Source: Pseudomonas viridiflava
GTDB taxonomy: Bacteria; Pseudomonadota; Gammaproteobacteria; Pseudomonadales; Pseudomonadaceae
Assembly (NCBI RefSeq): GCF_900589395.1
Contig: NZ_UUIS01000027.1
Coordinates: forward strand, 317,002 to 381,001
Reading direction: 5' to 3'
DNA length: 64,000 bases
A program made the position numbers and the translations under genes. The notes under the pieces are model-generated. The model had not been told where the DNA came from, searched no databases, and saw only the letters and a program-made list of their open reading frames with translations. Below are positions 1 through 64,000 of this stretch, in pieces; within the stretch, counting starts at the first letter, position 1; each line of letters opens with the position of its first letter.

Positions 1-7
1 CAGGCAC

Positions 8-41
8 AAAAAAGCCAGGCCGCTTGCGCGCCTGGCTTTTT
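8..41 (-). terminator. Rho-independent terminator of nrdB
   Basis: An A-run, an 11-base arm (AAAAGCCAGGC), a 9-base loop and the complementary arm form a strong GC-rich hairpin. Read on the minus strand it ends in a T-run and lies just past the nrdB stop. The symmetric A/T flanks would let it work in both directions. Confidence 0.85.
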
Positions 42-57
42 CATTACCGCAGACCGA

Positions 58-1308
58 TCAATCCCAGCTCAACGCGCCGCCCGTCTGATACTCGATCACG
101 CGGGTCTCGAAGAAGTTTTTCTCCTTCTTGAGGTCCATGATCTCGCTCATCCACGGGAACGGGTTGGTGGTGCCTGGGTATTCTTCCTTCAGGCCGATCT
201 GGGTCAGGCGGCGGTTGGCGATGAACTTGAGGTAGTCCTCCATCATCGCCGCGTTCATGCCCAGTACGCCGCGCGGCATGGTGTCGCGTGCGTATTCGAT
301 TTCCAGCTGGGTGCCTTGCAGGATCATCTGCTGGGCTTCTTCCTTCATGTCGGCGTCCCACAGGTGCGGGTTTTCGATCTTGATCTGGTTGATCACGTCG
401 ATGCCGAAGTTCAGGTGCATGGATTCGTCGCGCAGGATGTACTGGAACTGCTCGGCCACGCCGGTCATCTTGTTGCGGCGACCCATCGACAGGATCTGGG
501 TGAAGCCGCAGTAGAAGAAGATGCCTTCGAGCACGCAGTAGTAGGCGATCAGGTTGCGCAGCAGTTCCTTGTCGGTCTCGACCGTGCCGGTCTTGAATTC
601 CGGGTCGGAGATCGAACGGGTGTATTTCAGGCCCCAGGCGGCTTTCTTCGCGACCGACGGGATCTCGTGGTACATGTTGAAGATCTCGCCTTCATCCATG
701 GCCAGCGATTCGATGCAGTACTGGTAGGCGTGGGTGTGGATCGCCTCTTCGAAGGCCTGGCGCAGGATGTACTGGCGGCACTCCGGGTTGGTGATCAGGC
801 GGTACACGGCCAGCACCAGGTTGTTGGCCACCAGCGAGTCGGCGGTGGAGAAGAAGCCCAGGTTGCGCAGCACGATGCGACGCTCGTCGTCGGTCAGGCC
901 TTCAGGGTCTTTCCACAGGGCGATGTCGGCGGTCATGTTGACCTCTTGCGGCATCCAGTGGTTGGCGCAGCCGTCGAGGTATTTCTGCCAGGCCCAGTCG
1001 TACTTGAAGGGCACCAGCTGGTTGAGGTCGGCACGGCAGTTGATCATGCGCTTCTCGTCGACCGCAACGCGGGCCGAGGCGCCTTCCAGTTCAGCCAGGC
1101 CTTCAGCGACATCCAGGGCGTCCAGGGCTTGCTTGGCGCGGATCAGGGCAGCCGAGTCGGCGGCGGTGACAGCGCGCGCTTCCTTGGCCGCCGCACCACC
1201 GGCGCTGTCGAGGCGGTCCATGGCCGCTTCGTGTGCCTGGGCGGCCTGGTTGGGCTTGGCGGCGATGACTTCGCCGTCGTCCTTGTCGAATTCGTCCCAG
1301 CTCAGCAT
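58..1308 (-). CDS. nrdB: Ribonucleoside-diphosphate reductase subunit beta (class Ia)
   Basis: Small, radical-bearing subunit of the cytosolic class Ia ribonucleotide reductase, which with NrdA reduces NDPs to dNDPs. The 416-residue protein carries the two E-x-x-H metal-ligand motifs of the family ([11 protein letters not shown] and [12 protein letters not shown]), and the conserved [19 protein letters not shown] block. The first 70 or so residues are the Ala-rich N-terminal extension common in Pseudomonas NrdB. The start has AGGAG about 10 bases upstream. It is transcribed in the same direction as nrdA but separated from it by a fic/antitoxin pair, and has its own upstream region with paired NrdR-like boxes. 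A terminator follows directly. Confidence 0.97.
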
Positions 1309-1935
1309 GGGGGTGTATCTCCTGCGTGAGGGTCACCTTGAGAGTGACCGATGGATTTTGAAGTAGGCGCTGCCAACGTTGCGGTGCTGCTGGCTGGCAA
1401 CGGAAATAGGTCGAGTAATCTCGTGTTTTCTAAGGTGTTGGATCCGCGAGGCTGTGCATGTAGTCCAGGACGCTGCGATGCTGGCAGAGGCAAATGATCC
1501 TGGCGCCCGAATAGGGCTTGAGTTCAGATGAGCCGGTATTGCGTACATGACTGGTCATATGAGTACCCCGGATCGAGGGCGCGGATTATACAGAATATTG
1601 CACCGCACTGCCCTAGTCGTTCAGAAAAACAACCCATGAAAATGGTCTGCTTTTACACGCTTGCAAAGTGATTTTTTCTATGAAGGAAAACCACATTATC
1701 TTGCGTAAAAAGGGTCCATATTGTGTTTCTTTTTGATTCAAGGCACAACATATAGTTCGTGAGGGTTTTCACATTGCTGCGTTCATCGCAAGGATTCTGA
1801 CCACGAAAAAGCAAGGTCGTTCTGATCCTGATCAAGGCTGCAGGCCTTGAATAGGTTGCGGGTACGTCCATTTTTCGTGGCGAAAATAATTGACGTACAG
1901 GCTTCAATGATGACCTTGGCAAGCGACGAATGGCG
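1309..1935 (-). promoter_or_regulatory. nrdB upstream region with tandem NrdR-like boxes
   Basis: A 627-base stretch without a convincing gene. Two 16-mers resemble the NrdR consensus ACACWATATATWGTGT: AGGGTCCATATTGTGT (1711-1726, 11/16, right half perfect) and GCACAACATATAGTTC (1743-1758, 12/16). They start exactly 32 bp apart, three helical turns, the spacing known for NrdR box pairs. On the minus strand a GATAAT hexamer (1700-1695) lies just downstream of the boxes and a perfect TATAAT (1590-1585) lies further on, so one or two nrdB promoters are likely, with a 5' leader of 270-390 nt. The part around 1640-1830 is markedly AT-rich. Box assignment is inference from the consensus. Confidence 0.6.
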
Positions 1936-2532
1936 TCAGCGCAAGGACTGTCCGATGCACCGTTCGAACACGGTACGCATGGTGCTGTAATCACATACCA
2001 CTGAATCGATATTCGCTTGGGTCCAGTGGTCGATGTCAACCTTCCACCAGTCGATTTCGTAGCCTGCGTTGACAATGATGTGCTCAAACAGAATACGCTG
2101 GGATCGACCATTACCCTCACTAAACGGATGCACCATGTTCAGGTCGCCGAACAGCTCTGAAACGGCATTGATCAACGCTGGGCGACTCAAGCCTTCAAGC
2201 CAACTGGCATGCTCCAGTGCGCTAAACAGCTTGGTAGCCTCCGGCTGTATGCGTGATACGGTGCAAAAATGCGTCGTTGCCTTGGAAATATCGACCGTGC
2301 GCAATACGCCAGCCCAATCGTACAGGTCTGAAAACAAACGCTGATGAATGCCTTGAAGGTAGCCGAGATCATAAGGCGGCAGAGCAAATTCGATAGTATC
2401 GGCGGCCAGCTCTGACAGCGCCCGCTCGGCTTGCATCAGCGTCAGGTCGTTTCTGATACCGAGTCGATTGCGTAGCACTTGAGTATCGGGATAGCAGTAA
2501 GGGTCTTGGCCCGTACCGTATTTATCCAGCAT
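1936..2532 (-). CDS. fic: Fic-family AMP transferase (toxin)
   Basis: Adenylyltransferase of the Fic family, which moves AMP from ATP onto a hydroxyl side chain of a target protein. The 198-residue protein has the complete active-site motif HPFSEGNGRSQR at residues 135-146 with catalytic His135, so it should be active. No inhibitory helix is visible inside it, as expected for class I Fic proteins held in check by a separate antitoxin. That antitoxin lies immediately upstream, and its stop overlaps the fic start (TGATG). Known relatives include E. coli Fic/YhfG and P. fluorescens Fic-1/AntF, the latter reported to modify GyrB. The gene looks lower in GC than its neighbours and sits between nrdA and nrdB, suggesting acquisition. 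Confidence 0.92.
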   Translation of the reverse strand: MLDKYGTGQDPYCYPDTQVLRNRLGIRNDLTLMQAERALSELAADTIEFALPPYDLGYLQGIHQRLFSDLYDWAGVLRTVDISKATTHFCTVSRIQPEATKLFSALEHASWLEGLSRPALINAVSELFGDLNMVHPFSEGNGRSQRILFEHIIVNAGYEIDWWKVDIDHWTQANIDSVVCDYSTMRTVFERCIGQSLR

Positions 2533-2702
2533 CAGATTTTTTCGACACGATAGATTTTCAGTAATTGCTCGCGGCTCAGGCGTGGACGCTCTGCATCGGA
2601 TGGCGTGGTGTCAAAACCCTCCAGTCGCAGACTGGCCGCATAATTGGATTTTCGGGTTTTGGCGCAATAAGCCTTCTTGGCTTGCAGGGAGGGCGTGGTC
2701 AT
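2532..2702 (-). CDS. yhfG: YhfG-type antitoxin of the Fic toxin
   Basis: A 56-residue basic protein, MTTPSLQAKKAYCAKTRKSN at its start, resembling YhfG/AntF. Residues 24-29 read SLRLEG, which fits the [S/T]xxxE[G/N] inhibitory motif by which class I antitoxins place a glutamate (here Glu28) in the ATP site of the Fic partner. The stop codon overlaps the fic start by one base, so translation of toxin and antitoxin is coupled with the antitoxin first. A weak GAGG lies upstream of the ATG. The similarity to YhfG is judged by eye from length, motif and position. Confidence 0.85.
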   Translation of the reverse strand: MTTPSLQAKKAYCAKTRKSNYAASLRLEGFDTTPSDAERPRLSREQLLKIYRVEKI

Positions 2703-2764
2703 AAGGCAGCCTCGATTGTGACAAGGTCGTAAGTGTAGTCAAAAAATGCAGTTGTCGGGCGCAT

Positions 2765-2802
2765 AAAAAAGCCCGGCTGTTTCATAAGAAACGAGCCGGG
2801 CC
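2765..2802 (-). terminator. Rho-independent terminator of nrdA
   Basis: GCCCGGCT and AGCCGGGC arms enclose a 15-base loop; on the minus strand the stem is followed by a run of Ts. It lies between the nrdA stop and the antitoxin start, so nrdA should be transcriptionally separate from yhfG-fic. Confidence 0.85.
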
Positions 2803-2824
2803 TACAAGGGTCAAGCCGCTTGCC

Positions 2825-5740
<2,916 letters not shown>

Positions 5741-6331
5741 GGGGGTCTCCACAGTCTTTGAGTAGTTCGGGCAATTACTGCCCACCGTGCCGGTTGTTAC
5801 CGGCTTGAGGAGGGTTGGGTGCCGCTCCCCGGCCTGGAAAATCAAAGGCACCGGGTTGGGCCCGGTGCCTGGAATCATTTGAAGAGTGCCCGCCGGTCAT
5901 TGCAGAACGTACGTGGGGGGTTCTGCGCTCCAGCCTTTCGCGCGAGCGATTGGTCTGTGAAACCGGTGGTAAGTTCAACCCCGCTATCGTGATAAAAGGG
6001 CTTGAAAAGGGGCCCGATAGTGTGATCGTGTTTTTACGCCAAAACCCTACATCTAGGGTCTGGGTCGCCAAGGGGCTACAAGATAATGCGTTTGCTGCAT
6101 CAGTTCAATGTCACACTTTGCCGCTGCCTGTGGATAGCTTGTGAGTAAAGCTGTGCATGATTGGCCCCCAGCCCGCGGAACCTATGGGCGAGCTGTGCCC
6201 GGCAGTTTTTTTGTATCGGTCCGACGAACTGACGCTGATTTTTGCGGGCGCGAACCCTATCACAGAATTTCCAATGTGCAAGGATGATCTGGCGTGTTTC
6301 GTGCATAGTGCAGCGGCCAAAAAGGAGTCTC
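5741..6331 (-). promoter_or_regulatory. nrdA/fhuF intergenic region with NrdR-like and DnaA-like boxes
   Basis: A 591-base region between divergent nrdA and fhuF-like genes. NrdR-like boxes ACCCTACATCTAGGGT (6044-6059, 12/16) and CTACAAGATAATGCGT (6076-6091, 11/16) start exactly 32 bp apart. Three sequences one mismatch from the inverted DnaA box TGTGNATAA follow at 6129 (TGTGGATAG), 6140 (TGTGAGTAA) and 6152 (TGTGCATGA), spaced 11-12 bp so that they face the same side of the helix. E. coli nrdAB is controlled by DnaA and NrdR, which supports the reading. No clear Fur box was seen for the fhuF-like gene. Confidence 0.6.
5838..5869 (-). terminator. Attenuator-like hairpin in the nrdA leader
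   Basis: GGCACCGGG and CCCGGTGCC (5847-5855 and 5861-5869) form a perfect 9-bp stem with a 5-base loop. On the minus strand the stem is followed by TTTGATTTT, giving the look of an intrinsic terminator about 110 nt before the nrdA start. Whether it attenuates transcription is not known. Confidence 0.45.
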
Positions 6332-7039
6332 ATGAACCCAGGGATGTTTGACGGCAAACTGCAGGCCTTTGGTCAGAGCGTGTTGGCGCACGCTGCGATC
6401 CCAGCCGGTGTCCCGCTGCCGGCCTTGTTGAGGGCCGAGCGACTTGAGGCGCTGCTTGAAGGCGTGTATGGGGCGGCGTTGATGGCCAGTCACAAACCGG
6501 TGCTGGTGTCGCAATGGGCCAAATACTATTTCATGCACCTGATCCCGCCGGTGCTGGCCGCTGACCTGGCGCACGGCTGGCACTGGCCCTTGGCGCTGGC
6601 AGACATTGCCCTGGCGCTGGATGAGCGCGGGGTGCCGGTGGGCCTGCAATTCCTGCAGCCAGGGGCCTTCAGGCCGGCAGTGGCGCAGGCGCCGTGGCAA
6701 CGCTTTGCTGCACTGTTCGATGACAACCTGCAGCCGTTCATCGAAGCGCTGAGCGCTTATGGTCCGTTGCCGCGCGCGGTGTTGTGGAGCAGCGCGGGCG
6801 ATACGCTGGAGCAGTGCCTGCGACACCTGGAGCGCATCGACCCGGCCCTGGCGCAGGACGGCTGGCCGTTGCTCAGACACCGGCGACGCAGCGAGGGCCG
6901 CGCCAATCCGCTATTCAATGCGGTGACCCATGTGCCGCAGGCCGATGGCACGTTACGTCGCCAGCGGCGCAGTTGCTGCCTGAGTTACCAGGTGCAATGG
7001 GTCGGGCGTTGCGAGCACTGCCCGTTGCCGTGCGACTGA
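6332..7039 (+). CDS. fhuF: FhuF-like siderophore-iron reductase
   Basis: Probable 2Fe-2S ferric-siderophore reductase that releases iron from siderophores in the cytosol. The C-terminus carries the FhuF cluster motif Cys-Cys-x10-Cys-x2-Cys (SCCLSYQVQWVGRCEHC). The start chosen has AAGGAG seven bases upstream and gives 235 residues; an upstream in-frame ATG at 6242 lacks a ribosome site. It converges on pcpS with one base between stops, a pairing that fits siderophore metabolism, since PcpS primes the peptide synthetases that make siderophores. Family assignment is firm, the exact siderophore unknown. Confidence 0.85.
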   Translation: MNPGMFDGKLQAFGQSVLAHAAIPAGVPLPALLRAERLEALLEGVYGAALMASHKPVLVSQWAKYYFMHLIPPVLAADLAHGWHWPLALADIALALDERGVPVGLQFLQPGAFRPAVAQAPWQRFAALFDDNLQPFIEALSAYGPLPRAVLWSSAGDTLEQCLRHLERIDPALAQDGWPLLRHRRRSEGRANPLFNAVTHVPQADGTLRRQRRSCCLSYQVQWVGRCEHCPLPCD

Positions 7040-7040
7040 T

Positions 7041-7760
7041 TCAGCGGGCAATGGCCACCAGGCTCAGCAGGTGGTCGTTGTGCAGTCCGAACTGGCCCTG
7101 CAACTGCTTGCCGTGGTGCCACTCCTCGGACAGGTCGCAGAGCAGGCCCAGGCGTACCTGACCGTCGGCTGACCAGCCCAGCACGTGTGCGTCCTCGAAA
7201 TAGAAACGCTTGCCCACCAGCGGGTACAGCGCCTTGAACAGCGCTTCCTTGATCGAGAAGGTCAGGGTGACGCACAGCGCGATCTGCTCGGCGGGCAGGT
7301 TGTGCAGGCGGGTCAGCTCCTTGGCGGTGAGGATCTCTGCGGCCAGGCGCCGGGCGCGCTCGGGGTCGAGCAGGTGTTCGGCGTCCAGGCCCAGGCCGCG
7401 CCAGTGCGCCTGCTGCGCAACGATGGCGGCGGCCCAGCCGGTGCTGTGGGTAATCGAGCCGCAGATACCGGCTGGCCAGACCGGCGCGCGGTCTTCGCCG
7501 ATGGCCGGCACGTACGCATGGCCATCGAGCCGGCGCAGAGCTTCACGGGCACACAGGCGCCCGGCGAGAAACTCGGTCTGACGCTTGGCAACCGAGCGCT
7601 GGATGCTGGCTGGCGGGTCGATCTGGCAACGTTGCCAGTCTTCAGGGAGCAGTTGCCCGGGATCGAAATGCGCGCTGGTTAATACCACCCCCTTAAGGGC
7701 TTGGGGCAGAGGCCAGTCCGACTTGAGATCGGGGCAACAGGTGGGCAGGGATGAGGTCAT
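7041..7760 (-). CDS. pcpS: 4'-phosphopantetheinyl transferase, PcpS/EntD family
   Basis: Transfers 4'-phosphopantetheine from CoA to acyl and peptidyl carrier proteins, activating fatty acid and siderophore synthesis. Family motifs are visible: VAKRQTEFLAGRLCAREAL, GEDRAPVWP, GSITHS, GLDAEH (Mg2+ ligand) and FSIKEALFKALYPLVGKRFYF trimmed here to its key core FSIKEALFKALYP. In pseudomonads one broad-range PcpS commonly serves all carrier proteins. The ATG start gives 239 residues; a TTG three codons upstream would give 242, the length of P. aeruginosa PcpS, so the true start is uncertain. It ends against the fhuF-like gene. Confidence 0.92.
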   Translation of the reverse strand: MTSSLPTCCPDLKSDWPLPQALKGVVLTSAHFDPGQLLPEDWQRCQIDPPASIQRSVAKRQTEFLAGRLCAREALRRLDGHAYVPAIGEDRAPVWPAGICGSITHSTGWAAAIVAQQAHWRGLGLDAEHLLDPERARRLAAEILTAKELTRLHNLPAEQIALCVTLTFSIKEALFKALYPLVGKRFYFEDAHVLGWSADGQVRLGLLCDLSEEWHHGKQLQGQFGLHNDHLLSLVAIAR

Positions 7761-7804
7761 GGGCTGCAAGTTCTATCAATAAACAGGTGTCTGGCATAGG
7801 GGGC

Positions 7805-7944
7805 GTAGGAGCGCGCTTGCCGGAATGCCGGACCACCGCGACCGAGTGCGCTAGCGCTCGCAAAAATTTGTGAAACGCTGAAAATTTACGACTGCTAACG
7901 CACTCGGTCGCGGTGGTCCGGCATTCCGGCAAGCGCGCTCCTAC
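7805..7944. repeat. REP doublet (REPIN), perfect 46-bp inverted repeat
   Basis: Arms 7805-7850 and 7899-7944 are exact reverse complements over 46 bases, with a 48-base spacer. The outer end reads GTAGGAGCGCGCTTGCC. The same unit, including much of its spacer, recurs at 15.8, 26.2 and 36.1 kb. Such REP pairs in Pseudomonas are non-autonomous elements mobilised by RAYT transposases encoded elsewhere. Confidence 0.9.
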
Positions 7945-7958
7945 GGCAAGGTGTGGGA

Positions 7959-8747
7959 TCAACCAAAGATTTTCTTGAAAAACGCCTGCATGTCGGCCCA
8001 CGAGCGTTGGTCGGCTTCCTTGTTGTAGCCGATGTCCGGGCCGCCATGATCGCCGTGGCTCAAGCGGTCGGCGTCCGGGTTGGTGAAGCCGTGTTTGGCG
8101 CCTTCAAGGCTGACGAACTTATAGTCGGCGCCGGCCGCGTCCATTTCCTGCTTGAACGCGGCGACGTCCTTGGCCGTGACCATGCTGTCGCTGGCGCCAT
8201 GTTCCACCAGCAGGGGCACCTTGATGCCCGGTCTGGCCGGGCTTTGGGCCGCCAGTGCGCCGTGGAAGCTGACCACGCCAGCCAGGGGCTCGCCGCGACG
8301 GGCGGCGTCGAGCACCACTTTGCCGCCAAAGCAGTAGCCGATGGCGGCGATCTTGTCCGGCTGGGTCTGCGGTTGTTTCTTCAGTTGCTCAAGGCCCGCA
8401 TCGAAGCGCTGGTTGGCCGCATCGCTGTCCTTGAGGGCCGCCTGCATGAAGGCCATGGCATCCTTGGGGTGTTCGGTGTTCTTGCCGTCGCCGTACATGT
8501 CGATGGCCATGGCGCTGTAGCCCAGTTCGGCCAGGTCACGGGCGCGGCGCTTGGCGTAGTCGTTCAGGCCCCACCATTCATGCACCACCAGCACGCCCGG
8601 GCGCGGGCCCTTGATGGCATCGTCGTAGGCGTAGTAAGCCACCAGGGGCGTGCCGTCGGCACTCTTGTAACTGACCTGCTCGGTCTTGATCGCAGCCTGG
8701 GCCAGTCCGGCCAGGCCCATGAGGGTCAATCCAATCAAGACGCGCAT
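7959..8747 (-). CDS. Dienelactone hydrolase family protein, exported
   Basis: Alpha/beta hydrolase of the dienelactone hydrolase family. Residues 1-18 form a Sec signal peptide ending AQA, so the protein is probably periplasmic, unlike the cytosolic catabolic enzymes of chlorocatechol pathways. The nucleophile is the Cys of GYCFGGKV; the acid and base are likely the Asp of GASDSMV and the His of GAKHGFTN. At 262 residues it has the usual length of exported family members. No aromatic-degradation genes are nearby and the substrate is unknown. Confidence 0.88.
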   Translation of the reverse strand: MRVLIGLTLMGLAGLAQAAIKTEQVSYKSADGTPLVAYYAYDDAIKGPRPGVLVVHEWWGLNDYAKRRARDLAELGYSAMAIDMYGDGKNTEHPKDAMAFMQAALKDSDAANQRFDAGLEQLKKQPQTQPDKIAAIGYCFGGKVVLDAARRGEPLAGVVSFHGALAAQSPARPGIKVPLLVEHGASDSMVTAKDVAAFKQEMDAAGADYKFVSLEGAKHGFTNPDADRLSHGDHGGPDIGYNKEADQRSWADMQAFFKKIFG

Positions 8748-8816
8748 GCGAGAATCCTTTTCAATACCGTTGGGAAGGCCAAGCCTAGCCGATTTGCGGG
8801 TGTCGATGCACGGCAG

Positions 8817-8833
8817 GTTCAGTCGAAGTTCAG
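8817..8833 (+). promoter_or_regulatory. Candidate PhoP box upstream of phoPQ
   Basis: Direct repeat GTTCAG-N5-GTTCAG with an 11-bp period, the layout of PhoP-binding direct repeats. A possible -10 (CATTACT, 8842-8848) lies about one turn downstream, so PhoP would bind over the -35, as at autoregulated phoP promoters. The match to the repeat layout is clear; function is inferred. Confidence 0.5.
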
Positions 8834-8986
8834 GGCCCGGCCATTACTGTGGAGTCATGGCGTGGCAATGTCGGTTGGGCGTATGGCGCCGCCGCTGAAG
8901 GTCGTTATCATGAGCACCTGCGCATCGGGCTTGAACGATGGCCGGTTTTTTCATCCTGAAGGGGTCATGGACGCCCGGGAGAGAGC

Positions 8987-9664
8987 ATGAAGTTGTTGGT
9001 GGTCGAGGACGAGGCGCTGTTGCGCCACCATTTGCGCACACGCCTGGGCGAGGCGGGCCACGTGGTGGAGGCGGTGGCCAATGCCGAAGAGGCGCTGTAC
9101 CAGGTCGGGCAGTTCAACCATGACCTGGCGGTGATCGACCTGGGCTTGCCGGGGCTGGGCGGGCTGGACCTGATCCGGCAGTTGCGGGCGCTGGGCAAGT
9201 CGTTTCCGATCCTGGTGCTGACGGCACGCGGCAACTGGCAGGACAAGGTCGAAGGCCTGGCCGCCGGCGCTGACGACTACGTGGTCAAGCCGTTCCAGTT
9301 CGAAGAGCTCGAAGCGCGGCTCAATGCCCTGCTGCGCCGCTCCAGCGGATTCATCCAGTCGACCATCACCGCCGGCCCCTTGCTGCTGGACCTCAACCGC
9401 AAGCAGGCCACGTTGCAGGAGCAGCCGCTGGCGCTGACGGCTTATGAGTACCGGATTCTCGAATACCTGATGCTGCATCACCAGCAGGTGGTGCCCAAGG
9501 AACGGCTCATGGAGCAGCTGTACCCCGATGACGACGAGCGCGACCCGAACGTCATCGAGGTGCTGGTCGGCCGGCTGCGCCGCAAGCTCGACGCGGCGGC
9601 CGCCTTCAAACCCATCGAAACCGTGCGCGGCATGGGGTATCTGTTCACTGAGCGCTGCACATGA
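8987..9664 (+). CDS. phoP: Two-component response regulator PhoP
   Basis: OmpR-type regulator that, with PhoQ, responds to low Mg2+ and cationic peptides and controls envelope genes. The 225-residue protein has an N-terminal receiver domain with acidic residues at 8 and 9 (VEDE), phosphoacceptor Asp51 (VIDLGLPG) and Lys in VVKPFQ, then a winged-helix DNA-binding domain ending VRGMGYLFTERC. Close similarity to P. aeruginosa PhoP is recognised from memory. The stop overlaps the phoQ start (ATGA). In P. putida and P. aeruginosa oprH precedes phoP; here the preceding gene is instead a dienelactone hydrolase on the other strand. Confidence 0.95.
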   Translation: MKLLVVEDEALLRHHLRTRLGEAGHVVEAVANAEEALYQVGQFNHDLAVIDLGLPGLGGLDLIRQLRALGKSFPILVLTARGNWQDKVEGLAAGADDYVVKPFQFEELEARLNALLRRSSGFIQSTITAGPLLLDLNRKQATLQEQPLALTAYEYRILEYLMLHHQQVVPKERLMEQLYPDDDERDPNVIEVLVGRLRRKLDAAAAFKPIETVRGMGYLFTERCT

Positions 9665-11007
9665 TCCGCTCGCTGCGCCTGCGCCTGATGCTGGGCGCGG
9701 CGACCCTGGCGGTGATTTTCATGCTGCTGATGCTGCCAGCCTTGCAAGGCGGTTTCAGCATGGCCCTGCGCGGTGCCATCGAGCAGCGCCTGGCCTCGGA
9801 TGTGACCACGCTGATTTCGGCGGCCCGGGTCGAGGGCGGGCATCTGTTGATGCCGTCGCTGTTGCCCGGCGAGCAGTTCAACCTGCCCGGCAGCCGCCTG
9901 CTGGGCTACATCTATAACCGCCAGGGGCAACTGGTGTGGCGTTCGCTGGCCGCCGAGGCCGAAGACATCAACTACCACCCGTACTATGACGGCCAGGGCA
10001 GCAAGTTCACCCGCGTCAAGAATGCCCAGGGTGAGGAGTTTTTTGTCTACGACGTCGAAATCCGCCTGCTGGGCGGTCGCAACGTGGCCTTCAGCATCGT
10101 GGCCGTGCAGTCCTTGCGTGGCTATCAGGAAACCGTCGGCGGCCTGCGCAAGAAACTTTACCTGGGCTTCGGTGCGGCGCTGGTGGTGTTGCTGGGGCTG
10201 TTGTGGCTCGGCCTGACCTGGGGGCTGCGCGCCCTCAAGGGTGTCAGCAAGGAGCTGGATGAGGTCGAGGCCGGGGTCCGCGACAGCCTGGGCGAGGATC
10301 ACCCCAGCGAGTTGCTGCGCCTGACCGACTCGCTCAACCGCCTGCTGCGCAGCGAGCGCGAGCAGCGTATCCGCTATCGCGACTCGCTGGGCGACCTGGC
10401 CCACAGCCTCAAAACCCCGCTGGCAGTGCTGCAGGGCGTGAGCGAGAACTTTGCCAAGCGACCCGAAGACCTCGAGCAGGCGCGGGTGCTGCAATCGCAG
10501 ATCGAGCGCATGAGCCAGCAGATCGGTTATCAACTGCAACGTGCCAGCCTGCGCAAGAGTGGCCTGGTGCGGCACCATGTCCAGTTGCGCCCGGTGGTCG
10601 AGAGCCTGTGCAACACCTTGCACAAGGTGTACCGCGACAAGACCGTCAATGCCAGCCTGGACCTGCCTGCTCACAGCCAGGTGCCCATGGAAGAAGCCGC
10701 CCTCATGGAGATGCTCGGCAACCTGCTGGAAAATGCCTACCGCCTGTGCCTGGGTCAGGTGCGGGTCAGCTTCGTCAGCGGTCCGGGCGGCAACGAGCTG
10801 TGTGTCGAAGACGACGGCCCCGGCGTGCCGCCCGACCAGCGTGCGCGCATCCTGCAGCGCGGCGAGCGGCTGGACCGGCAGAATCCGGGGCAGGGCATTG
10901 GCCTGGCCGTGGTCAAGGACATCATTGAAAGCTACAACGCCTGCCTGACGCTGGAAGACTCGCCCCTGGGCGGCGCGTTGTTCCGGATTCACTTCATGGG
11001 CGAGTGA
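9661..11007 (+). CDS. phoQ: Sensor histidine kinase PhoQ
   Basis: Inner-membrane sensor kinase partner of PhoP. The 448 residues comprise a first membrane segment (about 10-30), a periplasmic sensor domain, a second membrane segment (about 166-188), a short HAMP-like linker, a dimerisation domain with phospho-acceptor His248 (LAHSLKTPL), and an ATPase domain with N-box NLLENAYRL, G1 DDGPGVPP and G2 GQGIGLAVVKDI. Translationally coupled to phoP by a 4-base overlap. Confidence 0.95.
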   Translation: MIRSLRLRLMLGAATLAVIFMLLMLPALQGGFSMALRGAIEQRLASDVTTLISAARVEGGHLLMPSLLPGEQFNLPGSRLLGYIYNRQGQLVWRSLAAEAEDINYHPYYDGQGSKFTRVKNAQGEEFFVYDVEIRLLGGRNVAFSIVAVQSLRGYQETVGGLRKKLYLGFGAALVVLLGLLWLGLTWGLRALKGVSKELDEVEAGVRDSLGEDHPSELLRLTDSLNRLLRSEREQRIRYRDSLGDLAHSLKTPLAVLQGVSENFAKRPEDLEQARVLQSQIERMSQQIGYQLQRASLRKSGLVRHHVQLRPVVESLCNTLHKVYRDKTVNASLDLPAHSQVPMEEAALMEMLGNLLENAYRLCLGQVRVSFVSGPGGNELCVEDDGPGVPPDQRARILQRGERLDRQNPGQGIGLAVVKDIIESYNACLTLEDSPLGGALFRIHFMGE

Positions 11008-11048
11008 GGCTGGCCGGCAGGACGTTGCAGGCGCGCCTGGGCGTGCGC

Positions 11049-11103
11049 GGCGGATACCCGCCACGCCTCACCGGATTTACCCGTAATCAGGCGGAAATCC
11101 GCC
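11049..11103 (+). promoter_or_regulatory. Tandem DctD-like operators upstream of dctA
   Basis: Two near-identical palindromes, GGCGGATACCCGCC (11049-11062) and GGCGGAAATCCGCC (11090-11103), are centred 41 bp apart, four helical turns. They lie 80-130 bp upstream of a sigma54 promoter. The second resembles the rhizobial DctD site core (GCGGAAATCCGC). They are therefore read as the enhancer for the DctB/DctD system. Confidence 0.7.
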
Positions 11104-11179
11104 ACTCGTTTTCCCCGATCAGGACTATCGTCACAAGGACAACCCTTGCCACACGGGGCTTTCAGAAAAGTTCCCGGCG

Positions 11180-11197
11180 CTGGCATGCGTGTTGCTA
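11180..11197 (+). promoter_or_regulatory. Sigma54 (RpoN) promoter of dctA
   Basis: CTGGCATGCGTGTTGCTA matches the -24/-12 consensus TGGCACG-N4-TTGCW, with exactly ten bases between the invariant GG and GC. The dctA start is about 130 bases downstream; the leader holds a small hairpin (CCCTCC/GGAGGG, 11242-11259). RpoN control of dctA is established in pseudomonads. Confidence 0.8.
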
Positions 11198-11325
11198 TAC
11201 AAGTCGCAGAGGTCTGCCATGCGCAGCTCGACAAAACAAATCCCTCCAGTGCAGGAGGGTTAGCGCTTTATAGGCAACGTCAGCATCAGATGAACTGTGC
11301 GGGCGTGCCCTTGAGGATAACTGCA

Positions 11326-12672
11326 ATGACGACTCGTCAGCCTTTCTACAAAACTCTGTACTTCCAGGTCATCGTGGCCATCGTGATCGGTATCCTGATC
11401 GGTCACTTCTATCCGGACACCGGCAAGGCCCTCAAGCCGCTGGGTGACGGCTTCATCAAGCTGATCAAAATGGTCATCGCCCCGATCATCTTCTGTACCG
11501 TTGTCAGCGGCATCGCCGGCATGCAGAACATGAAATCGGTCGGCAAGACCGGTGGCTACGCGCTGCTGTACTTCGAAATCGTCTCCACCCTGGCCCTGAT
11601 CATCGGCCTGATCGTGGTCAACGTGGTTCAGCCGGGCGCCGGCATGAACATCGACGTCAGCACCCTGGACGCTTCCAAGATCGCCGCTTATGTGACCGCG
11701 AGCAAGGACCAGAGCATCGTCGGCTTTATCCTCAATGTGATCCCGAACACCATCGTCGGCGCCTTCGCCACCGGTGACATCCTGCAAGTGCTGATGTTCT
11801 CGGTGATCTTCGGCTTCGCCCTGCATCGCCTGGGTGCCTACGGTCGTCCGGTGCTGGACTTCATCGATCGCTTCGCCCATGTCATGTTCAACATCATCAA
11901 CATGATCATGAAGCTTGCCCCGATCGGTGCCTTCGGTGCCATGGCCTTCACCATCGGTGCCTACGGTGTCAGCTCGCTGGTGCAACTGGGCCAGTTGATG
12001 ATCTGCTTCTACATCACCTGCGTACTGTTCGTGGTCCTGGTACTGGGCGCGATCTGCCGCGCACACGGTTTCAGCGTTCTGAAACTGGTTCGCTACATCC
12101 GTGAAGAGCTGATGATCGTGCTGGGTACGTCCTCCTCGGAATCGGCCCTGCCACGCATGCTGATCAAGATGGAGCGCCTGGGCGCACAGAAGTCGGTGGT
12201 TGGCCTGGTCATCCCGACCGGTTACTCGTTCAACCTCGATGGCACCTCGATCTACCTGACCATGGCGGCCGTGTTCATCGCTCAGGCGACCAACACCCAG
12301 ATGGACATCACCCACCAGATCACTCTGCTGCTGGTGCTGCTGCTGTCCTCCAAAGGTGCTGCTGGCGTGACCGGTAGCGGCTTCATCGTCCTGGCCGCCA
12401 CCCTGTCGGCCGTAGGTCACCTGCCGGTGGCCGGCCTGGCGCTGATCCTGGGTATCGACCGCTTCATGTCCGAAGCCCGTGCCCTGACCAACCTGGTTGG
12501 CAACGCCGTTGCCACTGTGGTCGTGGCCAAGTGGGTCGGCGAGCTGGACACCGACAAGCTGCAGTCCGAACTGGCTTCCGGTGGTACCTCCATCGTTGAA
12601 ACCCGCCACGAAGACGACCTGGGTGTGGCTGAAGGCCCGGCCCCGGTGAGCACCACCAAGCCTGCTGTTTAA
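11326..12672 (+). CDS. dctA: C4-dicarboxylate transporter DctA
   Basis: Inner-membrane cation symporter of the DAACS family for succinate, fumarate and malate. The 448-residue protein has eight or so hydrophobic segments, the serine-rich loop [13 protein letters not shown] and the substrate-binding motif [12 protein letters not shown]. The start ([15 protein letters not shown]) fits family length; an in-frame opening back to 11146 is not conserved. The upstream sigma54 promoter and paired operators indicate induction by DctB/DctD when dicarboxylates are present. Confidence 0.96.
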
Positions 12673-12685
12673 CGCTTGATGCCTG

Positions 12686-12713
12686 AAAAAACCCATCTTC
12701 GGATGGGTTTTTT
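12686..12713 (+). terminator. Rho-independent terminator of dctA
   Basis: AAAAAACCCATC, loop TTCG-type, GATGGGTTTTTT: a perfect stem with a stable tetraloop and T-run, just past the dctA stop. The A-run makes it usable by the converging sprT transcript as well. Confidence 0.9.
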
Positions 12714-12724
12714 CGTTTCAGGGG

Positions 12725-13219
12725 TTACTCGACGCGGACACGGCCGCTGAAGGTCAGCGACTGCTTGCAACGCCGGCACAGGTAGCGCCGGCCCTTGATC
12801 ACCAGCCGATGACGTTGCGCCGTGAAGGCAAAGTCGCTGTCGGGGCAAGGGCACAGGTAGATGTAGCGGGTGACCTGGCGCCGCGGCACGGCATAGCTGT
12901 GGCAGCGGTTGGGCGCCAGCTGGTAGACGCCGCGCATGATCAGTTGCCATTCCTGGCCATGCGGCTGGATGCCGGAACCGAACAGCTGGTGGGCGACCAG
13001 ATGGGCGACTTCGTGCGGCACGGTCTGGCGCAGGAAGTCCTCGCTGTTTTCCCGGTAAAGCTGGGGGTTGAAACGCAGTTTGTTCTCATGCAGGTGTGCC
13101 ACGCCGGCCTTCTGGCCGCGCAGCTTGAAGCAGACGAGGGGGCGTTTGAACGGGCGCTTGAAGAACGCTTCGGCTTGCTGGTAACAGGATTCGACTCGGG
13201 ACTTCAGTAGCTCGGGCAT
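12725..13219 (-). CDS. sprT: SprT-family zinc metalloprotease-like protein
   Basis: 164-residue SprT-like protein. HEVAH at 69-73 with His77 forms the zinc-binding HExxH-x3-H-type site, and a C-terminal zinc-ribbon is indicated by CPC and CRRC. The start [11 protein letters not shown] fits family members; an upstream ATG at 13246 would add nine residues. GGAG lies about 11 bases before the chosen ATG. The cellular substrate of bacterial SprT is not established. Confidence 0.92.
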
Positions 13220-13331
13220 GCGTGACAACTCTCCAGAAGCGTCCATTATGCCGAAGGCGCTTACGGGCTGGAAACCCGATGGTCGCCTGCTCGCAGGCGA
13301 CCGGATTCTGGCATGGATCAGCCGGTGTGGT

Positions 13332-13931
13332 TCAGCCGGTGTACTGCGGGCCGGCGCCCAGCCCCCACAGCACCAGGGTGAAGGCCATGATGGCCACCAG
13401 CACCACCAGGCCGACCGAGAGAATGGCGCTGGAGAACATGAAGCCTTCCTCGGCCGAGACGTTCATGAACGGCGGCAAGCCGGTGTACAGCAGGTACACC
13501 GTGTAGCCGATCGCCGCCGTGCCGGCCAGCAGGCCCAGCCACAGATGGGGGTAAAGGGCCGCCAGCCCGCCGATGAACAGCGGCGTGGCGGTGTAGGTCG
13601 CGAAGGCGATGCAGCGTGCCAGGCTGGGGTTGGCGCCGTAGGTGCGTGCCATCCAGTGGATGAACCCGCCCATGATGCCCACCCCGGCCAGCAGGGTCAG
13701 GTAGGACAGCAAGGCCATGCGCAGCGCGCTGGCCTGAGTGAGCAGCACTGGGGTGCGTTCATCGATCGTCCAGCCGACCTGCGTGGTGCCGATGTAGGCG
13801 CACAACGGCGCAATCGCCGCCAGCAACAGGGTGTGGGTGAGGTAAATATGACGAATGCTCTCGTCTTCCTTGCGGATCTGCTGCCACTCCCGTTCGGGGT
13901 GAGTGAACAGGCCCCAGACATGATTGATCAC
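13332..13931 (-). CDS. Yip1-family inner membrane protein
   Basis: 199-residue protein with about five hydrophobic segments (residues roughly 35-60, 70-95, 110-130, 135-150 and 170-195). The opening [16 protein letters not shown] is typical of Pseudomonas Yip1-domain proteins. A GTG start preceded by GGGAG at eight bases is preferred over an ATG ten codons upstream. Function is unknown; some relatives have been linked to stress or osmotic response. Confidence 0.8.
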
Positions 13932-14249
13932 AGGTTGACTCCCAATCAGTGTGCAAGACACATCCCGGTCCGGCCTATGGCCTGGACACTGGCGGATCGC
14001 CGCCGCCGGGACAAAGACCGGGCCGGGGGCGGCCGGTGGGTCTCATCTGGGAGTATAGGAAGTGGCGCCCACTGCGAACGGATGGCCTTAGAGCGTTTGG
14101 CGATGGGCGCGCCAAGGCTAATAGCGTGGGCGACGGCATGTTCAACGCGGCCGAGGTTATGGGTAAAATGGCGGCCCTTTCAGCGCCTGGCCCGCAACCG
14201 TGTGCTCCAGGCCATTTGTCGACATCTTGAAGCGGATACCACCAGCACC
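13932..14249 (+). other. Intergenic region with likely ttcA promoter
   Basis: 318 bases between divergent Yip1 and ttcA. TTCAAC (14141-14146) and TAAAAT (14164-14169) are 17 bases apart and form a plausible sigma70 promoter about 75 bases before ttcA. A bulged hairpin (13968-13987) and a very G/C-rich stretch lie near the Yip1 side. Nothing else recognised. Confidence 0.4.
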
Positions 14250-15077
14250 ATGGGCACTCTTTCAGTCAATCAGAACAAATTGCAGAAACGCCTGCGTCGG
14301 CAGGCCGGCGAAGCGGTGAGCGATTACACCATGATCGAGGAGGGCGACAAGGTCATGGTCTGTCTGTCGGGCGGCAAGGACAGCTACACCATGCTCGACG
14401 TGCTCATGCACCTGCAGAAAGTGGCGCCCATCAGGTTTGACATCGTGGCAGTGAATATGGACCAGAAGCAGCCCGGCTTTCCCGAGGACGTGCTGCCGGC
14501 CTACCTGGCCGGCCTGGGCATCGAGTACCACATCGTCGAGAAAGACACCTATTCGGTGGTCAAGGAGCTGATTCCAGAGGGCAAGACCACCTGCTCGCTG
14601 TGCTCGCGCCTGCGCCGCGGCACGCTGTACACCTTTGCCGACGAAATCGGTGCGACCAAGATGGCGCTGGGGCATCACCGTGACGACATCGTCGAGACGT
14701 TCTTTCTCAACCTGTTCTTCAACGGCGCGCTCAAGGCCATGCCGCCCAAGCTGCGTTCCGACGATGGCCGCAATGTGGTGATCCGTCCCCTGGCGTACTG
14801 CCACGAAAAGGACATCCAGGCCTATTCGGACTTCAAGGGCTTTCCGATCATCCCGTGCAACCTGTGCGGCTCGCAGGAAAACCTGCAGCGCCAGGTGGTC
14901 AAGGACATGTTGGTGGAGTGGGAGCGCAAGACCCCGGGGCGCACCGAAAGCATCTTCCGCGCCCTGCAGAACGTCCAGCCGTCGCAACTGGCCGACCGCA
15001 ACCTGTTCGACTTCACCCACCTGCGCATGGACGAGAGCGCGGCCTCGCGCTTCGTCAATGTGGTCAACCTTCAGTGA
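14250..15077 (+). CDS. ttcA: tRNA 2-thiocytidine synthetase TtcA
   Basis: ATP- and iron-sulfur-dependent enzyme that thiolates cytidine 32 of certain tRNAs. The 275 residues include the PP-loop SGGKDS at 40-45 and two CxxC pairs, CSLC and CNLC, that hold the cluster. The start [17 protein letters not shown] is the conserved family N-terminus; the frame is open much further upstream, but that extension crosses the Yip1 gene and is not coding. Its 3' end overlaps the converging glycosylase gene by seven bases. Confidence 0.96.
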
Positions 15078-15742
15078 TTGACGGTAAAGGCCAGCATCGC
15101 TGACAGCTGGCACAGCGGCCGGCCGCTTTCGGCCTGCCACTGGTTGAACGCCGCCTGCACGGCGGCCTGGTCGCGCTTGCTGCTCGGCACCTTGTCGACG
15201 ATGTCCTGGGCATTGAGCGCGGCCACCACATCGTTGCTCGGCACGAAGGTGTCCTTGCCCACCATGCGCAGAAAGCGCGGCGCCGACAGCCCGCCCAGCT
15301 GGCTGCCGTGCTTGTGCAGGTACTGCCACAGGCCGGTGATGTCCTCGATGGGCCACTGGGCGATGAACTGCCCGAAACTGCCATGTTCCTGTGCAATATC
15401 CAGCACCATCTGCGCATTGCGCGGCACGCTCTTGAGCTTGCCCAGGTGGCGGATAATGCGCGCATCCTGCATCAGTCGCTCCAGGTGATCGGCGCCCATC
15501 AGCACGACTTTTTCCGGGTCGAAGCCAAAGAACACCTGCTCGAAGGCCGGCCACTTGGCGTCCACCAGGCTGTGCTTGAGCCCGGCACGGAATACCCGCA
15601 GCGCCAGGGTCGACAGGTAGCGATCATCACCGATCGCCAGCAACTGGCGCGTGGTTTTCGGCACCGGCAATTGGGCTTCCAGCGCCTTGGCCGAGCCGAA
15701 ACGGTTGAGGCAGTACTCGTGAAGCCATTTGTAATCGAGCAT
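15071..15742 (-). CDS. DNA-3-methyladenine glycosylase I (Tag-like)
   Basis: 223-residue HhH-GPD-type base excision glycosylase related to Tag, expected to remove 3-methyladenine. The conserved core reads [17 protein letters not shown] and [20 protein letters not shown], followed by the [10 protein letters not shown] stretch. It lacks the short canonical E. coli Tag N-terminus but matches the Pseudomonas family length. Converges on ttcA with a seven-base overlap. A REP doublet lies upstream. Confidence 0.85.
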
Positions 15743-15809
15743 CGAAACTCCTGTCAGGACATCACCCGCTGCCCCGGCGCTGCGCTGTCATACAGCGAAC
15801 ACCGGCGGT

Positions 15810-15973
15810 GTAGGAGCGCGCTTGCCGGAATGCCGGACCACCGCGACCGAGTGCGCAGCGCTCGCAAAATGTGTGAAACGACGCATTTTTTGATGCAGAC
15901 ACATTCAAAATCTCGGAAACGCTGAAAATTTACGACTGCTGACGCAGCCGGTCGCGGGCAAGCGCGCTCCTAC
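15810..15973. repeat. REP doublet (REPIN), asymmetric arms
   Basis: The left arm (from 15810) is the long REP form that carries the GGAATGCCGGACCAC insert; the right arm (ending 15973) is a short form without it. The spacer is longer than in the other copies and contains related GCTGAAAATTTACGACTGCT sequence. Shows that long and short REPs pair freely in this genome. Confidence 0.85.
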
Positions 15974-16005
15974 GGGTGAATTCAATAGGCAATAAAATCA
16001 GTCAG

Positions 16006-16961
<956 letters not shown>

Positions 16962-17087
16962 TGGCGGGTCGCATCCGTACAAGGTGGCGCGTATTCTACC
17001 TGCGCCATGTAACCGTTCGACATAGACAGTCGCCCACGGTTGCATGGCGCGATATAAGTACGGTCAGGTCAAAAGAGGAAAAGACAG

Positions 17088-17549
17088 ATGGCAAGGCGTT
17101 TGGCAGCAGTGATGGCACTGGTGGGCAGCCTGTTGCTCAGTGGGTGCGGCGTAGACCTGGGCACTGACCAGAACGGCCAGAAAGTCGCCAGCGAGCGCAT
17201 CGACAAGCATTGGCTGGTGATCAACTACTGGGCCGAATGGTGCGGCCCGTGCCGGACCGAAATTCCCGAATTCAATGCCCTGAACGAACAGCTCAAGGGC
17301 GATAAGGTCACGGTGCTGGGGGTCAACTTCGACAACCTGCAAGGTGACGAGCTTAAAAAGGCCGCCGAGGCGCTGGGCATCAAGTTCACGGTCCTGGCCC
17401 AGGACCCGGCAGAGCGCTTCGAGTTGCCGCCGGCCGAAGCACTGCCGGTGACCTACATCATCGATGACAAGGGCAAGATGCGCGAGCAACTGCTGGGCGA
17501 GCAGAGCGCCGCGATCATCATGGACCGGCTCAAGGCCCTGCGCCCCTAG
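17088..17549 (+). CDS. TlpA/ResA-like thioredoxin lipoprotein
   Basis: 153-residue envelope thioredoxin. A signal peptide with lipobox LLSGC (Cys20) indicates membrane anchoring; the redox motif WCGPC is at 51-55, and the cis-Pro region reads ALPVTYIID. It probably reduces disulfides in the periplasm, as TlpA/ResA relatives do. It is divergent from arsC. GAGG precedes the ATG. Confidence 0.93.
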   Translation: MARRLAAVMALVGSLLLSGCGVDLGTDQNGQKVASERIDKHWLVINYWAEWCGPCRTEIPEFNALNEQLKGDKVTVLGVNFDNLQGDELKKAAEALGIKFTVLAQDPAERFELPPAEALPVTYIIDDKGKMREQLLGEQSAAIIMDRLKALRP

Positions 17550-17601
17550 GGCTGCGTGTGCAACACATCTGCAGGCGCGACCGGTGGTCGCGCCTGCAGG
17601 G

Positions 17602-18006
17602 CTATTCCGGCCAGAACCGCAGCGGCTGGCCTTCGGCCGGCCACAGGCGCAGTTGCTGGATCGGCGAAATATCCCAGCGTCGGGTGCCGGGCAGGGCGTT
17701 GAGGAAGCGCTGCTCCTGTTCCATCACGGCTTCGACGCAAAGTTTGCGGGTCTTGCCTACCTTGTCGAACGTCAGCATCTGGCCGTTCAGGCTGTAGGTG
17801 GCAAACCAGTGGTTGCAGCCGGCATTGCCATAGGCCCGGCCGTCGCGGCCCAGGGTCATGGTCAGGTGGCTGCGGTCGATCAGCGGGCGCTCACCGATCC
17901 ACTCCAGCACATAGCTTTTGTCCTGTTCGATCTGCGTCACCGGTTCGCTGGCACAGCCGGCGAGCAACACCACGGCGGTCAGGGCGGTCAGTACCAGGCG
18001 TTTCAT
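17602..18006 (-). CDS. META-domain lipoprotein (HslJ-like)
   Basis: 134-residue lipoprotein: signal peptide with lipobox LLAGC, then a META domain recognisable by GRAYGNAGCNHWFATYSLNG and the Cys near KLCVEAVMEQE. META proteins such as HslJ are linked to heat and antibiotic resistance, mechanism unknown. Its start overlaps the stop of the upstream gene (ATGA). A longer in-frame opening to 18177 runs through that gene and is rejected. Confidence 0.85.
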   Translation of the reverse strand: MKRLVLTALTAVVLLAGCASEPVTQIEQDKSYVLEWIGERPLIDRSHLTMTLGRDGRAYGNAGCNHWFATYSLNGQMLTFDKVGKTRKLCVEAVMEQEQRFLNALPGTRRWDISPIQQLRLWPAEGQPLRFWPE

Positions 18007-18440
18007 GCCGGTTGCGCCTGGCATTTGCGGCAATAGTGCTTGTCGCCCTCGGCTTTCCAGCCCAGTTCGGCCAGGCGGGCGACAGCGGCCGGTTTCTGCG
18101 CCTTGGTGCCCAGCTTGCTCTCGACCGAAAACTCGAAGGTCAGCTCGGTGCTGCAGCGGTCGCAATTGACCTTCCACTCATGAATGGCCAGTTCGTCGAA
18201 CACTGGCCCCTTGGCCACCGCGACCCATTGCCCGGGCGGGTTGATCAAGTGACGGACTTTCTCGACGTTCAGGCGCATGTACAGCGATTTGCTGCCCTTG
18301 AGGGTGACCAGCAACTGGTCGCCCTCGTGGATCGAGCCGCCATTGCCGGTGACCTGATAGCGGCCGGGTGCCAGGGTGCGGCACTCGGTCAGGGTGTGTT
18401 GCGGGTTGAGCATGCTGTAACGGAAATCGTGTTCGGCCAT
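18003..18440 (-). CDS. Conserved hypothetical protein with Cys pairs
   Basis: 145-residue soluble protein not recognised by function. It has an N-terminal beta-rich part and two Cys pairs, CDRC and CRKC, near the middle and C-terminus, suggesting a zinc site. Overlaps the META lipoprotein gene by four bases, so the two are expressed together. Confidence 0.75.
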   Translation of the reverse strand: MAEHDFRYSMLNPQHTLTECRTLAPGRYQVTGNGGSIHEGDQLLVTLKGSKSLYMRLNVEKVRHLINPPGQWVAVAKGPVFDELAIHEWKVNCDRCSTELTFEFSVESKLGTKAQKPAAVARLAELGWKAEGDKHYCRKCQAQPA

Positions 18441-18480
18441 GGGTCCTCCAAAATGCGCGCCATCTTAGCACGCGCACGCC

Positions 18481-18520
18481 AGCGGCAAGCCACAAGCCGT
18501 AGGCCGTAGCCACAAGCGCC
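18481..18520. repeat. Short tandem AGCCACAAGC repeat at the gacS boundary
   Basis: AGCCACAAGC occurs at 18488-18497 and 18508-18517, within a 40-base run of related CAAGC/GTAG(G)C words. Repeats of this kind (caagc-rich) are scattered in Pseudomonas intergenic DNA. It lies between the 3' end of gacS and the preceding hypothetical gene. Confidence 0.5.
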
Positions 18521-18539
18521 TCAGCTCTCTGTTGCTGCG

Positions 18540-21293
18540 TCACGCCGTGACGCGCGCTTCGACAGCCAGGCGGGCAATGGCCTTGTCCAGGTCATTCAGC
18601 GCCTGGTCGGCCTGCGGTGCGTCCTGCTTGAGCAGGGTTTCGGCACGCTGGCAGGCGGCGCGCAGTTGCGGCACGCCGCAGTAGCGGGTGGCGCCATGCA
18701 GGCGGTGGATGCGTTCGATCAGCGCCTGGATGTCGGTGGCGCTGCGGGCGGCGCGGATGGCTTCACGGTCGGCATCCAGCGAGGCCAGCAACATGGCCAG
18801 CATGTCGGCCGCCAGGTCCGGCTTGCCGGCCGCCAGGCGCAGGCCTTCTTCGTGATCGAGCACCAGCGGTCCCAGGTGACCGGTGCGCGCTTCGGTCGGG
18901 GTATCGGGCTGCCCGCTGCGCAAGGCCAGCCCGGTCCACTTGAGCACCACTTGGGCCAGCTGTCGCTCACCGATCGGCTTGGTCATGTAGTCATCCATGC
19001 CGCTTTGCAGCAGCGAGCGCTTTTCGTTGGCCATCGCATGGGCGGTCAGGGCCACGATCGGAATAGGGCTGCTTGGCCGCTCCGCCTCCCAGTCACGGAT
19101 GGCCTCGGTGGCCTGGCGGCCGTTCATGCCGGGCATCTGCACGTCCATCAGCACCATGTCGAAGGTGTCGCTTTGTACTGCCTGCACCGCGGCATAGCCA
19201 CTGTCGACCGCGACCACGATGCCGCCCATGTCTTCGAGCAGGGTCTGTACCAGCAGCAGGTTGGCCGGGTTGTCGTCCACACACAGGATGCGCGGTGCCC
19301 GGCTCGACAGCGGCAGGCTGGTGTCGGTGCGCACCACCTTGGGGGCGATCAGTTCCGACAGCGCCCGGTGCAGCTTGCGGTTGCAGGCCGGCTTGGCCTG
19401 CAGTTGGGTATAGATATCCGGTACCGAGACCTGAAACACCGCCTGTTCGGTGGTCGGGCACAGCACCAGCACCTTGCAGCCGAGGTTCTCCAGGTCCCAG
19501 ATATGCTGGCGCAGGCGCTCGGGCGGGATGTCATAGCGGGTCACGCCCAGCACCGCCAGATCAAAGGCGTTCGGGGTCTGGTGAGCGGCGGTCACGCCGT
19601 TGATCAGGCTTTCCAGGTTCTTGAACGTCGCAGGTTCCAGCCCGCAGTCTTCCAGTTGATGCTCCAGCGCCTGGCGGGCCAGTTCGTGACGCTCCAGCAC
19701 GGCCACGTGCACCCCTTGCAGCGGATGGTGCGGCATGTCTTCGGCGTCGTCGTGGGCCTTGGGCAGTTTCAGGCTGATCCAGAACTCCGAACCGACCCCT
19801 GGCGTGCTGTCGACGCCGATCTCGCCGCCCATCTGCTCGATCAGGCGCTTGGAGATCACCAGCCCCAGCCCGGTGCCGCCCGGCTGGCGCGACAGCGAAT
19901 TGTCGGCCTGGCTGAAGGCCTGGAACAACGCGCGCACGTCCTGGCTGGACAGGCCGATACCGGTGTCTTGTACGCTGATGCGCAGTTGCGCGCTGTCGGC
20001 GGTTTCTTCCTCGACCATGGCGCGGGCCACGATGGTGCCTTCGCGGGTGAACTTGATCGCATTGCTGACCAGGTTGGTCAGGATCTGTTTGAGTCGCAGC
20101 GGGTCGCCGGTCAGGGCCAGGGGCGTGTCGCGGTACACCAGGCTGACCAGTTCGAGCTCCTTGGCGTGGGCGGCGGGAGCAAGGATGGTCAGGGTGTCCT
20201 GCAGCAGGTCGCGCAGGTTGAACGGAATGCTGTCGAGCACCAGCTTGCCGGCCTCGATCTTCGAGAAGTCGAGGATCTCGTTGATGATGCTCAGGAGGCT
20301 GTCGGCCGATTTCTCGATGGTGTTGAGGTAGTCGTTCTGGCGCGGGGTCAGCTCGCTTTTCTGCAGAAGATGGGTAAAACCCAGGATGCCGTTGAGCGGG
20401 GTGCGGATTTCATGGCTCATGTTGGCCAGAAACTCCGACTTGATGCGGCTTGCTTCCAGGGCTTCCTTGCGCGCCAGGTCCAGCTCGATGTTCTGGATCT
20501 CGATGGTTTCGAGGTTCTGGCGCACGTCTTCGGTGGCCTGGTCGATGCTGTTCTGCAGTTCTTCGCGGGCGTTCTGCAGGGTCGAGGCCATGCGGTTGAT
20601 GCCCGATGCCAGCTCGTCCAGTTCCTGGCTGCCCAGCGGCGGCAGCCGGGTTTCCAGGTGACCGTCCTTGAGCTGGCTGACGGCCAGTTTGATGCGCCCC
20701 AGGGGGTGGTTGATGCTGCGGCTCATGCGCAAGGCCAGGGTGGCGGTGATGGCCAGGCCTGCCAGGATCAGCAGCAGGCTGGCAAACAGGCTGCGGTAGC
20801 CGCGCAACAGGGTGCCGTTGTGGGTGATCTCCAGTTCTACCCAGCCCAGCAATCGATCGGCTTCATTGACGATGACCGGGCCGGTCAGGTGCCGCTGGTT
20901 GCCAAACACCGGCAGCAGGTAGCGGGTGGCGTCGCTGCCGGTGCTGTTGACCAGTTGCGGGCCTTGGCCGGTAGGCGCAGGGTTGAGCATGCTGGGGCCA
21001 GCGTGGGCCAGCACGTTGCGTTCGGCGTCCAGGAAGGTCACCGAGCGCACGTCGTTTTCTTCCAGGGTCTGGGTGGCGATGCGGTTCAGGACGGCCTTGT
21101 CTTTCTGGCCCAGGGCCGGCGCGGCCAGCGGCACCAGTTGCCGGGTGGTCATCTCGCCACGGGTCAGCAACTGGTTCTGCAGTTCGTACAGTTGCATCCA
21201 GGTAAAGTAGCCGCCCAGTACCAGGGCCATGAGGCTGGTTGGCAGTATGGTCAGCAGCAGGACCCGACTCTTGATACCCAGCTTGGTCAGCAC
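18540..21293 (-). CDS. gacS: Hybrid sensor histidine kinase GacS (BarA)
   Basis: Membrane sensor of the Gac/Rsm cascade, phosphorylating GacA and so controlling RsmY/Z small RNAs, secondary metabolism and biofilm. Order of domains: membrane segment (about 10-32), periplasmic part, second segment (about 168-188), HAMP, HisKA with His294 ([13 protein letters not shown]), HATPase, receiver with Asp717 ([11 protein letters not shown]) and HPt with His866 ([11 protein letters not shown]). A GTG start seven bases after GGAG gives 917 residues, the GacS length, and MLTKLGIK; an ATG two codons upstream sits only one base from GGAG. gacA is not in the window. Confidence 0.95.
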
Positions 21294-21534
21294 ACGCATT
21301 CTCCGGCGGCAGGTCAGGCTCGTACGCACTCGCAAACAGACGTACGGCACAGGCAGTGTAGTCATTCGATGAGGGCATGTTACAGCCTTGCCCGACCGCG
21401 CAGCGCCCGGGGGCACGACAAAAGGGCGGGGCGGCTTATTCTTTTTGGTGATAAGTGCCTCACTTTGCGTGATATGGGGTTTGCGCGTTTGCCGTTATGA
21501 TAGGCGCCCCCGCAGTCTGGATTGCGAATACGCC

Positions 21535-22437
21535 ATGACCCTGCAGTATCAAACCATTGCCGATTGCGTCGGCAACACACCACTGGTGCGCCTGCAGCGT
21601 ATCGGTGGCGACACCGGCAATACCCTCCTGTTGAAGCTCGAAGGTAATAACCCCGCAGGCTCGGTCAAGGACCGCCCGGCGCTGTCGATGATCACCCGTG
21701 CCGAAGGGCGCGGCCAGATCCAGCCCGGCGACACCCTGATCGAGGCCACTTCCGGCAATACCGGCATCGCCCTGGCCATGGCTGCCGCCATCAAGGGCTA
21801 CCGCATGATTCTGATCATGCCCGACAACTCCAGCGCCGAGCGCAAGGCGGCCATGACCGCCTATGGCGCCGAGCTGATCCTGGTCAGCAAGGAAGAAGGC
21901 ATGGAAGGTGCCCGTGACCTGGCCGAGCGCATGCAGGCCGAAGGCCGCGGCAAGGTGCTGGACCAGTTTGCCAACGGCGACAACCCGCAGGCGCACTACA
22001 CCAGCACCGGCCCCGAAATCTGGCAGCAGACTGCCGGCACCATTACCCATTTCGTCAGTTCGATGGGCACCACCGGGACCATCATGGGCACCTCGCGCTA
22101 CCTCAAGGAGCAGAATCCGGCGGTGCAGATCGTCGGTTTGCAGCCGATGGAAGGCGCCGCCATTCCCGGCATCCGCCGCTGGCCCGAGGAGTACCTGCCG
22201 CGCATCTATGAGTCTGAACGCATTGACCGGATCATCGACATGGGCCAGGCCGAGGCCGAGGACGTGATGCGGCGCCTGGCCCGTGAAGAAGGCATTTTCT
22301 GTGGCGTATCCTCCGGCGGTGCCGTGGCCGGCATGCTGCGCTTGTCGCGCGAGGTCGAAAACGCCGTGATCGTCGCCATTATCTGTGACCGCGGCGACCG
22401 CTACCTGTCGACCGGCGTCTACGACGCCCCCAACTGA
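21535..22437 (+). CDS. cysM: Cysteine synthase B
   Basis: PLP enzyme making cysteine from O-acetylserine and sulfide or thiosulfate. The 300-residue protein has the PLP lysine motif [11 protein letters not shown], the TSGNTG substrate loop, and [13 protein letters not shown] for phosphate binding. Start at ATG 21535 fits family length. Its stop overlaps the rlmD start by one base (TGATG). cysM-rlmD-relA downstream of gacS is the common Pseudomonas order. Confidence 0.95.
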
Positions 22438-23792
22438 TGGCCAAACAAGAGCGAGGGCTGCGCTTCCAGCCTGCCGGCGGGGTCAAGAGCACCCAGGTGC
22501 CGGTCGGCAAGAAGCAGCGCCTGGTCATCGAGCGCCTGGCCAGTGATGGCCGTGGCATCGGTTTTGTCGAGGGCCGCACCTGGTTCGTCGCTGGCAGCCT
22601 GGCCGGCGAAGAGGTCGAGGCGCGGGTACTCAATGCCCGGGGCAAGGTGGTCGAGGCACGTACCGAGCGGGTGTTGAAGGCCAGTGAGGTGCGACGCCCG
22701 CCGGCCTGTGAGTATTTCGGCCGCTGCGGCGGATGCAGTGTGCAGCACATGCCCCATGCCCGGCAGCTGGCGCTCAAACAGGAGATGCTGGCCGAGCAAT
22801 TGCAGCGCGTGGCCAATGTGGTGCCCGAGCAATGGGCAGCGCCTCTGGTCGGCCCCGAACTGGGTTATCGGCGTCGGGCCCGGGTAGCGGTACGCTGGGA
22901 CCCGAAGGCGCGACGGCTGGACGTCGGTTTTCGCGCTGCGGCCAGTCAGGAAATTGTCACTATCGGCCATTGCCCGGTGCTGGTGCCTGAGTTGCAACCA
23001 TTGATGCAACAACTGCCGGCACTGCTCGCACGTCTGGGCAAACCCCAGGCGCTGGGGCATGTCGAGCTGTTCAGCGGCACCTCGCGCGCCCTGTTGCTGC
23101 GCCACACCGCGCCCTTGGGCGAGGCGGATCTGGCGATCCTGCATGACTTTTGCAAGGCTCATCAGGTGCAGCTGTGGCTGCACGGTGACGGCGAGCCGCA
23201 ACCGACCGACCCGAGCCAAACGCTGGGCTACCGGCTGGAGCCCTGGAACCTGAGCCTGGCCTGGCGTCCTGGCGATTTCATTCAGGTCAACGCGCAGGTC
23301 AACAGCGCGATGATCGAGCAGGCCCTGGCGTGGCTGGCGCCGCAGCCTCAGGAACGGGTCATGGACCTGTTCTGCGGGTTGGGCAACTTTGCCTTGCCTC
23401 TGGCCGGCAGCGTGCGTGAAGTGCTGGCAATCGAAGGGGTGCAGGCCATGGTCGACCGCGCCGCCCTCAATGCCCGGGCCAACGGCCTGGCCAACGTGAC
23501 CTTTCGCCAGGCCGATCTATCCGGGCCGCAGGCGGTGGTGGATGGCGCTGAAGAGGGGTGTTCTGCGGTACTCTTGGACCCGCCGCGCGACGGCGCTTTT
23601 GAAGTGGTGCGCCACATGGGTCAGTCAGGCGCGCGACGCCTGTTGTATGTGTCATGTAACCCGGCAACCCTGGCCCGCGACACGGTCGAGCTGGTCAGGC
23701 AGGGCTACCGGTTAAAACGCGCCGGAATTCTCGACATGTTTCCGCAGACGGCACATGTCGAGGCGATGGCTTTATTCGAAATGAGTGAGTGA
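22437..23792 (+). CDS. rlmD: 23S rRNA (uracil-1939-C5)-methyltransferase RlmD
   Basis: Methylates U1939 of 23S rRNA with SAM. The 451 residues comprise an N-terminal TRAM domain (about 20-80), a 4Fe-4S site ([10 protein letters not shown], Cys91, 97, 100, with a later Cys in GHCPVL), and a C-terminal Rossmann methyltransferase with [14 protein letters not shown] and the catalytic Cys in [12 protein letters not shown]. Translationally coupled to cysM. Confidence 0.96.
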
Positions 23793-23851
23793 GCAACGGT
23801 TCAGAGGATCGAACCGGTACTGACAGGGAATCTCGTTTAATCCGACCGGCC

Positions 23852-23893
23852 CGCGAATGCCGGCGCTTGTGAGCCCCGCAAGTGGCATTCGCG
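23852..23893 (+). promoter_or_regulatory. Stable hairpin in the relA leader
   Basis: CGCGAATGCC (23852-23861) and GGCATTCGCG (23884-23893) pair perfectly over 10 bp around an inner partial stem (GCTTG/CAAG). It lies about 55 bases before the relA start and has no following T-run, so it is not a terminator. Role unknown. Confidence 0.45.
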
Positions 23894-23947
23894 CAAGAAG
23901 GCAGGCGACTGTCGGCGCTATTCATCGCGCCGTAGGGAAGGTAATGC

Positions 23948-26188
23948 ATGGTACAGGTGAGAGCACACCAGCCGGTCAACACCGACGGCAGTATCAATCT
24001 CGACGCATGGCTTGATCATATCGTCAGCGTCGACCTGATTCTGGATCGCGAGGCCATGAAAGCGGCCTGCGAATTTGCCCGGCACGCCGAGCAACAAGAC
24101 AAGGCCACGGCCAACGATTGGGCCGATGGTACCTCCAGCTTTCAGACAGGGCTGGAAATCGCCGAGATTCTGGCGGACCTCAAGCTTGATCAGGACACGT
24201 TGATCGCCGCCGTGATCTATCGCGGGGTGCGCGAAGGCGTCATTCCCCTGGCGCAGGTCGAAGAGCGCTTTGGCGCCACGGTGGCCAAGCTGATCGACGG
24301 CGTGCTGCGCATGGCCGCCATCAGCGCCAGTCTCAGCCCGCGCCAGTCGCTGGTGCTGGGCAGCCAGACCCAGGTCGAGAACCTGCGCAAGATGCTGGTG
24401 GCCATGGTCGACGACGTGCGTGTGGCGCTGATCAAACTGGCCGAACGCACCTGCGCCATCCGTGCGGTGAAAAATACCGACGAAGAAAAGCGCAACCGGG
24501 TGGCCCGGGAAGTCTTCGATATCTATGCCCCCCTGGCGCATCGCCTGGGCATCGGCCATATCAAGTGGGAGCTTGAGGACCTGTCGTTCCGCTACCTGGA
24601 GCCCGAGCAGTACAAGCAGATCGCCAAGCTGCTGCACGAACGGCGGCTGGACCGCGAGCGGTTCATCAATGATGTGATGAGCCAGCTCGACAACGAGCTG
24701 CAAGCCACCGGCGTCAAGGCCGACATCAGCGGCCGGGCCAAACACATCTATTCGATCTGGCGCAAGATGCAGCGCAAGGGCCTGGCCTTCAGCCAGATCT
24801 ACGACGTGCGGGCCGTGCGCGTGCTGGTGCCGGAAATGCGCGACTGCTACACCGCGCTGGGCATTGTGCATACCCTGTGGCGGCACATTCCCAAGGAGTT
24901 CGACGACTACATCGCCAACCCCAAGGAAAATGGCTATCGCTCGCTGCACACGGCGGTCATCGGTCCCGAGGGCAAGGTGCTGGAAGTGCAGATCCGCACC
25001 CACGCCATGCATGAGGAGGCCGAGCTGGGCGTCTGCGCGCACTGGCGCTACAAGGGCACCGATGTCAAATCCGGTTCCAACCACTACGAAGAGAAAATCT
25101 CGTGGCTGCGCCAGGTGCTCGAATGGCATGAAGAACTGGGCGACATCGGCGGACTGGCCGAACAACTGCGCGTCGACATCGAACCCGACCGCGTCTACGT
25201 GTTCACCCCCGATGGCCACGCCATCGACCTGCCCAAGGGGTCGACGCCGCTGGACTTCGCCTATCGGGTGCACACCGAGATCGGCCATAACTGCCGGGGC
25301 GCCAAGATCAACGGGCGCATCGTGCCGCTCAACTACAGCCTGCAAACCGGCGAGCAGGTCGAGATCATCACCAGCAAGCACGGCACGCCGAGCCGCGACT
25401 GGCTGAACTCCAATCTGGGCTACATCACCACCTCCCGGGCGCGGGCCAAGATCGTGCACTGGTTCAAGCTGCAAGCCCGCGACCAGAACGTGGCGGCCGG
25501 CAAGAGCCTGCTTGAACGTGAGCTGGCACGTGTAGCGCTGGGCCAGGTCGATTTCGACAAGCTGGCCGAAAAAGCCAACTACAAGACTGCCGAAGACCTG
25601 TTCGCGGCCCTCGGAGCGGGCGATCTGCGCCTGACGCAATTGGTCAACCTGGCGCAACAGCAGGTGGAGCCGGAGCGTTCCAACGAAGTTGAACTGATCC
25701 CGCGCAAGGCCACCGGCTACCGGCCGGGCAAGCGCGGCGATATCCAGATCCAGGGTGTTGGCAACCTGATGACCCAGATTGCCGGCTGCTGCCAGCCGGT
25801 GCCGGGCGACGCGATTGTCGGCTACATCACCCAGGGGCGCGGTGTGACCATTCACCGTCAGGACTGTGCCTCGGTGCTGCAACTGGGCGGCCGCGAGCCG
25901 GAACGGATCATCCAGGTCAGCTGGGGGCCGGCGCCGGTGCTCACGTATCCGGTGGACATCATCATTCGTGCCTACGACCGTTCAGGTTTGCTGCGCGACG
26001 TCACCCAAGTGCTGCTCAACGAGCGCATCAACGTGCTGGCGGTCAATACCCGCTCGAACAAGGAAGACAACACCGCGCTGATGTCGCTGACCATCGAGAT
26101 TCCGGGCCTTGAGGCCCTGGGCCGGTTGCTGGGACGAATTGCCCAGCTGCCGAACATCATCGAAACCCGGCGTAACAAGACATCGTAG
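23948..26188 (+). CDS. relA: GTP pyrophosphokinase RelA (monofunctional)
   Basis: Ribosome-associated (p)ppGpp synthetase of the stringent response. The 746 residues contain a degenerate hydrolase domain (LIAAVIYRGVREGVI lacks the HDxxED site), a synthetase domain (RAKHIYSIWRKMQRKG; NPKENGYRSLHT), TGS domain (YVFTPDGHAIDLPKG), zinc-finger region (AGCCQPVPGD) and C-terminal ACT domain. EFDD in the synthetase domain is the signature of monofunctional RelA; bifunctional enzymes have RxKD. AAGG lies before the ATG. The TAG stop is part of the REP doublet that begins at 26185. Confidence 0.96.
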   Translation: MVQVRAHQPVNTDGSINLDAWLDHIVSVDLILDREAMKAACEFARHAEQQDKATANDWADGTSSFQTGLEIAEILADLKLDQDTLIAAVIYRGVREGVIPLAQVEERFGATVAKLIDGVLRMAAISASLSPRQSLVLGSQTQVENLRKMLVAMVDDVRVALIKLAERTCAIRAVKNTDEEKRNRVAREVFDIYAPLAHRLGIGHIKWELEDLSFRYLEPEQYKQIAKLLHERRLDRERFINDVMSQLDNELQATGVKADISGRAKHIYSIWRKMQRKGLAFSQIYDVRAVRVLVPEMRDCYTALGIVHTLWRHIPKEFDDYIANPKENGYRSLHTAVIGPEGKVLEVQIRTHAMHEEAELGVCAHWRYKGTDVKSGSNHYEEKISWLRQVLEWHEELGDIGGLAEQLRVDIEPDRVYVFTPDGHAIDLPKGSTPLDFAYRVHTEIGHNCRGAKINGRIVPLNYSLQTGEQVEIITSKHGTPSRDWLNSNLGYITTSRARAKIVHWFKLQARDQNVAAGKSLLERELARVALGQVDFDKLAEKANYKTAEDLFAALGAGDLRLTQLVNLAQQQVEPERSNEVELIPRKATGYRPGKRGDIQIQGVGNLMTQIAGCCQPVPGDAIVGYITQGRGVTIHRQDCASVLQLGGREPERIIQVSWGPAPVLTYPVDIIIRAYDRSGLLRDVTQVLLNERINVLAVNTRSNKEDNTALMSLTIEIPGLEALGRLLGRIAQLPNIIETRRNKTS

Positions 26189-26315
26189 GAGCGCGCTTGC
26201 CGGAATGCCGGACCACCGCGACCGAGTGCGCTAGCGCTCGCAAAATTTCGGAAACGCTGAAAATTTACGACTGCTAACACAGCCGGATGCGGTGGTCCGG
26301 CATTCCGGCAAGCGC
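26185..26315. repeat. REP doublet (REPIN) overlapping the relA stop
   Basis: The left arm starts GTAGGAGCGCGCTTGCC and supplies the TAG stop of relA. Spacer and left arm match the 7.8-kb copy closely; the right arm is a long-form REP with degenerate ends (cacagccggatgcgg and a truncated outer end near 26315). Ends about 20 bases before mazG. Confidence 0.85.
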
Positions 26316-26334
26316 ACCGGCCAGGAAATTCCCC

Positions 26335-27186
26335 ATGTATCAGTTGCAAGACCTGTTGAATCTCATGGCCCGGCTGCGTGACCCGCAGTACGGGTGCCCA
26401 TGGGACTTGAAGCAGACCTACGCCAGCATCGTGCCGCATACGCTCGAAGAAGCCTATGAAGTGGCTGACACCATCGAGCGCTCCGACTTTGCCCATTTGC
26501 AGGGCGAGTTGGGCGACCTGTTGTTTCAGGTGGTGTTCTACGCCCAGTTGGCCAAGGAGGAGGGGCGCTTCGAGTTCGATGCGGTGGTGGATGGCATCAC
26601 CCGCAAGTTGCTGCGCCGCCACCCGCATGTGTTTCCCACCGGCGAGCTGTACGCGCCGCTGGAGACCCCGCGGCTGAGTGAAAGCGAGGTCAATCGGCGC
26701 TGGGACGAGATCAAGGCCCAGGAGCGTGCCGAGCAGGCCCATGCCCCGGAGCAGTTGTCGTTGCTTGACGATGTGCCGGTGGCCTTGCCGGCCTTGTCGC
26801 GGGCCGGAAAATTGCAAAAGCGTGCCACGCAGGTCGGGTTTGACTGGCCGGCTGCCTTGCCGGTAGTCGACAAGGTTCGTGAGGAACTCGACGAGGTGCT
26901 GGAGGCCATGGCCGAAGGCGACACCGGGCACATGGCCGATGAGATCGGTGATTTGCTGTTTTCCGTGGTCAATCTGGCGCGCCACCTTAAAGTTGACCCC
27001 GAAACTGCGCTACGCTCGGCAAACGGCAAGTTTGACCGGCGCTTTCGCTTCATCGAAGCGGTGCTGCGTGAGCAGGGGCGTGCGCTTGAGGCGTGCAGCC
27101 TGGAAGAACTCGATGCCCTGTGGGGCGAAGCCAAACGTCAGGAAAAGCACCCGGCCCATTGTGGTGCGGTGCGTGAAATCGAATAA
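26335..27186 (+). CDS. mazG: Nucleoside triphosphate pyrophosphohydrolase MazG
   Basis: Hydrolyses NTPs and dNTPs to monophosphates, and in E. coli lowers (p)ppGpp effects. The 283-residue protein has two tandem MazG domains: EEAYEVADTIE...LQGELGDLLFQVVFYAQLA in the first and VREELDEVLEAMA...ADEIGDLLFSVVNLARHL in the second, each with the ExxE-x12-ExxD metal motif. It follows relA in the usual order, though a REP doublet now separates them. Confidence 0.95.
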   Translation: MYQLQDLLNLMARLRDPQYGCPWDLKQTYASIVPHTLEEAYEVADTIERSDFAHLQGELGDLLFQVVFYAQLAKEEGRFEFDAVVDGITRKLLRRHPHVFPTGELYAPLETPRLSESEVNRRWDEIKAQERAEQAHAPEQLSLLDDVPVALPALSRAGKLQKRATQVGFDWPAALPVVDKVREELDEVLEAMAEGDTGHMADEIGDLLFSVVNLARHLKVDPETALRSANGKFDRRFRFIEAVLREQGRALEACSLEELDALWGEAKRQEKHPAHCGAVREIE

Positions 27187-27197
27187 GCGAGTAGACA

Positions 27198-27737
27198 ATG
27201 AGCCTTTCCCTACGCGACCAATTGCTCAAGGCAGGTCTGGTCAACGAAAAGCAGGCCAAGCAGGCCGGTAAAGCCAAGCAGAAAGAACAGCGCCTGGTGC
27301 ACAAGGGCCAGATCGAGGCCGACGACTCGCAAAAGCGTGCTGCCCAGGAAGCGATGGCCGAAAAGGCCAGGCGCGATCAGGAGCTCAATCGCCAGCAGCA
27401 GGAGAAGGCCGAAGCCAAGGCCCGTGCGGCGCAGGTCAAGCAACTGATCGAAGTCTCGCGCATCCCCAAGCTGACCACCGAAGACTATTACAACTTTGTC
27501 GACGACAAGAAGGTCAAGCGCATCCCGGTCAATGCCCTGGTGCGCAACAAGCTCAGCAGCGGCTCGCTGGCGATCGTGCACCATGGCGGCGGCTACGAGA
27601 TCATTCCGCGCGAGCCGGCCCTGAAGATCCAGGAGCGCGACCCGCGCCGTATCGTGTTGCTCAATACCCCGACCGAGGCACCGGATGCCGACGATCCGTA
27701 TGCGGCCTACCAGATTCCGGATGACCTGATGTGGTAA
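27198..27737 (+). CDS. DUF2058 family protein (YaiL-like)
   Basis: 179-residue soluble protein of the DUF2058 family. The N-terminal half is highly charged and helical, probably coiled coil (residues about 15-90, rich in K, Q, E, A); the C-terminal half (DYYNFVDDKKVKRIPVN, GYEIIPREPALKIQERD) is the conserved domain. Function not established. It follows mazG by 11 bases and ends at a terminator. Confidence 0.88.
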   Translation: MSLSLRDQLLKAGLVNEKQAKQAGKAKQKEQRLVHKGQIEADDSQKRAAQEAMAEKARRDQELNRQQQEKAEAKARAAQVKQLIEVSRIPKLTTEDYYNFVDDKKVKRIPVNALVRNKLSSGSLAIVHHGGGYEIIPREPALKIQERDPRRIVLLNTPTEAPDADDPYAAYQIPDDLMW

Positions 27738-27752
27738 GGCGGCTTCGCGCTT

Positions 27753-27789
27753 GAAAGACAAAACCCGCTCAAGGCGGGTTTTGTCTTTC
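27753..27789. terminator. Bidirectional terminator
   Basis: GAAAGACAAAACCCGC and GCGGGTTTTGTCTTTC form a 16-bp perfect stem with a short CTCAA-type loop. Flanking A and T tracts let it serve both the DUF2058 gene and the converging 59-residue gene. Confidence 0.9.
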
Positions 27790-27801
27790 TGAATGTCAGG
27801 C

Positions 27802-27981
27802 TCAGTGGCCCTTGCGATTTTCCTGCTCTTCAAGCTCAGCCTTGTAACGCTGGGCATCGGACTCGTCGTGGAACATGCCGACCAGTTGATCCTGCTGGTA
27901 GACGTCCCAGACGTGAATACCGTGGGCTACGGTTTCATGGGAAAGGTGGGCATCGTCGCGCTCGGTCACTTTTACAGTCAT
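27802..27981 (-). CDS. Conserved small protein, 59 residues
   Basis: Small acidic/His-containing protein beginning MTVKVTERDDAHLSHETVAH and ending EEQENRKGH. AGGAG lies nine to ten bases upstream of the ATG and codon use is typical of the genome. It converges on a shared terminator. I do not recognise a function; the middle (IHVWDVYQQDQLVGMF) suggests a compact beta-structure followed by a C-terminal helix. Confidence 0.7.
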   Translation of the reverse strand: MTVKVTERDDAHLSHETVAHGIHVWDVYQQDQLVGMFHDESDAQRYKAELEEQENRKGH

Positions 27982-28193
27982 GTCGTTCAGCTCCTGGATC
28001 TGGAAACTGCGGCGATCTGTCGCAGGCCTTCTTTATAGGTTTTGTTAGCTTGCTAAGTAAAGCCCTCTACGCCGACCTGTCAGGCCTAAAATGTTCATAA
28101 CTTTCACTAAGTAGTTGATTTTAAACGAATTAATTGTTTCTTTATGTTTCATGAAGCATTTTTCATGTGGGCGTCCGGCACTTCTTGCTGGCG

Positions 28194-28230
28194 AAAAAAA
28201 GCCCCGGGTTCTCGCGAGCCGGGGCTTTTT
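28194..28230 (-). terminator. Rho-independent terminator of the purMN-DUF3108 unit
   Basis: AAAAAAAGCCCCGG and CCGGGGCTTTTT arms enclose a short loop, directly beyond the DUF3108 stop on the minus strand. The 28040-28170 stretch between this and the small gene is AT-rich and holds nothing recognisable. Confidence 0.85.
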
Positions 28231-28242
28231 GCTGTCGCAGGC

Positions 28243-28956
28243 TTAGCTGCCCTTGACTGCCTTGCCGTTGACCGTACCGTCCTGGAGCATGATGTTGTAC
28301 TCCTTGCCGTCGGTCTCGACCTGCTGCAGGCGCACCAGCAGGTAATCCCAGTCCTTGGCGAACCAGAGCACGGTGGTGCGTTTGCTCTGTGTCGGGTCGC
28401 GCACGCGCTCGACCTTGATGGCATCGATCTGGCCGGCCTTGGTGCTGACCTTTTCCGAGCCCAGGACGCGGAAGTCATAGGTGTCCAGTTCGTCGCCATC
28501 GACCACCTGGTAGCTCATGCTTTTCTTGCCGGCGGCCACGTCATGTTGCAGGGCCAGTTGGTACGTCGACTTGTCGAGCACGCCGCGGTTGATCGGCAGC
28601 TTGATGGCGTCGCCACGGTCACTGCCGGTGACGAACTTGGTCGACCAGTCGAACACCAGGTCGACCTTCTTGGACTTGCCCAGGCCACTGCGTTCGAAGT
28701 TATAGGTCAGCGGCACCATCACGTCCTTATCGACCTTCAGGGTGCTGGACTCGGTCAGGCTGGCGATGACCATGGAGGCCTTGAAATCAAGGTTCCAGAC
28801 GCCATCGGCACCGGCCTTCAGGCTGCGCTCGGCGGTGCCGCTCATGGGCAGCTGTTTCCAGTCGGCGGTGTAGCTGGCGGAGAAGGGCTGAAGGTCAGCG
28901 GCCTGGCTGGTGGGCAAGGCAAGCAGAGCGGCAGCGAAGAGCAAGGCACGACGCAT
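28243..28956 (-). CDS. DUF3108 periplasmic protein
   Basis: 237-residue exported protein: signal peptide cleaved after SQA (about residue 19), then the DUF3108 domain (PFSASYTADWKQLPMSGTAERSL; FERSGLGKSKKVDLVFDW; TLWFAKDWDYLLVRLQQ-like ending). It lies nine bases after purN, in the common Pseudomonas purM-purN-DUF3108 order. Biological role is unknown. Confidence 0.88.
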   Translation of the reverse strand: MRRALLFAAALLALPTSQAADLQPFSASYTADWKQLPMSGTAERSLKAGADGVWNLDFKASMVIASLTESSTLKVDKDVMVPLTYNFERSGLGKSKKVDLVFDWSTKFVTGSDRGDAIKLPINRGVLDKSTYQLALQHDVAAGKKSMSYQVVDGDELDTYDFRVLGSEKVSTKAGQIDAIKVERVRDPTQSKRTTVLWFAKDWDYLLVRLQQVETDGKEYNIMLQDGTVNGKAVKGS

Positions 28957-28964
28957 GGAATCTC

Positions 28965-29627
28965 CTAGTTTCGAATCAGGTGGCCGCTGGCCGCAAGCAA
29001 CTGGCCATCCAGGGTCGCACCCTGTTCGCCAAGGTGCAGACGGCCTTCGGTAAACCAGCGGATGGCCAGTGGGTAAATCCGGTGTTCCTGGGCGTGGACG
29101 CGTTGCGCCAGGGTTTCGGGCGAGTCGTGCAACTCTACAGAAATCACCGACTGTACGACCAGCGGTCCGCCATCGAGTTCCTCGGTGACGAAGTGCACGC
29201 TGCAGCCATGCTCGGTGTCGCCGGCGTCCAGGGCTCGCTGATGGGTGTGCAGGCCTTTGTAGCGAGGCAGCAGCGAAGGATGGATATTGAGCAGGCGGCC
29301 CTGGTAGTGGCGCACGAAATCGCCACTGAGGATGCGCATGAACCCGGCCAGCACGACCAGGTCCGGGTCGAAGCTGTCGACCAGTTGTGCCAGGGCCGCA
29401 TCGAAAGCCTCGCGACCCTCGAAGTCCTTGTGATCCAGCACGCGGGTACTGATACCCGCGTCTCTGGCACGCTGCAGGCCGAAGGCATCGGCACGGTTGG
29501 AAATCACCGCAACGAGGCGCGCCGGGCTGTCGGCATCACTGAACTGGTCGATCATCGCTTGCAGGTTGCTGCCGCTTCCGGACAGCAACACCACCACGTT
29601 ACGCGGTACGGGACTCGACGCTGGCAT
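28965..29627 (-). CDS. purN: Phosphoribosylglycinamide formyltransferase PurN
   Basis: Third step of purine synthesis: transfers formyl from 10-formyl-THF to GAR. The 220-residue protein has the GAR-binding loop SGSGSNLQAMID, and the catalytic region RLLNIHPSLLPRYKGLHTHQRAL with HGCSVHFVTEELDGGP. The start overlaps the purM stop by one base (TGATG), so an in-frame opening further upstream inside purM is rejected. Confidence 0.96.
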   Translation of the reverse strand: MPASSPVPRNVVVLLSGSGSNLQAMIDQFSDADSPARLVAVISNRADAFGLQRARDAGISTRVLDHKDFEGREAFDAALAQLVDSFDPDLVVLAGFMRILSGDFVRHYQGRLLNIHPSLLPRYKGLHTHQRALDAGDTEHGCSVHFVTEELDGGPLVVQSVISVELHDSPETLAQRVHAQEHRIYPLAIRWFTEGRLHLGEQGATLDGQLLAASGHLIRN

Positions 29628-30685
29628 CAATGTGCCTTGAGGTTTTTCAGCTCGACCTGGGCGGCACCTTCGGCAGCCGTGCCGATCTGGCCGATGACCC
29701 ATGGCTGTTCGCCGGCCTCGCGCAGGACGTTCAGCGCCTGTTCGACATGCTCCTGGGCCACGCAGATGACCATGCCCACGCCGCAGTTCAGGACGCGGTG
29801 CATTTCGTGCTCTTCGACGTTGCCTTGCTGCTGCAGCCAGTCGAAGACTGCCGGACGCTGCCAGCTGGCAACGTCGACCACGGCCTGGGCGCCTTCGGGC
29901 AGTACGCGCGGGATGTTGTCCAGCAGGCCGCCGCCGGTGATGTGGGCCATGGCCTTGACCGCGCCGGTGTCCTTGATCAGCTTGAGCAGTGGCTTGACGT
30001 AGATGCGTGTCGGGGCCATCAGCAGTTCGGTCAGCGGCTTGCCATCGAGCTGGATGTTCTCGATGTCGGCACCGGCCACCTCGATGATCTTGCGGATCAG
30101 CGAGTAACCGTTGGAGTGCGGGCCCGACGACGGCAGGGCGATCAGGGCGTCACCGCTGGCCACTTTGGAGCCGTCGATGATCTCGGCCTTTTCCACCACG
30201 CCGACGCAGAAGCCGGCCAGGTCGTAGTCTTCGCCTTCGTACATGCCGGGCATTTCAGCGGTCTCGCCGCCAACCAGCGAGCAGCCGGCCAGTTCACAAC
30301 CGGCGCCGATGCCGGTCACCACCTGGGCGGCGGTGTCGACATTGAGCTTGCCGGTGGCGTAGTAGTCGAGGAAGAACAATGGCTCGGCGCCGCACACCAC
30401 CAGGTCGTTGACGCACATGGCGACCAGGTCGATGCCGATGGTGTCGTGCTTGTTCAGGTTCAAGGCCAGGCGCAGCTTGGTGCCCACGCCGTCGGTACCG
30501 GAAACCAGGACTGGCTGCTTGTAGCCGGCCGGGATTTCGCAGAGCGCGCCGAAACCTCCCAGACCGCCCATGACCTCGGGGCGCGCGGTCCGCTTGGCCA
30601 CGCCTTTGATGCGTTGGACCAATGCTTCACCGGCGTCGATGTCTACACCGGCGTCTTTGTAGCTCAGGGAGGGTTGCTTGCTCAT
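29627..30685 (-). CDS. purM: Phosphoribosylformylglycinamidine cyclo-ligase PurM
   Basis: AIR synthetase, fifth step of purine synthesis. At 352 residues (start [17 protein letters not shown]) it has the family length; motifs include [35 protein letters not shown] and [12 protein letters not shown] longer opening to 30748 is not conserved. Co-directional and overlapping with purN; the 288-base gap to the divergent DUF2066 gene must hold both promoters (TACAAT at 30883-30888 fits the DUF2066 side). Confidence 0.97.
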
Positions 30686-30973
30686 AAAAAAATCCAGGCC
30701 TTTAGGGGGGATTCGGAGGATCGACCGCGACACACCGTGTACGGGCATGCAGAGATGCCGTGCCAGAGTCGGTGTGATTGTCGGTCTGTGAAGGCGCGCG
30801 ATTTTAACAGGCTTGCCGCGTCGGGGCCATCCTTGGGGCCGAGTGGTGCCGGCACTCAGGTCCGGTTAAGGCGCCAGCCTGTACAATCGAGGCCTTAATG
30901 TGAATGATTGAGGCTTTCTTGTGGTCCCAAGCCTCGTATTGACTGCTGCCATCTTCCGTTCGGGAACTGCCCC

Positions 30974-32014
30974 ATGCGTCTTTCCAGCTACCTTCTTCTT
31001 GGCTGCCTGAGCCTGGCGAGCCTGCCTTCGCTTGCGCAGACCATGAACAATCTTTATCAAGTGCGCGAGCCGGTGAGCAGCCAGGCGCCCGATGAGCGCG
31101 ACCGTGCCACCCAGGCGGCGGTGCAGACCCTGGTGCTGCGCCTGACCGGCAATGCCAAGGCGCCACTGGCCGAGGTGCGCAAGAACCCCCGGCAAATCAT
31201 CAGCCAGTACGGCTATGAAGCCGGTACGCCAGAAACCCTGCTTGTCGATTTCGACCCCGCCAGCACCGACCGGGCCCTGCGCCAGGCCGGGTTACCGATC
31301 TGGGGCAGCAACCGGCCAAGCATCCTGGGCTGGTGGCTGATCGACTCGGTCGAGGGTTCCAGCCTGGTGGGTGATGGCCAGGGCGCCGCCGAGCCGTTGC
31401 GCCGTGCCGCGGAACACCGCGGTCTGCCGTTGCATTTACCCCTGGCGGACCTGGGCGAGCAGGGCGTAGGCACTGCAGAACACTTGGCCGACAAGGAGGC
31501 CACTGAAATCAGGCGCGCCTCCGAACGCTATGGCACCGATGCGATCCTGGCCGTGCATGCCCGTGAAGAGGGAGGGCAGTGGCAGGGCACCTGGCGTTTG
31601 TGGCTGGGCGATACACGCGAGCAGGGCAAGGCGGGCGGGGCGAGCGTCGAGGCCATGGCCGATGCGGTGATGCTGGCCGTCAGCGAGCGCCTGGCGCCGC
31701 GCTTTGCCGTCAAGCCCGGCGCCACGGCGGCGACCTTGCAGGTGCAGTTCCAAGGCGCGACGCTGGAGCGCTACGCTGAGCTGCAACGCTTGCTCGACCC
31801 GTTCGGTGGCCGGCTGGCATTGGTCGAGGGCGACCGGTTGACCTTCGATGTCGGCGCCAGTGCCGAGCAGGTCCGCTCGCAACTGGCCCTGGCCCGCTTG
31901 CAGGAAGTTCCGGCCGGCGAGGTGCAAGCGATGCCGGCAAGCGCGCCTGCGCCGGCGCCAGGCGCTCCGGTGCCGGCGCCGACCAATGACCCACAGATGT
32001 ATTTTCGCTGGTAA
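30974..32014 (+). CDS. DUF2066 exported protein
   Basis: 346-residue protein with a signal peptide (MRLSSYLLLGCLSLASLPSLAQ) and a DUF2066 domain beginning NNLYQVREPV. The C-terminal 35 residues are a Pro/Ala-rich tail ending PQMYFRW. It is followed by the PerM-like permease and hda, an order shared by pseudomonads. Function not established. Confidence 0.88.
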   Translation: MRLSSYLLLGCLSLASLPSLAQTMNNLYQVREPVSSQAPDERDRATQAAVQTLVLRLTGNAKAPLAEVRKNPRQIISQYGYEAGTPETLLVDFDPASTDRALRQAGLPIWGSNRPSILGWWLIDSVEGSSLVGDGQGAAEPLRRAAEHRGLPLHLPLADLGEQGVGTAEHLADKEATEIRRASERYGTDAILAVHAREEGGQWQGTWRLWLGDTREQGKAGGASVEAMADAVMLAVSERLAPRFAVKPGATAATLQVQFQGATLERYAELQRLLDPFGGRLALVEGDRLTFDVGASAEQVRSQLALARLQEVPAGEVQAMPASAPAPAPGAPVPAPTNDPQMYFRW

Positions 32015-32050
32015 GGCGACCCATGATGTTTTCAGGTGCAGAGGCATTAA

Positions 32051-33124
32051 ATGACTGATACGCGGCGTTGGTTCTGGATTGGCGGTGCGGTACTGCTGCT
32101 GGTCTTCCTGGGGTTGCTGCACACCATCCTGATGCCGTTTCTGGTGGCGTTGCTGTTGGCCTACATGGGCGATCCGCTGGTTGATCGCCTGGAGCGGCTC
32201 GGTCTGTCGCGCACCCTGGGGGTGGTGGCCGTGTTTGGCCTGTTCACCCTGGTGCTGATGGCCTTGCTGCTGGTGCTGGTGCCGATGCTGTTTCGCCAGT
32301 TGATGCGCCTCTATGAGCTGGCGCCGCAAATCCTGGACTGGCTGCAGCACACCGCCATGCCCTGGGCCCAGGCCAAGTTCGGCCTGTCCGATGGCTTCTG
32401 GCGTTTCGACAAGCTCAAGACCGCGCTGTCGGGGCATATCGGCGAGGCGGGCGATGTCGTCAGTCTGGTGCTGTCACAGGCGACTGCCTCAGGCCTGGCG
32501 CTGATCGGCTGGCTGACCAACCTGGTGTTGATCCCGGTGGTGTGCTTCTACCTGCTGCGCGACTGGGACGTGATGATGGCCAGGATCCATGGGCTGTTGC
32601 CGCGCCAGCGCGAGGCGCGCATCGTCAGCCTGGCCGGTGAGTGTCATGAAGTGCTGGGGGCGTTCATCCGCGGCCAGTTGCTGGTGATGGTGGCGCTGGG
32701 GGTGATTTATGCCGCCGGCCTGATGCTGGTGGGCCTGGAACTGGGGCTGTTGATCGGCGTCATCGCCGGGCTGGCTGCCATCGTGCCTTATATGGGCTTT
32801 GTGATCGGCATTGGCGCGGCGCTGATCGCCGGGTTGTTCCAGTTTGGCGGCGACCTGTACCCAATGCTGGGTATCGTGGCGGTGTTCATGGTCGGCCAGG
32901 CCCTGGAAGGGATGGTGCTGACGCCGCTGTTGGTGGGCGATCGCATCGGTCTGCACCCGGTGGCGGTGATTTTCGCGATCCTGGCCGGCGGCGAGCTGTT
33001 CGGCTTCACCGGCATCCTGCTGGCCTTGCCGGTGGCTGCGGTGATCATGGTGCTGTTGCGTCATGTTCATACGTTGTACAAGGACTCGGATGTCTACGCC
33101 GGCACGCGCGATCCGGAGCTTTGA
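32051..33124 (+). CDS. AI-2E family (PerM) transporter
   Basis: 357-residue inner membrane protein of the AI-2E/PerM exporter family, with seven or eight hydrophobic segments, two at the N-terminus (about 8-30 and 33-50) and the rest from 65 onward. The conserved GVIAGLAAIVPYMGFVIGI and ILAGGELFGFTGILLALP stretches near the C-terminus identify the family. Substrate unknown; family names should not be taken as evidence for AI-2 transport. Confidence 0.9.
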   Translation: MTDTRRWFWIGGAVLLLVFLGLLHTILMPFLVALLLAYMGDPLVDRLERLGLSRTLGVVAVFGLFTLVLMALLLVLVPMLFRQLMRLYELAPQILDWLQHTAMPWAQAKFGLSDGFWRFDKLKTALSGHIGEAGDVVSLVLSQATASGLALIGWLTNLVLIPVVCFYLLRDWDVMMARIHGLLPRQREARIVSLAGECHEVLGAFIRGQLLVMVALGVIYAAGLMLVGLELGLLIGVIAGLAAIVPYMGFVIGIGAALIAGLFQFGGDLYPMLGIVAVFMVGQALEGMVLTPLLVGDRIGLHPVAVIFAILAGGELFGFTGILLALPVAAVIMVLLRHVHTLYKDSDVYAGTRDPEL

Positions 33125-33260
33125 ACGCGTCGTGCCTGGGGGTGTATGCAAGCCTTTGATTTTCCTTGGGGTGTGTCGCATTGTGCGGCCCGCCTTGCAG
33201 GTATAGACTTTGCATTCTTTTCCGCGAGGTTCGCTTGCTCCCAGGAAGCGCCCAGCCAGC

Positions 33261-33965
33261 ATGAAACCCGTTCAGCTGCCCTTGAGTGTGCGTCTGCGTG
33301 ATGACGCCACCTTCGTCAACTATTACCCCGGTGCCAACGCGGCGGCGCTGGGCTATGTCGAGCGCCTGTGTGAAGCGGATGCGGGGTGGACCGAAAGCCT
33401 GATCTACCTGTGGGGCAAGGACGGCGTGGGGCGTACGCACCTGTTGCAGGCCGCTTGCCTGCGCTTCAAGCAGCTTGGTGAAGCAGCGGTGTACCTGCCG
33501 CTGGCGCAGTTGCTCGAAGAAGGCGTCGAGCTGTTCGATCACCTGGAACAATACGAACTGGTGTGCCTGGACGACCTGCAGGCCATTGCCGGCAAGCCGG
33601 ACTGGGAAGAGGCGCTGTTTCACCTGTTCAACCGCTTGCGTGACAGCGGTCGACGCCTGCTGATCGCCGCCTCCAAGTCGCCGCGTGAACTGCCGATCAA
33701 GCTGCCGGACCTCAAGTCGCGGCTGACCATGGCCCTGGTGTTCCAGATGCGCGGCCTGTCCGATGAAGACAAGCTGCGTGCCCTGCAGTTGCGCGCCTCG
33801 CGCCGCGGCCTGCACCTGACTGACGATGTCGGGCATTTCATCCTTACCCGGGGTGCTCGCAGCATGAGCGCGCTGTTCGACCTGCTCGAGCGCCTCGACC
33901 AGGCCTCTCTGCAGGAAAAGCGCAAGCTGACCATTCCCTTCCTCAAGGAAACCCTTGGGTGGTAG
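33261..33965 (+). CDS. hda: DnaA regulatory inactivator Hda
   Basis: AAA+ protein that, with the DNA clamp, stimulates ATP hydrolysis by DnaA and prevents re-initiation. The 234 residues open with a clamp-binding motif QLPLSV near residue 5, and have a modified Walker A WGKDGVGRTHLLQA and the sensor/arginine region RLTMALVFQM. Start MKPVQLPLSV fits the family. The 3' end overlaps the sirtuin start by seven bases. Confidence 0.93.
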   Translation: MKPVQLPLSVRLRDDATFVNYYPGANAAALGYVERLCEADAGWTESLIYLWGKDGVGRTHLLQAACLRFKQLGEAAVYLPLAQLLEEGVELFDHLEQYELVCLDDLQAIAGKPDWEEALFHLFNRLRDSGRRLLIAASKSPRELPIKLPDLKSRLTMALVFQMRGLSDEDKLRALQLRASRRGLHLTDDVGHFILTRGARSMSALFDLLERLDQASLQEKRKLTIPFLKETLGW

Positions 33966-34723
33966 ACCCGCAACTGATGCGCCAGGCCGGTGCAGCCTTG
34001 CGCCATGCTCGCCGCATTCTGGTGATCACCGGGGCCGGGCTGTCTGCCGATTCGGGGTTGCCCACCTACCGGGGTGTCGGCGGCCTGTATAACGGCCGCA
34101 CCGATGATGACCTGCCTATCGAAATGGCGTTGTCGGGACCGATGCTGCGCCGTGACCCGGCATTGTGCTGGAAGTACATCGCCCAACTGGGTGCGGCCTG
34201 CCTGGGCGGCGAACCCAATGTGGCGCATTACGCCATCGCGCAATTGCAGCGGCTCAAGCCCGAATGCTGGGTATTGACCCAGAACGTCGACGGTTATCAC
34301 CGCGCCGCCGGCAGCCCGCCTGACCGGCTGATTGAAATCCATGGGCAGATGGCACCGCTGTTCTGCCAGGCGTGTGGCGCACAGGACCCTCACCTGAGCG
34401 AGCACCTGCAACGGCCCTTGCCGCCCCTGTGCCGGGTGTGTAATGGCATTTTGCGACCGCCGGTCGTGTTGTTTCAGGAAATGCTGCCTGAACAGGCCTT
34501 GAGCGCTCTGGAACGGGAGATGAACCTGGGTTTCGATGCCGTGCTGAGCATCGGCACCACCGCTGCTTTTCCTTATATCCGGGAACCTATGCTGCGCGCC
34601 CGTGTCTCAGGCGGTTTTACCTTGGAAATCAATCCTTTGGCCTCTGATCACAGCGCCTCGATGGACGTATTTCTCAAGGGCAGGGCGGCACATGTCATGC
34701 CTGAACTCATAAGTCACATTTAA
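33959..34723 (+). CDS. Sir2-family NAD-dependent protein deacylase
   Basis: NAD-dependent deacylase. The 254 residues show GAGLSADSGLPTYRG (NAD site), TQNVDGYH and the catalytic His in IEIHGQM, and a zinc module with CQAC and CRVC. GTG at 33959 is used as start, overlapping hda by seven bases; ATG at 33977 is possible. The overlap suggests co-expression with hda. Confidence 0.9.
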   Translation: MVDPQLMRQAGAALRHARRILVITGAGLSADSGLPTYRGVGGLYNGRTDDDLPIEMALSGPMLRRDPALCWKYIAQLGAACLGGEPNVAHYAIAQLQRLKPECWVLTQNVDGYHRAAGSPPDRLIEIHGQMAPLFCQACGAQDPHLSEHLQRPLPPLCRVCNGILRPPVVLFQEMLPEQALSALEREMNLGFDAVLSIGTTAAFPYIREPMLRARVSGGFTLEINPLASDHSASMDVFLKGRAAHVMPELISHI

Positions 34724-34797
34724 TTCGATAGAATTTGCAAATCACTTTCATAGAAGGCATAGTCGCGGCTCCTGAATTTTCCGCCACGGTTGTGCCC

Positions 34798-35496
34798 ATG
34801 CAAGTTGTTCGCTTCGCACCCCTCGTGCCCCTGTTTTTTGCCACGTTTCTGTTCGGTTGCGCGACCCAGTCATCGGTCACCCAGCCGCAGCCTGAGCATC
34901 AGGCGCAATACACCAATTCCGTTACCGCCCAGTCCGGCGCGCGTCATGCCTACACTGCACCCTTGCAGCAAGAGCAGGAAGCCGAAGAGCAACTGGCCGG
35001 CTTTTCCAGGAACACCTCTTACCAGTTGCCTGTGCTGGCCGACTCCATCCTGGAGCGCGGCAAGTCGCTGATCGGCACGCGCTATCGCTTCGGCGGCAGT
35101 TCGACCACTTCGGGCTTCGATTGCAGCGGGTTCATCAATTTCCTGTTCCGCGAAGAGGCCGGCATGAGCCTGCCGCGTTCGAGCCGCGAAATGATCAACA
35201 TCGACGCCCCGCAGGTCGCCCGACGCGACCTCAAGCCGGGTGACCTGCTGTTCTTCAGCACTGCCGGTCGCGGTCGGGTCAGCCATGCGGCGATCTACCT
35301 GGGGGATGACCAGTTCATCCACTCCAGCAGCCGTCGCAGCGGTGGCGTACGCATCGACAGCCTGGATGACTCGTACTGGAGCAAGACCTTCATCGAGGCC
35401 AAGCGTGCCCTGGTGCTGGCGCCAGGCGCCGAAGTGCAGACCACGGCAATGACCTCGACCCGCGTAAAACCCGCTACTATCAAACGCCATAAATAA
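34798..35496 (+). CDS. NlpC/P60 (C40) lipoprotein endopeptidase, first copy
   Basis: Peptidoglycan endopeptidase-type lipoprotein of 232 residues. Lipobox FLFGC follows a short signal peptide; the C40 domain begins near residue 95 with RYRFGGSSTTSGFDCSG (catalytic Cys), then VSHAAIYLG and FIHSSSR (His residues). It resembles E. coli Spr/MepS. The next gene is a paralogue with the same layout. Confidence 0.92.
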   Translation: MQVVRFAPLVPLFFATFLFGCATQSSVTQPQPEHQAQYTNSVTAQSGARHAYTAPLQQEQEAEEQLAGFSRNTSYQLPVLADSILERGKSLIGTRYRFGGSSTTSGFDCSGFINFLFREEAGMSLPRSSREMINIDAPQVARRDLKPGDLLFFSTAGRGRVSHAAIYLGDDQFIHSSSRRSGGVRIDSLDDSYWSKTFIEAKRALVLAPGAEVQTTAMTSTRVKPATIKRHK

Positions 35497-35502
35497 CGTG
35501 AT

Positions 35503-35530
35503 GCCCGGTCCCTGACCGGGCTTTGTGCTT
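35503..35530 (+). terminator. Terminator between the two C40 genes
   Basis: GCCCGGTC-CCT-GACCGGGC, an 8-bp perfect stem with a 3-base loop, followed by TTTGTGCTTT. The T-run is interrupted, so termination may be partial. Confidence 0.65.
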
Positions 35531-35569
35531 TCGGCAACAAGGCCGCACCCCAAGGGAGTCGTTGTGGTT

Positions 35570-36115
35570 ATGTCGATGACGTTACGCCTGATGGTCATTT
35601 CCCTCGCCGCCTTGCTCGGCGCCTGCGCCAGCACGCCGCCGCCTGCGCAGCCCCGCATTGTTCAACGCCCGGTGCTGGCGCCTCCTGCCACCCTGATGAC
35701 TTCTCCTGCCGTCGAAGATGTGCTGTTCCGCGCCCTGGGGCTGGTGGGCACGCCGTATCGCTGGGGCGGCAACACCCCTGATTCCGGTTTCGATTGCAGC
35801 GGCCTGATCGGCTATGTGTACCGCGACATGGCCGGCATCAGCCTGCCACGCTCGACGCGCGACATGATCGTGATGAACGCGCCCACCGTAGGCCGCGAAC
35901 AGCTACAGACCGGTGACCTGGTGTTCTTCGCCACCGCCGGTGGTTCGCAGGTGTCGCATGCCGGCATCTATGTCGGCGAAGGGCGCTTCGTGCATGCACC
36001 GGCCACCGGTGGCACGGTCAAGCTCGACAGCCTGAGCAAGCCTTACTGGCAGAAGGCCTATCTGAACGCCAAGCGCGTGATCCGCCCCGAAAGCCTGGCG
36101 CAGAACGCTCGCTGA
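35570..36115 (+). CDS. NlpC/P60 (C40) lipoprotein endopeptidase, second copy
   Basis: 181-residue paralogue of the preceding gene: lipobox LLGAC, then PYRWGGNTPDSGFDCSG with catalytic Cys, VSHAGIYVG and FVHAPATGG. Probably cleaves peptide cross-links in peptidoglycan. A GTG two codons upstream with GGGAG at five bases is an alternative start. The linker between lipid anchor and domain is much shorter than in the first copy. Confidence 0.92.
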   Translation: MSMTLRLMVISLAALLGACASTPPPAQPRIVQRPVLAPPATLMTSPAVEDVLFRALGLVGTPYRWGGNTPDSGFDCSGLIGYVYRDMAGISLPRSTRDMIVMNAPTVGREQLQTGDLVFFATAGGSQVSHAGIYVGEGRFVHAPATGGTVKLDSLSKPYWQKAYLNAKRVIRPESLAQNAR

Positions 36116-36137
36116 TTCACAGCCTTTATTCTGCCCG

Positions 36138-36262
36138 GCAGGAGCGCGCTTGCCCGCGACCGGCTGCGTTAGCAGTCGTAAAATTTCAGCGTCTAATCAA
36201 TTTCTGTGAACGCTACGCACTCGGTCGCGGTGGTCCGGCATTCCGGCAGAGCGCGCTCCTAC
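36138..36262. repeat. REP doublet (REPIN) overlapping the sugar-dehydrogenase stop
   Basis: Left arm is the short REP form (GGCAGGAGCGCGCTTGCCCG), right arm the long form ending GCGCGCTCCTAC at 36262. The TAG stop of the minus-strand gene at 36259-36261 is read from this end. Confidence 0.85.
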
Positions 36263-37575
36263 CTGGCTGACGTCACCCGCCAGATGCGGTTGCCTACATC
36301 GTCCGCCACCAGCAGGCCACCGCGCTGGTCGTTGACCACGCCCACCGGGCGTCCCAGTGCCTTGCCGTCCTTGTTCAGGAACCCGCTCAGCACATCGACC
36401 GGCTGGCCTGCAGGCTTGCCGGCGTTGAAGGGAATGAACACCACCTTGTAGCCGCTGTGCGGCTTGCGGTTCCATGAGCCGTGCTGGCCGATGAACATGC
36501 CCTGATCGAACGGCGCGGCCAGGGTCTTGCCGTCGGCGAACACCAGCCCGAGCGAAGCGGTGTGCGGCCCCACGGCGTAATCGGGCACCAGGGCGCTGGC
36601 GACCTTCTGCGGGTCTTGGGGCTGCACGCGCTCATCGACATGCTGGCCGTAGTAGCTATAGGGCCAGCCATAAAAACCGCCCTCCTGCACCGAGGTCACA
36701 TAATCGGGCACCAGATCACTGCCGATCTCGTCGCGCTCATTGACCGCAGTCCAGAGCTTGCCGGTCACCGGTTCCCAGTCCATGCCGTTGGGGTTGCGCA
36801 GCCCCGAGGCAAAGAGCCGTTTGCGGCCTGACACGCGGTCCACTTCCCAGATCGCGGCGCGCCCCTGTTCCTGGTCCATGCCGTTTTCGCCGACATTGCT
36901 GTTGGAGCCCACCGTAACGTACAGCTTGCTGCCGTCGGGGCTGGCGATGACGTTCTTGGTCCAGTGGTGGTTAAGCTCGCCACCGGGCAGGTCAGTGATC
37001 ACCGCAGGTGGCCCGCTGATCCGGGTCTGGCCGCTTTCATAGGGGAAGCCGAGCAAGCGGTCGGTGTCAGCGACGTACAGCGTATTGCCCACCAGCGTCA
37101 TGCCGAACGGTGAGTTGAGATTTTCCAGCAGCACCGAGCGGGTTTCGGCAATGCCGTCACGGTCGGCATCGCGCAGCAGGGTGATGCGGTTGGCGCTGGG
37201 CACGCCGGCCCCGGCGCGGCTCATGATCTTCTGGGCGATCCAGTCACGCAGACCCCCGCCGTTCTGCTTGGCCGGTGTATTGGATTCGGCGACCAGTACA
37301 TCGCCGTTGGGCAATACATACAGCCAGCGCGGATGGTCCAGGCCTTCGGCAAAGGCGGCCACTTGCGTGCCGGGTGCGGCGACCGGCTTGCCGCCTTCGG
37401 GCCAGCCGATGGCCGGGGCGATGTTGACGGTGGGCAGCAGCGTTTCGTTGGGGGCGGGCAGTTGCGGGCTGGGGCCGGTGCCGTCGGCCACTTGCAGGCT
37501 GGCCGTTTCGCCACAGGCCGCCAGGCCGCCTGCGGTGAGCAGGATGATTGCGCAATGCGGGACGCGCTTGAGCAT
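36259..37575 (-). CDS. Sorbosone dehydrogenase-like (PQQ) lipoprotein
   Basis: 438-residue beta-propeller protein of the glucose/sorbosone dehydrogenase family. Lipobox LAAC (residues about 18-21) predicts lipid anchoring. Recognisable blocks: GLDHPRWLYVLPNGDVLVAE, SPFGMTLVGNTLYVAD, NHHWTKNVIASPDGSKLYVTVGSNS, SGLRNPNGMDWEP, and GFYGWPYSYYGQHVD. Family members bind PQQ and oxidise sugars or aldehydes; this substrate is unknown. Its stop lies in a REP doublet. Confidence 0.9.
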   Translation of the reverse strand: MLKRVPHCAIILLTAGGLAACGETASLQVADGTGPSPQLPAPNETLLPTVNIAPAIGWPEGGKPVAAPGTQVAAFAEGLDHPRWLYVLPNGDVLVAESNTPAKQNGGGLRDWIAQKIMSRAGAGVPSANRITLLRDADRDGIAETRSVLLENLNSPFGMTLVGNTLYVADTDRLLGFPYESGQTRISGPPAVITDLPGGELNHHWTKNVIASPDGSKLYVTVGSNSNVGENGMDQEQGRAAIWEVDRVSGRKRLFASGLRNPNGMDWEPVTGKLWTAVNERDEIGSDLVPDYVTSVQEGGFYGWPYSYYGQHVDERVQPQDPQKVASALVPDYAVGPHTASLGLVFADGKTLAAPFDQGMFIGQHGSWNRKPHSGYKVVFIPFNAGKPAGQPVDVLSGFLNKDGKALGRPVGVVNDQRGGLLVADDVGNRIWRVTSAR

Positions 37576-37690
37576 GATGAGGCCTCGCCATAAACCAAAA
37601 GCTGATTATGGATAGAGAAAGTGCCGCCCGTGAGGTTCAATTCAATACTGTTTGACGCTGTTTGCCCAACCCTCTACCCTTCGCCGCTTG

Positions 37691-37876
37691 TTTCAGGTGC
37701 CTTGCAATCGTCGATTGGCGAGGTGAAACAGGGAAGCCGGTCAGGACCTGTCCAATTCCGGCGCTGCCCCCGCAACGGTAGATGAGTCAAGGTTGTGTCC
37801 AACGCCACTGGGTTCGCCCGGGAAGGCGCACCACCAGGGGAGCCACCCCGCTCATGAGCCCGGAGACCGGCCTGTC
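37691..37876 (+). promoter_or_regulatory. Cobalamin riboswitch
   Basis: The conserved blocks of a B12 riboswitch occur in order: GGTGAAACAGGGAAGCCGGT, then GCTGCCCCCGCAACGGTA, CCACTGGG, GGGAAGGCG and the 3' B12-box region GAGCCCGGAGACCGGCCTG. It ends about 107 bases before cobO and should repress the whole cob operon when adenosylcobalamin is ample. A small GCATC/GATGC stem downstream may belong to the expression platform; no clear terminator was seen, so control may be translational. Confidence 0.93.
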
Positions 37877-37982
37877 ACTTTTCACAGCATCACGGCGGGC
37901 GATGCTCTGCAACGGGTACGCGCCTGGCGGCCCGAGGCTGTCCTGTCGTCTGCTTTCGCGTGCCCCCAGCGGAGAGCTGAAG

Positions 37983-38594
37983 ATGAACCCATCCCCCGAA
38001 CGTGACGAACGCCACCTGGCGCGCATGCTGCGCAAGAAAGCTGTCATCGACGAGCGCATTGCCAACTCACCCAATGAATGCGGGCTGCTGCTGGTGCTCA
38101 GCGGTAATGGCAAGGGCAAGAGCAGTTCGGCATTCGGCATGCTGGCCCGCGCCATGGGCCACGACATGCAGTGCGGCGTGGTGCAATTCATCAAGGGTCG
38201 CCACAGTACCGGCGAAGAGCTGTTCTTCCGGCGGTTTCCCGAGCAGGTGCGCTATCACGTGATGGGCGAGGGCTTTACCTGGGAAACCCAGGATCGCCAG
38301 CGTGACATCGCTGCGGCCCAGGCGGCGTGGGAAGTGTCCAGGCAATTGCTCGGCGATCCGGCCATCAGCCTTGTGATCCTCGATGAACTCAATATTGCCC
38401 TCAAACACGGCTACCTGGACCTCGATCAGGTCCTGACCGACCTGCAGGCGCGCCCGCCCATGCAGCATGTGGTGGTCACCGGCCGCGGCGCCAGGCCCGA
38501 GTTGATCGAACTGGCCGACACGGTGTCGGAGATCGCCATGGTCAAGCACGCGTTCCAGGCTGGCATCCGTGCGCAAAAGGGCATCGAGCTGTGA
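37983..38594 (+). CDS. cobO: Cob(I)yrinic acid a,c-diamide adenosyltransferase (CobA/CobO)
   Basis: Adds the adenosyl ligand to cob(I)yrinate diamide or cobinamide. The 203-residue protein has the P-loop GNGKGKSSSAFG and ends in the ORF-conserved GIRAQKGIEL. The start (MNPSPERDERH) has GGAG eight bases upstream and follows the riboswitch; an opening to 37782 lies inside the riboswitch. The stop overlaps cobB (GTGA). Confidence 0.95.
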   Translation: MNPSPERDERHLARMLRKKAVIDERIANSPNECGLLLVLSGNGKGKSSSAFGMLARAMGHDMQCGVVQFIKGRHSTGEELFFRRFPEQVRYHVMGEGFTWETQDRQRDIAAAQAAWEVSRQLLGDPAISLVILDELNIALKHGYLDLDQVLTDLQARPPMQHVVVTGRGARPELIELADTVSEIAMVKHAFQAGIRAQKGIEL

Positions 38595-39889
38595 GTGACG
38601 CTGCCCGCCAGTGCCCCGCCGTATTAATTGCTGCCCCGGCCTCGGGGCAGGGCAAGACCACCGTCACCGCCGCGTTGGCCCGGTTGCACCGCAACCAGGG
38701 CCGCAAGGTGCGTGTGTTCAAATGCGGCCCTGATTTTCTCGACCCGATGATCCTGGAGCGCGCCAGCGGTGCGCCGGTCTATCAACTGGACCTGTGGATG
38801 ATCGGGGTCCAAGACAGCCGCCGCCTGCTCTGGGAAGCGGCCGGTGAGGCTGACCTGATTCTGATCGAAGGGGTCATGGGCCTGTTCGACGGCACGCCGT
38901 CCAGCGCCGACCTGGCGCGGCATTTTGGTGTGCCGGTGCTGGGGGTGATCGACGGCACCGCCATGGCCCAGACGTTCGGTGCCCTGGCACTGGGGTTGGC
39001 GCGCTACCAGCCCGACCTGCCGTTTGCTGGCGTGCTGGCCAACCGGGTCGGCACCGTGCGCCATGCACAGCTGCTGGAAAACAGCCTGACCGAAGGGCTG
39101 CGCTGGTACGGCGCGTTGTCGCGCGAGACCGGCATCGAGCTGCCCAGCCGCCATCTGGGTCTGGTGCAGGCCAGTGAATTGAACGACCTGGACGCGCGCC
39201 TGGATGCCGCTGCCCACGCGCTGGGCAGCACCTGTGAAGTGACGCTGCCGCCGCCGGTCACCTTTGCCGCGCCCGAGCCGCAACCGGTCGAGCCGTTGCT
39301 GGCCGGGGTGCGCATCGCCATCGCCCGCGACGAAGCATTTGCCTTTATCTATGGCGCCAGCCTCGACCTGCTGCGGCGCATGGGCGCCGAGCTGAGTTTC
39401 TTCTCGCCGATCCATGACAGCCGGTTGCCCGAGGCCGACAGCCTGTACCTGCCCGGCGGCTATCCCGAGCTGCACCATGTGGCCCTGGGCGCCAACCGCT
39501 TGATGCGCGAAGCGATTGCCGCTCATCACGCGGCAGGCAAACCGATCCTGGCCGAGTGCGGGGGCATGCTCTACCTGCTCGAGGCCTTGACCGATGTCCA
39601 GGGCGTGCGCGTCGAACTGGCCGGCCTGCTGCCGGGCGAGGCGGTGATGCAAACGCGCCTGGCGGCCCTGGCCCTGCAGAATGTGGCACTGCCCGAAGGC
39701 TTGCTGCGCGGGCACACTTACCACCATTCGTTGACCAGCACCGAACTTGAGCCGATTGCCCGGGGCGTGAGCCCCAATGGCGGGCGCGGGGCCGAGGCGG
39801 TCTATCGCATGGGCCGGTTGACGGCCTCGTACGTGCACTTTTATTTTCCTTCGAGCCCGCCGGCGATCGCGGCGCTGTTCACGCCATGA
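38591..39889 (+). CDS. cobB: Cobyrinate a,c-diamide synthase
   Basis: Glutamine-dependent amidation of the a and c carboxylates of cobyrinate. 432 residues: N-terminal ATPase (APASGQGKTTVTAALA) and C-terminal class I glutaminase with nucleophile Cys in AECGGMLYL and His in RGHTYHHSLT. GTG start overlapping cobO; stop overlaps bluB (ATGA). Confidence 0.95.
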   Translation: MSDAARQCPAVLIAAPASGQGKTTVTAALARLHRNQGRKVRVFKCGPDFLDPMILERASGAPVYQLDLWMIGVQDSRRLLWEAAGEADLILIEGVMGLFDGTPSSADLARHFGVPVLGVIDGTAMAQTFGALALGLARYQPDLPFAGVLANRVGTVRHAQLLENSLTEGLRWYGALSRETGIELPSRHLGLVQASELNDLDARLDAAAHALGSTCEVTLPPPVTFAAPEPQPVEPLLAGVRIAIARDEAFAFIYGASLDLLRRMGAELSFFSPIHDSRLPEADSLYLPGGYPELHHVALGANRLMREAIAAHHAAGKPILAECGGMLYLLEALTDVQGVRVELAGLLPGEAVMQTRLAALALQNVALPEGLLRGHTYHHSLTSTELEPIARGVSPNGGRGAEAVYRMGRLTASYVHFYFPSSPPAIAALFTP

Positions 39890-40536
39890 GCGACGCGGCG
39901 TTCAACCCCGATGAGCGGGCCGCGGTGTACCGGGCGATTGCCGAACGCCGAGACATGCGCCACTTCAGCGGTGGCACCGTGGCGCCCGAACTGCTGGCCC
40001 GGTTGCTGGAGGCTGCGCACCAGGCGCCCAGCGTCGGCCTCATGCAGCCCTGGCGCTTTGTGCGCATCACTGATCGGGCGTTGCGCGCCAGCCTGCAGGC
40101 GCAGGTCGAGCAGGAGCGGGTGCGCACCGCCGAGGCCCTGGGCGAGCGCGCCGATGACTTCATGAAACTCAAGGTCGAGGGCATCAGTGACTGCGCCGAG
40201 GTAATCGTCGCGGCGCTGATGGAAGGCCGCGAACAGCATATCTTCGGCCGGCGCACCTTGCCGGAAATGGACATCGCCTCGTTGTCCTGTGCCATCCAGA
40301 ACCTGTGGCTGGCGGCGCGCGCCGAAGGGCTGGGGATGGGGTGGGTGTCGCTGTTCGATCCCGACGCCCTGGCGGCCCTGCTGAACATGCCTGAGGGCGC
40401 GCGGCCCCTGGCGATTCTGTGCCTGGGGCCGGTCGAGGGCTTTTATCCGGCACCGATGCTGGTGCTCGAAGGCTGGGCGCAGGCGCGCCCACTGGAACAA
40501 CTGCTGTATGAAAACCAATGGGGAGTGCAGTCATGA
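39886..40536 (+). CDS. bluB: 5,6-dimethylbenzimidazole synthase BluB
   Basis: Flavin-destroying enzyme that makes the lower ligand DMB from FMNH2 and oxygen. The 216-residue nitroreductase-fold protein has the [11 protein letters not shown]-terminal motif, [14 protein letters not shown], and [12 protein letters not shown]. Its position within the operon, with cobT, fits aerobic B12 synthesis. Overlaps both neighbours by four bases. Confidence 0.94.
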
Positions 40537-41441
40537 GTGTGGCGCTGTTGAGCGCAGCGGGGGTGGCGCTGGATGCGTTGCTGGGCGAGCCGAAACGCGC
40601 GCATCCGCTGGTGGCGTTCGGGCGCTATGCCGAGCGCATCGAGCAACGCTTCAATGCCGCCGGCCGCGGCTGGCGCAGCCATGGCGTCACCGCCTGGGTG
40701 CTGGCCGTGGTGCCGTTGACCTTGTTGATCACGCTGCTGAGCTGGCTGCCGTACCTGGGCACGCTGGTCGAGATCCTGGCGCTGTATTGCGCGCTGGGGC
40801 TGCGCAGCCTGGGCGAGCACGTACAACCGGTGGCGGCGGCACTGCGTGGCGGTGACCTGGACGAGGCGCGCAAGCGGGTCGGCTACCTGGTCAGCCGGCA
40901 GACCTCGGAACTCGATGCCAATGGCGTGGCGCGTGCGGCCACCGAGTCGGTGCTGGAAAACGGCAGCGATGCGGTGTTCGCCGCCTTGTTCTGGTTTGTC
41001 GTGGCCGGCGCGCCGGGCGTGGTGCTGTACCGGCTGAGTAACACCCTGGATGCCATGTGGGGCTATCGCAACGAACGCTTCGAGCGTTTCGGCTGGGCGG
41101 CGGCAAAGATCGACGATGTGCTCAATTATGTGCCGGCGCGGCTGGTGGCCCTGACTTATGCCGTGCTGGGCAAGACACGCCTGGCCTGGCGCTGCTGGCG
41201 CACTCAGGGACCGACCTGGGACAGCCCCAATGCGGGCCCGGTGATGGCCGCCGGCGCCGGCGCGCTGGGCGTCGAACTGGGCGGCCCTGCGGTGTATCAC
41301 GGCGAGTTGCACGAACGCCCGCCGCTGGGTGAAGGCAAGCCGGCCGATGCCGACTCCATCGAGGCCGGCTGGCAGCTGGTGCAGCGCGGCGTCTGGCTGT
41401 GGCTGCTGGTGCTGTGCGCAGGAGCGCAATTGTATGCTTGA
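40533..41441 (+). CDS. cobD: Adenosylcobinamide-phosphate synthase CobD (CbiB)
   Basis: Integral membrane enzyme joining cobyric acid to aminopropanol phosphate. The 302-residue protein has several hydrophobic segments and the family blocks [39 protein letters not shown] and [20 protein letters not shown] lies eight bases before the ATG. Overlaps bluB (ATGA) and cobC (eight bases). Confidence 0.94.
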
Positions 41442-42438
41442 ACACGGGGGCCGCTTGCGGGCGGCGGCGCAGCGTTACGGTATCGCTGAAGCCGACTGGC
41501 TGGATCTGTCTACCGGCATCGCGCCATGGGCCTGGCCCATCCCGCCCATCGAGGCGCAAGACTGGGCGCGCTTGCCGCAAACCGACGACGGCCTTGAGGC
41601 GGCGGCCTGCGCGTACTACCACGCCCCGCGTGTATTGCCGCTGCCGGGTTCGCAAGCCGCGATCCAGGCCTTGCCGCGGCTGCGCAGTGGCGGCAAGGTC
41701 GGGGTGGTCTCGCCCTGTTATGCCGAGCACGCGCATGCCTGGCGCAAGGCGGGCTTTCTGGTGCGAGAAGTGCTGGCCCATGAAGTGGACTACTTCATCG
41801 ACGTCCTTGACGTGCTGGTGGTGGTCAACCCCAATAACCCCACCGGTCTGCTGCTGGCGCCCGAGCGCTTGCTGGAGTGGCACGCCCGGCTGGCCGAACG
41901 AGGCGGCTGGCTGGTCATCGACGAAGCGTTCATGGACAACACGCAAGGCTCGAGCCTGGCTGGCGCGACCACGCGCAGCGGCTTGATCGTGCTGCGTTCG
42001 TTCGGCAAGTTCTTTGGCCTGGCCGGGGTGCGCCTGGGCTTTGCCCTGGCCGAGCCAGGCCTGCTCAAGGCGCTGGCCAGCGAGATCGGTCCGTGGGCGG
42101 TCAGCGGGCCCACGCGAAGAATCGGCCTGGCCTGCCTGAACGACCCGGTCGGCCAGCAGGTCCAGCGCCAGCGCCTCGAGCAGGCCGCCGCGCGGCTGGC
42201 CGGCTTGCTGGCCGCCCACGACCTGGCGCCGACTGGCGGTTGCGCCCTGTTTCAATGGCGCATCACCGTTCATGCGCACCCCTTGTATGAATTTGCCGCC
42301 CGGCGTGGTGTGTTGCTGCGCCTGTTTATAGGGCAAAGCGCCGAGGCCTGCAGCCTGCGCTTTGGCCTGCCGGTCAGCGAGGCCGACTGGCAGCGCCTGG
42401 ACACCCTTTTGCATGACTACTTCAAGGAACTGACATGA
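41434..42438 (+). CDS. cobC: Threonine-phosphate decarboxylase CobC (CobD-like)
   Basis: PLP enzyme of aminotransferase fold I making (R)-1-amino-2-propanol phosphate for the nucleotide loop. 334 residues; NPNNPTG, IDEAFMD and the PLP lysine in [16 protein letters not shown] are clear. Named cobC in the Pseudomonas denitrificans scheme; not the phosphatase of Salmonella. Overlaps cobD by eight and cobQ by four bases. Confidence 0.93.
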
Positions 42439-43895
42439 CCACCCTGATGGTGCAGGGCACCACCTCCGATGCCGGCAAGAGCACGCTGGTGACCGGCCTG
42501 TGCCGCTGGCTGGCGCGCCAGGGCATCAGCGTCGTGCCGTTCAAGCCGCAGAACATGGCCCTCAACAGTGCGGTCACGGCCGACGGCGGCGAGATCGGGC
42601 GCGCCCAGGCTGTACAAGCCCAAGGCTGCGGACTGGCGCCGCACACCGACATGAACCCGGTGCTGCTCAAGCCCAACAGTGACACCGGCGCGCAGGTGAT
42701 TATTCATGGGCGGGCGGTGACCACCATGAATGCCGTCGCCTACCACGGCTACAAGACCATCGCCATGCAGGCGGTGCTGGCTTCGCACCAGCGCCTGAGC
42801 GAGGCCTATCAGGTGGTGATGGTCGAAGGCGCCGGCTCCCCGGCCGAGATCAACCTGCGTGAGAACGACATCGCCAACATGGGTTTTGCCGAGGTGGTCG
42901 ACTGTCCGGTACTGCTGATTGCCGACATCAATCGTGGCGGGGTTTTCGCCCATCTGGTCGGCACGCTGGAGCTGCTGTCGCCCAGCGAGCAGGCGCGGGT
43001 CAAGGGCTTTGTCATCAACCGTTTTCGCGGTGACATCGCCTTGCTGCAACCGGGCCTGGACTGGCTGCAAGCGCGCACCGGCAAGCCGGTGGTCGGCGTG
43101 CTGCCCTACCTGATGGACTTGCACCTCGAGGCCGAGGATGGGTTGGACCGGCGCCAGACCGACAAGGCCGAGCAGGTGCTCAATGTGCTGGTACCGGTGC
43201 TGCCGCGCATCAGCAACCACACCGATTTCGACCCGTTGCGCCTGCACCCGCAGGTCAACCTGCAATTCATCGGTGCCGGCCAGCCGATCCCGCCGGCCGA
43301 CCTGATCATCCTGCCGGGCTCCAAGAGCGTGCGCAGCGACCTGGCCTGGCTGCGCGCCAATGGCTGGGAAGAGGCTATCGCCCGTCACCTGCGCTATGGC
43401 GGCAAACTGTTGGGCATCTGCGGCGGGTTGCAGATGCTCGGCCGACAATTGCACGACCCGCAAGGGCTGGAAGGCGCGTCCGGCTCCAGTGCCGGCCTGG
43501 GCCTGCTGGACATGAGCACGGTGCTGGAAAGCGAAAAGCAGCTGCGCAATGTCCGCGGTCACCTGGCCCTTGAAGGCGCCGAAGTGGCCGGTTACGAGAT
43601 TCATGCCGGTGTCACCACCGGTGCAGCGCTTGAGCAGTGCGCGGTGCGCCTGGACGATGGCCGCTGCGACGGTGCGCAAAGCGCGGACGGACAGATCTTC
43701 GCCACCTACCTGCACGGCCTGTTCGAGTCGCCGGCCGCCTGCACCGCGCTGTTGCGCTGGGCCGGGCTGGCCGATGTGCAGAGCATCGACTATCACGCCC
43801 TGCGCGAGTACGACATCGAGCGCCTGGCCGATCTGGTCGAGGGGCACCTGGACGTGGCCTTGCTGCGTCAGCTCTGCGGCCTGGAGCGTTCCTGA
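42435..43895 (+). CDS. cobQ: Cobyric acid synthase CobQ
   Basis: Glutamine-dependent amidation of b, d, e and g carboxylates to give cobyric acid. 486 residues: ATPase domain ([19 protein letters not shown]) and glutaminase with Cys in [12 protein letters not shown] and His in TYLHGLFES. Standard length. Starts on the cobC stop. Confidence 0.96.
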
Positions 43896-43896
43896 C

Positions 43897-44418
43897 ATGT
43901 TGCAGCTGATCCTGGGCGGTGCCCGTTCCGGCAAGAGCCGGCTGGCCGAGGCACTGGCCACCTGTTCGCAGCTGGCGGTGACTTACATCGCCACCAGCCA
44001 GCCAGTGGACGGCGAGCTCAACCAGCGCGTCGCACTGCACCGCCAGCGCCGCCCGGACAGTTGGGGGCTGGTGGAAGAGCCGCTGGCCCTGGCGCAGGTA
44101 TTGCGTGAGCATGCCGGCGCCGACCAGTGCCTGCTGGTCGACTGCCTGACCCTGTGGCTGACCAACCTGCTGATGCTTGACGAGCCCGAGCGGCTGGCCC
44201 GGGAGTGCCAGGCGCTGCTGGACACCGTGACCGAACTGCCCGGCGAAATCATTTTTGTCAGCAACGAAACCGGGCTGGGCGTGGTGCCCCTCGGTGAACT
44301 GACCCGTCGTTATGTCGACGAAGCCGGTCTGCTGCATCAAGCCCTGGCCGAGCGCTGCCAGCGCGTGGTGCTGACCGTGGCCGGCCTGCCCCTGACGTTG
44401 AAAGGAACCGCTCCATGA
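43897..44418 (+). CDS. cobU: Adenosylcobinamide kinase / guanylyltransferase
   Basis: Bifunctional enzyme (CobP in the P. denitrificans scheme) that phosphorylates adenosylcobinamide and adds GMP. 173 residues with P-loop [12 protein letters not shown] and the [11 protein letters not shown] loop. GGAG lies about ten bases upstream; starts one base after the cobQ stop. Stop overlaps cobT (ATGA). Confidence 0.94.
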
Positions 44419-45467
44419 CCCAAACCTGGTGGCTTGCACCGGCTCAGGCAATCAATGTGCCCGCCCGCGAAGCGGCGTTGGCGCGCCAACAGCAACTGAC
44501 CAAGCCGGCCGGCTCGCTGGCGCAACTGGAGCGCCTGGCGGTACAGATCGCCGGCCTGCAAGGGCGTGACAGGCCCAGCGTCGAGCGGCTGTGGATCTCG
44601 ATCTTCGCCGGCGACCATGGCGTGGTCAGTGAAGGCGTGTCGGCTTACCCGCAAGCGGTCACCGGACAGATGCTGGGCAACTTCGTCAATGGCGGCGCAG
44701 CAATCAGCGTGCTGGCCCGGCAACTGGCCGCACAACTGGACGTGGTCGACCTGGGCACGGTGTCGCCCTTGAACCTGCCCGGGGTGCGTCATCTGCGCCT
44801 GGGCGCCGGCACGGCCAACTTTGTGCAAGGCCCGGCCATGAGCGTCGAGCAAGGTCATGCGGCGTTGCAGGCCGGGCGCGAGAGTGTGCTGCGGGCCAGG
44901 GCGGCGGGTGCCGAACTGTGGGTGGGCGGGGAAATGGGCATTGGCAACACGGCGGCCGCCAGTGCCGTGGCCTGCGCGGTGCTCGAATGCGCCGCGCCCC
45001 TGCTGGTGGGCCCTGGTACGGGCCTTAACGCCGAGGGTGTGCAGCACAAGATCACGGTGATCGAGCGCGGCCTGGCCTTGCATGCCGAGCACGCAGGCGA
45101 CCCGTTGTGCAGTCTCTTCTGCCTGGGCGGTTTCGAGATTGCCGCCCTGGTCGGTGCTTACCTGGCCTGTGCGCAGGAGGGCATCGTGGCCCTGGTGGAT
45201 GGGTTCATCTGCAGCGTGGCGGCCCTGGTGGCGGTGCGGTTGAATCCATCGTGCCGGGCCTGGTTGTTGTTCGGCCATCGCGGTGCCGAAACCGGTCATC
45301 GTCACGTGCTTGAGGTGCTGCAGGCCGAACCCTTGCTCGACCTGGGCCTGCGCCTGGGCGAGGGCAGCGGTGCGGCGCTGGCGGTGCCGCTGGTGCGGCT
45401 GGCCTGCGAGCTGCATAACGGCATGGCGACCTTTGCCGAGGCCGCGGTGGCGGACCGCCCGGCATGA
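44415..45467 (+). CDS. cobT: Nicotinate-nucleotide:DMB phosphoribosyltransferase CobT
   Basis: Makes alpha-ribazole phosphate from nicotinate mononucleotide and DMB. 350 residues with [43 protein letters not shown] and [13 protein letters not shown] (catalytic Glu region). (CobU in the P. denitrificans scheme.) Overlaps neighbours at both ends. Confidence 0.95.
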
Positions 45468-46048
45468 GCCTGCAGGGGCGTTTGTGCCTGGACCTGCTGC
45501 GCCACGGTGAAACCGAACTGGGCGGCGGCTTGCGCGGCAGCCTGGACGACGCCCTGACGCAACAGGGCTGGGCGCAGATGCACGAAGCGGTCGTTGACGG
45601 GGGGCCGTGGGCACGCATCGTCAGTTCGCCCTTGCAGCGCTGCGCACAGTTTGCCCAAGTCTTGGCCAAGCGCCTGGGCGTGCCCATGACGCTGGCGCCG
45701 GACCTGCAAGAGCTGCATTTCGGCGACTGGGAAGGGCGCACGGCGGCGCAGATCATGGACACCGATGCTGCAGGCCTCGGGGCGTTCTGGGACAACCCCT
45801 ACACCTTCACCCCACCCAACGGCGAGCCGGTGCCGGCCTTTGCCGAGCGGGTATTGAAGGGCGTGCAGCATCTGCAACGCCAGCATGCCGGCGAGCGTGT
45901 GTTGCTGGTCAGCCATGGCGGTGTGATGCGCCTGTTGCTGGCCCAGGCCCGGGGCCTGCCGCGCGAGCACCTGCTGCAGGTCGAAGTCGGTCACGGTGCC
46001 TTGCGGGGCATTACCGTCGACGCCGATGGCCGACTGACGGAGCGCTGA
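45464..46048 (+). CDS. Alpha-ribazole phosphatase family protein
   Basis: Histidine phosphatase expected to remove the 5'-phosphate of alpha-ribazole phosphate (Salmonella CobC role). 194 residues with RHGETE at the N-terminus and SHGGVMR near residue 150, providing the two active-site His. Its place between cobT and cobS supports the role. Confidence 0.9.
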
Positions 46049-46049
46049 C

Positions 46050-46778
46050 ATGTTGCCGTTCTGGATCGCCCTGCAATTTCTCAGCAGCCTGCCGGTGCGC
46101 CTGCCGGGCATGCCCGAACCCTGGCAGATGGGCCGTTCGCTGTTGTGCTATCCGCTGGTGGGCGCGTTGTTCGGGGGCTTGCTGATCGGCTTGAGCCAAT
46201 TGTTGAGCGGTGTGCCGCTGATGCTGCACGCAGCCTTGCTGCTCAGTGCCTGGGTGCTGCTCAGCGGCGGCCTGCACCTGGACGGCCTGGCGGACAGCGC
46301 CGATGCCTGGCTGGGCGGCTTTGGAGACCGCGAGCGCACCCTGACCATCATGAAGGACCCGCGCAGCGGGCCGATTGCGGTGGTCACGCTGGTGCTGGTG
46401 CTGTTGCTCAAGTTCACCGCGATTCTGGCCCTGCTTGAGCAGCAACAGCCCATTGGCTTGCTGCTGGCGCCGCTGATCGGTCGCAGTGCCTTGCTGGGAC
46501 TGTTCCTGACCACGCCTTATGTGCGTGCCGGCGGGCTGGGCCAGGCCTTGGCCGATCATCTGCCGCGCCGCGCCGGCTGGCAGGTACTGGGCCTGGTGTC
46601 ACTGGTGTGCCTGCTGCTGGCCGGGTGGAGTGGGTGTGGGGCCGTGCTGGTGGCCGGGATTGGGTTTTATGCCCTGCGCCGCGTCATGCTGCGCCGTCTG
46701 GGCGGCACCACCGGTGATACGGCCGGCGCCCTGCTGGAGTTGCTTGAGGTCATGGTGCTGATTACGGTGGTGCTCTGA
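46050..46778 (+). CDS. cobS: Adenosylcobinamide-GDP ribazoletransferase CobS (CobV)
   Basis: Membrane cobalamin synthase that joins adenosylcobinamide-GDP to alpha-ribazole. 242 residues with five or more hydrophobic segments and the signature GGLHLDGLADSADAW...MKDPRSGP. Last gene of the operon, one base after the phosphatase stop. Confidence 0.94.
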   Translation: MLPFWIALQFLSSLPVRLPGMPEPWQMGRSLLCYPLVGALFGGLLIGLSQLLSGVPLMLHAALLLSAWVLLSGGLHLDGLADSADAWLGGFGDRERTLTIMKDPRSGPIAVVTLVLVLLLKFTAILALLEQQQPIGLLLAPLIGRSALLGLFLTTPYVRAGGLGQALADHLPRRAGWQVLGLVSLVCLLLAGWSGCGAVLVAGIGFYALRRVMLRRLGGTTGDTAGALLELLEVMVLITVVL

Positions 46779-46909
46779 GCCCGCCTGCCTTGGTCGGGAA
46801 ATATCTTGCAACATCGGCAGGGCCGTTATATACGCCTTGCTGCAATGATTTCTGACAATAACAGCAGGTCATCGACCGCATCACCTGCGAAGGACCGGAG
46901 GGGGTAGCA

Positions 46910-48118
46910 ATGACATCAGCCTGGCGAACCAGTGGCTGGATCATGGTGGGCAGTGCGTTGATTCTGGCGCTGTCGCTGGGCACGCGGCATGGCTTTGGCC
47001 TGTTCCTGTCACCGATGAGCAATGATTTTGGCTGGGGTCGCGAGGTGTTTGCCTTCGCCATTGCCTTGCAGAACCTGCTGTGGGGGCTGGCGCAGCCTGT
47101 CGCCGGCGCCCTGGCCGACCGCTACGGCTCGGCACGTATCGTGGTGGTTGGCGGGGTGTTGTACGCGGCGGGCCTGGCCATGATGAGCCTGGCTGATTCG
47201 CCGCTTAGCCTGTCGCTGAGCGCCGGCATCCTGATCGGGATCGGCCTGTCCGGTACTTCATTTTCGATTCTGCTCAGCCTGGTCGGCCGCTCGTTGCCGC
47301 CGGAAAAACGCAGCATGGGCATGGGTATCGCCAGTGCCGCCGGTTCGTTCGGCCAGTTCGCCATGCTGCCCGGCACCCTGGGCCTGATCGGCGGGCTGGG
47401 CTGGTCCGGCGCCCTGCTGGTGCTGTCGGTACTGGTGGCGCTGATCGTGCCCTTGGCGGCGATGCTCAGGCAAAGCCAGCCGGTGGCGGTGACCGGTCCC
47501 CAGCAAAGCCTGGGTGAGGCCCTGCGCGAAGCCTGCTCGCATTCGGGCTTCTGGCTGCTGGCGCTGGGCTTTTTCGTCTGTGGCTTTCAAGTGGTGTTCA
47601 TCGGCCTGCATTTGCCGGCCTATCTGGTGGACCAGCACTTGCCTGCGCAAGTCGGTACCACCGTGCTGGCTCTGGTCGGGCTGTTCAATATCTTCGGCAC
47701 TTATACCGCCGGCTGGCTGGGCGGCAAGATGTCCAAGCCGCGGCTGCTCAGCCTCATCTACCTGCTGCGTGCCGTGGTGATCGTGCTGTTTCTGTGGGTC
47801 CCCCTGAGCCAGACCAGTGCTTACCTGTTCGGCATTGCCATGGGCCTGCTGTGGCTGTCCACGGTGCCGCTGACCAATGGCACGGTGGCGAGCATCTTTG
47901 GCGTGCGCAACCTGTCGATGCTGGCCGGGATCGTGTTCCTGTTCCATCAGTTGGGTTCGTTCATGGGCGGCTGGCTTGGCGGGGTGGTGTACGACCGCAC
48001 CGGCAGCTACGACCTGGTCTGGCAGATCTCGGTGCTGCTCAGTGTCCTGGCCGCTGCGCTGAGCTGGCCGGTGCGTGAGCGTCCGGTGGCTCGTCTGCAA
48101 GCCCAGGCGGCGGTGTGA
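46910..48118 (+). CDS. MFS transporter
   Basis: 402-residue major facilitator with about 12 membrane segments; GALADRYGSARIVVVGG is the loop 2-3 signature, and the N-terminal GTRHGFGLFLSPM is typical of the oxalate/formate-like subgroup. GGAGGG lies upstream. It follows cobS after 131 bases that could hold its own promoter. A link to cobalt or corrinoid transport is only positional. The stop overlaps a 40-residue gene. Confidence 0.9.
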   Translation: MTSAWRTSGWIMVGSALILALSLGTRHGFGLFLSPMSNDFGWGREVFAFAIALQNLLWGLAQPVAGALADRYGSARIVVVGGVLYAAGLAMMSLADSPLSLSLSAGILIGIGLSGTSFSILLSLVGRSLPPEKRSMGMGIASAAGSFGQFAMLPGTLGLIGGLGWSGALLVLSVLVALIVPLAAMLRQSQPVAVTGPQQSLGEALREACSHSGFWLLALGFFVCGFQVVFIGLHLPAYLVDQHLPAQVGTTVLALVGLFNIFGTYTAGWLGGKMSKPRLLSLIYLLRAVVIVLFLWVPLSQTSAYLFGIAMGLLWLSTVPLTNGTVASIFGVRNLSMLAGIVFLFHQLGSFMGGWLGGVVYDRTGSYDLVWQISVLLSVLAAALSWPVRERPVARLQAQAAV

Positions 48119-48237
48119 AACGCCTCTGGCTCTGGCTGCCGGCACTCGCCATGGGGGCCGCGTTGCTGGCTCTGGTTTGGTGGGGCTGGCAGCAGATGGG
48201 GTTGGCAGGTTTGCAACTGGGCATGGGGCACTGCTGA
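48115..48237 (+). CDS. Small Trp-rich membrane protein, 40 residues
   Basis: GTG start overlapping the MFS stop (GTGA). The sequence opens [20 protein letters not shown] and continues [20 protein letters not shown]: a positively charged end and one hydrophobic helix, then a Gly-rich tail ending in Cys. Coupled translation supports a real gene, possibly a partner of the transporter. No function recognised. Confidence 0.6.
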
Positions 48238-48337
48238 AAGCGGTTCAAGCGGCAGGCCTCAGGTTGGCTGTCGAGTGTCGTCAGCCGTTGAAAGGAGTAC
48301 TGTGTCAGGCATTACGCCAATAAACAGGGATGCCCGC

Positions 48338-48889
48338 ATGACCATTCGCTGGATTTCGCTGCCGGCCCTGCTGCTGGCCTTGAGCGGCACGGCCCAGGCT
48401 GCCGGTTGCCCGGCCCTGCTGCAGGGCGAATTGCCCAAGCTGCGGGCCAAGGAGACGATCAACCTGTGCGAACGTTATGCCGGCAAGCCGCTGGTGGTCG
48501 TGAACACCGCCAGCTTTTGCGGCTTTACCTCACAGTTCAAGGGGCTGGAGGCACTGAACCAGCAGTACAAGGCGCAAGGCCTTGAGGTGCTGGGTGTGCC
48601 GTCCAATGACTTCAAGCAGGAGTCTGGCGATGGCGAAGAGACGGCCAAGGTCTGCTACGTCAATTACGGCGTAACCTTCACCATGACCGAGCCGCAGCCG
48701 GTGCGTGGCAGCGATGCCATACCGCTGTTCAAAGGCCTGGCCGAGCAGGGCGGGGCGCCGCGCTGGAATTTCTACAAGTATGTGATCGACCGTCAGGGCA
48801 AGGTGATTGCCTATTTTGCCAGCACCACCAAGCCCGATGATCCGCAGCTGCTGGCCGCCGTGGAAAAGGCCATTGCCTCCAAGCCTTGA
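48338..48889 (+). CDS. Periplasmic glutathione peroxidase-like protein
   Basis: 183-residue Cys-type glutathione peroxidase family protein with a Sec signal peptide (cleavage after AQA, residue 21). Peroxidatic Cys61 is in [12 protein letters not shown] and the Trp site is WNFYKY, but the usual Gln of NQF is Asp91 (PSNDF). Cys106 may be the resolving cysteine. Expected to reduce peroxides with a thioredoxin-like partner in the periplasm. Confidence 0.88.
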
Positions 48890-48914
48890 GCAAGGGTTTT
48901 TACAGGCAGGCATG

Positions 48915-48955
48915 AAAAAGCCCGCGGTTCCTGGTCAGGATCGCGGGCTTTTTTG
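48915..48955. terminator. Bidirectional terminator
   Basis: AAAAAGCCCGCG and CGCGGGCTTTTTT arms around a GTTCCTGGTCAGGAT-type loop, which itself can pair. Serves both the peroxidase gene and the converging fadL. Confidence 0.9.
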
Positions 48956-48970
48956 TGGCTTGCGGCGGGC

Positions 48971-50233
48971 TTAGAACTTGTAGGTCAGCGACGTACCCAC
49001 GGTGTGGGCGCTGTTGCGGAAGTCGGCATTGTAGGTGCCTTTGGTGGCGCTGCTGTCACGCAGTTTGGCTTCATCTTCGCGCAGGTACAGGTAGGCGACG
49101 TCGATGGTGATGTCGTCGGTCGGGCTCCAGCCGGCGCCGAAACTGACAATCTTGCGATCGCCGGTCGGGATGCGTGGCGAACGGTGCGAGTTGCTGACCG
49201 GCGACTGGTCCATGGCCAGGCCGGCGCGCAGGGTCCATTCGCGGTTGACCTTATAGGCTGCACCGATGGCGTGGTACCAGGTGTCGCGCCATTCCTGTGG
49301 CTCGGAAATCAGGCCGATGGTCGGAGTCAGTGGCGCCGGGGTCTTGTTGACCACGTCGATGGTTTCCAGGCGGCTCCAGCGTGTCCAGGTGCTGCCGGCG
49401 TAGATTGTCCACTGGTCGTCCAGCTGGTGGGTGACCGAAAAGTCGACCGATTCCGGGGTGTTCAGGTCAAGCGAGGCATCGTACTTCTGGCCGCTGAAAG
49501 GCCCGAATCCAGGGCCTTCGACCTTGGTCTTGCCCTTGAGGGTGTAGTCGACCTTGGAGTGATAGGTCAGGCCCAGGCGCGTGGCGTCGGTGGCCTGGAC
49601 CATCAGGCCGACGTTGAAGCCCACCGCGGTGTCGTCGCCGGTGATGGTGACCTTGCCGTCGTTGCGCCCTGGCGTGGCGGCCGTCAGGGTCCTGGAGCTC
49701 AACTCGCCTTCGATGCGGTTGATGGTCGGGCCGAAGCCGATCGAGACCTTGTCGTTGAAGGCATAGCTGATGGTTGGCTGGATGGTCACGACCTTGACTT
49801 CGCTCTTGTCCGACCAGTAGCGGCCGGCGAAGCCGCTTTCGTAGTCGGTCAGCAGGCCATAAGGGGCATAGACGCCCAGGCCGAAAGTCCATTGCTCATT
49901 GAGCGGTTTGATGTAGTAGCCCATGGGTACTGCAACCACCGGAACCATGTCGCCGTCGTTGCTGCCACCGAAGGTGCCCCGGCCATCGTTGATGTCGGTC
50001 TTGGCGAAGATAGCGGCGGCGCCGAAGCTGACCTGCTCGCGCTTGATGCGCGACATGCCGGCAGGGTTGCCGTACACGGTGCTGGCGTCTTCGCCGGCCG
50101 AGGAGCGCCCGGCGAAGCTGGTGCCCATGCCGCTGATGCTTTGTTCATTCAGTGCGAAGCCGGAGGCAAGCAGGTGGGAAGAAGCGAGACAGGCTGCAAA
50201 TCCGAGCGTGGTCTTGAGCATTGGTTTTTTCAT
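48971..50233 (-). CDS. fadL: Outer membrane long-chain fatty acid transporter, FadL family
   Basis: 420-residue outer membrane beta-barrel. Signal peptide ends ASSHLLA; the mature start SGFALNEQSISGMGTSFAG and NPAGMSRI are FadL-family N-terminal hatch motifs, and the protein ends in an aromatic residue (SLTYKF) as barrels do. Imports long-chain fatty acids or other hydrophobic compounds. It stands alone, with no fad genes near. Confidence 0.93.
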   Translation of the reverse strand: MKKPMLKTTLGFAACLASSHLLASGFALNEQSISGMGTSFAGRSSAGEDASTVYGNPAGMSRIKREQVSFGAAAIFAKTDINDGRGTFGGSNDGDMVPVVAVPMGYYIKPLNEQWTFGLGVYAPYGLLTDYESGFAGRYWSDKSEVKVVTIQPTISYAFNDKVSIGFGPTINRIEGELSSRTLTAATPGRNDGKVTITGDDTAVGFNVGLMVQATDATRLGLTYHSKVDYTLKGKTKVEGPGFGPFSGQKYDASLDLNTPESVDFSVTHQLDDQWTIYAGSTWTRWSRLETIDVVNKTPAPLTPTIGLISEPQEWRDTWYHAIGAAYKVNREWTLRAGLAMDQSPVSNSHRSPRIPTGDRKIVSFGAGWSPTDDITIDVAYLYLREDEAKLRDSSATKGTYNADFRNSAHTVGTSLTYKF

Positions 50234-50385
50234 TATTAGTACTCCATGAGAATCACGGCGTCGAAAGTATCAACATTCTTTACGGCGCGCTATAGGCTGA
50301 GGAGCCCGAAATAGAGCCTTTTCTTGTAGGACAATCCGACATTTGTGTCGCGAACGTCTGCGAACGTGTCAAACGGGAAGAAACT

Positions 50386-50865
50386 TCACGCTGCTGTAAA
50401 GATAGGGGCAACGCTGGCGTGCCATGCTGTTACGAAATCTCTCAGGCAGCCTTGTGGCTGAAATATCTGGCGCCATATTCGGGCCATTGCCAAGGGGTCG
50501 TTTTCGGCAGGCACGATGATGGCCTTGGCCTGGATCATCAGCCAGGCGATGGCCGTGGCGTAGCGCAAATTGACGGTCAGTTCCAGGTGCGGGCCGGTCA
50601 GGAAAGCGTGTTGGCTGGCCAGGCCGCGTACCTGGCTGGCCAGCTCAGGGTCCAGCGCCAGGTAATTGTCCCAGAGCTGCTGGTGGCGTTGTTCAGGGAT
50701 GCGATAGAGGCCATGGCCGCGGCGACTGTTCAGGGCCGCTCCCAGTGATGACTGGCTGGCAGCGATGCCCAGCAGCAGGGCTTCGGCGCTGCAGGAGTGA
50801 TGGCCAAGATAGGCCAGGGTCGGCCGGATGACGTGACGGTGCAAATGTACGGCTGCAATACCCAT
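50386..50865 (-). CDS. Conserved hypothetical protein, 159 residues
   Basis: Soluble protein beginning MGIAAVHLHRHVIRPTLAYL, with ALLLGIAASQSSLGAAL and LASQVRGLASQHAFL in the middle. The AASQSSLG stretch faintly recalls lysozyme-like or phage structural proteins found in pseudomonads, but I cannot assign function. Typical codon use; an own promoter must lie in 50866-51079. Confidence 0.7.
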   Translation of the reverse strand: MGIAAVHLHRHVIRPTLAYLGHHSCSAEALLLGIAASQSSLGAALNSRRGHGLYRIPEQRHQQLWDNYLALDPELASQVRGLASQHAFLTGPHLELTVNLRYATAIAWLMIQAKAIIVPAENDPLAMARIWRQIFQPQGCLRDFVTAWHASVAPIFTAA

Positions 50866-51079
50866 GAGTCAGTCCGCTCACTTGAAAAGTGGCCGACGGG
50901 TCCGGGCGCGTGGCAGCGATTGATCAAGGCAGACCCGTCAGGAGCGGCAAGCCGCTCAAGTTCAAGTCTAGTGTCATATTTGCAGTGTAAAGGTCTGTTT
51001 TTACATCGTTTGCGGTTATGCACTCGCATGCCTAGATCGGTTGGCGATTAGCCGTCCGATCCAGCGGGCGGCCTCGGGC

Positions 51080-51307
51080 TCAGGCGGCAAGGGCCTGGCG
51101 GGTGCGATCGATGATCGCCTGCAGGGGAGCGGCGCTGGCGTACTGCTCGGGGTACAGGCGCTCGCTGTGGCGGGCAATGCCGTGTTCGTTGACCAGGGTG
51201 AAGCTGAAGCTGCCTTTGCGTGAAGCAAGGATCAGGCAGTTCATCGGGGCAAAAGCGTGGGTCAGGGTGCTGATAGCGTGTTGGGTGTGAACGTTTTGAA
51301 TAGTCAT
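51080..51307 (-). CDS. Conserved hypothetical protein, 75 residues
   Basis: Small protein MTIQNVHTQHAISTLTHAFA... with a beta-hairpin-like middle (NCLILASRKGSFSFTLVNEHG) and helical C-terminus ending RTRQALAA. AGGAA lies about 13 bases upstream of the ATG; an earlier in-frame ATG at 51355 is less likely. Function unknown. Confidence 0.65.
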   Translation of the reverse strand: MTIQNVHTQHAISTLTHAFAPMNCLILASRKGSFSFTLVNEHGIARHSERLYPEQYASAAPLQAIIDRTRQALAA

Positions 51308-51451
51308 GTGTAAAGAATGTTTCCTGAACGGCATCCTTGGATGCCGCATATCCATAAGGATTCCAGTAAACGCGGGCCTACAGGTAATTTGTGGGCTGTG
51401 GCCGGGCGCAGAACCTGACTGGAATAAAGCAGTCGGTTTAAGCGCGTCATA

Positions 51452-51741
51452 TTATGAGAGGTGCGCTTGGGCTGACTGGTAGGTACTTGAGAGGACAGGC
51501 AACACGACAGGAGCTAAGGTTCCGTGCTCCGGGTGCAGATCCTGATCAATTGCAGGCGGGTTGGTGGGGCATGGGCCTTGGTCGTACAGCGCATTGTCGG
51601 CGGCTGTAGCAAGGGGCATGTCCGGGGAACCGGCGATGGTGTCGCTCTGTTTATCGACAGTGCCTGATTGAGGCCTCTGAGGAGAGCGTACGCGATCGAC
51701 CTGGGAGAATTGATATTCAGCTTGGTACTAACGGCGAGCAT
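51452..51741 (-). pseudogene. Probable frameshifted small gene
   Basis: The minus-strand frame from ATG 51741 reads MLAVSTKLNINSPRSIAYAL with codon use typical of the genome, but after about residue 31 turns atypical. From there another frame carries good codon use (SDTIAGSPDMPLATAADNAL) to a TAA at 51454-51452. Removing two bases from the CTCT run at 51645-51648 (AGAG on the coding strand) joins the two into one 95-residue frame. Either a real frameshift, a sequencing error, or chance; no function recognised. Confidence 0.4.
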
Positions 51742-52294
51742 CCTAGCGCACTTGAAAAATTAAGAAAAGCCCTTGTCAAAATTTATTTCTATGCGCGCGC
51801 GGGTTTCTGTGCCGGACACAGGCTCACGGATGGGCGCAACGTGTAAGGGTTGCCTGACAGCAGCGCAGGCAGTGCAACGGTGTTGTGCACATTAGCGACA
51901 CAAGCTGCCACATCACTGTCACAGGATCGCCTAAGCGCTTGATTTACTGCAGTGAATTAATAAGTCAATGAAAAACATCGCTTTTTTTAACTGGTGAAAA
52001 AATCGACAGTTTGAGCCAAAGCCCCGCACCACGTGCGTTTGCGAGAGGTGAGAGGGGGTTGTCCACTGAGTTATCCACAGCTTCTGTGGATTGTCCCAAG
52101 CCATGTACAGGTGTATCAGGGGGTTTACGTGCCATAAAAAGCGCGTAGAGTGTTCGGCCCTTCTGTATTTCCCGCGGTCTTTCGACCGTCGCGGCGTTGT
52201 TTCTTTTTAGTTTAGTGCCCACTTGGCTTAGTGCCGACCTGGCGCCGATCGTTATGCGCATAATGCTGTTTGCCCACCCATCCATGGAGTCGAT
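51742..52294. other. Intergenic region upstream of rmuC with DnaA-box cluster
   Basis: 553 bases without a convincing gene, AT-rich near 51750-51800 and 51940-52010. A perfect DnaA box TTATCCACA lies at 52071-52079, with weaker boxes at 52059 (TTGTCCACT) and 52085 (TGTGGATTG, inverted). ATCCACAG-CTT-CTGTGGAT (52073-52091) is a perfect palindrome with a 3-base centre. A TTGACA hexamer on the minus strand near 51770 could serve the possible small gene. Confidence 0.5.
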
Positions 52295-53788
52295 ATGGCG
52301 TTTGACCTAAGCAGTCTGTTGCTGGGGCTCGGCCTTGCCGGGCTGCCTCTGATGGCGCTGGCCTGGCAGTTGCAGCGTCGACTGGCTGCACGTGAAGCGG
52401 CCAGTGCCTTGCTAGAGGAGCGCCTGAGCATCGCGCAGTTGGCGCAGGACGGGCTCAACGCTCAGCTGGATGCCAGCCGTGACGAAATCAGTGACCTCAG
52501 TGAGGCCAATGCGGCACGCAAGGCTGACCTGGCCGCCGTGCGGCGTGAGGTTGAACTGTTGCGCGAAGAATGTGATGAGCGCCGTGATGCTGTGCAGGCC
52601 TGGAGTCAGGAACGGGCGATCAAGGAGTCCGAGCTGCGGCAACTGGAGGCCAGTCGTGCTGCGTTGCAGGCCGAGTTGCGTGAACAGCAGGATAGTCATC
52701 AGCAGCGTCTGAGCGACTTGCAGGGCTCGCGCGATGAGCTTCGGGCCCAGTTTGCCGAGCTGGCCGGGAAGATCTTCGATGAACGCGAGCAGCGTTTCGC
52801 GCAAACCAGTCAGCAGCAACTCGGTCAGTTGCTCAATCCGCTCAAGGAGCGGATTCAATCGTTTGAAAAAAGGGTCGAGGAAAGCTACCAGAACGAGGCG
52901 CGTGAGCGCTTTTCGTTGGGCAAGGAGCTCGAGCGTCTGCAGCAATTGAACCTGCGCTTGAGCGATGAGGCCACTAACCTGACCCAGGCGCTCAAGGGGC
53001 ACAAGACCCAGGGCAACTGGGGTGAACTGATTCTGGAGCGGGTGCTGGAGCACGCCGGCCTGGAAAAGGGCCGTGAATACCAGACCCAGGTCAGCCTCAA
53101 GAGCGCCGACGGTGAGCGCTTCCAGCCCGATGTGCTGATCATGCTGCCAGGCGACAAGCAAGTGGTGGTCGATGCCAAGGTCAGCCTGACCGCCTGGCAG
53201 CAATATGTCAGCGCTGCCGACGAGGTGATCGGCCAGGCTGCCCTCAAACAGCATGTGCTGTCGTTGCGCAATCATGTCAAAGGCTTGTCCGGTAAGGACT
53301 ACAAGCGGCTGGAGGGCTTGCACAGCCTGGACTTCGTCTTGCTGTTCGTACCGATCGAGGCCGCCTTTGCTGCGGCGTTGCAGGCGGAGCCCAACCTGTT
53401 TCAGGAAGCCTTCGACCGCCATATCGTGATTGTCAGCCCGACCACATTGCTGGCGACCCTGCGCGTCATCGACAGCTTGTGGAAGCAGGAGCGCCAGAGT
53501 CAGAATGCCCGGGAAATTGCCGAGCGCGCCGGCTGGCTGTATGACAAGTTCGTGCTGTTCATCCAGGACCTGGACGAGGTGGGCAATCGCCTGCAGCAAC
53601 TGGACAAGGCGTACGGTGCGGCGCGCAACAAGCTGACCGAAGGACGCGGCAACCTGGTCAGCCGCAGCGAGCAATTGCGCCTGCTGGGTGCCAGGGCCAG
53701 CAAAAGCCTGCCAGCCGATCTGCTGGAACGCGCCATGACCGATGAGGATGGGTTGATGCACTTGCCCGAGTCTCAGCAAGCACCCTGA
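52295..53788 (+). CDS. rmuC: DNA recombination protein RmuC
   Basis: 497-residue RmuC family protein: an N-terminal hydrophobic segment (about 5-25), a long coiled coil (about 35-210) and the C-terminal nuclease-like domain with GNWGELILERVLEHAGLEKGREY and QVVVDAKVSLTAWQQY (D-x-K). RmuC limits inversions at short repeats in E. coli. No partner genes adjacent. Confidence 0.95.
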   Translation: MAFDLSSLLLGLGLAGLPLMALAWQLQRRLAAREAASALLEERLSIAQLAQDGLNAQLDASRDEISDLSEANAARKADLAAVRREVELLREECDERRDAVQAWSQERAIKESELRQLEASRAALQAELREQQDSHQQRLSDLQGSRDELRAQFAELAGKIFDEREQRFAQTSQQQLGQLLNPLKERIQSFEKRVEESYQNEARERFSLGKELERLQQLNLRLSDEATNLTQALKGHKTQGNWGELILERVLEHAGLEKGREYQTQVSLKSADGERFQPDVLIMLPGDKQVVVDAKVSLTAWQQYVSAADEVIGQAALKQHVLSLRNHVKGLSGKDYKRLEGLHSLDFVLLFVPIEAAFAAALQAEPNLFQEAFDRHIVIVSPTTLLATLRVIDSLWKQERQSQNAREIAERAGWLYDKFVLFIQDLDEVGNRLQQLDKAYGAARNKLTEGRGNLVSRSEQLRLLGARASKSLPADLLERAMTDEDGLMHLPESQQAP

Positions 53789-53962
53789 GCCCGTTCATCG
53801 CCCGGTGATGAAGTCGGGGCTGTTTGGTGTCACATTGCCCCTATGAAATATGATGTTTCCGGTTTGTATTCGGCGAAATAGCCAAATGGCTCTAGAATCA
53901 TTTCAGGCAGCCGATAGTCTAATCAGTCACAGGTGGCCGGTTTTTCCCTGAAGGGGGCATGT

Positions 53963-54085
53963 ATGAACAGCAAAGTGCAGGAATGGCTTCATGATCTGGG
54001 TGTTGCCCTTGGTCTGATCGAGCGGCCGAAGTTGCAACCCATACCGGTACGTAACAACGATGAGCGCCGTCGCCCACGTCGATGA
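53963..54085 (+). CDS. Conserved small basic protein, 40 residues
   Basis: Reads MNSKVQEWLHDLGVALGLIE then RPKLQPIPVRNNDERRRPRR: an amphipathic helix followed by an Arg-rich tail. AGGGGG lies about seven bases before the ATG and codon use is normal. I believe similar short proteins exist across Pseudomonas, but no function is known to me. Confidence 0.65.
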   Translation: MNSKVQEWLHDLGVALGLIERPKLQPIPVRNNDERRRPRR

Positions 54086-54132
54086 CTGCCGGTGAGTCGG
54101 TCGCCTGAGCAGGTCGCGAAGGCTCACGCCTG

Positions 54133-54447
54133 TCACGACCTGCGCTTTCCAGTGGGTGAGCCTTTCTCGTTCGAACGTGAAGGCATGCCCGTTTCCTGTT
54201 GCATCAACAGGATCAGGTCCACCAGCATGGGCAGTGACACATGCTCCGGCCGCAAGCTCGCCCTTTCCCTGACAAAGGCCGGAAATCGACAGCCGAACAT
54301 GCCTTCGAGCCGTTTCAATAGCTCGTTCACGTCGTCCTCATCCAGAACCAGTTCTTCGAATGTCGCTTCCTCGTGGATGTGCGACTTGTCCACGATAATG
54401 ACGCCCAGCGCATCGAGTACGCGCTGCTTGATCCCCTCGCGATCCAT
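54133..54447 (-). CDS. Acyl carrier protein-like protein without the Ser site
   Basis: 104-residue acidic protein resembling ACPs in helix pattern: IKQRVLDALGVIIVDKSHIH, then ELVLDEDDVNELLKRLEGMF where ACPs carry DSL. The attachment Ser is replaced by acidic residues (about 36-39), so no phosphopantetheine can be added. Start at ATG 54447 follows a G-rich stretch; an ATG 20 codons upstream is less supported. Divergent from tapT. Confidence 0.65.
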   Translation of the reverse strand: MDREGIKQRVLDALGVIIVDKSHIHEEATFEELVLDEDDVNELLKRLEGMFGCRFPAFVRERASLRPEHVSLPMLVDLILLMQQETGMPSRSNEKGSPTGKRRS

Positions 54448-54644
54448 TGGACCCCCAGGTGTGGTGTGCCTTGTCGAAGCTTTTGATGGTTTGACGTCGG
54501 CTTCCATGCTTGCAGGCTAGCCCAGCCGGGCTGTGCCTGAATCGTACGCCGACAGGCGTGCCGCCGCATCGGTATTCGGTGTTGCCATCGCCCTTGCGAT
54601 AAACTGCGCGGCCTTGTCTGTAGGTCTGCCCTGGAGGTCCGTCG

Positions 54645-55235
54645 ATGTCCCGCGTGTGCTGCGAGCGCTGCCAGCGTCCGGCCAGTCATTGTTTGTGCGC
54701 CTTGATCCCCCGGCTGGACAGCCGCACCCGCGTGCTGGTGCTGCAACACCCCAGTGAGGTCAATCATGCCCTCAATACGGCGCGCCTGGCGGCTCTGGGT
54801 CTGTGCAATGCCCATCTGGAAGTCGGCGAAGTCTTCGACAACCTGGCAACCCTGCTCGATCAGCCTGGTTATCGGGCGCGCCTGCTGTTTCCAGGCGAGG
54901 GGGCCGAGGTGGTAGCGCCTCTCTCTGGCGCGGTCCAGCCGACCTTGCTGGTGGTGCCCGACGGTACCTGGCGTAAGGCGCGCAAGCTTTTACACCTGAA
55001 CCCGATGCTGGCCGCCTTGCCCAGGGTTACGCTGGGAGAGGTTGCGGCGTCACGCTATCGACTGCGTAAGGCGCCGGCGCCTGAGGCGTTGTCGACGCTG
55101 GAATCGATCGTGCAGGCGCTGAACGTGCTGGACGCCCCTAGTGATTTCAATCCCCTGCTGCGGCCTTTTGAAGCCTTGATCGAGGGGCAGATCGCGGCCA
55201 TGGGGCAAGATACCTTTCGTCGCAATCACACCTGA
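54645..55235 (+). CDS. tapT: tRNA-uridine aminocarboxypropyltransferase, DTW family
   Basis: 196-residue DTW-domain protein that makes acp3U at position 47 of tRNA from SAM. The N-terminal zinc site is CCERCQRPASHCLC; the catalytic block has VVPDGTWRKARKLLHLNP, and HPSEVNHALNTARLA is the second family motif. GGAGG lies upstream of the ATG. Confidence 0.92.
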   Translation: MSRVCCERCQRPASHCLCALIPRLDSRTRVLVLQHPSEVNHALNTARLAALGLCNAHLEVGEVFDNLATLLDQPGYRARLLFPGEGAEVVAPLSGAVQPTLLVVPDGTWRKARKLLHLNPMLAALPRVTLGEVAASRYRLRKAPAPEALSTLESIVQALNVLDAPSDFNPLLRPFEALIEGQIAAMGQDTFRRNHT

Positions 55236-55361
55236 AGCCTGTCGGCACCGCGCTTGAGCCCTGAAAAACACTTCGGGACTGCATCTGCGCACAGCTGTAA
55301 CTGTGCCGATGCCAATCGTGCACCTAAAATGAGCGGCCTGTTCATTTTTCTGGATGCCCTG

Positions 55362-56312
55362 ATGCATATTTCTTCCGGTCGCTGGCTGTTCGGCTTGAGC
55401 CTGGCCCTGTTGACTGCACTGCTGTGGGGCATCCTGCCTGTCAAGCTCAAGCAGGTACTGCTCGTCATGGACCCGGTGACGGTGACCTGGTATCGCCTGC
55501 TGGTGTCCGGCGCACTGTTGTTCATCTGGCTCAAAAGTGTGAAGCGATTGCCGCGCTTCGGGCCCTTGGGGCGCAAGGGCAAAGGACTGGTGGTGCTGGC
55601 TGTGCTGGGGCTGGTCGGCAACTATGTGCTGTACCTGATCGGCCTGCGGGTGCTGAGCCCCGGGACCACGCAGCTATTGATCCAGACCGGGCCGATCATG
55701 TTCTTGCTCGGCAGCATCCTTGTGTTCAAAGAGCGCTTCACGCTGGGGCAGGGCATTGGCCTGACCGTGATGGTGCTGGGCTTCGTGCTGTTTTTCAACG
55801 AGCGGCTGGTTGAACTGTTCACCTCGTTTGGCGAATACACTGCCGGTGTGCTGATTGTACTGCTCGCCTCGCTGGTCTGGACTTTCTATGGCCTGAGCCA
55901 GAAGCAGTTGCTGACGGTGTGGGATTCGCGCCAGGTCATGATGGTGATCTACCTGTTCTGCGCACTGCTGATCACTCCATGGGCCCATCCACTGGAGGCG
56001 CTGCAGTTGAGCCCGGTGCAAGGCTTCCTATTGCTCGCTTGCTGCCTCAATACCCTGGTGGCCTACGGTGCGTTTGCCGAGGCCCTGGCGCACTGGGAGG
56101 CTTCGAAGGTCAGCGCCACCCTGGCGTTGACACCATTGGTGACGCTGGTAACGGTGGCGGTTGCCGCCTGGTTGTGGCCAGCCGACGTGCAGGCCGAGCA
56201 ACTCAACCTGATCGGGTATGGCGGGGCGGTGCTGGTGGTGGCAGGGTCTGCGTTGACGGCCCTGGGGCCGTCGCTGGTGGCCATCTGGCGAGCCCGGCAG
56301 GTGCGCGTCTAG
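55362..56312 (+). CDS. EamA/DMT family transporter
   Basis: 316-residue inner membrane protein with ten hydrophobic segments in two EamA repeats (LALLTALLWGILPVKLKQ... and VLIVLLASLVWTFYGLSQKQL). Exports or exchanges small metabolites in known relatives; substrate unknown. Start MHISSGRWLFG is preferred to longer openings at 55254 and 55329. Confidence 0.9.
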   Translation: MHISSGRWLFGLSLALLTALLWGILPVKLKQVLLVMDPVTVTWYRLLVSGALLFIWLKSVKRLPRFGPLGRKGKGLVVLAVLGLVGNYVLYLIGLRVLSPGTTQLLIQTGPIMFLLGSILVFKERFTLGQGIGLTVMVLGFVLFFNERLVELFTSFGEYTAGVLIVLLASLVWTFYGLSQKQLLTVWDSRQVMMVIYLFCALLITPWAHPLEALQLSPVQGFLLLACCLNTLVAYGAFAEALAHWEASKVSATLALTPLVTLVTVAVAAWLWPADVQAEQLNLIGYGGAVLVVAGSALTALGPSLVAIWRARQVRV

Positions 56313-56344
56313 AGGCGGGCATTTCAGGGGCACTGCCGTTGCCG

Positions 56345-56951
56345 CTAGCGGCGCCCCAGTTGCTCGGCCTGACGAACCCACGCCTGGCGCTGGGCTTCGT
56401 TGGCGGTACGGACCGGAGCGAACTCGGTCAGCCGGGTGGTCTTGATCCCGCAGAACCCCAGGATCGTGCGCACCATCTGCCGATGCGCCGGCGCGCCATA
56501 GACCCAGCGAAAGTAGCGCGGCGGGGTGTCGAGCGTCACCAGCAGTTCGGCGCTGCGGCCGCGCAACAGTTCATTGGACGGCTCTTTGCGGCCATGCGTC
56601 TTGAAGGCGAAGCCGGGCGTGAAGGCCCGGTCGAAAAAGCCACTGAGCAGGGTCGGGATGCCGCCCCACCAGACCGGGTAAACAAACACGATGTGCTCGG
56701 CCCAGTGAATCTGGCGCTGGGCGTCGAGCAGGTCGGCTTCCAGTATCTGGCTTTGCTCGTAGCCGTTGTGCAGCACCGGGTCGAACGCCAGCGAACCGAG
56801 CCTGATGGCGCGCACCACATGCCCCTGGCTGCGTGCGCCCTGGGCGTAGGCATCACCCAGGGCATGACAGAGGCTGCTGGCTTTTGGCGTGCCATGAATC
56901 ACCAGGATGCGTTTGCCATTGCCTTCCAGTGGCGTAGCGCCACTGCGTGCG

Positions 56952-56959
<8 letters not shown>
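56345..56959 (-). CDS. NAD(P)H-dependent oxidoreductase, flavodoxin-fold
   Basis: 204-residue protein of the NAD(P)H quinone dehydrogenase/MdaB-type group: [19 protein letters not shown] (FMN phosphate loop), [23 protein letters not shown] (flavin-site) and [19 protein letters not shown] 56959 overlaps the fumC stop by eight bases, so the two are co-translated. Probably reduces quinones or similar. Confidence 0.9.
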
Positions 56960-58346
<1,387 letters not shown>

Positions 58347-58551
58347 AGGGCTGCTCCTTCAATGTGCATTACGGCCATCTTCCTCTCTTGGCCGGGTGCC
58401 AGGAGAGCCATGAGTTTAGGCGTCATTTAAGGCTTTCAGTTCCCGATGGTTGAACTTTTGCCCAAAAGTGCAGGGCTTGAGCCACGTGCAGACATGGGCG
58501 CAGAATGGCCGGCCTTGAGGTCCTGCCTCGTTTGCTGAAAAAGGAAAATCG

Positions 58552-59076
58552 ATGACCCGTTTTCGTGCCACATTCGCCGTGCTGGTCCTGGCCTGCGCCA
58601 GCGGTCAGGTGTTTGCCGATACCGCCAGCCATAATGCCAGCGCCGAAACGCTCCTCAACCTGACCAATGCCGACAAGCTGGCCACCCCGATGTACGCCCA
58701 GGCCCAGCAACTGTTTGCCCAGCGCTTTGCCGAGGCCAAGGCGCCGGCTGCGAAAAAGGCATTGCTGGAAACCTACCAGGCCAAGGCCAATACCGCACTG
58801 GACCAGGCCATCGGCTGGAACAAGCTCAAGCCGGACATGGTGCGCATCTACACCAACAACTTCACCGAGGCCGAGCTCAAGGAGCTGGTCAGCTTCTATC
58901 AGTCGCCCCTGGGCAAGAAAGTCTTGAGTAAGATGCCGGAACTGGCCCAGCAATCGGTCATGCTGATCCAGACCAAATCGCAAAGCGCGGTACCGGTGGT
59001 CAACAAGTTGCTGACCGACATGAGCGCCGAGCTTGAGCCAGGCAAGGCCCAGGCGCCGGCTACCAAGACTCCCTGA
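58552..59076 (+). CDS. DUF2059 exported protein
   Basis: 174-residue periplasmic protein with signal peptide ending VFA (residue 22) and a helical DUF2059 domain (YTNNFTEAELKELVSFYQSPLGKKVLSKMPEL trimmed: key core FTEAELKELVSFYQSPLGKK). AAGGA lies before the ATG. Function unknown. A bolA-like gene follows by ten bases. Confidence 0.88.
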   Translation: MTRFRATFAVLVLACASGQVFADTASHNASAETLLNLTNADKLATPMYAQAQQLFAQRFAEAKAPAAKKALLETYQAKANTALDQAIGWNKLKPDMVRIYTNNFTEAELKELVSFYQSPLGKKVLSKMPELAQQSVMLIQTKSQSAVPVVNKLLTDMSAELEPGKAQAPATKTP

Positions 59077-59086
59077 GACATTTTTC

Positions 59087-59383
59087 ATGAGCATGCAGCA
59101 ACGTATCGAGGCCACCCTGGCCGCCTTGCAACCCCAGCACCTGCAGGTGCTGGATGAGAGCCACATGCACAGTCGCGGCCTTGAAACACACTACAAGGCC
59201 GTGCTGGTCAGCGAACAGTTCCAAGGGCTCAATGCCGTCAAGCGTCACCAGAAGGTCTATGGTGTGCTGGGCGAGCTGATGGGTCAGTTCCATGCCCTGG
59301 CACTGCACACCTATACACCTGAAGAGTGGGCGAAAACCGGTACTGCTCCGGTCTCGCCGACCTGTGCAGGTGGTCACGCCTGA
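59087..59383 (+). CDS. bolA: BolA family protein
   Basis: 98-residue BolA-fold protein with the family motif SEQFQGLNAVKRHQKVYGVL and the conserved His of ESHMH. BolA proteins pair with monothiol glutaredoxins in iron-sulfur handling and affect morphology. Probably co-transcribed with the DUF2059 gene. Confidence 0.9.
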   Translation: MSMQQRIEATLAALQPQHLQVLDESHMHSRGLETHYKAVLVSEQFQGLNAVKRHQKVYGVLGELMGQFHALALHTYTPEEWAKTGTAPVSPTCAGGHA

Positions 59384-59436
59384 CCCGTGGCGGGTGGTCC
59401 CTGGCCGCCCGGCCTGCATGCGACACGGTCATTCGA

Positions 59437-59450
59437 TTGATCCAGGTCAA
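59437..59450 (+). promoter_or_regulatory. Candidate Anr/FNR box upstream of trhO
   Basis: TTGATCCAGGTCAA matches TTGAT-N4-ATCAA at nine of ten positions. A TGCTAGAAT extended -10 lies at 59484-59491, placing the site near -54, not the usual -41.5, so function is uncertain. Confidence 0.35.
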
Positions 59451-59594
59451 TTGAATGCCGCTGTCGGCCGTGTGTCTGTTTTTGCTAGAATCCGCGCCGC
59501 GCCGTTCAGGCTGTCTGTTTTCCTTTCGATTTTTCCCGTTAAGCTCTTTTTCATCCGGTAGGCCCTTTGCGAGGGTCGCCACCTGGAGATATTC

Positions 59595-60548
59595 ATGACT
59601 CAACCGTCGATGCCCCAGCCAATCGTCGTGGCTGCCCTGTACAAGTTCGTCACCCTGCAAGACTACGCCGAGCTGCGCGAGCCGCTGCTCAAGGCAATGG
59701 TCGACAATGACGTCAAAGGCACGCTGTTGCTGGCCGAGGAAGGGATCAACGGTACGGTGTCCGGCACCCGTGAAGGCATCGATGGCCTGCTGGCCTGGCT
59801 GCGCAGTGATGCGCGGCTGGTCGATATCGACCACAAGGAGTCGATGTGCGCCGAACAGCCGTTCTACCGCACCAAGGTCAAGCTCAAGAAAGAGATCGTG
59901 ACCCTGGGCGTGCCGGGCGTTGATCCGAACAAGGCGGTCGGCACCTATGTCGAACCCCGAGACTGGAACGCGCTGATCAGCGACCCCGAAGTGCTGCTGA
60001 TCGACACCCGCAACGATTACGAAGTCTCGATCGGCACCTTCGAAGGCGCCATCGACCCCAAGACCACGTCGTTTCGCGAATTTCCCGACTACATCAAGGC
60101 GCATTTCAACCCGGCCGTGCACAAGAAAGTCGCCATGTTCTGCACTGGCGGCATTCGCTGCGAGAAAGCTTCCAGCTACATGCTGGGCGAGGGGTTCGAG
60201 GAGGTCTACCACCTCAAGGGCGGCATTCTCAAATACCTTGAGGAAGTCCCACAGGAACAGACCAAATGGCGCGGCGACTGTTTCGTGTTCGATAATCGCG
60301 TGACCGTGCGCCACGACCTGTCCGAAGGCGACTACGATCAGTGCCATGCCTGTCGCACCCCGGTCAGCGTCGAAGACCGCGCCAGCGAGCACTACACCCC
60401 GGGTATCAGTTGCCCTCATTGCTGGAACACGCTGAGCGAAAAGACCCGGCGCAGCGCCATCGACCGGCAGAAACAGATCGAACTGGCCAAGGCGCGCAAT
60501 CAGCCGCACCCCATTGGCTTCAACTACCGTCAGCAACCGGAGGCCTGA
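59595..60548 (+). CDS. trhO: tRNA uridine(34) hydroxylase TrhO (rhodanese family)
   Basis: Oxygen-dependent hydroxylation of U34 in tRNA (5-hydroxyuridine). The 317 residues have an N-terminal acylphosphatase-like domain, a rhodanese domain with active-site loop [11 protein letters not shown], and a C-terminal zinc-type cysteine set (CHAC, CPHC). GGAG lies eight bases upstream. Confidence 0.93.
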
Positions 60549-60551
60549 GCC

Positions 60552-61184
60552 ATGTCCGCTCGCCTGGTGTATGTCATGGACCCGATGTGTTCGTGGTGCT
60601 GGGGTTTTGCCCCGGTCGCCGAAGCGTTGGTGCGCCAGGCCCGGGAGGGCGGGGTGGCCCTGCATCTGGTGATGGGCGGGCTGCGCGCCAACGATGCGCC
60701 GCTCGAGGCCTCGACGCGGCGCTACATTCTTGACCACTGGCAATCGGTGGCACAGGCCACCGGCCAGCCGTTCGCGTTCGAAGGCGCCTTGCCTGAAGGC
60801 TTTGTCTACGACACCACGCCCGCCTGTCGCGCGGTGGTCGCGGCCCGGCAACTCGATCCGCTGGCCGCCTGGCAACTGGTCGGCCTGATCCAGCAGGCGT
60901 TCTACGCTCAAGGGCGTGACGTGACCCAGCCTGCGCTGCTGGTCGAGCTGGCCGATCAGGCCGGTCTGCCACGCCAGGCGTTTGCCGAAGCCTTCGACAG
61001 CGCTGCCAGCCTGACCGCGGCCCAGGCCGATTTCAGTTGGGTGCAGGGCCTGGGCATTGCCGGCTTTCCCACCTTGCTGGCCGAGCGCAACGGGCAACTG
61101 GCCCTGCTGACCAACGGCTATCAGCCTATCGATACCCTGTCGCCCTTGCTGGCGCGCTGGCTCGAGCGTGCGGCCAGTGCCTGA
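60552..61184 (+). CDS. DsbA-family (FrnE-like) thioredoxin-fold protein
   Basis: 210-residue cytosolic DsbA-fold protein: active site DPMCSWCWGF near the N-terminus, cis-Pro region GIAGFPTLLAE. No signal peptide, so it resembles FrnE/2-hydroxychromene isomerase-type oxidoreductases. Three bases after trhO; overlaps the ABC gene. Confidence 0.9.
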   Translation: MSARLVYVMDPMCSWCWGFAPVAEALVRQAREGGVALHLVMGGLRANDAPLEASTRRYILDHWQSVAQATGQPFAFEGALPEGFVYDTTPACRAVVAARQLDPLAAWQLVGLIQQAFYAQGRDVTQPALLVELADQAGLPRQAFAEAFDSAASLTAAQADFSWVQGLGIAGFPTLLAERNGQLALLTNGYQPIDTLSPLLARWLERAASA

Positions 61185-63000
61185 CCACCCCGGCGAGACG
61201 GCCAGCCCTGTCACCGGGCCTGACGACCGCCTGAGCTGGGCCGAAATCCGCCGCCTGGCGCTGCAGCACAAAAAAGCCCTGTGGACTGCCAATGGCGTGG
61301 CCGTGATGGCCACGCTGTGCAGCGTGCCGATTCCGTTGCTGCTGCCGTTGCTGGTCGACGAAGTGCTGCTCGGCCACGGTGATGTGGCCTTGCGCTACAT
61401 GGACCGGCTGCTGCCCGCCAGCCTGCATCAGGCGGTGGGCTACATCAGCCTGATGCTGCTGCTGACCTTGTTGCTACGCCTGGGCGCATTGCTGTTCAAC
61501 GTGTTGCAGGCGCGGTTGTTCGCCCGCTTGTCCAAGGACATCGTGTACCGCATTCGCCTGCGCCTGATCGAGCGCCTCAAGCGCATTGCCCTGCGCGAAT
61601 ACGAAAGCCTGGGCAGTGGCACCGTGACCACGCACCTGGTCACCGACCTGGACACGCTGGATAAATTCGTCGGCGAAACCCTGAGTCGCTTTCTGGTGGC
61701 CATGCTCAGCCTGGCCGGCACCTCCGCCATTCTGGTATGGATGCACTGGAAGCTGGCATTGCTGATTCTGTTATTCAATCCGCTGGTGATCATGGCCACG
61801 GTGCGCCTGGGCAAACGGGTCAAGCACCTCAAGAAGCAGGAAAACGACAGCACCGCACGCTTCACCGAGAGCCTGAGCGAAACCCTGGACGCCATCCAGG
61901 AAGTACGCGCCAGCAACCGGCAGGATTTTTTCCTCGCGCGCCTGGGACTGCGTGCCCGCGAGGTGCGTGATTACGCGGTCAATTCACAGTGGAAAAGCGA
62001 TGCTTCCAGTCGCGCCAGTGCGTTGCTGTTCCAGTTCGGCATCGACATCTTTCGTGCCGCGGCCATGCTCACCGTGCTGTTCTCGGACCTGTCCATCGGC
62101 CAGATGCTGGCGGTGTTCAGTTACCTGTGGTTCATGATCAGCCCTGTCGAGCAGTTGCTGAACCTGCAATACGCCTTTTATGCCGCCGGCGGCGCACTGA
62201 GCCGCATCAACGAGCTGCTGGCGCGTGCCGACGAGCCGCATTATCCAGGGGGCGCAAACCCCTTCGAAAACCACGAAACCGTGGGCATCGACGTGCATGG
62301 CTTGAGCTTCGGCTATGGCGCCGAACGGGTGCTGGACCAGTTGAACCTGTCCATTGCACCCGGTGAAAAAGTCGCCATCGTCGGTGCCAGCGGCGGCGGC
62401 AAGAGCACGCTGGTGCAGTTGCTGCTGGGCCTGTACACGCCCGACAGTGGCAGCATCCGCTTTGGCGGGGCGACGGTGCAGGACATTGGTCTTGCGCGGG
62501 TGCGCGAGCAGGTGGCGGTGGTGTTGCAGCATCCGGCGCTGTTCAACGACAGCGTGCGCGCCAACCTGACCATGGGCCGGGCGTGCAGCGACGAGGCGTG
62601 CTGGCAGGCGCTGGGCATCGCTCAGTTGCAGGACACCGTGCGCAGCATGCCGCTGGGCCTGGACACGGTGCTGGGGCGTTCCGGTGTGCGGTTGTCCGGC
62701 GGGCAGCGCCAGCGTCTGGCGATTGCACGCATGGTGCTGGCCGAACCCAAGGTGGTGATTCTCGACGAAGCCACCTCGGCCCTGGACGCGGCCACCGAAT
62801 ACAACCTGCACCAGGCGCTGGGGCGCTTCCTGCATGGCCGCACCACCTTGATCATTGCCCACCGCCTGTCAGCGGTGAAGCAGGCCGACCGGGTGCTGGT
62901 ATTTGATGACGGGCGGATTGCCGAAGACGGCGATCACCAGCAGTTGATGGCCGAGGGCGGGCTGTATGCCCGGCTTTATGGGCATTTGCAGCAAGTCTGA
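61168..63000 (+). CDS. ABC transporter, fused permease/ATPase
   Basis: 610-residue half-size exporter: six membrane segments in residues about 40-310, then an ATPase with Walker A GASGGGKST, signature LSGGQRQRL, Walker B VVILDEATS and H-loop IAHRLSAV. Exports lipids, peptides or drugs in relatives; substrate not predicted. GTG 61168 used; GTG 61177 is equally possible, both overlapping the DsbA-like gene. Confidence 0.92.
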   Translation: MRPVPDHPGETASPVTGPDDRLSWAEIRRLALQHKKALWTANGVAVMATLCSVPIPLLLPLLVDEVLLGHGDVALRYMDRLLPASLHQAVGYISLMLLLTLLLRLGALLFNVLQARLFARLSKDIVYRIRLRLIERLKRIALREYESLGSGTVTTHLVTDLDTLDKFVGETLSRFLVAMLSLAGTSAILVWMHWKLALLILLFNPLVIMATVRLGKRVKHLKKQENDSTARFTESLSETLDAIQEVRASNRQDFFLARLGLRAREVRDYAVNSQWKSDASSRASALLFQFGIDIFRAAAMLTVLFSDLSIGQMLAVFSYLWFMISPVEQLLNLQYAFYAAGGALSRINELLARADEPHYPGGANPFENHETVGIDVHGLSFGYGAERVLDQLNLSIAPGEKVAIVGASGGGKSTLVQLLLGLYTPDSGSIRFGGATVQDIGLARVREQVAVVLQHPALFNDSVRANLTMGRACSDEACWQALGIAQLQDTVRSMPLGLDTVLGRSGVRLSGGQRQRLAIARMVLAEPKVVILDEATSALDAATEYNLHQALGRFLHGRTTLIIAHRLSAVKQADRVLVFDDGRIAEDGDHQQLMAEGGLYARLYGHLQQV

Positions 63001-63110
63001 GAGGTGTTTCACGGTTGTGCAGGACTAATGGCCGAATCGGTCTGCCGTTTCGATGGATCTGACCTAATCTGAGGGCTGGATCATCAGTCGGCAGTCGGTG
63101 AACGTATCCC

Positions 63111-64000
63111 ATGAAGTCCTCGCGTGCCCTGGCCAGGCCCCGTTTTCTCGGCATTGTCTGGCCTTTCATTGCTGTGGCCCTGTTCCAGGCGCTGCTGGGC
63201 TGCTTCAGCCTGTATTTGATGTCGGCCGTGCGCAGCTACGTCGGCGGCGAAAGCCTGTGGTCCAAGGGCCAGAAGGATGCCATTCATTCGCTGGACCAGT
63301 ATGTGCTCAGCCGCGATGAAAGCGATTGGCTGCGCTACCGTGAGGCCATGGCCATTCCTGAAGGCGATCGGCTGCTGCGTGAAGCCATGGACCGACCCGA
63401 GCCGGATACCGCCATGGCACGGGCCGGCATTCTGCAGGGCGGCAACCATCCTCGGGATGCCGACGGGATCATCTGGCTGTATCGCTACTTTCGCACGGTG
63501 GCCCCCATGCAGGAGGCCATCGGCTGGTGGACGCTGGGCGATGCTTACCTGATCGAGCTCGACGCACTGGCACAAGACTTGCGCGCGCGCATGGCCCAAG
63601 GCGAGCCAGGTGCTGGCGAGGTGATAGCGTGGCGCAGACGGATCGACACCCTCAATACCCACACCACCGCGGCGGCCATGGCGTTCAGCAATGCGCTGGG
63701 CGCCGGCTCCCGGCAATTGCTGGCCTTGCTGGTGGGCGTCAATCTGATCACGGCGCTGAGCCTGATCGTGCTGGCCCTGTGGCGCACCCACAAGCTGCTG
63801 GCGTTGCGTCGCGCCGTCGCTGATGCCCTGCGCCTGGAGAAAGAGCGTGCACAGATCACGCTGGCCGCCATTGGCGACGGCGTAATCAGCACTGATGTCC
63901 ATGGCGCCATTGTCTATATGAATCCGGCGGCCGAAAAACTCACTCACTGGCAAGGCACACAGGCCGGCGGCATGCCGCTGGTGGCCTTGTTTCACCTGCT
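63111..64000 (+). CDS. Membrane PAS-domain sensor protein, cut by the window end
   Basis: Open frame from ATG 63111 to the window end (296 residues seen). One membrane segment at about 15-38, a periplasmic helical domain (40-200), a second at 203-223, and a PAS domain starting near 246 (LAAIGDGVISTDVHGAIVYMNPAAEKLTHW). This layout usually precedes GGDEF/EAL or kinase domains, so a c-di-GMP enzyme is likely but not shown. Confidence 0.8.
   Translation, partial: MKSSRALARPRFLGIVWPFIAVALFQALLGCFSLYLMSAVRSYVGGESLWSKGQKDAIHSLDQYVLSRDESDWLRYREAMAIPEGDRLLREAMDRPEPDTAMARAGILQGGNHPRDADGIIWLYRYFRTVAPMQEAIGWWTLGDAYLIELDALAQDLRARMAQGEPGAGEVIAWRRRIDTLNTHTTAAAMAFSNALGAGSRQLLALLVGVNLITALSLIVLALWRTHKLLALRRAVADALRLEKERAQITLAAIGDGVISTDVHGAIVYMNPAAEKLTHWQGTQAGGMPLVALFHL

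Follow-up and report, generated by a model that had tools for sequence, protein, structure and literature searches.

In our reading, positions 6044-6091 of the window (the whole 64,000-nucleotide stretch of Pseudomonas viridiflava DNA analyzed here) are the NrdR operator of nrdA, and nrdB would form a separate unit with NrdR sites of its own, an arrangement that would keep nrdB, or another copy of the gene, under this one dNTP-sensing repressor; we put the probability of this reading at roughly 85%. The genes were identified with NCBIfam and Pfam models, the source genome being an assembly of 6.19 Mb in 96 contigs, and those concerned here all lie on the minus strand. The class I ribonucleotide reductase (RNR) alpha subunit with its ATP-cone is encoded by nrdA at 2825..5740 (NF005544, 1797 bits; PF03477 in two stretches, PF00317, and PF02867), directly 3' of which an intrinsic terminator hairpin is found at 2769..2803, also on the minus strand (70-nt fold of -31.5 kcal/mol, z -3.2; hairpin -24.7), with a T run after it. 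Then come yhfG, a gene for a YhfG-family antitoxin, at 2535..2702 (PF10832, 63.9 bits), fic, a gene for a Fic-family adenylyltransferase, at 1936..2532 (NF007672, 183.4 bits against a cut-off of 181; PF02661), and nrdB, which encodes the class I RNR beta subunit, at 58..1308 (NF005550, 715 bits). A single match to nrdB, the only copy found, occurs in its own genome, where we found neither NrdD nor a separate NrdJ, the NrdJ model matching nrdA alone and below the cut-off; thus, NrdAB is the only RNR found.

The nrdA operator consists of two 16-mers on the minus strand, box 1 (ACGCATTATCTTGTAG on the coding strand) at 6076..6091 and box 2 (ACCCTAGATGTAGGGT on the coding strand) at 6044..6059. 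The earlier note had proposed a pair of NrdR boxes at exactly these places with starts 32 bp apart, which is about three helix turns, and the matrix scan that it suggested gave 13.7 bits for box 2 and 12.9 bits for box 1. The matrix is palindromic with 16 positions, was trained on sequences upstream of nrdA from 48 non-Pseudomonas loci, and was seeded with what we take to be the NrdR consensus of the NrdR literature. Four sites in the 64-kb window scored above 9.4 bits, namely 1691 (14.9), 1743 (14.8), 6044 (13.7), and 6076 (12.9), the fifth-ranked site having 9.4 bits, and the sum of 26.6 for the 6044/6076 pair was the highest in the window at offsets of 30-33. In 60 Markov-1 sequences of 64 kb, the best pairs had a mean of 10.4 and a maximum of 19.1, and the best single sites a mean of 12.6 and a maximum of 18.6. 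The nrdA pair therefore exceeds chance, unlike any single score, and because a single 12-bit site is not rare (0.70 per simulated 64 kb), the weight rests on the pair and on its conservation.

This conservation is extensive, as a pair with a sum of at least 18 was found upstream of nrdA in 31 of 32 Pseudomonas-group loci, at an offset of 31 (21 loci) or 32 (10 loci), the one exception being the Stutzerimonas locus L024 with a sum of 17.8. Six named genomes in which nrdB matched more than once (L007, L008, L009, L011, L027, and L067) also keep the pair, and by reading, C4 and G13 are conserved in both boxes. Reading of the sequence also places a -10 hexamer, TATCTT, within box 1 at 6080..6085 and a -35 hexamer, TTGAAC, at 6103..6108, 17 bp from the -10 (both on the minus strand), and in most of the 32 aligned nrdA loci a TTG hexamer is likewise followed 17 bp on by TATCTT within box 1. 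A consensus promoter and terminator scan of the window returned nothing at either nrd promoter and missed the nrdA terminator hairpin; it yielded 2 promoter-like sites against 1.8 in shuffles and 6 terminator-like sites against 5.0. The nrdA leader also contains a strong hairpin at 5846-5870 (-21.7 kcal/mol over 51 nt, z -5.0), which is perhaps an attenuator-like structure.

The repressor itself, a protein with a Zn-ribbon and an ATP-cone, is encoded in the same genome (TIGR00244, 235.6 bits, model positions 1-147 of 147), and by reading it has C3/C6, C31/C34, D15, R17, and R26-29; D15, R17, and an RRRR motif are named as DNA contacts of NrdR in the accessible text of PMC9110341. Matrix score, conservation, promoter overlap, and the encoded NrdR together back the identification of the nrdA sites as NrdR boxes, and 6044-6091 is, as far as sequence can tell, a standard NrdR operator. 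NrdR loaded with ATP and dATP would bind both boxes as a tetramer and kink the promoter, a mechanism shown for other NrdRs that we infer here, and since box 1 contains the -10, bound NrdR would block RNA polymerase. As NrdR binding here is a prediction, the palindromes might instead serve another regulator or a DNA structure, but this is very improbable, because 16-bp palindromes with C4 and G13, a spacing of 31-32 bp, and overlap with the -10 match the NrdR operators published in the available portions of PMC9110341, PMC12051234, and PMC4409342.

The sites at nrdB resemble this arrangement only in part. On the minus strand, nrdB has one full box, box 1 (GAACTATATGTTGTGC), at 1743..1758 (14.8 bits), a degenerate box 2 at 1711..1726 at an offset of 32 with a strong left half (ACACAATAT) and a poor right half (12.3 and -8.4 bits), and a further full box (ACGCAAGATAATGTGG) at 1691..1706 (14.9 bits), which lies at 52 bp from box 1 and at 20 bp from 1711 and is missing from the sister genome G201 (L170). 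By reading, C4 and G13 are present in the boxes at 1743 and 1691, and the site at 1711 lacks one of them. The geometry at the two genes had been described as identical; a 32-bp pair, 1711/1743, does exist at nrdB, but 1711 is a half-site, the strong partner at 1691 lies 52 bp away, and the nrdB spacings of relatives are 31-34 or 42 bp, so that the geometry is similar rather than identical. The sum of 18.7 for the 1711/1743 pair is inside the simulation range; a 31-32 bp nrdB pair also occurs in four relatives (L083, L087, L097, and L102; sums 18.3-23.4), and a left half like that of 1711 occurs in relatives with such a pair. By eye, we found no good -35 before nrdB box 1 in the window. The long nrdB leader also contains a TATAAT-like element at 1585-1590, about 100 bp downstream of the boxes, and such an element recurs at aligned places in L083, L087, L097, L170, and L266.

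One could argue that the nrdA pair does work as an NrdR operator, but that the nrdB sites of the window are relics or chance palindromes, with nrdB driven mainly by another promoter, which would fit the half-site nature of the 32-bp partner, the TATAAT-like element at 1585-1590, and the loss of 1691 in the sister genome G201. We consider this quite unlikely, since no other site in the 64 kb scores as high as the two strong nrdB sites, and since in relatives the nrdB boxes follow the distance to nrdA and have spacings near whole helix turns. We classified the nrdB leaders of 190 unique loci (213 scanned, 23 duplicates dropped), keeping those that had an N-terminal match and at least 600 bp upstream and counting a site as a box from 11 bits upwards; 97 regions were picked from among the matches listed, so that nrdB genes like that of the window are over-represented in these counts. 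Not one of 41 nrdB genes with nrdA within 520 bp (short gap) had a box, which was present in all 18 loci with a mid-sized gap of 585-1600 bp (the window included), in 5/5 fic-split loci (fic present, nrdA out of reach), and in 75 of 95 distant loci (nrdA likewise out of reach, but fic lacking). Altogether, 98 of 118 extended loci carry a box, with the named first copies of genomes with two left out of this count. The nrdB boxes are spaced by 31 or 32 bp in the mid-gap and fic-split loci and by 31-34 bp in second nrdB copies. In 71 of the 75 distant loci with a box, a right half-site of at least 3 bits lies exactly 42 bp upstream (the next offset has 18 loci, the median is 0); it is a weak half-site, reaching 6 bits in 1/75, and since the distant loci are related, the 71 cases should not be taken as independent events. 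The nrdB spacings are thus near three or four whole helix turns, and in the accessible text of PMC12051234 several NrdRs cope in vitro with boxes four turns apart.

These counts also bear on the origin of the nrdB sites. Outgroup nrdB leaders, usable in 37 of 48 outgroup loci, had no box in any case (0/37), and together with 0/41 among the short-gap leaders, this makes an operon without nrdB boxes the simplest ancestral state. The idea that the split genes kept ancestral nrdB boxes is rejected on the same two counts. The suggestion that the split genes had kept or gained parallel control was thus borne out and is decided in favor of gain, so that the NrdR control of nrdB appears from these leaders to have been gained rather than kept. 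Under our preferred reading, the nrdA transcript would end in its own terminator and nrdB, beyond yhfG-fic, would be transcribed separately under NrdR sites of its own; in the relatives examined, nrdB would have sites of this kind where the transcript from nrdA no longer runs on into it and none where the two genes are close, and nrdB or its second copy would thereby stay responsive to the same dNTP-sensing repressor as nrdA. We infer that separate control of nrdB may serve the balance of alpha and beta subunits.

A terminator after nrdA, for which we required a T run after a hairpin no weaker than -12 kcal/mol, was found in 15 of 18 mid-gap loci and in all 13 named distant loci, against 6 of 41 short-gap loci, the distant class being represented here by 13 of 15 named loci whose nrdB falls outside the locus. 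With the extended or split loci pooled (28/31), a terminator after nrdA accompanies the split of the genes. At L269, where the gap is 622 bp, a hairpin and repeat-like sequence lie between nrdA and the boxes and no gene was seen by eye, so that transcriptional separation may not need cargo. A 42-aa open reading frame in the L266 gap had no Pfam match. In the window, the gap between nrdA and nrdB is 1309-2824, and this interval, judged from G018, G019, G010, G029, G102, and others, looks like an insertion hotspot.

The association between gap and boxes recurs on a tree of gyrB for which 60 of the 79 genomes were chosen to cover the classes, and which requires at least 14 changes of gap class and 16 of box state. 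Among 11 independent pairs differing in gap class, 10.8 on average agreed in box state and none was opposite (median p 0.00098), although part of this tree association is mechanical, since the promoter itself lengthens the gap. The short and mid-gap classes alone gave 7/7 (p 0.0156), and without the mid-gap class the 5 remaining pairs gave p 0.0625, which reflects low power; the direction of the association is consistent across the pair tests. A different explanation of the link is that the sites function, but that a mobile or recombining segment carrying promoter and boxes separated the genes and spread, with no selection for co-control. It would fit the wide range of nrdA-nrdB distances (0.2 to 441 kb overall), the 14 changes of gap class on the tree, and the alternation of short and long intergenic forms between close relatives. 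The gap sizes fall at about 1.5-1.7 kb with yhfG-fic, 4-6 kb, about 40-100 kb, 105-139 kb, and 441 kb, and in single-contig cases nrdA and nrdB are on the same strand and in order. However, the boxes vary between groups in sequence, in spacing (three or four turns), and in distance to the ATG, and the operator of second nrdB copies is compact and of another kind, so we hold a mobile segment to be unlikely; as it concerns origin, it is compatible with our explanation of function.

The 20 boxless distant loci are largely accounted for by genomes with more than one nrdB. Sixteen of them belong to genomes with a further nrdB, and the other four, G144 (L113), G247 (L123), G168 (L242), and G184 (L259), have no second nrdB among the matches listed; a shortened palindrome remains at the box position in L123 and L259. 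Among the 75 distant loci with a box, by contrast, more than one nrdB match was seen, by eye and among the matches listed, in four genomes (G034, G102, G167, and G207), where the extra matches are pieces of one gene (G034) or short C-terminal fragments (G102, G167, and G207). These C-terminal fragments sit near nrdB. A partial second nrdB 3' end (residues ~310-416, with an internal stop) also lies 3' of nrdB in G022 (L087, 3431-3751).

In genomes with two nrdB genes, the first copy had a box in none of 16 cases. The second copies that were first examined had one in 15/15, a count that is circular because they had been sorted by hand after their scores were seen. As a test, nrdA and the second nrdB were then located in the 16 genomes behind the boxless distant loci, whose second copies had been unseen before, and 16/16 had a strong pair (sums 33.0-33.6, at -119 to -188); one of these copies (G104) has an internal stop and another (G249) matches from residue 14 on. 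In 23 two-copy genomes with nrdA and nrdB on one contig, that nrdB, or the nearer one, is on the strand of nrdA and boxless; this placement leaves out G195, G147, G231, G188, G210/G064, G062, G063, and G006, and for G087 it is deduced from the length of the contig only. The operator of the second copies is compact, with the strongest box starting at -113 to -210, and 15 aligned copies have two or three box-like palindromes, the first of which overlaps, by reading, a TTGACC-17-TATAGT promoter. Second nrdB genes with a compact conserved operator were observed at L143, L145, L147, L148, L150, L152, L155, L157, L159, and L184, and further ones at L219, L231, L244, L253, L255, and L342-L357. Because these operators are nearly identical, they may reflect one inherited duplication rather than many events. 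The two copies, compared in nine genomes, are 86-100% identical per 155-nt bin and 81-91% identical in the first bin, at the 5' end, and their near-identity outside the first bin suggests gene conversion between the nrdB copies.

Taken over all boxless split nrdB loci, 32 of 36 are in genomes with a further nrdB, so that one beta gene there seems to be free of NrdR. We lean, by a modest degree, towards a Pseudomonas rule in which at least one nrdB stays under NrdR: where the operon is broken, nrdB would gain an operator, and where a second nrdB exists elsewhere, the operator would be on that copy and the copy on the nrdA side would be without one, which would give the cell one NrdR-repressed and one NrdR-free beta subunit that are nearly identical. 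The rule is strengthened by the boxes in 16/16 of the predicted second copies, and the four boxless single-copy loci count against it.

Not all of the upstream control of nrdA is mirrored at nrdB. A site with one mismatch to TTATCCACA, which we take to be the DnaA-box consensus and on which we base the term DnaA-box-like, lies upstream of nrdA at 6129..6137 on the minus strand (CTATCCACA), and such a site (at most one mismatch) was present upstream of nrdA in 29/32 loci, compared with 4% of random 500-nt stretches of the window. Upstream of nrdB, it was found in 3/41 short-gap, 2/18 mid-gap, 2/95 distant, and 0/5 fic-split loci, and in 0/16 first and 0/15 second copies. On this rarity we reject the idea that all control was duplicated at nrdB; once the genes are split, NrdR would be common to both of them, but the DnaA-box-like site would not.

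The nrdA operator agrees well with known systems. In P. aeruginosa, each RNR promoter has two NrdR boxes with box 1 overlapping the -10 (PMC4409342, accessible text), as at nrdA in the window. The same text lists nrdA and nrdB with a positive fold change in an nrdR mutant, but as one operon, nrdAB, whereas nrdB of the window would be a separate unit with its own boxes. The box pairs of E. coli, S. coelicolor, L. monocytogenes, and S. pneumoniae are alike in having 16-bp palindromes with a 15-16 bp spacer; some NrdR pairs are one helix turn wider (24-27 bp), and some regions have three or four boxes (PMC9110341, PMC12176259, PMC12051234). Those four species differ in that their sites serve whole RNR operons, and separate subunit operators are not described in the available portions of these three papers. 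A proteobacterial survey predicted 186 NrdR regulons and placed NrdR among the most conserved regulatory interactions (PMC5343134); its main text does not contain "nrdB" or "nrdAB", and its tables, like RegPrecise, may list separate nrdB sites. In the open-licence literature, we found no report of split nrdA/nrdB genes with separate NrdR sites or of two nrdB copies in Pseudomonas.

Taken alone, the nrdA operator is ordinary, and it is the wider pattern of nrdA and nrdB that amounts to a rewiring experiment performed by nature. Close and separated arrangements of these two genes, which together encode an essential enzyme, recur, and in the separated state the second gene or its copy has its own site for the same repressor, with spacings of three or four helix turns. 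This makes it testable whether selection acts on the subunit ratio or only keeps RNR under dNTP feedback, and the genomes with two nrdB genes offer a ready-made comparison for that question.
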